Assembly (NCBI GenBank): GCA_025454835.1
Contig: JALONQ010000025.1
Coordinates: 1 to 36,777, forward strand
Source: Bacteroidota bacterium
Lineage (GTDB): Bacteria; Bacteroidota; Ignavibacteria; UBA10030
DNA length: 36,777 nucleotides
Reading direction: 5' to 3'
Shown: piece by piece, positions 1-36,777 of the stretch
Layout: the number at the start of each line of letters is the position of its first letter
How positions within the stretch are numbered: the first letter of the stretch is position 1
Made by a program: the position numbers and the translations under genes
The notes under the pieces: generated by a model
What the model was told of the DNA's origin: nothing
The model's input: only the letters and a program-made list of their open reading frames with translations
The model's database searches: none

Positions 1-466
1 GCACGCGCGCCATTCGGCGCTCGACCGTGGCGGCGTCTTCCGTCTTCCGATTCACGAGCCGGGTCCGCAATTCTTCCACGCTCGGAGGGGCGACGAAGAT
101 CAACACCGCATCGTTGGGGTACTTCGCCTTGATCGACAGGGCCCCTTTCACGTCGACGTCGAACAGCATCATCTGTCCGTTCGTCAGGGTGCGGTCCACT
201 TCGCTCCTCAACGTGCCATAGTAGTTCGTGTAGATCTCTTCCCACTCGACCAGGTCCCCCTGATCGATCCGTCGGCGGAAGTCTTCCTTGGTCAGGAAGA
301 AGTAGTCCCGTCCGTGGACCTCGCCGGGGCGCATCGGCCGCGTCGTCGCCGACACGGAGAACGTCAGCCGCGGGAACCGTTGGAGCAGGACCTTTGCGAT
401 CGAGGTCTTGCCCGCCCCGCTGGGGGCCGACAAGACGATCAACTTACCGGAGGTCGCCACGGTCAC
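1..466 (-). CDS. gmk: Guanylate kinase, partial (3' end beyond the window)
   Basis: Guanylate kinase phosphorylates GMP to GDP with ATP in the cytoplasm. Read on the minus strand, the protein opens with LIVLSAPSGAGKTS, the P-loop typical of Gmk, then has SATTRPMRPGE and GRDYFFLTKEDF (GMP-binding region) and a later LIFVAPPSVEELRTRL segment. About 155 residues are present and the family is usually 190-210, so the C-terminus lies off the left edge. I chose the GTG at 466-464 because it overlaps the yicC stop in the arrangement GTGA, which fits translational coupling. A second in-frame GTG at 460-458 is an equally plausible start. yicC-gmk adjacency is common in bacteria and supports the call. 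Confidence 0.95.
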   Translation of the reverse strand, partial: MTVATSGKLIVLSAPSGAGKTSIAKVLLQRFPRLTFSVSATTRPMRPGEVHGRDYFFLTKEDFRRRIDQGDLVEWEEIYTNYYGTLRSEVDRTLTNGQMMLFDVDVKGALSIKAKYPNDAVLIFVAPPSVEELRTRLVNRKTEDAATVERRMARV

Positions 467-1344
467 TCGATGTTCTGCACCTGTTCCCGTACCTTCTCCA
501 GCTCTTCCTTGATCGCCACCACGATCTTCGTCATCGATGCGTCGTTCGACTTCGAGCCGAGCGTGTTGGCTTCGCGGTTCATCTCCTGCACGATGAAGTT
601 CAACCGTCGGCCGGCCGGTTCCTTGTCGGCCAGGGCGCCGAGGAACATCTTGTTGTGGCTGCGGAACCGTACAAGTTCTTCGGTCACGTCGAGCCGCTCG
701 GCGAGAAGAGCGATCTCGAGCTCGAGACGGTTCTGGTCGAGCACCCGCTGGTCCGACACAAGCTGGCCGACACGATCGAAGAGCCGTTGGCGCTCTTCAG
801 GCACGCGCAACGCCGACAGCCGTTCGACCTCGTCGAGCGAGCGATTCATGCCTTCGACTCGTGCCTTGAGGTCCTTCGACAGCTCCTTCCCTTCTCGCGC
901 GCGCATCTCGTTGAGTCCTTTGATGGCCTTGCGGAGCGCCTGCTCGGCCAGCGTCCATTCACGCTCGTCGTCGCCGTTCTCGTCTCCCCCCTCGATGATC
1001 TCGCTGAAGTGGAGGAGGTGTTCGATCCGCACCTCGTCCTTCATCTTGAGCGTCGAGCGGAGGTCCTGCAGCATCTTGTAGAGATGCTTCGCCGCCTCTT
1101 TGTTGATGCGCAAGGCCGCGCCCGTCTCTTCTTTCTTCTCCACCTTCACCGACACGCTCAGCGAACCGCGACCGACGAGCGATCGGATGATGTCTTTGAT
1201 CTCCTTCTCACGCTGCGCGAGACTACGGGGCAGTCGGGGACTGACCTCGAGATGGCGATTGTTGACGCTCCGTACTTCGACGGAGACGGCGACGCCAGCC
1301 TTGGCAGATTCGCCTTGGCCGTAACCGGTCATGCTGACAACCAC
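463..1344 (-). CDS. yicC: YicC/YloC family protein (putative endoribonuclease)
   Basis: This 293-residue protein starts with the family hallmark SMTGYGQGE followed by SVNNRHLEVSPRLP, and ends in the conserved NTLGSKSND...KEELEKVREQVQN helix. Length and both ends match full-length YicC. E. coli YicC has been described as an endoribonuclease acting on small RNA; the role here is inferred from family membership only. The start is GTG at 1344-1342. An in-frame ATG at 1332 would begin at MTGYG, but family members normally carry a few residues before it. The gene overlaps gmk downstream by 4 bases and is divergent from the NFACT gene. Confidence 0.93.
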   Translation of the reverse strand: MVVSMTGYGQGESAKAGVAVSVEVRSVNNRHLEVSPRLPRSLAQREKEIKDIIRSLVGRGSLSVSVKVEKKEETGAALRINKEAAKHLYKMLQDLRSTLKMKDEVRIEHLLHFSEIIEGGDENGDDEREWTLAEQALRKAIKGLNEMRAREGKELSKDLKARVEGMNRSLDEVERLSALRVPEERQRLFDRVGQLVSDQRVLDQNRLELEIALLAERLDVTEELVRFRSHNKMFLGALADKEPAGRRLNFIVQEMNREANTLGSKSNDASMTKIVVAIKEELEKVREQVQNIE

Positions 1345-1373
1345 GGAGTACCTGTAGAGATGTGCGCTGGTAG

Positions 1374-1379
1374 ATTATA
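1374..1379 (-). promoter_or_regulatory. Possible -10 element for yicC-gmk
   Basis: A perfect TATAAT reads on the minus strand about 30 bases before the yicC start. The plus strand also reads TATAAT two bases over. No convincing -35 lies 16-18 bases upstream, where the sequence is already the left arm of an inverted repeat. It also differs from the TAnnTTG form seen at other promoters in this window, so this is a weak call. Confidence 0.3.
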
Positions 1380-1383
1380 ATGG

Positions 1384-1452
1384 GCCACAAGGAACACAAA
1401 GATCACAGAAAGCCCACTGCAAATTCTCGACGCTCTTTGTGCTCTTTGTGGC
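1384..1452. repeat. Imperfect inverted repeat, dispersed element I
   Basis: Two 21-base arms (1384-1404 and 1432-1452) are complementary at 18 positions, separated by a 27-base loop. The left arm begins GCCACAAGG and the right arm ends CTTTGTGGC. The same arm ends recur at 16387-16466, and related designs occur at 20356-20420 and 33771-33846. It lies in the divergent yicC/NFACT intergenic region (1345-1655). That region otherwise holds a possible TATAAT and a group of phased CCACA motifs, and no gene that I can support. Confidence 0.75.
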
Positions 1453-1565
1453 TATGGTCTTTGGCCAGGCGTAAATGCCAAGCGCCACACGGAGGCGCCG
1501 CACTGCGGCTACCGTGTGGCACCGCATCAAGATACGCAGAATTGGCGAGGAGCGTCAAGAAATAT

Positions 1566-1608
1566 GTGCCCACAACCTCTCCACAACGCTATCCACACGT
1601 TGTCCACA
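1566..1608 (+). promoter_or_regulatory. Four helically phased CCACA motifs (DnaA-box-like)
   Basis: CCACA occurs at 1570, 1581, 1593 and 1604, i.e. at 11, 12 and 11 base spacing, so all copies lie on one face of the helix. Two of the enclosing nonamers, CTATCCACA (1589-1597) and TTGTCCACA (1600-1608), are one mismatch from the DnaA box TTATCCACA. The cluster ends 48 bases before the NFACT start codon. It could bind DnaA or a transcription regulator; no protein can be assigned from sequence. Confidence 0.35.
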
Positions 1609-1655
1609 TCGCGTTGCGCTTGCTCACTTTTTTGGAGACTTTCATCCTCCGACGC

Positions 1656-3365
1656 ATGATCTCAAACTACTATACGCTGGCGCACCTTGTTTCCGAGTGG
1701 CGCTCCCGCCTGCACGACGCGGCACTCGCACAACCGTTCACGCAGTCGCGCTTCGAGCTCGTCCTCCCGTTCGAACCGGTCCTCCCCGGCAACGCCAGCG
1801 GTCGCTTTGCGGCCGTCATCAACTGCACGCCGGCCCAGAACGTTCTCTTCTTCAAAGACACGTATCCGCGGGCCCGCCGCAATTCAACCGGCATCTTCGC
1901 CGGCCTCGAAGGTGCGCTCGTGAACGACATTGCGATGCATCCGTCCGATCGGCAGATCCGATTGTCGCTTCGCACCGGGTCATCGATCGTCCTGCAGTTC
2001 TTCGGCCCGAAAGCCAACGCCCTGCTCGTCGGTCCCGACGGAACGGTGACCGATGCTTTTCTCCGGTCCAAAGCCCCGTCCGCGGGCGGTCAGGTCTCGT
2101 GGAAGCCCGACCCCCCTTCGATCCCCGACGAGACGGCCTTCGCCTCGATGATCCGGGCCGATCTCTCGTCCGCGCTCCTCCAGGCCCTCAAGCGTGCGGT
2201 GCCATCCTTCGGTCCGGTCTTGCTCCGCGAGGTCATGGTCCGTGCCGGCGTCGACGGCCGAGAGAGGGTCGCCGAACTCGACGAGCTGACGATGGCGCGC
2301 GTGGCTCGAGAAGCGATCGCGGTCCATCGGACGCTGACCGGTCCGGCGCGCCCCCGTATCTACTATCGGGACGAGATTGCTGTCGCCTTCGCGCCGGCGC
2401 CGTTGGTGCATCTTTCCGAACTCCGGTCCGAGGAGTTCTCCAGCGTGAGCGACGGTGTGCGCACGTTCGTGGGATCGGCGCATCGCCGCGCCGATCTCGG
2501 GCGTATCATAGAACGACTGCACGCAGATCTGTCCCACGCGGCCGAGCAGGCGACGACGACGCTGCAGCGCATCGAGCAGGAGACGCCCAACCCGACGGAA
2601 GCGGACCGTGCCGAACGATACGCGAGACTGCTGCAGGCGAACCTTTCCGAACTGCGCAAAGGAATGCGCGAAGCCATCGTCGAAGACCTCTTCTCGGACG
2701 GCCGCGAGATCATCGCCATACCGCTCGACCCCCATTTGACCCCGGCGAAGAATGCCGAACGCCTGTTCGATCGCGCACGCAAGGTCCGCACGACCGTCGT
2801 CGAACAAGGTGAGCGGTGCGTGTCACTCCAGACCCGCGTCCGATCGCTTGCCACGATCATCGACGAGCTGGACGGTCTCACCGGCGAGGACGATCTCGCG
2901 GCGCTCATCGAGCGTCACGCCGCGACGCTCCGGTCCGCCGGCATCCGCATCGGAGAAGGTCCGGCGTCGAAAGAAGACGACCGACCTCCGTTCCGCATCT
3001 TCACCGTGGACGGCGGATTCCGCGTCTGGGCGGGGAAGAGCGGCGAGAACAACGACCTTCTCTCCACCCGTCACACGGCCAAGAACGACCTCTGGTTCCA
3101 CGTGCGCGGAATGAGCGGTTCGCACGTCGTCCTGAAGATGGGGACGGGGCGCGGCGAGGTGAGTCGGCGCGCCAAGGAACAGGCCGCGGCCATTGCCGCC
3201 TATTATAGTAAGATGAAGAAGGCCCGTCATGTACCGGTGATCATGTGCGAGGGCAAGTATGTTCGCAAACCCAAGGGTGCGACGGCCGGCACGGTCACCG
3301 TGGAGCGCGAGACGGTCCTGTTCGTCGACCCGGCCCTTCCCGGCGGTGCCGACGAAGGATCATGA
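1656..3365 (+). CDS. rqcH: NFACT/RqcH (Rqc2) family ribosome quality-control protein
   Basis: A 569-residue NFACT protein, often annotated as fibronectin-binding. In the best-studied homologues it binds stalled 50S-peptidyl-tRNA complexes and directs C-terminal alanine tailing. The NFACT-N domain opens with MISNYYTLAHLVSEW and carries an Asp-Arg pair at residues 98-99, matching the DR motif needed for tRNA binding in RqcH. A coiled-coil middle (about 270-440) precedes the C-terminal NFACT-R domain with DLWFHVRGMSGSHVVLK and the KKARHVPVIMCEGKYVRK segment. The frame is open for 92 codons further upstream, but that stretch is repeat and intergenic DNA. ATG 1656 matches the family N-terminus, so I use it. 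A GGAG at 1634 is too distant to be a clear ribosome site. Confidence 0.9.
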   Translation: MISNYYTLAHLVSEWRSRLHDAALAQPFTQSRFELVLPFEPVLPGNASGRFAAVINCTPAQNVLFFKDTYPRARRNSTGIFAGLEGALVNDIAMHPSDRQIRLSLRTGSSIVLQFFGPKANALLVGPDGTVTDAFLRSKAPSAGGQVSWKPDPPSIPDETAFASMIRADLSSALLQALKRAVPSFGPVLLREVMVRAGVDGRERVAELDELTMARVAREAIAVHRTLTGPARPRIYYRDEIAVAFAPAPLVHLSELRSEEFSSVSDGVRTFVGSAHRRADLGRIIERLHADLSHAAEQATTTLQRIEQETPNPTEADRAERYARLLQANLSELRKGMREAIVEDLFSDGREIIAIPLDPHLTPAKNAERLFDRARKVRTTVVEQGERCVSLQTRVRSLATIIDELDGLTGEDDLAALIERHAATLRSAGIRIGEGPASKEDDRPPFRIFTVDGGFRVWAGKSGENNDLLSTRHTAKNDLWFHVRGMSGSHVVLKMGTGRGEVSRRAKEQAAAIAAYYSKMKKARHVPVIMCEGKYVRKPKGATAGTVTVERETVLFVDPALPGGADEGS

Positions 3366-3375
3366 CGGAAGCCGA

Positions 3376-3405
3376 TTGAGCTTCAGCCGCCGTCTCTCTA
3401 CCTTG
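3376..3405 (+). promoter_or_regulatory. Candidate FCB-type promoter for the propeller kinase
   Basis: TTGAGC (3376-3381) is followed after exactly 17 bases by TACCTTG (3399-3405), a form of the Bacteroidota TTG / TAnnTTTG promoter. Transcription would start about 20 bases before the ATG at 3433. The same 17-base spacing recurs at 6565, 9267 and 30202, which raises my confidence. Confidence 0.45.
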
Positions 3406-3432
3406 TGGACGAACGGCATCGGTCACTGAACT

Positions 3433-6400
3433 ATGTCTTCCCGCACCATCCATCGCTGGACCATCGTGCTCGCCGTTCTTATCCTGGCGATGGCATCGTC
3501 GTGGTCGAACCAGGTTGAGCGAGGTCCGACGACCCCGTTGGCGTCCTCGATACGAACGAGCTGGACCGTCGAGAACGGCCTCCCGCAGAACAGCATCCTC
3601 GGCCTCCTTCAATCACGCAACGGATATCTCTGGGTCGCGACGCAAGAAGGCGTGGCACGATTCGACGGCGTTCGCTTCACCACGTTCAACCGGCAGACCG
3701 TGCCCGGATTTCCGGGCAACAACGTCACGAGCCTCGCGGAGGATCGTTCCGGAAGGCTGTGGATCGGGACGAGCGCAGGCCTCGCCACCATGACCCAGGG
3801 CCGGATCGCGCTTCTGCCCGGACCGCTGAGCGCCCGGGTGATCCGGACGATCCGCGAAGATCGCGACGGCTCGCTCCTGGTGGGAACGGCGAGAGGGCTC
3901 TACGTCGTGCGCGGCGATTCCGTTGCCTCATTGGGGTTGCCGCAGATCTTCGCCGAGTGGGACGTCCGGGCGATCGTGCGTCACAGTGACGGCAGTTTGT
4001 GGATCGGCACGGAGCAGGAAGGCCTGTTCCGGTGGGACGGGCGCTCACTCGAGCACTTCGGTCCCGGGTCGGGGCTCAGCGGCCGGTCGATCAACGCGCT
4101 TCTTGAGAGTCCCCGCGGCGGACTCTGGATCGGCGTGACCGGCGGTGGCTTGCGGCTCTTGCGCGACGGCCGGTTCCAAACGGTCTTGGCCGACGAACGC
4201 ACGCCGGACCTGTCGGTTCACACTCTGCTTCCCTCTCTGCGCAACGGCCTCTGGGCGGGAACGTCGGCAGGCGTCTTCTACGTCGATGATGCAGGACTGC
4301 AACCCGTGGTGCATCCGTTGTCCGCCGGCGACGAAAGCCGTCGCTGGACTATCTTCAGCCTTCTCACCGACCGCGAAGGTTCGTTGTGGGTGGGCACGTT
4401 CGGGCGCGGACTGCACCAGTATGCGGCGAGCCCCATCGCATCATCGAAGCCACATGCCTTCCTCAACAACGAGCTGGTCTACTGCGTCTTCCGTGATTCG
4501 CGCAACCGCGTGTGGGTGGGAACCGACGGACGCGGAGCGCATATGTGGTCACCCGGCCACGATGTTCGACACATAGGAACATCGGACGGGCTGCCGCACA
4601 ACAGCGTCTTCACGATCTTCGAAGATTCCCGAGGTACCATTTGGCTGGGCACCACCGGCGGACTCGTCGAATACCGCGACCGCGTCCTCCGCGTGTTCTC
4701 GACCGAGAACGGCATGCCGAACAACTTCATCCGGGCGTTGACGGAGGATCGGGAGGGCTATCTCTGGATCGGCACGCGCAGCGGGCTCTGCCGGATGTCC
4801 GACGGCCTCATCGAGAATTTCACGCGCCGCCAGGGGTTGAGCAGTCTTCACATCAACACGTTGGTCACCGATATCGCAGGACGCGTCTGGGCGGGGACGC
4901 TCGGCGGCGGGGCCATGCGCTACGACGGGGACCGTTTCACGACGTTCTCGACGGCGGACGGTTTTCCGAGTAATGACGTACGGGCCATCGTCGGGGAACC
5001 CGACGGCTCGATGTGGTTCGGCACCGACCGAGGACTCGTGCATCAGGACAGTGTCTCCGTGCGCATCGTGACGATCGACCAGGGGCTGTCGTCGGACGCG
5101 ATCCTGAGCATCGCCGACGACGGGCTCGGCTACCTCTGGCTCAGTTCGAATCACGGCCTCATGCGCGTGGGGCGGGATGAATTGCGCCGCGTGCTTCACG
5201 GGGAGATCGCGACGGTCAGACCGCTGCTCTTCGGACGGGGCAACGGAATGCGAAGCGAAGAATGCAGCGACGGACAACCGGCCGTGGCCCGCGACCTCGA
5301 CGGCCGCTTCTGGTATCCAACGCTCAACGGGGTGGCATTGATCCATCCGGCCGAGCTCAGGCGGAACGGCCGACCACCACTCGTCGTGGTCGAGGCCGTG
5401 ATCGCCGACGGCATCCTGTTTGCCCCCGATCGGCCCGTGATCCTCCCGCCGGGAGCGACGAACGTGGAGGTGCAATACGCCGGCCTCAGCTTTCTCTCGC
5501 CGAACCACGTGGGGTTTCGGTACCGCCTGAACGGCGTGCAGGAAGAATGGGTCGAGGCCGGCACCCGCCGCTCAGCCTACTTCACGACGCTCGAACCGGG
5601 CTCGTACGTGTTTCAGGTTATGGCTCAGAATACCGATGGCGTTTGGAGCGACAGCTCGGCGGTCCTGCCGATCGTCGTAGCCGCGGAGTTCTACCAGACC
5701 GGCTGGTTCCGGATCATCGCCGCGCTGGTGATCCTGTCGATCGTCGCCTTCGCGTCGAATCTCCGTGTATCGCAGCTCGAACGGCACCGAGCGTTGTTGG
5801 AACAGCAGGTGCGCGAGCGCACGGCCGAGATCGAGCGTCAGATGGCGCTGTCTCGCGACGCGAACGAGTTCAAGACGCGGCTGCTCGACCTTGCAGCGCA
5901 CGATCTCAAGAGCCCCCTCATCTCGATCCGCGGATTCGCCCAACTCGCCCGACAAGAGTCTGCCGGATCGCCGGGCGCCCACGACGCCGCCGAGTCCATC
6001 CACCGGCTTTCGCAGTCGATGCTGGCGCTCATCAACGAGTTGCTCGACGCCTCGACGATCGAACAGGGGCGGCTCCAACTCGTACGGCGGACGGTCGACC
6101 TTTCGTCGCTTTCGCTCTCGGTGGCCGACGTGCACCGCATCGCCGCGGAGAGAAAGCAGCAACGGCTCGTCGTCGAACCGGCGCCGGCCGGCGTCTGTCT
6201 CGTCACCGTCGACGTCGGCCGCATGCAGGCCTGCATCGAGAACCTCGTGACCAACGCGCTCAAGTTCTCTCCGGCGGGCTCGACCATCACCATTCGCGTC
6301 GGGGCGCATGCCGACCGGGCGCGCGTGTGCGTGCAGGACCAGGGCCCGGGACTCACCCCCGAGGACCGCATCAGGCTGTTCGGACGGTTCCAGAAGCTCT

Positions 6401-6555
6401 CCGCCAGGCCGACGGCGGGAGAACCCTCGTCCGGGCTTGGTCTGTCGATCGTCAAGCAGATCGTCGAATTGCACGGGGGGCAGGTCGTGGCCGAGACCGC
6501 GGTCAAGGGTGGAAGCGTGTTTTGCATCGACCTGCCGCGGGTTTCCTCCGCTTGA
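3433..6555 (+). CDS. Two-component propeller sensor histidine kinase (Reg_prop/Y_Y_Y)
   Basis: A 1040-residue membrane sensor. Residues 1-28 form a signal peptide or membrane anchor. About 45-620 hold some 13 Reg_prop blades with repeated LWIGT-type motifs, enough for two seven-bladed periplasmic propellers. A Y_Y_Y domain lies near 677-748 (VEVQYAGLSFLSPN, FRYRLNGVQEEW). One transmembrane helix sits near 758-777, then a short coiled coil, HisKA with the phospho-acceptor H823 in AAHDLKSPL, and HATPase with ENLVTNALKFS, DQGPGL and GLGLSIV. It has no receiver or DNA-binding domain, unlike the hybrid regulators of Bacteroides polysaccharide loci, so it must signal through another protein. The response regulator starting 44 bases downstream is the obvious partner. 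The ligand is unknown. Confidence 0.93.
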   Translation: MSSRTIHRWTIVLAVLILAMASSWSNQVERGPTTPLASSIRTSWTVENGLPQNSILGLLQSRNGYLWVATQEGVARFDGVRFTTFNRQTVPGFPGNNVTSLAEDRSGRLWIGTSAGLATMTQGRIALLPGPLSARVIRTIREDRDGSLLVGTARGLYVVRGDSVASLGLPQIFAEWDVRAIVRHSDGSLWIGTEQEGLFRWDGRSLEHFGPGSGLSGRSINALLESPRGGLWIGVTGGGLRLLRDGRFQTVLADERTPDLSVHTLLPSLRNGLWAGTSAGVFYVDDAGLQPVVHPLSAGDESRRWTIFSLLTDREGSLWVGTFGRGLHQYAASPIASSKPHAFLNNELVYCVFRDSRNRVWVGTDGRGAHMWSPGHDVRHIGTSDGLPHNSVFTIFEDSRGTIWLGTTGGLVEYRDRVLRVFSTENGMPNNFIRALTEDREGYLWIGTRSGLCRMSDGLIENFTRRQGLSSLHINTLVTDIAGRVWAGTLGGGAMRYDGDRFTTFSTADGFPSNDVRAIVGEPDGSMWFGTDRGLVHQDSVSVRIVTIDQGLSSDAILSIADDGLGYLWLSSNHGLMRVGRDELRRVLHGEIATVRPLLFGRGNGMRSEECSDGQPAVARDLDGRFWYPTLNGVALIHPAELRRNGRPPLVVVEAVIADGILFAPDRPVILPPGATNVEVQYAGLSFLSPNHVGFRYRLNGVQEEWVEAGTRRSAYFTTLEPGSYVFQVMAQNTDGVWSDSSAVLPIVVAAEFYQTGWFRIIAALVILSIVAFASNLRVSQLERHRALLEQQVRERTAEIERQMALSRDANEFKTRLLDLAAHDLKSPLISIRGFAQLARQESAGSPGAHDAAESIHRLSQSMLALINELLDASTIEQGRLQLVRRTVDLSSLSLSVADVHRIAAERKQQRLVVEPAPAGVCLVTVDVGRMQACIENLVTNALKFSPAGSTITIRVGAHADRARVCVQDQGPGLTPEDRIRLFGRFQKLSARPTAGEPSSGLGLSIVKQIVELHGGQVVAETAVKGGSVFCIDLPRVSSA

Positions 6556-6564
6556 CGGCCCGCA

Positions 6565-6595
6565 TTGCATCCCTTCACGGCCCGTGGTATCTTGC
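6565..6595 (+). promoter_or_regulatory. Candidate promoter giving a leaderless response-regulator mRNA
   Basis: TTGCAT (6565-6570), 17 bases, then TATCTTGC (6588-6595). A start site about 6-7 bases after the -10 falls at the ATG at 6600, so the transcript would have essentially no 5' leader. No Shine-Dalgarno sequence is visible there, consistent with leaderless initiation. Read-through from the kinase gene is equally possible. Confidence 0.45.
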
Positions 6596-6599
6596 AGTC

Positions 6600-6980
6600 A
6601 TGAGTATCCCCAAGAAACAGATCCTTGTTGTCGACGACGAACCGACCTGGATCAAGGTTCTTCACTACTTCCTCGAGAGCCGCGGCTACGACGTGCAGAG
6701 CGTCGGGAGCGCCAACGAAGCGCTGACGGCGCTCCGGTCCTACCATCCGGACCTGATCCTCACCGACGTTCGCATGCCCGAGATGAACGGCTTCGACCTT
6801 CTGGCGAAGCTCCGCACGATCCCCGAGGTCTCCCGCACGCCCGTCGTGTTCTTCTCCGCGATCGATGACTACGACGCGCGCAAGACCGCACGCGAGCTTG
6901 GCGCCGCCGACTACATCGTGAAGCCCTTCGACCAAGACGAAGTCTCTTCGGTGCTGCACAAGCATCTCCGCATTCCGTGA
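6600..6980 (+). CDS. Single-domain response regulator (CheY-like receiver)
   Basis: A 126-residue protein that is only a receiver domain. It shows the acidic pair D12-D13 in ILVVDDEP, phospho-acceptor D56 in DLILTDVRMPEMNG, switch residue S86 in VVFFSAID and the conserved lysine K108 in YIVKPF. With no output domain it must act by protein contact or as a phosphate relay or sink. It lies between an ordinary histidine kinase lacking a receiver and a hybrid kinase, so cognate pairing with the upstream kinase is likely. The ATG at 6600 gives a normal receiver N-terminus. Confidence 0.93.
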   Translation: MSIPKKQILVVDDEPTWIKVLHYFLESRGYDVQSVGSANEALTALRSYHPDLILTDVRMPEMNGFDLLAKLRTIPEVSRTPVVFFSAIDDYDARKTARELGAADYIVKPFDQDEVSSVLHKHLRIP

Positions 6981-7020
6981 CCACCCCGCGGCTCGTGCTC
7001 CACGGCGCGCCGGACCACGC

Positions 7021-9255
7021 ATGAACTTCCGCACCATCCGCACCTTCCGATCATCGCTGGGTCCGCTGGAACAGGCGCAGATCGTCATCTCGACGGCGGT
7101 CGTCGTCACGCTCATTACCATCCTCGCGTTCCGCGTCGTCAGCGGCGAGAAGCTCGGATGGTACGACCTCATTAGTGTGGTGACCGTCGGAGTCATCGGG
7201 TTTCTCATCGTCTGGTCGACGATCTCGTACGGACGCATCAACGAGCAGCAGAAGCAGGAGCTCCTCGCGCTCAAGACGATCGCCGAGGCCGTCAACCGGG
7301 CCATCGATATTCCGTATCTGCTGCAGAACGCCCTCCAGGAGGCGAAGCGCCTTCTCGACGTCGAATATGCGTGGGCGTATGCGATCGAGAACGACCGTCT
7401 CCAGCTGGCGCTGCATCGCGGGACGGCCGAGCTTCCGACGACGGTGTTCCCCGAAGGACCGCTCGACGCCGATGCCCGCAAACTGCTGCTGACGCCGCAG
7501 ATCCGGAAGCGGCCGACCGACGCCAAGATGCGCCGGGGCGCTGCCTGGGCGTACGATGGGGTCGCCGCCTGGGCCTCGGTGCCGATCATGATGAAGGACC
7601 AATTCTTCGGCGTCATCGTGGTCGCGAGCGTCAACCGCCGCGCCATCACCGACCGGCATATCGACCTCATGACGGCGTTCGCCAACCAGATCGGAGTGGC
7701 CATGGAGAACGCCGCTCTCTTCCAGCGGCTCCGGAAGTCCGAAGAGCAGTACATGGACCTCTTCGAGCATTCGCCCGACATGTACCACATCGTCAATCGC
7801 GACGGCATCGTCGTCTCATGCAACCAGACCGAATCGATGCGCCTCCAGTACCGCAAGGACGACATCGTCGGCCAGCCGGTCTTCAAGCTCTACCCCCCAT
7901 CGTCGCACGCTTCCGTGCGCCGCACCCTCCACCTCCTGTTCGATGAAGGGCGCCCGGTCGAGGGGGCCGAAGAACAGATGATGACGAGCACGGGCGAGCA
8001 CATCGACGTGAGCGTGAACACCTCCATCATCTACGACGAAGCGCACCGGCCGGTCCTCGCGAGAGCCGTGGCCCGCGACATCACCGAAAAGAAGCGTCTC
8101 GAGGCCCGCGTGCTGCACGCCCAGCGGATCGACAGCATCGGCAACCTCGCCGGCGGCGTGGCACACGATTTCAACAACATCTTGACCTCGATCCTCGGGT
8201 CCACGGCGATCATGAAGCGGAAGATGCGGAAGACCGACCCGTGGTTCCGGTTCGTCGACATCATCGAGACGGCTTCGCGGCGCGGAGCGGCGCTCACGCG
8301 ACAGTTGCTGACGTTCGCCCGCAAGACGAACGTGGCCTTCAAGCCGATCATCGTCAACGACATCGTCGATGAGACGCTGCGGCTGTTCGAACGCAGCATC
8401 GACAAGACCATCACCATCCGGACGCGGCTGGCCTCCGAGATCTGCCTCATCAACGGCGACGACGGTCAGATCCAGCAGGCGCTGCTGAATCTCCTCATCA
8501 ACGCGCGCGATGCCATGCCCGACGGCGGTGTCGTCACCGTAACGACGGCGCGAAGCGACGGGACCGGCCCACGGGTCGGCGGCGGCGAACAGCGCACACT
8601 CGAGATGGTGGCCGTGACCGTCGCCGACGACGGCGTCGGCATGGACGCGGCGACACAACAGCACATCTTCGAGCCGTTCTTTACCACGAAGGACCAGGGC
8701 AAAGGAACAGGTCTCGGGCTCTCGGTCGTCTACGGCGTGGTCAACGCGCATAACGGCTACATTCAAATGCAGAGCGAAGAGGGGCGCGGGACCCAGTTCC
8801 AGCTCTTCTTTCCGTTGCTTCCTGCCTCAGAGCCTGCCCGCCGTCCGACCACCCCCAAGCGCGCGGTCTCCGGACGCCGCATCGCGAGGATCCTCATCGT
8901 CGACGACGAACCTGACGTGGGCGACGTGATCGCCGGCATGCTTTCATCGCTCGGCTACGCGACGACCTTCGTCGACAGCGGCCGCAAAGCGATGGCGGCC
9001 TATCGACGCGGCCGCCGATATGCCGCCGTCGTGCTCGACCTGAACATGCCCGTGATGGGCGGGCGAGAAACGCTGCTCAAGCTGCGCGAGATCGACCCGG
9101 GCGTCCGCGTGCTCATCTCGACAGGGTACAGCAACAAGAACACCGATGTCGCCGACCTCGTCGAACTCGCCGACGGATTCCTGCAGAAGCCCTACCAGAC
9201 CGAGGAGCTCGACCGCGCCTTGCGGACCGTGCTTGAGAGTCTCCGTTCCTCGTAA
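7021..9255 (+). CDS. Hybrid sensor histidine kinase (TM-GAF-PAS-HisKA-HATPase-receiver)
   Basis: A 744-residue inner-membrane hybrid kinase. Two hydrophobic helices (about 21-39 and 48-68) are followed by a GAF domain (about 80-225), a PAS domain (about 235-350), and HisKA with H382 in GGVAHDFNNIL, a sequence usual for NtrB-like and hybrid kinases. HATPase follows with LLNLLINARDAM, ADDGVGM and GTGLGLSVV, then a C-terminal receiver with D673 in VVLDLNMPVMGG. There is almost no periplasmic loop, so sensing is probably cytosolic through GAF/PAS, or within the membrane. It starts 40 bases after the receiver gene. Nothing adjacent looks like its phosphotransfer partner or output. Confidence 0.93.
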   Translation: MNFRTIRTFRSSLGPLEQAQIVISTAVVVTLITILAFRVVSGEKLGWYDLISVVTVGVIGFLIVWSTISYGRINEQQKQELLALKTIAEAVNRAIDIPYLLQNALQEAKRLLDVEYAWAYAIENDRLQLALHRGTAELPTTVFPEGPLDADARKLLLTPQIRKRPTDAKMRRGAAWAYDGVAAWASVPIMMKDQFFGVIVVASVNRRAITDRHIDLMTAFANQIGVAMENAALFQRLRKSEEQYMDLFEHSPDMYHIVNRDGIVVSCNQTESMRLQYRKDDIVGQPVFKLYPPSSHASVRRTLHLLFDEGRPVEGAEEQMMTSTGEHIDVSVNTSIIYDEAHRPVLARAVARDITEKKRLEARVLHAQRIDSIGNLAGGVAHDFNNILTSILGSTAIMKRKMRKTDPWFRFVDIIETASRRGAALTRQLLTFARKTNVAFKPIIVNDIVDETLRLFERSIDKTITIRTRLASEICLINGDDGQIQQALLNLLINARDAMPDGGVVTVTTARSDGTGPRVGGGEQRTLEMVAVTVADDGVGMDAATQQHIFEPFFTTKDQGKGTGLGLSVVYGVVNAHNGYIQMQSEEGRGTQFQLFFPLLPASEPARRPTTPKRAVSGRRIARILIVDDEPDVGDVIAGMLSSLGYATTFVDSGRKAMAAYRRGRRYAAVVLDLNMPVMGGRETLLKLREIDPGVRVLISTGYSNKNTDVADLVELADGFLQKPYQTEELDRALRTVLESLRSS

Positions 9256-9266
9256 GCCCGTTCGCG

Positions 9267-9296
9267 TTGCGCCTCGGAGCATTTTGTCATACTTTG
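9267..9296 (+). promoter_or_regulatory. Candidate FCB-type promoter for the RodZ-like gene
   Basis: TTGCGC (9267-9272), 17 bases, then TACTTTG (9290-9296), which matches TAnnTTTG exactly. The predicted leader is about 32 bases to the ATG at 9335. This is the best match to the Bacteroidota consensus in the window. Confidence 0.5.
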
Positions 9297-9334
9297 ACCG
9301 CGGTGGATACGCGTTCCCTCACTTTCAACGTCTC

Positions 9335-12164
<2,830 letters not shown>

Positions 12165-12191
12165 ACCAAGCATACCAGAAGAGAGGAACCT

Positions 12192-12875
12192 ATGACGACA
12201 CGATTCCGCAGCGCGATCCTGGTCACCCTGTTGACCGCCCTTTCCGTCGCGGCCTTCGGCCAGATGCGCACCAACAAGCTTGGTGTCGGGCTCGCCGGCT
12301 CGATCTACCAGATCTCCGGTGACGTGATGGAGAAGTCGATGAAAATGGGGGTCGGCCTGAGCGTCAGCTACGCCCCGTGGCAGTACGTCGGCATGCGTGC
12401 CCTCGTCGGCATCGGCGAGTTCGGCTACACGTTGCCGGTCGGAACGCCGATGGCGTCGGGCACGCCGCTCGCGGCCAAGACCCCGGGCGTGACAACGTTC
12501 GCCACGATGAACGGCTACGTCTCGATCCACCTCATGCCGAACAGCTCGTTCAATCCGTTCCTGACGGGCGGAGCGGGATACATCATCTTCGACCCGCGGA
12601 CGGAGAAGGGTGTCCCGATCACCGGCGCCAACATTTCGCGCGGTGATTTCAACTACATGGTGGGCGGCGGGTTCGACTATTTCTTCAGCGAGTTCTTCTC
12701 CGTGACGCTCAACGGTGAGATGGTGCTGTCGAATACCGACCGCTTCGACGGGATCGCGGGCGGAAGCTCGACGACGGACACGTATCTCCGCGGCGGCATC
12801 GAGTTTCGCTACTACTTCTTCGACAAGGCATTCATGGCCCGGATGCTCGAGACGTTGAAGTCGCGGTACGAGTAG
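12192..12875 (+). CDS. Outer-membrane beta-barrel protein (OmpA/porin-like fold)
   Basis: A 227-residue exported protein. Residues 1-23 form a signal peptide (ILVTLLTALSVAAFGQ) likely cut after Ala or Gly before QMRTN. The rest has alternating hydrophobic strands with Gly and aromatic residues (GVGLAGSIYQISGD, FLTGGAGYIIF, FNYMVGGGFDYFF, LRGGIEFRYYFF), the pattern of a small eight-stranded barrel. The C-terminus continues past the last strand with a short polar tail instead of ending on an aromatic residue. The GAGAGGAA at 12181-12188 just before the ATG is one of the clearest Shine-Dalgarno sites here. Specific function unknown. Confidence 0.8.
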   Translation: MTTRFRSAILVTLLTALSVAAFGQMRTNKLGVGLAGSIYQISGDVMEKSMKMGVGLSVSYAPWQYVGMRALVGIGEFGYTLPVGTPMASGTPLAAKTPGVTTFATMNGYVSIHLMPNSSFNPFLTGGAGYIIFDPRTEKGVPITGANISRGDFNYMVGGGFDYFFSEFFSVTLNGEMVLSNTDRFDGIAGGSSTTDTYLRGGIEFRYYFFDKAFMARMLETLKSRYE

Positions 12876-12883
12876 ACCGACAC

Positions 12884-13420
12884 ATGTTTGAGGAGTTCCG
12901 GCGAAAGGTAGGACTGGCTTACGCGCGCTTCCACTTTCGGAAGCGCGCGGACGCTCCGATGCGCTTTTCGGACGCTGTGACACGGTCCCGAAAAGCGCTC
13001 GTCGTTTTTCCAGACCGCCCTGTCGACGCCGGCGTCGCTGAAATGATCCTGCGCTACCTGACCCGCCGGTACGCCAACGGCTCGACTACAGTCCTGGTGC
13101 GCGAGGACCTTCGGAATCTCCTGCCGCCGATGACCGCGGCGCGGATCGTGACATACGCGCCGACCGAGATCACGTCGTGGTACACGCCCCGGGCGGCGTT
13201 GATTCGGCGCCTCAAATCAAGTACCTTTGATGCGGCGTTCGACCTTAACACCGATTTTTCTCTTCCCTCAGCTTTTCTCTGTCGTGAATCGGGCGCCGGG
13301 TTGCGGGTGAGCTTCACGAAGGCCAACGCCGACGATTTCTACAACCTCCAGATCCGGACCGCCTCTACGACGCCCGGACCGTCCTTCCAAAGCTTCATGC
13401 GTTGTCTCGACATGCTGTGA
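12884..13420 (+). CDS. Hypothetical protein resembling a GT9 N-terminal domain
   Basis: A 178-residue protein starting 9 bases after the barrel gene and ending 4 bases before the STAS gene, so it is probably cotranscribed. It has a basic N-terminus, then ALVVFPDRPVDAGVAEMILRYL, a polar middle, and FDAAFDLNTDFSLPSAFLCRESGAGLRVSF. The last part resembles the D-x-x-x-D-L...S-A-x-L-x-x-x-S-G-A-x-x-R-V-G-F pattern of the N-terminal half of heptosyltransferase-like glycosyltransferases, and similar short stand-alone proteins in Bacteroidota. The nucleotide-sugar-binding C-terminal half is absent, so it is unlikely to be an active transferase alone. I do not assign a function. Confidence 0.65.
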   Translation: MFEEFRRKVGLAYARFHFRKRADAPMRFSDAVTRSRKALVVFPDRPVDAGVAEMILRYLTRRYANGSTTVLVREDLRNLLPPMTAARIVTYAPTEITSWYTPRAALIRRLKSSTFDAAFDLNTDFSLPSAFLCRESGAGLRVSFTKANADDFYNLQIRTASTTPGPSFQSFMRCLDML

Positions 13421-13424
13421 TGCC

Positions 13425-13757
13425 ATGAACTTCGACGTCAAGAAACACGGCACAGCGACCGTCCTGAAGGTCAAAGAACGGAAGCTCGACGCGTCGGTCT
13501 CTCCGGAGCTCAAAGGAGAGTTCCTCATTCTCTGCACGCCCGAGACGAAGCAGCTCGTCGTGGACCTCAGCGACGTGGAGTTCTGCGACAGCGGCGGGCT
13601 CAGCGCCCTCCTCATCGCCGAACGAAAGATGCGCGAGAACGGCGGGGTCGTGAAGCTCGCCGGACTGCACAAGAAGGTCCTGACGCTGATCAAGATCTCG
13701 CATCTCGACCGCGCCTTCCAGATCTACGACACCGTGGCCAAAGCCGTCAAGGCCTGA
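13425..13757 (+). CDS. STAS-domain protein (anti-sigma factor antagonist-like)
   Basis: A 110-residue single STAS domain. The VVDLSDVEFCDSGGLSALL segment holds S56 in the DSGG position, equivalent to the serine phosphorylated by anti-sigma kinases in SpoIIAA/RsbV (usually DSSG). It is predicted to switch a partner by binding an anti-sigma/kinase when unphosphorylated. No RsbW-like kinase or RsbU phosphatase lies in the window, so the partners are elsewhere. It begins 4 bases after the preceding hypothetical gene. It could alternatively belong to the lipid-transport MlaB-type STAS group. Confidence 0.88.
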   Translation: MNFDVKKHGTATVLKVKERKLDASVSPELKGEFLILCTPETKQLVVDLSDVEFCDSGGLSALLIAERKMRENGGVVKLAGLHKKVLTLIKISHLDRAFQIYDTVAKAVKA

Positions 13758-13821
13758 CGCCCGCCCTCGTCCATCCGCGGCTTTCCCGCGGCATGTTCCC
13801 TCATTCTGAACGAGGCCTCCC

Positions 13822-15270
13822 GTGGGATTCACCCCCCTTGACTATGCCATCGTCGTCGCCTATCTGGCCGGCATCGCTGCCTTCGGAATCTGGCAGGGGG
13901 GACGGCAGACCACGGCCCGCGACTACTTCCTCGGACGTGAGGCGATCCCTTGGTGGATCGTCTGCTTCTCCATCGTCGCCGCTGAAACGAGTGCGCTCAC
14001 CTTCATCAGCATTCCCGGGCTTGCCTACCTCACCGACCTTGGCTTCCTCCAGGTCACGTTCGGCTATCTTCTCGGCCGCATCGTCGTCGCCGCGCTCTTC
14101 CTTCCCCGTTACTTCGCCGGCGAACTGACGACGGCCTACGCTTTTCTCGGCACGCGATTCGGCCCGACGACGCGACGGACCGCCTCCGTCGTCTTTCTCT
14201 TCACCCGCATCGCCGCCGACGGCGTGCGGCTGTTTGCCACCGCGATCCCGCTCAAGCTGATCCTCGATGTTGACTACTCCATCGCGATCGCGCTCCTCGC
14301 GCTCGTGGCCCTCGCCTACACGTCCATCGGCGGTGTTCGGGGCGTCATCTGGGTCGACGCGATCCAGATGGTCATCTACCTGGGCGGGGCCATCGTCGCC
14401 ATGCTCTACCTGGTCGGCGGTCACCCCGAAGGTTGGTCGGGCCTGTCGGCCCTCGCGGCCGAGAAGGGAAAGTTCACCCTCATCCATTGGGGCAGCCTCG
14501 AAGGGTTCTTCTCTCAACCCTACTCACTCCTTGCCGGACTCCTCGGCGGAGCGTTCCTTTCGATGGCCTCGCACGGCACGGACCAATTGATCGTCCAGCG
14601 CGTTCTGGCGACGCAATCGCTCTCGTCGGGACGCAAGGCCCTCGTCGGCAGTGGCGTGATCATCGTCGTGCAATTCGCGCTCTTCCTCGTCCTCGGCCTT
14701 CTCTTGTATGGACACTACGGCGGAGCCACCGTGGCCGACCTCGGACTGACCCGGTCCGACGAGATCTTCCCGAAGTTCATCATCGAAGGATTGCCGGCGG
14801 GTCTGTCGGGCATCATTATCGCCGGTCTGCTTGCCGCGGCCCTTTCGACGCTCTCCGGCTCGATGAGCTCGATGGCGTCATCGGTCGTCATGGACCTCTT
14901 GAAGCCGGCGGGTCGGGTCACCGACGAAAGGGCGCTTCGAGTCTCCCGCGTGATGACCATCGTGTTTGCCGTCGTCCTCGTCGGTTCAGCCGGGCTCTTC
15001 ATGAACAGCAGCAGGACGGTCGTCGAGCTCGCGCTGAGCATCGCCTCGTTCACCTACGGCGGTCTGCTCGGGACCTTCCTCCTGGGTATGTTGTTCAAGG
15101 ACCCCGACCAACGGACAGCGCTCATCGCGTTCGCCGCCGGCATCGTCGGCATGGTGGCGGTCATCACGATGCAACTCGTCGCCTGGACCTGGTACACGCT
15201 CGCCGGCGTCACCGTGACCATCGGGGTCGGCCTGCTCGTCGCGCGCTTGCGCAAGACCGCCTCCACATAG
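13822..15270 (+). CDS. Sodium:solute symporter (SSS family)
   Basis: A 482-residue inner-membrane transporter with about 13 hydrophobic helices. Family marks include the N-terminal DYAIVVAYLAGIAAFGIW, the GGRQTTARDYFLGREAIPWW loop, FISIPGLAYLTD, and the YTSIGGVRGVIWVDAIQMVIY signature of SSS proteins. Such proteins move sugars, amino acids, urea or carboxylates with Na+; the substrate cannot be told from sequence, although the sequence reads most like sugar- or iodide-type SLC5 members. The start is GTG at 13822, eight or so bases after a GAGG, and gives the normal first helix. xerD follows after 7 bases. Confidence 0.92.
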   Translation: MGFTPLDYAIVVAYLAGIAAFGIWQGGRQTTARDYFLGREAIPWWIVCFSIVAAETSALTFISIPGLAYLTDLGFLQVTFGYLLGRIVVAALFLPRYFAGELTTAYAFLGTRFGPTTRRTASVVFLFTRIAADGVRLFATAIPLKLILDVDYSIAIALLALVALAYTSIGGVRGVIWVDAIQMVIYLGGAIVAMLYLVGGHPEGWSGLSALAAEKGKFTLIHWGSLEGFFSQPYSLLAGLLGGAFLSMASHGTDQLIVQRVLATQSLSSGRKALVGSGVIIVVQFALFLVLGLLLYGHYGGATVADLGLTRSDEIFPKFIIEGLPAGLSGIIIAGLLAAALSTLSGSMSSMASSVVMDLLKPAGRVTDERALRVSRVMTIVFAVVLVGSAGLFMNSSRTVVELALSIASFTYGGLLGTFLLGMLFKDPDQRTALIAFAAGIVGMVAVITMQLVAWTWYTLAGVTVTIGVGLLVARLRKTAST

Positions 15271-15277
15271 CGCACAC

Positions 15278-16201
15278 ATGTCGCGGCGTCCATCATCGGC
15301 AACGTCGCCGCTCGAACGTCAGATCGGCGATTATCTCTCCTACCTCCGGGTCGAGCGGGGCTTGTCCGCGAATACGCTCGCTTCCTATCGCTTCGACCTG
15401 ACCCGCTACCGGGACCACCTCGCCGAACACGGATGCGACCGGGCAGAGCGCGTGACGCTTGAGCTCGTCTCCGGCTTTCTCCAGCATCTGCATGGGAGGG
15501 GCCGAACGCCGCGGACCCAAGCTCGCATGCTCTCCGCCGTGCGCGGCCTGCACAAGTTCCTGACCTCCGAAGGGCTCGTGCCCTGCGACCCGACCGAGTT
15601 GGTCGACGGCCCACGCAAGGGACGCGATCTGCCCGACGTATTGACGATCCCCGAGATCGACTCGGTGCTCGGCCAACCCGATACGTCGAAGCCGCTCGGC
15701 GTGCGCGATCGCGCGATCCTCGAGACGCTGTATGCGTGCGGTCTGCGCGTGAGCGAGCTGATCGGCCTCCGCCAATCGGACCTCATCTTGGACGAGGGTA
15801 TCGTCCGCGTCCTGGGCAAGGGTTCGAAGGAACGTATCGTCCCGATCGGACGGTCGGCGCTGGAGTGGATCGCAAACTACCGGAAACGTACTCGCCTGAC
15901 GCTCGCCGCCAAAGGACGTTCGAAGGACATCCTGTTCCTGAACGGCCGCGGAGGACGACTGAGCCGCACATCGATCTGGAAGATGGTCGCAACGTACTCG
16001 GCGGCGGCGGGCATAGAGAAGGACGTCCACCCTCATACGTTCCGGCATTCGTTCGCCACTCACCTCCTCGAAGGCGGGGCCGACCTGAGAGTCGTCCAGG
16101 AGCTGCTGGGCCACGCCGATATCTCCACGACCGAGATCTATACCCACATCGACCGGGAGTATCTAAAAGAGGTGCACCGGACCTTCCATCCGCGGGCGTA
16201 G
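15278..16201 (+). CDS. xerD: Tyrosine recombinase XerD/XerC
   Basis: A 307-residue site-specific recombinase that resolves chromosome dimers at dif. The N-terminal SAM-like domain (about 14-105) is followed by the catalytic domain with R157 (ACGLRVSEL), K181 (GKGSKERIVP), H253 and R256 (HPHTFRHSFA), H279 (LLGHADISTT) and nucleophile Y288 (EIYTHI), so the active site is complete. Spacing and length match XerC/D and not phage integrases. XerD is slightly preferred over XerC from overall likeness. It begins 7 bases after the symporter stop, an unusual operon partner. Confidence 0.93.
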   Translation: MSRRPSSATSPLERQIGDYLSYLRVERGLSANTLASYRFDLTRYRDHLAEHGCDRAERVTLELVSGFLQHLHGRGRTPRTQARMLSAVRGLHKFLTSEGLVPCDPTELVDGPRKGRDLPDVLTIPEIDSVLGQPDTSKPLGVRDRAILETLYACGLRVSELIGLRQSDLILDEGIVRVLGKGSKERIVPIGRSALEWIANYRKRTRLTLAAKGRSKDILFLNGRGGRLSRTSIWKMVATYSAAAGIEKDVHPHTFRHSFATHLLEGGADLRVVQELLGHADISTTEIYTHIDREYLKEVHRTFHPRA

Positions 16202-16241
16202 CCGGCGCGTTCCGCTTCGCGCTCACCATGATCTGATGCTC

Positions 16242-16304
16242 AATTCCCACTCACCGATACCCATCACGCAATCACCACTCACCCATACCCACTACCCAAT
16301 CCCC
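16242..16304 (+). repeat. Heptanucleotide array, nine degenerate units
   Basis: Nine consecutive 7-base units follow the pattern nnTnnCC (for example ACTCACC, GATACCC, AATCACC, CATACCC, ACTACCC). Two four-unit blocks (16249-16276 and 16277-16304) are themselves near copies. The array lies about 40 bases after the xerD stop. The 16202-16496 stretch holds only this array, a GCGCG/CGCGC hairpin at its start and inverted-repeat element II; I see no gene in it. Confidence 0.6.
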
Positions 16305-16386
16305 TCCTCACCCCATTCTCACCTTCACGAATCCTTGAATTCCGGCTGATTTTTTGGCTTCTTGTGGATGGTTTGCTCATTCGTGT

Positions 16387-16466
16387 GCCACAAAAGGCGC
16401 AAGGGCGGAGGTTGTTCACCGCTTCGCGGTGTCGTTCATGGGCCTCCGGGTGTGCCTCTTTGTGGC
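16387..16466. repeat. Imperfect inverted repeat, dispersed element II
   Basis: The left arm starts GCCACAAAAGGCGC at 16387 and runs to GGCGGAGG at 16411. The right arm runs from CCTCCGGG at 16443 to CTTTGTGGC at 16466. The loop carries a nested perfect hairpin, CACCGC-ttc-GCGGTG (16417-16431). The outer ends match element I at 1384-1452. It ends 30 bases before the M50 protease start. Confidence 0.7.
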
Positions 16467-16496
16467 TATCTCTTTTCTTCGTCAAGGCGTAGGTAG

Positions 16497-17162
16497 GTGG
16501 AAAACCTCCACATCATCCCCATCCTTCTCTTCTCCGTGATCGTCCACGAGGTGGCGCACGGATGGATGGCGTTGCGGCTCGGTGACCCGACGGCCCGCGA
16601 TGCCGGCCGGATCACGTTCAACCCGTTGCCGCACATCGACCCGGTCGGGTCCGTACTGCTCCCGGCGGTCCTGGTGTTGACAGGAGCTTCATTTTTTCTC
16701 GCATGGGCCAAGCCGGTTCCCGTGAACTCGTCGTACTTCCAGAATCCCCGCCGTGACGATATTCTCGTCTCGGCCATCGGTCCCATCTCCAACCTCGTGG
16801 TCGCGTTCTTCTGCGTCATCGCGTTCGCCGCTCTGTATCACATAGCACAAGCGGGTTCGCTCGACGGCTCGACCATGCCGGGTTACGCCACCGAAGTGGC
16901 GTTGAACATGCTTTCGGTCGGCATTCCCATCAACATCGTGCTTGCGCTTTTCAATCTGCTGCCGGTGCCGCCGCTCGACGGATCGCATATCTTGGCGTCG
17001 CTCCTGCCGGACCGCGTCGCCAACGCCTACCGGCAGATCGGGTTCATGGGTATCCTGATCCTCCTTCTCGCGATGCGATGGGAGCCGTTCCAGCTGGCGT
17101 TCGGTACCGCCCGGGCGTGGCTGCAGGCGCCGTACAACATTCTGGTGCAGTGGTTGATATGA
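16497..17162 (+). CDS. Site-2 protease-like zinc metalloprotease (M50 family)
   Basis: A 221-residue integral membrane protein. The zinc site is formed by H17-E18-x-x-H21 in VIVHEVAHGW and, in the third conserved block, D161 in NLLPVPPLDGSHIL. It lacks a PDZ domain and belongs to the short group of M50B proteins widespread in bacteria. These cleave membrane-embedded substrates; the target here is unknown. The GTG at 16497 follows AAGGCGTAGGTAG and gives the usual short N-terminus before the first helix. It overlaps the next gene by 4 bases (ATGA), opening a tightly coupled run through lysA. Confidence 0.9.
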   Translation: MENLHIIPILLFSVIVHEVAHGWMALRLGDPTARDAGRITFNPLPHIDPVGSVLLPAVLVLTGASFFLAWAKPVPVNSSYFQNPRRDDILVSAIGPISNLVVAFFCVIAFAALYHIAQAGSLDGSTMPGYATEVALNMLSVGIPINIVLALFNLLPVPPLDGSHILASLLPDRVANAYRQIGFMGILILLLAMRWEPFQLAFGTARAWLQAPYNILVQWLI

Positions 17163-18229
17163 ACCCCGATTCCCGCCGATTGCTCGTCCTCGCCGAAGGG
17201 AAGTTCTCTCCGCTGCGCTCCAAGACCGCCAACGGCGCCATCGCCTACCTGCGTGACCGCGTAGTGGCCGTCATCGACAGCACGAAGGTCGGCCTGACCG
17301 CGCAAGAGGTGCTGGGGTATGGCGGCGACATCCCGGTCATCCGATCGATCCAGGACGGGCTCGCATTCAAGCCCACGCACCTTCTCATCGGCATCGCACC
17401 TCCGGGCGGACGTCTCCCCGCCAGCTGGAAGGCCGACATCGGCTCGGCGATCTCGGCGGGCCTCCACATCCTCAGCGGATTGCACACGCTGCTGACCGAC
17501 GACCCGGACCTCGTGGCGTTGGCGGAAAAACACGGCGTCACCATCACCGACTACCGTCGCATCCCTCCCGAGTCCGAAGTGATCCCGAAGGCGTCCTGGA
17601 CGACGCGTAAAGCGAAGGTCGTTCTGGCCGTCGGCACCGACTGCAACATCGGTAAGATGACGGTGATGCTCGAGGTGGTGAAGGAATTCAAGGCGCGCGG
17701 CCTCAAGACCGACTTCATCGCCACCGGCCAGACCGGCATGCTTATCCGCGGCCGCGGCATCGCCGTGGATTCGATCATCAGCGACTATACGGCCGGCTGC
17801 ATCGAGAAGGAGATCGACCAGTCGGTTGCGGAAGGCCATGAGTACATCTTCGTCGAGGGACAGGGAGCGTTGACGCATCAGGCCTACTCGGGGGTGACCC
17901 TCGGTCTCATCCACGGCTCGATGCCCGACGCGTACATCCTGTGCCACCAGCCGACGCGGATCAAGGACGACTACGGCGTGACCCTGCCGACCTTGCCGGC
18001 CGCCGTCGCAATGCACGAGCAGATCGTGTCGCATTTCAAGGTTTCGAAGGTCGTGGGCGTTGGCATCAATTCGATCGGCCTTTCGGATGACGAGTCCAGG
18101 GCGTGGAGCGCTCGCATCGAACGCGAGACGGGCTTGCCGGCTATCGATGCGTTCCGATTCGGCGCCAAGCCGCTGGCCGACGCTCTTCTGAGGCATTTCT
18201 CCTTCCCATCCAACAACCTCCCCGCATGA
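17159..18229 (+). CDS. DUF1611 family P-loop protein (DgcN-like)
   Basis: A 356-residue protein with the two-part DUF1611 plan: an N-terminal Rossmann-like domain (about 1-145, LLIGIAPPGGRLPASW) and a C-terminal P-loop domain with VGTDCNIGKMT at 158-168, ATGQTGMLIRG, and EGQGALTHQAYSGVTL. These proteins are often mislabelled NAD-dependent epimerases. One member, DgcN, was reported as a D-glutamate N-acetyltransferase working with the racemase DgcA. No DgcA-like enolase-fold gene is in this window. It is translationally coupled on both sides: ATGA with the M50 gene and ATGA with lysA. The substrate here is unproven. Confidence 0.85.
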   Translation: MNPDSRRLLVLAEGKFSPLRSKTANGAIAYLRDRVVAVIDSTKVGLTAQEVLGYGGDIPVIRSIQDGLAFKPTHLLIGIAPPGGRLPASWKADIGSAISAGLHILSGLHTLLTDDPDLVALAEKHGVTITDYRRIPPESEVIPKASWTTRKAKVVLAVGTDCNIGKMTVMLEVVKEFKARGLKTDFIATGQTGMLIRGRGIAVDSIISDYTAGCIEKEIDQSVAEGHEYIFVEGQGALTHQAYSGVTLGLIHGSMPDAYILCHQPTRIKDDYGVTLPTLPAAVAMHEQIVSHFKVSKVVGVGINSIGLSDDESRAWSARIERETGLPAIDAFRFGAKPLADALLRHFSFPSNNLPA

Positions 18230-19494
18230 GCGCCATCGAATACCGTGAGCACGAGTTGTACTGTGAGGAGGTTCCCGTTCGGGAGCTGGCCGAGGAGTAC
18301 GGCACGCCGCTGTACATCTACAGCAAGAACCGTATTCTGGAGAACTACCGTTCGATCGCCGGCACGCTGGCGGGACTCGACAGCCTCGTGTGCTACGCCC
18401 TCAAGGCGAACTCGAACCTGTCGATCCTGAAGATGCTGGCGGCCGAAGGGGCCGGTGCCGATGTCGTGTCGGCCGGCGAGGTCTTTCTGGCTCAGCAGGC
18501 GGGGTTCACGCCCGACCGGATCGCCTTCGCCGGGGTCGGGAAGCGTGAGGATGAACTGGCGTATGCCCTCGACCACGGCGTTCGCCTGTTCAATGTCGAA
18601 TCAGTGGCCGAGCTGCAGTTGCTCTCCCTCGTCGCGCTGCGACGCAACACCTCGGCCCGCATCTCGCTGCGAATCAATCCCGACATCGACGCGCAGAGCC
18701 ATCCGTATATCACCACGGGGCTGTCGACGAACAAGTTCGGCATCGAGGCGTCCCTGGCCCCGCAGGTCTATGCGCTGGCCAAGACGCTGCCGGGCATCGA
18801 AGTAGCCGGCATTCACGTGCACGTCGGGTCGCAGATCACGAAGTCCGAGCCGTTCGTGGCCGCAGCCGAGTTCATCGCAGCATTCGTGCCGAAGATGCGG
18901 GCCGAAGGGATCGACATTCAGCATATTGATTTTGGCGGAGGATTCGGCGTGCGGTATGTGAACGCGATCCGCCACGAGGCTCTCCCCCTCGAAGCGAATG
19001 CCGCCGAGCCCATCGCCACGCCCGCACAGATCCTGGCGGAAGTGCGTCCGATCCTCGAGCCCTTGGGCGGTGCGATCTGGATCGAACCGGGCCGGTCGAT
19101 CATCGCCGATGCCGGGGCCCTTCTGACGCGCGTGCTCTATCTGAAAGAGAGCAGTGCCAAGAAGTTCGTCATCGTCGATGCGGCCATGACGGACCTCCTT
19201 CGTCCGAGCCTGTACAATGCCTATCATCAGATCGTGCCGGCGAGCATCACGACGTACGACCATCTTACGGCCGACGTCGTCGGTCCGGTCTGCGAGACGG
19301 GCGACTTCATGGCGCGCGACCGTACGCTCAACCGGCCTTCGCAGGGGGACCTGCTCGCCGTCCTCACCGCCGGCGCCTACGGCTTTGTCAATACATCTCA
19401 CTACAACGCCCGTCCGCGGCCTGCGGAGGTGCTCGTGAATGGTGATCGTGTGCGGTTGGTGCGGCCGCGCGGTACCTTCGAGGACCTGCTCTGA
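18226..19494 (+). CDS. lysA: Diaminopimelate decarboxylase LysA
   Basis: A 422-residue fold-III PLP enzyme that converts meso-diaminopimelate to L-lysine. PLP-binding K60 lies in CYALKANSN, followed by GADVVSAGE, HVHVGSQI, the glycine loop FGGGFGVRY, EPGRSIIADAG, and the C-terminal CETGDFMARDR and GAYGFVNTSHYNARPRPAEVLV that carry the DAP-specific and active-site cysteine and tyrosine positions. All LysA marks are present, so ornithine or arginine decarboxylase is unlikely. It overlaps the DUF1611 gene by 4 bases, and the SCO gene begins one base after its stop. Confidence 0.96.
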   Translation: MSAIEYREHELYCEEVPVRELAEEYGTPLYIYSKNRILENYRSIAGTLAGLDSLVCYALKANSNLSILKMLAAEGAGADVVSAGEVFLAQQAGFTPDRIAFAGVGKREDELAYALDHGVRLFNVESVAELQLLSLVALRRNTSARISLRINPDIDAQSHPYITTGLSTNKFGIEASLAPQVYALAKTLPGIEVAGIHVHVGSQITKSEPFVAAAEFIAAFVPKMRAEGIDIQHIDFGGGFGVRYVNAIRHEALPLEANAAEPIATPAQILAEVRPILEPLGGAIWIEPGRSIIADAGALLTRVLYLKESSAKKFVIVDAAMTDLLRPSLYNAYHQIVPASITTYDHLTADVVGPVCETGDFMARDRTLNRPSQGDLLAVLTAGAYGFVNTSHYNARPRPAEVLVNGDRVRLVRPRGTFEDLL

Positions 19495-19495
19495 C

Positions 19496-20344
19496 ATGCG
19501 ACCGCTGACCGTCGTTCTGATCCTGGCGCTCCTTATCGGCTGCTCCGGCTCCGAGGACCGTCCCGAGGTCGTCACGTATCCCGTGACAGGAGCGATCACG
19601 AAGATCGACCGTGAGAAGAACCGCCTGTTCGTGGCGCACGACGAGATCCCGGGCTTCATGGATGCGATGACGATGCCGTTCCGCATCAAGGACACGACGC
19701 TCTTCGCCGGCCTCGCTCCGGGCGACACGATCTCCGGCACGCTGGTCGTCGGGCGGCATGAGTCGTGGCTCGAAGCGATCGTCGTGGCCGGCCGCGGCAC
19801 GCCGCAGGTGCTCCGCCCCGAACAGATCTCCGCCGTCAAGCCGTTCGAGGTCGGCGATCGACTGCCCGACATCGCCCTGACCGATCAGGAAGGACGTCCG
19901 TTCCGTCTTTCGTCGCTCCACGGCAAGGTGGTGGCGGTCACGTTCATCTATACGCTCTGCCCGCTGCCCGACTTCTGCATCAGGATGACGAGCCACTTCG
20001 CTGACGCCCAACGTTCGCTCAAGCGCAATCGAGCGCTCGCCGGGGACTGGCACCTCGTCTCGATCTCGTTCGACCCCGACCGTGACGTGCCTCCATTGCT
20101 CAAGGCCTACGCCATGAGCCATGGCGCCGACCTGACCACGTGGACGTTCGCAACGGCACCAAAAGCTTCGCTGGCCGACTTCCTGGCCGGGTTCGGGCTG
20201 TTCTTCTCTGAGAACGAGGCCGGCGTCATCGACCACAATCTGCGGACGGTGATCATCGACGCCGACGGTCGACTCGCGAAGGTCTTCACGGGCAACGAAT
20301 GGACGCCGCGCGAGCTGGCCGAAGCCATCCGCGCCGCCTCCTAG
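19496..20344 (+). CDS. CusF-like/SCO1-SenC fusion lipoprotein (copper chaperone)
   Basis: A 282-residue predicted lipoprotein with lipobox LLIGC and acylated C16. Residues about 28-100 form a CusF-like copper domain with the methionine motif GFMDAMTMPF. Residues about 115-280 form a thioredoxin-like SCO domain. The SCO metal cysteines appear as CPLPDFC, i.e. C-x5-C instead of the usual C-x3-C, with the conserved histidine in VIDHNLRTVII. SCO proteins deliver copper to the CuA site of cytochrome oxidase. The fusion suggests copper capture and delivery in one periplasmic protein. It starts one base after the lysA stop. No oxidase genes are in the window. Confidence 0.9.
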   Translation: MRPLTVVLILALLIGCSGSEDRPEVVTYPVTGAITKIDREKNRLFVAHDEIPGFMDAMTMPFRIKDTTLFAGLAPGDTISGTLVVGRHESWLEAIVVAGRGTPQVLRPEQISAVKPFEVGDRLPDIALTDQEGRPFRLSSLHGKVVAVTFIYTLCPLPDFCIRMTSHFADAQRSLKRNRALAGDWHLVSISFDPDRDVPPLLKAYAMSHGADLTTWTFATAPKASLADFLAGFGLFFSENEAGVIDHNLRTVIIDADGRLAKVFTGNEWTPRELAEAIRAAS

Positions 20345-20355
20345 AACGACATTTC

Positions 20356-20420
20356 ACCGCCAAGACGCAGAGACGCAAAGTCGTACATCGATTCTCTCAG
20401 CGACCTAGCGTCTTTGCGGT
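20356..20420. repeat. Imperfect inverted repeat, dispersed element III
   Basis: The left arm ACCGCCAAGACGC (20356-20368) pairs with the right arm GCGTCTTTGCGGT (20408-20420) at 12 of 13 positions, around a 39-base loop. It fills most of the gap between the SCO gene and the methyltransferase fusion, so it lies in the latter's 5' leader. I see no SAM- or cobalamin-riboswitch-like structure there. Confidence 0.7.
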
Positions 20421-20440
20421 TGACCTCTTTCACCGATCAG

Positions 20441-22297
20441 ATGCGCACCGACTTCCGAAAACGCCTGCTTGAAGGTCCCATCCTCTGCGACGGTGCGATG
20501 GGAACGATGCTCGATCTGTACGAGTATCCCGAGCTGCCGCGGGAGATCCACAACCTGCGCAATCCCGACATCGTCGAGCGGATCCATCGCGAGTACGTCG
20601 AAGCGGGCGCCGAGATCCTCCAGACGAACACCTCGTCGGGCAATCGTCTGCGGCTGGCGCAGTATCACCTCGATGACCGCGCGGAAGAGATCAACCGTCA
20701 TGCCGTCGAGATCGCACGCCGGGCCGCAGCGGATCGGGCTTACGTGGCCGGCTCCGTCGGGCCCACCGGAAAACTGCTCGAGCCGATCGGCAAGATGAGG
20801 CAGCTCGAGGCCCGCGACGCGTTCCGCCGGCAGATCGAAGTGCTCGTGCGGGCCGGCGTCGACCTGATCATGCTCGAAACGTTCGCGAGTCTGCACGAAC
20901 TCGACGAGGCCCTTGACGCGGCGAAAGAGGTGACGGACCTTCCGATCGTCGCGCAGAAGACCTTTCCCGAGGACGGCGCGATCCTCTCGGGCACCTTCCC
21001 CGTTGAAGTGGCCGAACACCTCCTGGCCAAGGGGGCCGACGTGGTCGGGGCCAACTGCACGGTGGGACCCCAGCGGATGTTCAGCATCATCCGGTCGATG
21101 CACAAAGAAGGGGTCTTCCTGTCCGCGCAACCCGCCGCGGGCATTCCGACGCTGCTCAACGGCCGCGCCCTCTACCACGCCTCACCCGAGTATCTCGGCC
21201 AGTATGCCCGTGAGCTCCTGCAGGCGGGCGTGACGCTGATCGGCGGTTGCTGCGGCTCCACCCCCGCTCATATCCGCGAGATGAAGCGCATCATGGAGGA
21301 ATTCCGTGCGCTCCCCGAAGCGGAGCGCGCGCCTCGCATCACGATGAAGCCTGCGACCGTGGTGGAAGAACCGGCGGAGGTCTCTGCCGGCCGTACCGAA
21401 CGATCGCGATTCGCCAGCCGCCTCGGAAAGCGTTTTCTCGTCTCGGTCGAGCTCGACGTTCCCCGGGGTCTCGACATGTCGTCCATCATCGACGGCGCAC
21501 GGTATCTCCACAGGTCCGGCGTCGATGCCATCAACATCACCGACGGCGCCAGGGCACGACTCCGGATGTCGTCCCTGGCATTGTCGGCGCTCGTGCAACG
21601 CGAGACGGGCATTGAGACCATGACGCACCTGGCCACCCGCGACCGGAACATGATCGGTCTGCAGGCGGAATTGCTGGGCGCCCACGCCCTCGGCCTCCGC
21701 AACATGCTCTTCATTACGGGAGACCCGACGAACGTGGGCGACTTTCCGCAGGCGACGTCGGTGTTCGACATCGATTCGTCCGGTCTCATTCGGGCGGCAA
21801 CGTCGATGAACGGCGGCTATGATCTGATGGGAAATCCGATCGGCCAGCCGACGGCGTTTCTGATCGCATGCGCCGTGAATGCGCGAGCGCGCGACTTTGA
21901 CCTGGAGATGGGGCGTCTGGAGAAGAAGGTCGAGGCAGGCGCCGAACTGGTCTACACGCAGCCGATCTACGAGATGGAGACGCTCGAGCACCTCCTGAAA
22001 CACACCGAGCGTCTCAAGGTCCCGTTGATGCTGGGCGTGCTGCCGTTGCGAGGGGCCAAGCACGCGGAGTTCCTGCACAACGAGATCCCCGGCATGACGA
22101 TCCCCGACGGCATTCGCAACGACTTCCGCGGCGCGGGCAAGAAAGCGCAGGAGCTCGGCATCGACATCGCAGTCAAGTTCCTGTCGGAAGCCCGGCCGCA
22201 TGTCGCCGGTGTCTATCTCATGCCGCCCTTCAAGAAGTACGAGATCGTTCCGGAGATCCTCTCGCGGGCCGGCATCTCAACGCAGACCTCATTCTGA
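20441..22297 (+). CDS. Bifunctional homocysteine S-methyltransferase / methylenetetrahydrofolate reductase
   Basis: A 618-residue fusion. The N-terminal homocysteine-binding barrel starts ILCDGAMGTML and carries the zinc cysteines C206 (GANCTVGPQ), C270 and C271 (GGCCGST). From about residue 330 an MTHFR domain follows (FLVSVELDVPRG, THLATRDRN, NMLFITGDP, ELVYTQPIYEMETL). It resembles the YitJ-type fusion of Firmicutes. The cobalamin-binding and methyl-folate domains of full MetH are missing, so if it makes methionine it needs another methyl carrier or the donor is different. An upstream TTG at 20414 lies inside an inverted repeat, so I prefer the ATG at 20441. Confidence 0.92.
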   Translation: MRTDFRKRLLEGPILCDGAMGTMLDLYEYPELPREIHNLRNPDIVERIHREYVEAGAEILQTNTSSGNRLRLAQYHLDDRAEEINRHAVEIARRAAADRAYVAGSVGPTGKLLEPIGKMRQLEARDAFRRQIEVLVRAGVDLIMLETFASLHELDEALDAAKEVTDLPIVAQKTFPEDGAILSGTFPVEVAEHLLAKGADVVGANCTVGPQRMFSIIRSMHKEGVFLSAQPAAGIPTLLNGRALYHASPEYLGQYARELLQAGVTLIGGCCGSTPAHIREMKRIMEEFRALPEAERAPRITMKPATVVEEPAEVSAGRTERSRFASRLGKRFLVSVELDVPRGLDMSSIIDGARYLHRSGVDAINITDGARARLRMSSLALSALVQRETGIETMTHLATRDRNMIGLQAELLGAHALGLRNMLFITGDPTNVGDFPQATSVFDIDSSGLIRAATSMNGGYDLMGNPIGQPTAFLIACAVNARARDFDLEMGRLEKKVEAGAELVYTQPIYEMETLEHLLKHTERLKVPLMLGVLPLRGAKHAEFLHNEIPGMTIPDGIRNDFRGAGKKAQELGIDIAVKFLSEARPHVAGVYLMPPFKKYEIVPEILSRAGISTQTSF

Positions 22298-22318
22298 TCT
22301 CAGCGCAACACTAGTTTC

Positions 22319-22335
22319 GGTCGTCTGGTACGACC
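22319..22335 (+). terminator. Weak hairpin after the methyltransferase fusion
   Basis: GGTCGT-ctggt-ACGACC forms a 6-bp stem 22 bases after the stop codon, with no following T-run. It ends 7 bases before the aldolase ATG, so it could instead affect translation of that gene. Confidence 0.2.
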
Positions 22336-22342
22336 ATTCACC

Positions 22343-22978
22343 ATGACCTCCCCCGCCGACGTCGTTCGCTATTCCCGCCTGCTTGCCTCGAACGGTCTGG
22401 TCGCAGCGCTCGACGGCAATGTGAGCGTCCGCAAGGATGCCAAGACCATCCTCATCACGGCCGGCGGCAGGAGCAAGAGGGAGATCACCACGCGCGACAT
22501 CGTGGTGGTGGGGTTGGATGGTCACGTGAAAGGCCGCGGACGAAGGCCTTCGTCGGAACTGCCGATGCATCTTGCGATCTACCGGGCCCGGCCGGAGGTG
22601 AAAGCGGTCGTTCATGCTCATCCGCCGTACGCCACGGCGCTGGCGGCGAGCGGTCAGCGCATGAGCGTCAACGTCCTTCCCGAGGTCATCCTGTCGCTGG
22701 GTATCGTTCCGCTCGTGCCGTACGCCATGCCTTCGTCCGACGCCGTCGGTGAATCGCTCGCAGCGCATCTCGACTCCGCGCATGCCGCACTGCTGGCGAA
22801 TCACGGGGCCGTCACCTGGGCGCGGACCCTCCGCGAAGCGTATCTTTTAATGGAGAAGCTGGAGCATGCCGCGCAGATCGAATTCCTCGCGCGACTACTC
22901 GGCGGTCCGCAGCCGCTGACCGATCCGCAGGTGGCCGAGTTGCTGCAAATGCATCCGTACGCCGGGCGGAAAACATAG
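22343..22978 (+). CDS. Class II aldolase/adducin family protein
   Basis: A 211-residue protein of the fuculose-phosphate aldolase/MtnB-type fold. Zinc ligands are H91 and H93 (HAHPPYATAL) and H154 (LLANHGAVTW). E72 in SSELPMHLAIY is at the catalytic acid/base position, and GNVSVR near residue 25 forms part of the phosphate-binding region. Possible substrates include fuculose-1-phosphate, ribulose-5-phosphate or methylthioribulose-phosphate; sequence alone does not choose. The preceding gene acts in methionine metabolism, which makes a methionine-salvage role worth considering, but no other salvage gene is near. Confidence 0.87.
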   Translation: MTSPADVVRYSRLLASNGLVAALDGNVSVRKDAKTILITAGGRSKREITTRDIVVVGLDGHVKGRGRRPSSELPMHLAIYRARPEVKAVVHAHPPYATALAASGQRMSVNVLPEVILSLGIVPLVPYAMPSSDAVGESLAAHLDSAHAALLANHGAVTWARTLREAYLLMEKLEHAAQIEFLARLLGGPQPLTDPQVAELLQMHPYAGRKT

Positions 22979-23017
22979 CCATCCAGACACCTTCGCACGA
23001 AGGGCTCTCCACTGCAC

Positions 23018-23052
23018 CTGATAACTGCTCACTGATTACTGACGTCTGATCT
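23018..23052 (+). repeat. Heptanucleotide (CTGnnnn) array before ddl
   Basis: CTG recurs at 23018, 23025, 23032, 23039 and 23046, exactly 7 bases apart, with units such as CTGATAA, CTGCTCA and CTGATTA. The array ends 15 bases before the ddl start codon, so it occupies the leader. CTGCTCA and CTGATTA recur in the same order in the array before rarA. Confidence 0.7.
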
Positions 23053-23067
23053 CCTCTCCCATCTCCC

Positions 23068-24186
23068 ATGCCCCGACTTCGCATCGGCGTTCTCTTCGGC
23101 GGCCGCTCGGCCGAACATGAGGTCTCTCTCGTTTCTGCAACCGGCGTCATGCGCGCGCTCGACCCCCGCAAGTATGTCGTTGTACCGATCGGCATCGCCC
23201 CCAGCGGTCAGTGGCTCACAGGACCGCGGGCGCTGAAGATGCTCAAGGAGCGATCGGACGCGAGTCGTTTGCCCGAACACCTTCTGCTGCCAGATCCCCG
23301 GAAACGTGGACTTGTCGCCGTCAGCCGCGGAAGGGGCACGAAGCTCGTGGATGTGGTCTTTCCCGTCCTGCATGGAACGTTCGGTGAAGATGGCACTATC
23401 CAGGGGTTGCTGGAGCTGGCCGACATCCCTTACGTCGGAGCCGGCGTGCTCGGGTCGGCCGTGGGAATGGACAAGGTCATTCAGAAGCAACTCCTGCGGC
23501 AGGCGGGGATCCCTGTGACGACCGGGATCTGGTTCACTTCGAGCGAATTTCGGGTCGAGCGATCCAATTGTGTCGCCGCGATTGAAGGGACACTCGCGTA
23601 CCCCGTTTTCGTCAAGCCGCCCAACGCCGGTTCGAGCGTCGGGATCTCGAAAGCCCACGACCGGCGCGAACTACTGAAAGCGATCCGACTGGCCATGCGG
23701 TACGATCGCAAGGTGCTCGTCGAACAGGCGGTGCCGCACGCCCGCGAGATCGAGGTGAGCGTGCTCGGGAACGACGACCCGATCGCGTCGGTGCCGGGCG
23801 AGATCATTCCGTCGAACGAGTTCTATGACTACGACGCGAAGTATGTCGACGGTAAGTCCCGCGCCGAGATCCCGGCGAAGCTCACGGCCGCGACGGTGCG
23901 TCGCCTTCGTGATCTGGCGGTCCGGGCATTCAAAGCGCTCGACGGGGCCGGCATGGCGCGCGTGGACTTCCTGGTGAACCGAAAGACGAACGAGGTCTTT
24001 CTGAACGAGATCAACACGATCCCGGGCTTCACGCCGATCAGCATGTATCCGAAGCTGTGGGAAGCCAGCGGATTGTCGTATTCCAGGCTTCTCGACCGGC
24101 TCATCGCTCTCGCCATCGAGCGTCACCGACAAACGCGCCGGCTGAAGACCACGTTCCGGCCGAAGCGGGCGTGGTACCGAGGATGA
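23068..24186 (+). CDS. ddl: D-alanine--D-alanine ligase
   Basis: A 372-residue ATP-grasp ligase that makes D-Ala-D-Ala for peptidoglycan. It opens with LRIGVLFGGRSAEHEVSL, has VFPVLHGTFGEDGTIQGLLE, the ATP-binding VFVKPPNAGSSVGISK, EIEVSVLGND and the metal-binding ending FLNEINTIPGFTPISMYP. The family signatures are complete. It is slightly longer than E. coli DdlB (306) but normal for the DdlA-like group. The ATG at 23068 is fixed by the conserved N-terminus. The FtsB/DivIC-like division gene follows about 100 bases later. Confidence 0.97.
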   Translation: MPRLRIGVLFGGRSAEHEVSLVSATGVMRALDPRKYVVVPIGIAPSGQWLTGPRALKMLKERSDASRLPEHLLLPDPRKRGLVAVSRGRGTKLVDVVFPVLHGTFGEDGTIQGLLELADIPYVGAGVLGSAVGMDKVIQKQLLRQAGIPVTTGIWFTSSEFRVERSNCVAAIEGTLAYPVFVKPPNAGSSVGISKAHDRRELLKAIRLAMRYDRKVLVEQAVPHAREIEVSVLGNDDPIASVPGEIIPSNEFYDYDAKYVDGKSRAEIPAKLTAATVRRLRDLAVRAFKALDGAGMARVDFLVNRKTNEVFLNEINTIPGFTPISMYPKLWEASGLSYSRLLDRLIALAIERHRQTRRLKTTFRPKRAWYRG

Positions 24187-24238
24187 CTCTTCTGAGAACC
24201 TCGGACATCCGCTCGGGCTTCTTGCCGGTCTGCATATG

Positions 24239-24272
24239 TGTTTGGAGTTCTGGAATGTTTGGAGTTTTGGAA
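24239..24272 (+). repeat. 17-base tandem duplication upstream of the FtsB-like gene
   Basis: Two adjacent 17-base copies (24239-24255 and 24256-24272) beginning TGTTTGGAGTT differ at one position. They lie in the leader 14 bases before the ATG at 24286. GGAG occurs in both copies, but too far from the start to be a normal ribosome site. Confidence 0.7.
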
Positions 24273-24285
24273 CGTTTCATCCGCC

Positions 24286-24633
24286 ATGGAATTCTACCGC
24301 CCCGCTGACACGCGAAAGTGGCTCCGATCGTTCGCCAGGTCCGCCACGAAGAACAAGCGCCGCATGCTGATCCTCGTCGGCGTCGGCATTCTCGTGCTCT
24401 ATCTTCTCTTCGACAACAAGGGCGTGATCGCCCGCATCCGGCTGGAACTGCAGGAACGCGAGATGCGCGACCGCGTGCGTCAGACAGAGTTGCAGAACGA
24501 CTCGCTACGCGCGCAGATAAAGGCGCTCCAAGGCGACAAGAAGACCATCGAAACGATCGCCCGCGAGAAGTACGGCATGACGCGACCCGGCGAGACGCAG
24601 TATCGGGTGCAGAAGGAAGATAGTGTGAAGTAG
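24286..24633 (+). CDS. FtsB/DivIC-like septum formation initiator
   Basis: A 115-residue bitopic membrane protein. It has a basic cytoplasmic N-terminus (about 1-26), one transmembrane helix (MLILVGVGILVLYLLF, about 27-43) and a periplasmic coiled coil (about 48-90, LQEREMRDRVRQTELQNDSL), ending with the family motif ETIAREKYGMTRPGE. FtsB/DivIC joins FtsL and FtsQ/DivIB in the divisome. The ATG at 24286 is chosen; earlier in-frame codons lie in the 17-base duplication. Its position after ddl fits a cell-wall and division grouping. Confidence 0.88.
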   Translation: MEFYRPADTRKWLRSFARSATKNKRRMLILVGVGILVLYLLFDNKGVIARIRLELQEREMRDRVRQTELQNDSLRAQIKALQGDKKTIETIAREKYGMTRPGETQYRVQKEDSVK

Positions 24634-24714
24634 ACTCCAGACGCCAAACAGCATCCAAAGGCAGCCAACTCTTCAAGCCCGAATAGACGTTCAGACTGAA
24701 GTTCTCCCGATCTA

Positions 24715-24763
24715 CTGATCACTGCTCACTGATTACTGATCACTGTCCTCTGACCTCTGCTTC
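24715..24763 (+). repeat. Heptanucleotide (CTGnnnn) array before rarA
   Basis: CTG recurs at 24715, 24722, 24729, 24736, 24743, 24750 and 24757, exactly 7 bases apart. The rarA ATG at 24764 is the next position in the register, so the array abuts the start codon. Units include CTGATCA (twice), CTGCTCA and CTGATTA. No Shine-Dalgarno sequence fits in the array. The remainder of the 24634-24763 gap shows nothing I can support. Confidence 0.8.
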
Positions 24764-26095
24764 ATGTCCGACCTATTCGCAACCGAACCCCGCCCCGCAC
24801 CTCGCACGGCACCGCTGGCTGAACGCCTGCGGCCGTCAACCCTCGAGGAATTCGTCGGACAGAAGCATCTGCTGGGTGAAGGGCAACCGCTGCGTGTGCT
24901 GTTGGAGCGCGGCGAGATCGGCTCGATGATCTTCTGGGGGCCGCCTGGCGTGGGCAAGACGACGCTGGCGCGCCTGATCGCGGGGATGGTGAGGGCGGAT
25001 TTTCAGCAGCTGAGCGCCGTGGCGGCGGGCGTGAAAGAGGTGCGCGATATCATTTCACGCGCCGAGAAGAACCTGAAGGCCTTCCGCAAACCGACTCTGC
25101 TGTTCATCGACGAGATCCACCGGTTCAACAAGGCACAACAGGACGCCTTGCTGCATGCGGTGGAGGACGGCACGTTGACTCTGATCGGCGCCACGACTGA
25201 GAACCCGTCGTTCGAGGTCATCGCGCCCCTCCTGTCGAGGTCACAGGTCTATGTGCTGCAGTCGCTCACGTCCGAGGACCTGGAGCAGATCCTCGAACGC
25301 GCGCTCGCACACGACGTCGTCCTGAAGGACCTGAAGGTCGACTTCGAGGACCGCAAGTTGTTGTTGCTCCTCTCGGGAGGCGATGCGCGGAAGTTGCTGA
25401 ACGGTATTGAACTGTCGGTGCGGCTTTCCGGCGCGACACCGCAGAGGCCCGGCAGTGTCACGCGCCTGCATGTCGAGCAGGCCTACCAGCGTTCCGCCTC
25501 GCTTTACGACAAGGAAGGCGAACAACACTTCGACATCATCTCGGCGTTCATCAAGAGTCTGCGCGGCTGCGACCCCGACGGCGCGCTCTACTGGATGGCC
25601 CGCATGATCGACGCCGGCGAGGACCCGAAGTTCATCGCGCGTCGCATGATCATTCTCGCCTCCGAAGATATCGGAAATGCCGACCCGCAGGCTCTTCCGT
25701 TGGCCGTCGCCTGCTTCAACGCCATCGACGTGATCGGCATGCCCGAAGGGCGCATCATCCTGGCGCAGGCCGCCGCCTACCTGGCCTCCGCCCCCAAGAG
25801 CAACGCTTCATACATGGCTATCGAAGCCGCCCTCGAGGAGGCGCGGAATAAGCCCAACCTGCCGGTGCCGCTGCACATTCGTAATGCACCGACGTCGCTC
25901 ATGAAAGACCTGGGCTATGCGTCGGGCTACCGCTATGGCCACGACTTTGACGGCCATTTCACCGAGCAACAATACCTCCCCGACGCTTTGAAAGACCGCG
26001 TCTACTACCGGCCGACGGACATCGGGGCCGAGAGGTCCATCAAGGAGCGACTGATGAACTGGTGGAAGAAGCGGTACTTATCAGGCAAACATTGA
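24764..26095 (+). CDS. rarA: Replication-associated AAA+ ATPase RarA (MgsA/WRNIP1 family)
   Basis: A 443-residue clamp-loader-like ATPase that acts at stalled replication forks. [21 protein letters not shown] is the N-terminal signature. Walker A is GPPGVGKTT (K65), Walker [13 protein letters not shown] (D116, E117), sensor 1 [12 protein letters not shown], and the C-terminal tetramerisation domain contains [22 protein letters not shown] and the [15 protein letters not shown] motif. Length and all motifs are normal. The gene is convergent with the VPS10-type gene, with a repeat cluster between them. Confidence 0.96.
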
Positions 26096-26125
26096 CGCGG
26101 CCCTCGCCGGATCCCGTCATTGCGC

Positions 26126-26148
26126 GGTCGGACGATGTCGGTCCGACC
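26126..26148 (+). terminator. Hairpin after rarA
   Basis: GGTCGGAC and GTCCGACC form a perfect 8-bp stem around a 7-base loop, 30 bases after the rarA stop codon. It is not followed by a T-run, so intrinsic termination is only possible; it may also be part of the adjacent repeat cluster. Confidence 0.35.
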
Positions 26149-26369
26149 GAACAAATCAGCTACCCCGAGCTCTCCACTGCACACCATCGGCTCCTCTGCA
26201 GGGACCGCGCGCTGGTCCGAGTATAAGAAGGCCATCCCCTACATTTCCCTCAGGTTCCTCCACCACCCCTGCCCTTCCTCAAAGAGGATGGGACCGTACG
26301 GATTTCTTGGGAAAGTCTGGAGTTGACCAGAAGCGCGCTCAAGTAGACGCCTCGCAGCCGCTCTCCTGA

Positions 26370-26420
26370 GAAACCCCGCAGGGGTTTCTTCTCTACATGC
26401 CTCCGACTTCAGTCGGAGGC
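26370..26420. repeat. Paired perfect hairpins, block 1
   Basis: GAAACCCC-gca-GGGGTTTC (26370-26388) is followed by GCCTCCGAC-ttca-GTCGGAGGC (26399-26420). The second stem can extend through TTCTCT/AGAGAA on its flanks, which would compete with the first. The paired layout matches block 2 although the stem sequences differ. Confidence 0.75.
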
Positions 26421-26567
26421 AGAGAAAACCGGCGCAAGAATTTCCTCAGGTTCCTCCACCACCCCTGCCCTTCCTCAAAGAGGAGGGGTACATTGTTTTT
26501 CTTGGTAAGATCTGGTGTGTTCCAGAGGCACGCTTGATCGAAGATCAGGCAGCCAGATTCTCCTGTT

Positions 26568-26618
26568 AGTCCCGAAGGGACTTTTTCCCTTATTGCCCCT
26601 GGTTTCAACCAGGGGCAA
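26568..26618 (+). terminator. Paired hairpins, block 2, with terminator-like T-run
   Basis: AGTCCC-gaa-GGGACT (26568-26582) is followed at once by four more T residues, which reads as an intrinsic terminator on the plus strand. It is followed by TTGCCCCTGGTT (26593-26604) and its perfect complement (26607-26618). It lies 470 bases past rarA, so it is more likely part of the repeat than the natural rarA terminator. Confidence 0.45.
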
Positions 26619-26884
26619 AGGCTCACAGGAGAGGAGTGCTTCCTGCAGGCACTCTGACCACCCCGGCAAAGGATCTCTCGCAGGTTCTGCGACCTCCCCC
26701 GTACCCCCTCCTAGAAGGAGGGGGACCTCAGTTCGGCTGAGAAGAACCGACATGCTCCAGAAGCGCGAGTGCGGGAATTCCTTCAGCCGCATTCTGCCTG
26801 AACTCCTCTACTCCACTGCTCCTTCCTTCTGTTCTTCGCCCGGACTCCTCCACTAATCCACTACTCCCTCATTCCCGCTTCGCC

Positions 26885-29800
26885 TCATTTCTTCCACTCC
26901 GGCATTCTCCCCGGCGTATGTGGCGCACCGAGGGCATCCAACTCCTTCTCGATAGCCGGCAGTTCTTTCTCCACGATCTCCTTGATCTTCGCCAGCTCGA
27001 CCGCGAATTCTTCCGAAGCGATGTCGTAGGCCTTCAGCTGCGTGCCCGTGGGACCTGCCGTTGACGACCAGAATCCGCTCGTGACCGCATCCAGCCGACC
27101 TTCGATCGTCGGAGGTGGATTCTCGTTGCGACGCGAGATGGTCTCATCACCCGACATCGCGCGTTGTATGGCCGTCAGTCGTGCCTCGACCTGTAAAGAC
27201 CGTTCGTGCAGCGCCGTTGAATTTCCCGATGTCTGGAGCATGGCCGCTTGCATGGCGTTCACGCGGCTCCTGGCATCGCGCAACACTTCGCTGGCTCCCT
27301 GGATCGCACGCTGCAGCAACGCCGCCTTCTTCTGGAACGCCGCCAGCGCCGCGGGGTCTCGCGCGGGAATCGTCGGCGTTTGCAGCGGCCGCGCCGTGAA
27401 GCTCACCGGACCCGCCAACGAGCGTTCCTTCCCATCCTGCCGAAGCACCAACGTCACCGCATAGCGACCCGGCACCACGAACCATCCTGAGCCGCTTCCA
27501 TCCGACGTTGCCGACACCGGCCTCGTCGACGGTGTCTTCAAGTCCCACGTCGTGCGCTGGACCCCCGCACTATTGTTCCCCTTGACGCGCCGCACCACAT
27601 TGCCCGCTTCATCAGCGAAGATCAGGAAGACGGCCGGTGCTTCCTCATCGTCCTCAGCCCGCAATTGCTCGGGCGTCGGATACAGCACCGGCTTCCCCGC
27701 CTTCTCAAGTTCCTTCTCCATGTCCTTGCGGATCTGCTTCTTGCTCTGTGCCGCTTCCTTCAGGTAGTACGTGATCGTCGCACCGAGCGGCGGATTGTCG
27801 GCCGTGAAATGCGCGTCGCCCTGCGAGCCCTTCCCTCCTCCGCCGAGCGGCGAGCGCTCGATGTAGGTGAACGCATCTTTCGTCGGGAAGATGTGCGCAT
27901 CCTTCTTGACCAGATCATCCGTCAAGGTGCGCAATGGCGTGTAGTCGTCGAGGATGTAGAATCCGCGGCCGAACGACGCCAGCACAAGGTCGTTCTCACG
28001 CTCCTGGATGGCGATGTCGCGGATGGGGATCGACGGCAGGCCGCTCTTGAGCTGGACCCACTTCTTGCCGCCGTTCAGCGTGACAAAGGCGCCAAATTCC
28101 GTGCCGACAAAGAGCATCTCTCGGTTCACCGGATCTTCGACGATGATGAGCGCCATTCCGGTCTTCGGAAGGTCCGACTGGATCGCCGTCCACGTCGTGC
28201 CCTTGTTGGTGCTCTTCAGCACGTAGGGCAGGAAGTCGCCCATCTTGTGATTGTCGAACGTCGCGTAGACGGTGTTCACGTCATGCCGTGAGGCCAGCAC
28301 CGTGGCGGTGTACGTGCGCTCCGGAACGCCGGGAAACTTGTCGTACTTCTTCCACGTCGTTCCGCCGTCCTCCGTCACCTGCAACAGGCCGTCATCCGTG
28401 CCGACGTAGATGAACCCTTCCTTCAGGGGCGATTCGCTGACATACGATATATTGCCGTAGATGGCCGTGTTGGCGTTCTTCGCCACGGCGTCGACACCCC
28501 ACACCTTGCCCATCACCGGTAGCTGGTTCCGGTCGAGTTGGCGCGTCAGGTCGCCGCTCACGGGAGTCCATGACTCACCGCGGTCGTCGCTGCGGTACAG
28601 CCGGTTGGCGCCGAAATAGAGACGAGCAGGGTTGTGCGGACTGATGATCAGAGGCGCGTCCCAGTTCCAGCGAAGCGGCGCTTCTCCCTCCTCTTCGATC
28701 GGCCGGATGTCGAGGAGTTCGCCCGTCGTGCGGTCGAAGCGGCCAAGCCCTCCGTACTGATACTGTGAGTACACGATGGCCGGGTTCGTCGGGTCGATCT
28801 GCGACTTGAAACCGTCGCCGCCCATGGTGATGAACCAATCGCTGTTCTGGATCCCGTTCGCGCTCGTCGTGCGCGACGGACCCCCGACGGTGTTGTTGTC
28901 CTGCGTACCGCCGTACACGTAATAGAACGGAACCGAGTTGTCGACGCTCACCCGGTAGAATTGCGCCACCGGGAGGTTCTGCACGTACCTCCACGTCAGG
29001 CCACGGTCGTGGCTCTCATAGATGCCCCCGTCGTTTCCCTGCAGCATGTGTCGTGGATTCTCCGGGTCGATCCATGCAGCATGGCAGTCGACGTGGACCG
29101 TATTGTTCAACCAACGCTCGAGCGTCTTGCCGCCGTCGGTCGACACGCGCGGTACGGTCGCCATCACGTAGATGCGATCCACGTCGGCAGGATCGCAGAA
29201 GATCTCACCGTAGTACATCTGCGTGTCGATGAACGGATTCCGGCGCTCCCACGTCTCGCCCCGGTCGGTCGAGCGGAAGATGCCCCCCGCGTCTCCCTGT
29301 GCTTCGATGGTCGCATACACAACGTCGGGGTCTGCGGGCGATACAGCGATGCCGATCTTGCCCAACTCGCCCGAAGGGAGCCCGCTCTTGATCTGCTTCC
29401 ACGTCGAGCCGCCGTCCGTCGACTTATGCAAGCCCGAGCCGGGACCGCCATTGATGAGCGTCCAGGCATGCCGACGGCGCTGGTACGAGGCCGCGTAGAG
29501 TACTTTGGCGTCACGCGGGTCCATCGCCGCATCGGCGACGCCCGTGTGTTCGTTCGCCATCTTCAGCGTGGGATTCCACGTGATGCCGCCGTCGGTGGAC
29601 TTGAAGAGGCCCCTGTCGCCGCCGGCCGACCAGAGGGGACCTTGCGCCGCAACGTAGATCACCTGCGAGTTCTCCGGGTCAATGAGAATGCGTCCGATAT
29701 GCTCAGACTTCTTGAGCCCCATGTTCGTCCAGGACTTCCCGCCGTCGTCCGACCGATAGACGCCGTCGCCGAACCCTACGGAACGCTGGCTGTTGTTCTC

Positions 29801-30145
29801 CCCCGTTCCCACCCAAACGGTATGAGGATTGTTCGGGTCAAGAACGACCACCCCGATCGAGTAGGACGGCTGGCCGTCGAAGACGGGCTGCCACGTGGTC
29901 CCCGCGTTCGTCGTCTTCCACACATGTCCCGACGAGACCGCGGCGTAGTATTCGGCGGTGTTCTTCGGATTGACGGCGAAGTCGGAGATGCGGCCGCTGA
30001 TCATGGCCGGACCGATACTGCGAAACTTGAGCCCTGAGAGGATGGATGAACCCACTTCGGGAGGTTTCTTCGCATCGGTATCCTGAGCGGACACGGACAT
30101 CGGGATGAACAGGAAAAGGACTGACCAGTACAGGATGGACTTCAT
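26885..30145 (-). CDS. Secreted VPS10/sortilin-type BNR beta-propeller protein
   Basis: A 1086-residue exported protein. Residues 1-20 are a signal peptide (WSVLFLFIPMSVSAQ). The next 700 or so residues carry many Asp-box/BNR motifs (SDDGGKSW, STDGGITW, STDRGETW, SHDRGLTW, TEDGGTTW) arranged as in the sortilin N-terminal VPS10 propeller. The C-terminal 300 residues hold an Ig-like segment and a helical, charged tail. Proteins of this size are common in FCB bacteria, often labelled glycosyl hydrolase, without a proven reaction. I see no catalytic set for sialidase and no T9SS sorting domain. The ATG at 30145 is chosen over a 19-residue upstream extension because a promoter overlaps that extension. 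Confidence 0.9.
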   Translation of the reverse strand: MKSILYWSVLFLFIPMSVSAQDTDAKKPPEVGSSILSGLKFRSIGPAMISGRISDFAVNPKNTAEYYAAVSSGHVWKTTNAGTTWQPVFDGQPSYSIGVVVLDPNNPHTVWVGTGENNSQRSVGFGDGVYRSDDGGKSWTNMGLKKSEHIGRILIDPENSQVIYVAAQGPLWSAGGDRGLFKSTDGGITWNPTLKMANEHTGVADAAMDPRDAKVLYAASYQRRRHAWTLINGGPGSGLHKSTDGGSTWKQIKSGLPSGELGKIGIAVSPADPDVVYATIEAQGDAGGIFRSTDRGETWERRNPFIDTQMYYGEIFCDPADVDRIYVMATVPRVSTDGGKTLERWLNNTVHVDCHAAWIDPENPRHMLQGNDGGIYESHDRGLTWRYVQNLPVAQFYRVSVDNSVPFYYVYGGTQDNNTVGGPSRTTSANGIQNSDWFITMGGDGFKSQIDPTNPAIVYSQYQYGGLGRFDRTTGELLDIRPIEEEGEAPLRWNWDAPLIISPHNPARLYFGANRLYRSDDRGESWTPVSGDLTRQLDRNQLPVMGKVWGVDAVAKNANTAIYGNISYVSESPLKEGFIYVGTDDGLLQVTEDGGTTWKKYDKFPGVPERTYTATVLASRHDVNTVYATFDNHKMGDFLPYVLKSTNKGTTWTAIQSDLPKTGMALIIVEDPVNREMLFVGTEFGAFVTLNGGKKWVQLKSGLPSIPIRDIAIQERENDLVLASFGRGFYILDDYTPLRTLTDDLVKKDAHIFPTKDAFTYIERSPLGGGGKGSQGDAHFTADNPPLGATITYYLKEAAQSKKQIRKDMEKELEKAGKPVLYPTPEQLRAEDDEEAPAVFLIFADEAGNVVRRVKGNNSAGVQRTTWDLKTPSTRPVSATSDGSGSGWFVVPGRYAVTLVLRQDGKERSLAGPVSFTARPLQTPTIPARDPAALAAFQKKAALLQRAIQGASEVLRDARSRVNAMQAAMLQTSGNSTALHERSLQVEARLTAIQRAMSGDETISRRNENPPPTIEGRLDAVTSGFWSSTAGPTGTQLKAYDIASEEFAVELAKIKEIVEKELPAIEKELDALGAPHTPGRMPEWKK

Positions 30146-30172
30146 GGATCGCCTCGTTGAAAGTGAATGCGC

Positions 30173-30202
30173 CAATCTAGAGCAGAGTGCCCGGAGAAGC
30201 AA
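30173..30202 (-). promoter_or_regulatory. Candidate FCB-type promoter for the VPS10-type gene
   Basis: On the minus strand TTGCTT (30202-30197) is followed after exactly 17 bases by TAGATTG (30179-30173). The predicted leader to the ATG at 30145 is about 20 bases and contains AGGCG as a weak ribosome site. Confidence 0.5.
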
Positions 30203-30261
30203 CCGTGCCTCTTTGCGATGACTTTGTTACTTTAAGCCTATTCAACAGTTCTAACTTGGGA

Positions 30262-30320
<59 letters not shown>

Positions 30321-30338
30321 CCGACCCCGCTCCGCACC

Positions 30339-32396
30339 ATGCCGACCCCGCGACGTTTCACTTTTCTTATGGTGGCCCTGCTCTCCTCCGCGGTCGATGC
30401 CCAACCTCCCGCCGTCCTCTATAACGGCACCAACGCCTCGGGACCCGAACGCTTGCTGGCGATGACGCTGGCCGGCATCGTCAATCGCGACTCAGCACGG
30501 CTCTATCTACTGAACGTGTACGAAACGTGGTCGTACACCCAGACGGACGAACAATGGCGCGACCTGTACCGCTCGCGCGGCGGCGTGGTCTTCGACAGTA
30601 TCGCCTCGGTCACCGAGCTCGTGAACCGGTTTCGGTCGTTCGTACAGGGAGGCGTCTCCTATGACGCCAACCGGCTCTACGGCAATTTCTCCGGTCAGTC
30701 ATTTCGATGGCAGGGAGAATATGCCTGCCTCATCGGTGGCCTTACGGACCGCCTGCCGGTGACGGCCGCGATGGCGAATACGTTTGGACTGGCGTTGGCC
30801 GATTCCTTACTCGTCGAAGACCGCTACGACGGCGATGCGGCGGTCTGGGCCCCCGGAAAACTTGAGTATCCGCTTCACGCGTGGAACAACGGCTCCCTGA
30901 CGGAGGAGCAGCGATACATGACGCTGCTGCAGTGGGGCGTCGCGACGCTCCTTCCGCGATGCCATCCATCCAAGTTCTACATTCGCGAGATCACCGACTG
31001 GGCCGTGAAGCACCGGATGTTCCAGGTGAACATCGCGGGCACCTCATCGCTCGACCTGTTCTCCGTCTCGACGGCGAAGGCCGACATTCTCGACAGCGCG
31101 CTCACGTTCCTCCACCGCAAGAACCTTTCGTCCATCTTCCACATCTACGGTTGGATGTACCCCGAACCGATGACGCAGTGGTTCGCGTTCTTCGGGGCAT
31201 CATTCCACGAGACCCTTCTCGGTAATCTATCGTGGCACTCGGCGTTCCCCGTGGCGCTGCGTTTGTATCTGCCGACGTCCCGCGTTCTGCCCGATACCGC
31301 CATCGTCCGGGACAAATACTACGTGCTCTTCATCGGGTCCGAGGGTGACGCCGCCAATTGGGTCTTCTCGTTCCAGTCGGGCGCGTGGCTGTCAGCGCAG
31401 CGCGGCACGCTGCCGATCGGATGGGGGATGAACTTTCATCTGCTCGACGAATGCCCCTTCGTCGCTTCGTACTACTACGACACGGCGACGCCGGCGGACG
31501 GATTCATGCCGGTCACCTCACCCCTCGGCTATTCGTATCCCGACGACTTCCCGGCCTCGTCCAGGTCCGGGGCCGTGAGCGCTGCGAACGCCTTGATGAC
31601 GAAGTATGGCGTCACCGATTGGTACGGTTACAAGCACTACGCCGGCACCGGCAGCACCAGCTTTCGCGGCGTGACGATCTACAACTCCTTCGACTTTCCG
31701 ACCTACGGCTCGTTCCTCCAGGCCTCGGGCGCGACGATGTCGTTCGTATACGACCCGCAGCTCCCGTCGCAGGCGCCCGTCACGAGCTACGGCTCGGTGA
31801 TGTTCAGCCATACCGGCGACGGCTCGTTCTACGGCGATGCCTCCGACCCGAATACGTACGCAACGCGCATCGTCAACATTCTGAAGTCCACGACCCGGCC
31901 GAAGTTCTTGCTCGGGGGCTATCAACGCTTCCGGCAGGACAACTTCGCCACCCGTCCGGCCCCGGAGGCCCACGACATCTCCGTCACGCGTCTCGCGCAG
32001 GTCGTCACCGCCCTCAAGGCCGATCCGATCGTCGGACCGCATGTCGAGGTCGTGACGCCCCAACACTTTTCCGTCCTGCTCCGCAAACAGCTCGGCATTC
32101 TGGCGGTCGATGACCAGCCGTCGCAAGCGATCCCCGACCGTGTCGCCGTCTCTGCGTTCCCCAATCCGTTCAATCCACGCGTGTCGTTGACCTTCAGTGT
32201 GCCGGCCGACGGACCTGTTCGGGTGCGCGTCATCGACCTCCTCGGCCGGGAGGTGGCCCTCTTGATCGACGCTCCACTCCCTGCGGGCGAGCATCGTGCC
32301 TCATGGTCGGCACTCCATCAGCCGTCGGGCGTCTATGTTGCCGTCGTCGAGTCCCCGTCCGGACGGGCGCTCCACAAGCTTGTGCTGGCGAAATGA
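30339..32396 (+). CDS. GxGYxYP-type putative glycoside hydrolase with T9SS sorting domain
   Basis: A 685-residue secreted protein. Residues 1-22 are a signal peptide (FLMVALLSSAVDAQ). The N-terminal domain has RLLAMTLAGIVNRDSARLYLL, typical of GxGYxYP_N. The name motif appears near residue 395 as PLGYSYP, with the first glycine replaced by proline. The last 80 residues (AVSAFPNPFNPRVSLTF, then VRVIDLLGREVALL, ending HKLVLAK) form a type IX secretion C-terminal sorting domain, so the protein should cross or attach to the outer membrane. The family is linked to glycan loci but its reaction is not established. It overlaps the GH5 gene by 4 bases. Confidence 0.8.
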   Translation: MPTPRRFTFLMVALLSSAVDAQPPAVLYNGTNASGPERLLAMTLAGIVNRDSARLYLLNVYETWSYTQTDEQWRDLYRSRGGVVFDSIASVTELVNRFRSFVQGGVSYDANRLYGNFSGQSFRWQGEYACLIGGLTDRLPVTAAMANTFGLALADSLLVEDRYDGDAAVWAPGKLEYPLHAWNNGSLTEEQRYMTLLQWGVATLLPRCHPSKFYIREITDWAVKHRMFQVNIAGTSSLDLFSVSTAKADILDSALTFLHRKNLSSIFHIYGWMYPEPMTQWFAFFGASFHETLLGNLSWHSAFPVALRLYLPTSRVLPDTAIVRDKYYVLFIGSEGDAANWVFSFQSGAWLSAQRGTLPIGWGMNFHLLDECPFVASYYYDTATPADGFMPVTSPLGYSYPDDFPASSRSGAVSAANALMTKYGVTDWYGYKHYAGTGSTSFRGVTIYNSFDFPTYGSFLQASGATMSFVYDPQLPSQAPVTSYGSVMFSHTGDGSFYGDASDPNTYATRIVNILKSTTRPKFLLGGYQRFRQDNFATRPAPEAHDISVTRLAQVVTALKADPIVGPHVEVVTPQHFSVLLRKQLGILAVDDQPSQAIPDRVAVSAFPNPFNPRVSLTFSVPADGPVRVRVIDLLGREVALLIDAPLPAGEHRASWSALHQPSGVYVAVVESPSGRALHKLVLAK

Positions 32397-33778
32397 GACG
32401 CATCTTCCGCGCTCTGTTCCCGGTTCTGTTCCCCCTCGCTCTGCTCCTGATCCTTCCGGGTTGTTCCATCGTGCGTTGGCTTGCGCCGGAACCGGCGTTC
32501 ATCCGTCTGCAGGACGGCCTGCTGTATGAAGACGAAACGCCCTACACGTTCGCCGGTGTCAATCTCTGGTATGGTCCTTGGCTCGCGGCAGACGACACCG
32601 GCGGCGGGCGCGAGCGCTTGCGCCGCGAACTTGACATGCTCGCGGCCGACGGGCTGACGAACGTGCGTCTCCCTGCTTTCTCGGAGCGATCGCGCATTCC
32701 CTGGGCGCTCCGACCGTCGGTCATCGAAGCCCCGGGTGCGTTCAACGAAGCGCTGTTGCGTGGATTGGATATGATGCTGGAGGAGATGTCGAAGCGGAAC
32801 ATGCGCGCCGTTCTCTTTCTGACAAACTACTGGGAATGGTCGGGAGGCATGACCTCGTATCTCGACTGGGCCGACAGTTCCACGTTCGTCGATCCGGAAC
32901 GGGACGGATGGGACCGGTATATGGACTATGCGGGCACGTTCGGCGCCAACGCACGCGCACAGGCGATGTTCCGCGACCACATCCGCCGCATCGTTCAGCG
33001 GTTCAATACGGTCAACGGTCGCCGCTACGCCGACGACCCGACGATCATGGCGTGGCAGTTGGCGAACGAGCCACGGCCCGGAACGGTCTCACCCGTTGGC
33101 GAAGCGATGTTGCCGGCGTTCATCGCTTGGGTGGACTCGACGGCTCGCTACATTAAGTCGCTCGATTCGCTCCATCTCGTCTCGACCGGAAGCGAAGGGG
33201 TGATCGGGTCGCTGGTATCCGAGGAGTACTTCCTGCGCATCCATCGCTCACCGGCGATCGACTACCTGACGTTTCACCTCTGGCCCGTCGTGTGGCGGTG
33301 GTACGACCCGAAGAACCCGGACTCGACGTCACATTCGGCGGAGTCTCTTTCGGTCGCCTACATCCATCAGCACATCCGCCTGGCGCGTCGTCTGGGCAAG
33401 CCGGTCGTACTGGAGGAGTTCGGCATGAGCCGGGACACGGGCGGCTACGACGCCACAGCGCCCGTGACGGTGCGGGACCGATGGTTCCGGATGTTCTTCT
33501 CGATCATCGAGGACTCGGCGGCGGCCGGTGCGCTCATCGTAGGGAGCAACGTGTGGGCGTGGGGAGGCGAAGGGCGGGGCACGCCACCGACGTACCGCTA
33601 CCGCCCGGGAGACCCGTTCACGGGCGATCCGTCGCACGAACCGCAGGGATTCAATTCCGTGTTCGACACTGATTCGACGACACGGGCCATTCTCCGCGAA
33701 CATGCGGCAAATTTGAGACGACTGAGATCGCGTGGCTCGTTAACTGCTGCTACGGAAGGCCAGAAGCGAGAACGCTGA
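32393..33778 (+). CDS. GH5-family lipoprotein, beta-mannanase-like
   Basis: A 461-residue predicted lipoprotein (lipobox LPGC, acylated C24). The catalytic domain shows the GH5 pair: acid/base E226 in WQLANEP and nucleophile E342 in VVLEEFG, with TFHLWPVVW carrying the conserved aromatic/His strand. The layout is nearest to subfamily 7 beta-1,4-mannanases. It would act at the cell surface or in the periplasm on mannan-like chains; the exact substrate is not certain. It is coupled by ATGA to the GxGYxYP gene. Its stop codon (33776-33778) falls inside inverted-repeat element IV, so the last few residues (EGQKRER) may be foreign sequence. Confidence 0.88.
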   Translation: MRRIFRALFPVLFPLALLLILPGCSIVRWLAPEPAFIRLQDGLLYEDETPYTFAGVNLWYGPWLAADDTGGGRERLRRELDMLAADGLTNVRLPAFSERSRIPWALRPSVIEAPGAFNEALLRGLDMMLEEMSKRNMRAVLFLTNYWEWSGGMTSYLDWADSSTFVDPERDGWDRYMDYAGTFGANARAQAMFRDHIRRIVQRFNTVNGRRYADDPTIMAWQLANEPRPGTVSPVGEAMLPAFIAWVDSTARYIKSLDSLHLVSTGSEGVIGSLVSEEYFLRIHRSPAIDYLTFHLWPVVWRWYDPKNPDSTSHSAESLSVAYIHQHIRLARRLGKPVVLEEFGMSRDTGGYDATAPVTVRDRWFRMFFSIIEDSAAAGALIVGSNVWAWGGEGRGTPPTYRYRPGDPFTGDPSHEPQGFNSVFDTDSTTRAILREHAANLRRLRSRGSLTAATEGQKRER

Positions 33779-33846
33779 TGACGCAGAAGAAGGTGATGAC
33801 CGCAGATCAATATCCCTTGATCAGCGCAGATCTTCTTTTTCAGCGT
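33771..33846. repeat. Imperfect inverted repeat, dispersed element IV
   Basis: ACGCTGA at 33772 and GATCAA at 33805-33810 mirror TTGATC at 33817-33822 and TCAGCGT at 33840-33846. The inner parts (GACGCAGAAGAAGG against GCAGATCTTCTTTT) pair imperfectly. It overlaps the last codons of the GH5 gene. In design it resembles elements I to III. Confidence 0.6.
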
Positions 33847-33853
33847 CGACCCG

Positions 33854-33883
33854 CCTGCCCGACTGCGTAGGCAGTCGGGCAGG
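33854..33883. terminator. Perfect 13-bp hairpin between GH5 and the sugar ABC genes
   Basis: CCTGCCCGACTGC (33854-33866), a 4-base loop, then the exact complement (33871-33883). It is very stable and placed 76 bases after the GH5 stop. A T-rich but broken run (CTTTTATCTTT) begins 13 bases later, so it could end the upstream transcript, although it may equally be a dispersed palindrome. Confidence 0.5.
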
Positions 33884-33899
33884 TCTGCGTTCCCGCTTT

Positions 33900-33923
33900 T
33901 ATCTTTGATTTCCTCTATGTTTG
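33900..33923 (+). promoter_or_regulatory. Two overlapping TAnnTTTG promoter cores
   Basis: TATCTTTG (33900-33907) and TATGTTTG (33916-33923) both fit the Bacteroidota -7 consensus exactly, though neither has TTG 17 bases upstream. They place transcription starts 20-40 bases before the binding-protein ATG at 33950 and argue against the in-frame ATG at 33917 as the start. Confidence 0.4.
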
Positions 33924-33949
33924 ACCGCGTTCAATCTTGGAGACACCCC

Positions 33950-34864
33950 ATGCGCACGCCGTTCTTCGCCATCGTGTTCATTTCGGCCCTTCTCATCGCC
34001 TCATGCGGCAAGCAGACCACTACCGCCACGAAGACTATCGGCGTCTCGCTCCAGACCCGCGCCCATGTCTTCTACCGCGACCTCGAGGCCGGACTGCTGG
34101 ACGAGGCGAAGACGCAGAACTACGAGCTGATCATCACGGCAGCCGAGTTCGACCTGGGAAAGCAGATGTCGCAGATGGAGGACTTCATCGCGCGGAAGGT
34201 GGATGCGATCATCCTCTCGCCGGTCGATTCCAAGGGGGTCGGTCCGGCCATCGCCAAGGCCAACGCGGCCGGCATTCCAGTCTTCACGGCTGATATCGCG
34301 GCGCAGGAAGGGAACGTCGTCTCGCACATCGCATCGGACAACGTGGCCGGCGGGCGGCTGGCAGGCGAGTTCATCGCAGAGGCACTGGGCGGCAAGGGGT
34401 CCGTCGCCATCATCAATCAGCCCAACGTCACCTCGGTGCTCGACCGCGTGCAGGGCTTTCGTGAGGCGATCGCGAAGTTCCCCGGCATCAAGGTCGTGGC
34501 CGACGTCAACGGTGAAGGGGTGCGCGATAAGGCCTTCACTGTCACCGCCGACGTCCTGCAGGCCCATCCCGGCCTTGCGGGCATCTTTGGCATCAACGAT
34601 GAATGCGCGCTCGGGGCCCTTGACGCTGTGACGCAGTATCAGAAGAAGGGCGTGCTCATCGTCGGATACGATGCCACGCCCCCGGCCGCCGACGCGATCA
34701 GGAAGGGCTCCGCCCTGAAGGCCGACGTGGTGCAGTATCCCAAATTGATCGGCGCAAAGACGATCCAGCAGATCGTCGAACACTTCCGCGGAGCCGCAGT
34801 CCCTCCGTTGGTTCCCGTCGAGGTCGGCATTGTCGACAGCTTGGCGCTGGCCAAGAGCGAGTGA
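33950..34864 (+). CDS. Sugar ABC transporter substrate-binding lipoprotein (RbsB-like)
   Basis: A 304-residue periplasmic binding protein of the ribose/galactose class (Peripla_BP_4). The lipobox LLIASC places the lipid on C19. KTIGVSLQTRAHVFYRDLEAGLLDEA, MEDFIARKVDAIILSPVDSKGVGPAIAKANAAGIPV, DNVAGGRLAGEFI and GIFGINDECALGALDAV are typical of sugar-binding members. The bound sugar is not deducible. The ATG at 33950 follows GGAG at 33938-33941. The ATPase partner begins 168 bases later. The GH5 and GxGYxYP genes upstream suggest import of a sugar released from a glycan. Confidence 0.92.
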   Translation: MRTPFFAIVFISALLIASCGKQTTTATKTIGVSLQTRAHVFYRDLEAGLLDEAKTQNYELIITAAEFDLGKQMSQMEDFIARKVDAIILSPVDSKGVGPAIAKANAAGIPVFTADIAAQEGNVVSHIASDNVAGGRLAGEFIAEALGGKGSVAIINQPNVTSVLDRVQGFREAIAKFPGIKVVADVNGEGVRDKAFTVTADVLQAHPGLAGIFGINDECALGALDAVTQYQKKGVLIVGYDATPPAADAIRKGSALKADVVQYPKLIGAKTIQQIVEHFRGAAVPPLVPVEVGIVDSLALAKSE

Positions 34865-35032
34865 TGAGACAGGTGATTGTCGATTGAAACGGCGGTCCTC
34901 CTCGCCGGGTCTCATCTGCCAACCGTCACCAATTCAGACTCCGCCGGCATTCGGCATGTGCCGTCTCGCGCTTTGTGCTTGTTTCGCTTCCAACATTTCG
35001 CACGCGGCGTTTCGTATGCAGGGTCTTTCCTC

Positions 35033-36520
35033 GTGTCTCTCCTGACGACATCCGGCCTTTCAAAGGCCTTCCCCGGCGTCCAGGCGCTTCAGGCGATCGA
35101 CTTTGATCTCCTCCTTGGCGAAGTGCATTGCCTGGTCGGCGAGAACGGCGCGGGCAAGTCGACGCTTATCAAGGTCCTCTCAGGCGTACTGGGCCCCGAC
35201 GAGGGAACGATCACGCTCGACGGCAGGCCCGTCCGGTTCGCTTCTCCGTTCGAGGCCCTCACGTCGGGCATCGCCACGATCTACCAGGAGTCCAACCTCG
35301 TTCCCGAACTCTCCGTCGCCGAGAACATCCTTCTCGGACGTGAGCCCTTGCGACGCGGCCTCCCCCTCTTGGATCGTTCGTCCATGCGAGAACGGTCCAT
35401 ACAGGCGCTCCAGCAGGTCGGCGAATCGATCGACCCCGGCCTGCCGACGCGTGAACTCACCCCATCGCAGCATCAGATGGTGGAGATCGCCAAGGCCCTC
35501 TCCCGCGATGCGCGCATCGTCATCCTCGACGAACCGACCGCCGCCCTGACCGACCGCGAGACCGCCACGCTGTTCGACCTCATCCGTCGCCTGTCGGCCC
35601 AAGGCATCGCCTTCATCTACATCTCGCATCGGCTCGAAGAGATCGCCGCCATCGGTTCGCGCATCACCGTCCTTCGTGACGGCCGGAAGATCGGCACCGT
35701 CCCGGCTTCCACAGGCCGGGATGCGCTCATCCGGATGATGGTGGGCAGAGAACTCCTCCCATCTTCCGCTCCACCGCCGCCTTGCGAGGCGGCTCCACTC
35801 CTTCTTGTGGACCATCTGTCATCCCTTGATATCCACGACTGCAGTTTTGTCGTGCGGAAAGGTGAGGTCCTAGGCATCGCCGGACTGGCCGGAGCCGGGC
35901 GCACCGAGCTCGCCCGCTGTCTCTTCGGGGCGGATGCGCGGACCGAGGGCGCGGTGACGCTCGACGGCGAGCCATTTCGTCCGACATCTCCCGCCGAGGC
36001 GATCGATGCCGGCGTGGCATTTCTGACGGAGGACCGAAATCGGCTCGGGCTCTTCCTGCAACGGCCGATCCGCGAGAATATCACGGTCACTTCACTCGAC
36101 CAGGACCGGCGCAACGGCTTGATCGATCGAAGGCGCGAATCTCTGCGCGCCAAGGCACTGGCCGATCGTTTCGGCACCAGATATGCCGATCTGGAATTCG
36201 ACGTTGACACGCTTAGCGGCGGCAACCGTCAGAAAGTGTTGCTCGCCCGCGCCTTGGCCCGCCCGCCGCGTCTGGTGATCGTGGACGAACCAACCGCCGG
36301 CATCGACGTCGGCGCCAAGCAGGAGATCCACGACGAGCTCCGCCGCCTGGCTGCATCGGGCATCGGCGTCATCGTCATCTCTTCCGATCTGCCCGAACTG
36401 CTGAGCCTCTGTTCCCGGATCCTCGTCATGCGCTCCCGCACCATTGTGGCTTCTCTCGACCGATCAGAGGCCACCGAGGAGCGCATTCTGGACCTGTGCA
36501 TGCACGCGGCGTTATACTAG
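35033..36520 (+). CDS. Sugar ABC transporter ATP-binding protein, two ABC domains (RbsA-like)
   Basis: A 495-residue double ATPase of the ribose/galactose importer class. Domain 1 has Walker A GENGAGKST (36-44), an altered signature LTPSQHQMVEIAKAL in place of LSGGQ, and Walker B IVILDEPTAAL. Domain 2 has a degenerate Walker A GLAGAGRTEL (about 284), a good signature LSGGNRQKVLLARAL (about 394) and Walker B LVIVDEPTAGID, the usual asymmetry in RbsA/MglA. The frame is open to 34877, but GTG 35033 begins at VSLLTTSGLSKAFPG, the family N-terminus. The stop TAG lies in the terminal repeat of the element that follows. The permease gene expected next is not seen. Confidence 0.9.
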   Translation: MSLLTTSGLSKAFPGVQALQAIDFDLLLGEVHCLVGENGAGKSTLIKVLSGVLGPDEGTITLDGRPVRFASPFEALTSGIATIYQESNLVPELSVAENILLGREPLRRGLPLLDRSSMRERSIQALQQVGESIDPGLPTRELTPSQHQMVEIAKALSRDARIVILDEPTAALTDRETATLFDLIRRLSAQGIAFIYISHRLEEIAAIGSRITVLRDGRKIGTVPASTGRDALIRMMVGRELLPSSAPPPPCEAAPLLLVDHLSSLDIHDCSFVVRKGEVLGIAGLAGAGRTELARCLFGADARTEGAVTLDGEPFRPTSPAEAIDAGVAFLTEDRNRLGLFLQRPIRENITVTSLDQDRRNGLIDRRRESLRAKALADRFGTRYADLEFDVDTLSGGNRQKVLLARALARPPRLVIVDEPTAGIDVGAKQEIHDELRRLAASGIGVIVISSDLPELLSLCSRILVMRSRTIVASLDRSEATEERILDLCMHAALY

Positions 36521-36691
36521 TGCCGCTTCCCGAAAGAAATCTTGTGCCGGAAGCGCGCACGAGTGCCCGCCCTCGGCTTCGCCTCAGGCCCGCTCACGGC
36601 TACGCGTGAGCGTGGCCGGAGCGAGGCCGGGGCTCGTTTCTCATGCTTCTTCCACCATGAATACAAGATGTGTTATGAGAAACGGCACTAG
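36517..36691. mobile_element. 175-bp MITE-like inverted-repeat element
   Basis: The 29-base ends CTAGTGCCGCTTCCC...ATCTTGT (36517-36545) and the complement of 36663-36691 agree at 13 of the first 15 positions and all of the last 7. The interior forms a further long GC-rich stem with CTCACG/CGTGAG at its centre (around 36594-36611). It has no coding capacity. A TA lies just inside each CTAG terminus, as in TA-targeting IS630/Tc1-mariner-derived elements; that assignment is inference. It begins inside the last codons of the ATPase gene. Confidence 0.65.
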
Positions 36692-36777
36692 CAGGCTGCT
36701 GAAAAACTCTGTTTGACGGTCGTTGTTGTGCAACAAAAGAGTCGCTCGTACGTTGTTTGCGGTATCACGCTCAAGGG
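36690..36777. other. Possible insertion-sequence end, cut by the window
   Basis: Directly after the MITE-like element the sequence reads AGCAGGCTGCTGAAAAACTC, which resembles the terminal repeats of some insertion sequences of the IS1182 type. The following 70 bases show no recognisable gene and the window ends. The call rests on that one motif. Confidence 0.25.

Follow-up and report, generated by a model that had tools for sequence, protein, structure and literature searches.

Seven CTG triplets follow one another at exact 7-base steps ahead of rarA, and the ATG of the gene takes the next step (Table 1). The question that this locus raises is whether such an array belongs to the start signal of rarA or is one instance of something more general. 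The preliminary description of this DNA, whose account of the array and its register is borne out in full, offered two options: a translation or transcription start signal, or an element that prefers to insert at this spot. We followed both in the window (the whole stretch of DNA analysed, 36,777 nucleotides, which is contig C36), in the 3.2 Mb genome (47 contigs; coding sequence makes up about 90% of 23 systematically sampled stretches, 460 kb in all) and in other genomes, the nearest named ones by RarA (best identity 66% among the matches listed) being Ignavibacteriales and MAGs labelled Bacteroidetes, Ignavibacteriae or Chlorobi. The rarA array is real and non-random, a genome-wide heptamer repeat whose placement here is specific to the lineage, and no start signal specific to rarA.

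Table 1. CTGNNNN arrays of the window and the genes around them.
Feature	Position	Strand	Remarks
CTGNNNN array, 5 units	23018..23048	+	sister array; next gene 19 nt downstream
D-Ala-D-Ala ligase gene	23068..24186	+	PF07478, PF01820; downstream of the 23018 array
DivIC/FtsB-type septum formation initiator	24286..24633	+	PF04977; upstream gene; start from our own gene caller (ORF list: GTG 24238)
CTGNNNN array, 7 units	24715..24759	+	divIC-rarA gap; 4 A-ending units, 2 T-ending units, then CTGCTTC; CTG at 24715, 24722, 24729, 24736, 24743, 24750, 24757
rarA (MgsA/RarA AAA+ ATPase)	24764..26095	+	PF12002, 6.7e-73; start is the next 7-base step past the array
CTGNNNN array, 6 units, CTGGCCT-rich	30265..30302	+	sister array; divergent gap
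GxGYxYP-family gene	30369..32396	+	downstream of the 30265 array; ORF list start is ATG 30339

The array and the rarA start

The preliminary description overlooked two sister arrays in the window, each on the same strand as the gene that it precedes. All 12 three-unit CTGNNNN matches in the window fall within the three arrays, compared with a mean of 0.13 and a maximum of 2 in 100 dinucleotide shuffles, which rules out a chance origin of the rarA array. Comparison of RarA sequences makes this start credible, since 19 of 30 rarA loci, this one included, align from query residue 1, and ATG 24764 is probably the true start. Judged by eye, the 4 nt between array and ATG contain no Shine-Dalgarno-like 4-mer. 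Such a start is ordinary in this genome, because only 46 of 169 called starts carry an SD-like 4-mer at -17 to -4 (18 of 169 at -47 to -34), as counted in the systematic sample for starts preceded by a gap of 60 nt or more. Furthermore, no consensus promoter or terminator was found from 24600 to 24800.

CTG arrays across the genome and its relatives

The genome contains 53 CTGNNNN arrays of at least four units, 50 of them intergenic, a set that is complete in that it accounts for all 166 four-unit windows of the genome (68 + 98). Among their 325 units, the commonest are CTGACCT (29), CTGATCA (24) and CTGGCCT (24). Arrays of five units occur in 36 of 61 genomes (this one and 60 relatives), and a five-unit match is found in 110 of 247 genomes across the phylum. 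A reversed-pattern control yielded 1 match against 113 for CTG in this genome; in some other genomes (for example, G123, G155 and G167) the control exceeds the CTG count, and genomes with a high control may abound in other heptamers. Literature listings, which cover the field in part, returned no published account of the CTG-core heptamers of this bacterial group.

The STRR sequences of cyanobacteria are tandem 7-nt repeats with unit sequences that differ from CTGNNNN. Naming them as the closest analogue, as the preliminary description did, was reasonable, but two other families, the TAACTGA (PMC4679880) and GGGAATC (PMC4692102) repeats, are closer as described in their sources. TAACTGA direct repeats are reported from Beggiatoaceae, Cyanobacteria and some Bacteroidetes (MacGregor 2015, PMC4679880), and a role at starts was suggested for Beggiatoaceae. 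According to that account, they too are 7 nt long and mainly intergenic and share the core seen here (TAACTGA is CTGATAA rotated), their sets often stop a few bases short of a start codon, at the place of a ribosome site, Shine-Dalgarno sites are few, some sets are broken by related heptamers, and sets within genes run in reverse orientation. The combination of intergenic position, nearness to a start and no Shine-Dalgarno site recurs here, with 50 of 53 arrays between genes and a 4 nt gap before rarA without an SD-like 4-mer by eye. However, the published unit is exact, whereas here only CTG is fixed and units are mixed; an adjacent CTGATAA pair is absent from all 53 arrays. Orientation also differs: the repeats of BOGUAY are mostly directed to starts (147 of 170 sets), those of Microcystis form a mixed sample, and 12 of 14 in Flexibacter litoralis are forward (PMC4679880), compared with 26 arrays facing starts and 23 facing stops here.

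The latter counts bear directly on the first option, by which the array would be a translation or transcription start element, with CUG every 7 nt read by a regulator, or by ribosomes through S1 or some other RNA-binding protein. The spacing of four bases from the last CTG to the ATG with no Shine-Dalgarno site, the position of all three window arrays ahead of same-strand genes, and the start-directed sets of BOGUAY (PMC4679880) speak for this explanation. A genome-wide search of the kind that the preliminary description proposed nevertheless discloses no bias to start codons: the near-equal numbers facing starts and stops are matched in co-directional gaps, where a start lies on the 3′ side of 22 arrays (sense) and a stop on that of 19 (antisense); divergent and convergent gaps hold three arrays each, and for three more a neighbouring gene was called on one side only. 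A start codon in the 7-base register of the array, the most suggestive feature at rarA, is found for 5 of 26 start-facing arrays and for 3 of the 16 that lie within 35 nt of a start, as expected by chance (about 1 in 7). These calls derive from our own hexamer scorer for this genome, and a codon scorer for relatives, rather than from a standard program.

The orthologous gaps argue in the same direction. Thirty rarA loci were collected from 32 genomes, with one genome per species and the rarA of the same-genus genome G001 at a contig end, and one locus (L172) was set aside because it meets a contig end. Among the 29 readable loci, a CTG chain of at least three units within 260 nt before rarA occurs in this genome alone, and in none of the 28 others. 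Three of the 29 display a mirror placement, with four-unit CAGNNNN chains just past the upstream stop (L174 in G009, L177 in G003 and L199 in G011). Two acidobacterial loci (L090 and L103, out of 79 named loci that have 260 nt of upstream sequence) do carry CTG heptamer arrays right before rarA, as a start element would predict; we think that they reflect how common pre-gene arrays are, with 16 arrays no more than 35 nt from a start in this genome, rather than a start role. In L103, around 2850-2940, the array is of CTGAACC type and reaches nearly to the ATG. On orientation counts, register and orthologous gaps, we reject the array as a start signal of rarA, and a start element of any of the kinds above appears unlikely.

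Strand polarity at gene borders

The second option, a preferred insertion site, survives in part: the arrays do keep close to coding edges, and their strand has a fixed polarity there, but they make no difference between starts and stops. Of 47 arrays in this genome, 40 lie closer to the coding edge that follows them 3′ on the CTG strand than to the one on their 5′ side (binomial p 1e-6; medians 23 versus 137 nt), a count that omits the three in-gene arrays and the three for which a neighbour was called on one side only. This polarity is present in both classes (start-facing 20/25, stop-facing 20/22), and although called starts can be off, called stops are much less so, and the stop-facing class alone retains it. 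In relatives, it is seen in 45 of 61 arrays (p 2.6e-4; 26 sense, 24 antisense), from 11 of 13 genomes, with none from G035 or G041, and unevenly between genomes (for example, 4/7 in G030 and 1/3 in G006). The stretches examined there cover 79 of 82 places, defined as arrays of at least five units without C at the -7 position, and arrays less than 200 nt from a stretch end, as well as repeats of identical sequence, were dropped from the count. Of the relatives' arrays, 26 of 87 lie within called genes, so that an intergenic location is not a rule for the CTG family.

Polarity of this type is not confined to CTG. The main repeat period of the sampled intergenic DNA is 7 (lag-7 self-match 0.286 versus 0.261 shuffled, raised also at 14 and 21), and in the 41.7 kb of intergenic DNA in the sample, three-unit triplet chains of period 7 number 230 against 41.6 expected, the highest among periods 4-15, with period 9 likewise raised (126 versus 35.6). 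The AAG/CTT triplet leads the period-7 chains and CTG is outside the eight top triplets listed, indicating that CTGNNNN is one heptamer family among several. Other intergenic heptamers of this genome include CATCTTA, TTCACCT, ATTCTCC and TACCCGA types (L168, L161, L119, L141, L146). When heptamer arrays other than CTG with a pyrimidine content of 60% or more are oriented by their pyrimidine strand, the polarity is kept in 30 of 40 (p 0.002), and in 36 of 55 without the pyrimidine filter (p 0.03). Across 100 heptamer-period arrays, CTG included, the near edge is predicted best by the strand with C>G (77/96), followed by Y>R (71/96) and T>A (64/95), and in the 28 arrays where C>G and T>A conflict, C>G gives the near edge in 19. 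Background DNA leans the same way, but mildly, with a pyrimidine content of 0.52-0.58 over the last 60 nt before starts and 0.47-0.50 in the first 50 nt past stops.

A close counterpart is provided by the GGGAATC and GGGGA(C/T)T heptamer repeats of Xanthomonas and Nostoc (PLoS One 2015, PMC4692102), an account that also mentions three heptanucleotides of Calothrix, finds no regulatory role and discusses quadruplexes. As described there, the G-rich sequence sits on the non-coding strand when the repeats precede an ORF and on the coding strand when they follow one, mostly within 50 bp. These repeats resemble the CTG arrays in being genome-wide 7-nt arrays, largely non-coding and of the same polarity (PMC4692102): the over-representation of a 7-nt period in intergenic DNA recurs here (230 versus 41.6), as does a purine- or G-rich strand that is coding past stops and non-coding before starts (40/47, 45/61 and 77/96 in the counts above). 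In one respect they differ. The Xanthomonas and Nostoc heptamers form G-quadruplexes in vitro (PMC4692102), whereas the CTG arrays hold few G-runs, with any GGG or CCC in only 4 of 53, and lack the runs of at least three G in successive units that mark quadruplex-forming heptamers. Because CTG arrays nearly free of G-runs show the same polarity, quadruplexes are probably unnecessary for the border polarity of heptamers. We would call this border polarity in arrays nearly without G-runs the new part of the analysis, the rarA array itself being ordinary for its genome. A tempting start-signal reading of rarA is thereby replaced by a measurable regularity, the cause of which is now testable, since unlike sequences from another phylum, nearly without G-runs, display the same border polarity.

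A broader generalization, by which polarity would be a quadruplex-independent property of bacterial heptamer arrays in distant phyla, set by C>G asymmetry, with the arrays serving as strand-sensing border elements, strikes us as a long shot. Under it, any transcript entering a gene from intergenic DNA, sense via the start or antisense via the stop, would meet a C>G stretch first, and such elements might act, for example, on untranslated or antisense RNA. A Rho-type version is weakened by an ordinary YC density, which in thirds of arrays is 0.118-0.177 per base against a background of 0.153 and not clearly raised; a Rho rut-like leader was rejected on the same grounds.

Origin and growth of the arrays

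Unit order provides a view of how the arrays may have grown. In the rarA array the units end, in order, in CA, CA, TA, CA, then CT, CT, TC, and the precedence of A-ending over T-ending units is general: 268 ordered pairs against 29, with 23 of 25 arrays of this genome following it and none of 2000 within-array shuffles reaching it. Relatives show the same order (58 versus 20 pairs; 11 of 15 arrays; 2 of 2000 shuffles). Moreover, the variable tetramers are more alike within arrays (identity 0.59-0.63 at lags 1-3) than between them (0.395), and the longest arrays display 21-nt higher-order repeats by eye. While the order is observed directly, we read it, together with the likeness of neighbours, as local duplication with a composition gradient toward the coding edge. 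Spread as intact blocks was set aside, as block sharing between arrays gives a weak and mixed signal: 10 three-unit blocks are shared against 3.9 expected (reached in 8 of 500 shuffles) and 1 of five units against 0.0 (3 of 500), but the 86 two-unit blocks against 81.8 (167 of 500) and the 1 of four units against 0.2 (76 of 500) are unremarkable.

We consider it likely that the rarA array is one copy of a genome-wide set of intergenic heptanucleotide tandem repeats, grown by slippage and retained at gene borders to which their strand composition is suited. Units would arise and spread locally in steps of 7, 14 and 21 nt, through slippage during replication or unequal exchange, and selection would keep an array only at suitable borders, namely where a C/T-rich sense strand precedes a start or a G/A-rich sense strand follows a stop. 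At rarA the outcome would be a leader rich in pyrimidines and devoid of a Shine-Dalgarno site, which is tolerable in a genome where many starts lack a strong one, and no rarA-specific signal would be needed. The compositional filter is plausible at starts and, at stops, a bare proposal. Plain slippage does not explain why, in many genomes (110 of 247), CTG stays fixed while the tetramer varies, nor the A-then-T order of units.

A mobile origin is a rival explanation. Here the arrays would be part of, or seeded by, a REP-like hairpin element mobilized by a Y1 transposase at CT(G) sites, with polarity reflecting single-strand insertion. A palindrome or hairpin ending in TCGGGGCAWGCYA is followed directly by CTG in all eight exact copies in this genome (G000, L327-L334), several such hairpins are also preceded by CTG heptamers or set inside a CTG array, and known TnpA-REP enzymes cleave at CT (PMC8266576). 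Furthermore, the Y1 transposase family PF01797 is present in 52 of 61 genomes, and five-unit arrays occur in 35 of these 52 but in 1 of the 9 without it (Fisher p 0.0024, with kinship ignored). Against this origin, most of the 53 arrays, including the three in the window, have no 5′ hairpin by eye, and G019, a genome 72% complete, carries arrays without PF01797. REP/RAYT elements are hairpins linked to a Y1 gene that is flanked by further copies of the hairpin. The Y1 gene of this genome (C33:275-616) lies at a contig end with other palindromes beside it, and the 2116 bases around it, of which only 274 are on the contig-end side, contain no CTG chain or TCGGGGCAWGCYA hairpin. The correlation with Y1 genes, set beside an own Y1 gene with no linkage seen, is suggestive, and we judge a REP-like origin improbable.

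Weaker still is the proposal that an array folds with an inverted copy elsewhere in its gap into a terminator- or attenuator-like hairpin: purine-rich heptamers do lie at the opposite edge of some gaps, but the reverse complement of an array fits its own 5′ flank no better than those of the other arrays (mean rank 0.596 over 46 arrays, one of which ranks at 0.05 or lower) and the rarA leader is not unusually structured (z -0.79), and this flank-matching result leads us to reject the pairing as very improbable.

Inside genes, antisense CTGNNNN arrays in nine loci of relatives (L254, L259, L260, L271, L273, L274, L275, L280, L282) all lie 184 nt from the gene end, where they fall in a T9SS type A sorting domain (TIGR04183 in all six tested). 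The TAACTGA repeat, translated in reverse, reads SVISYQL (PMC4679880) and by eye resembles the ISYQL-type strand of that domain. A second in-gene antisense array, in G035 (L251-L253, L255-L257), is located 440-443 nt from the gene end, with closely similar sequence at several loci of that genome.
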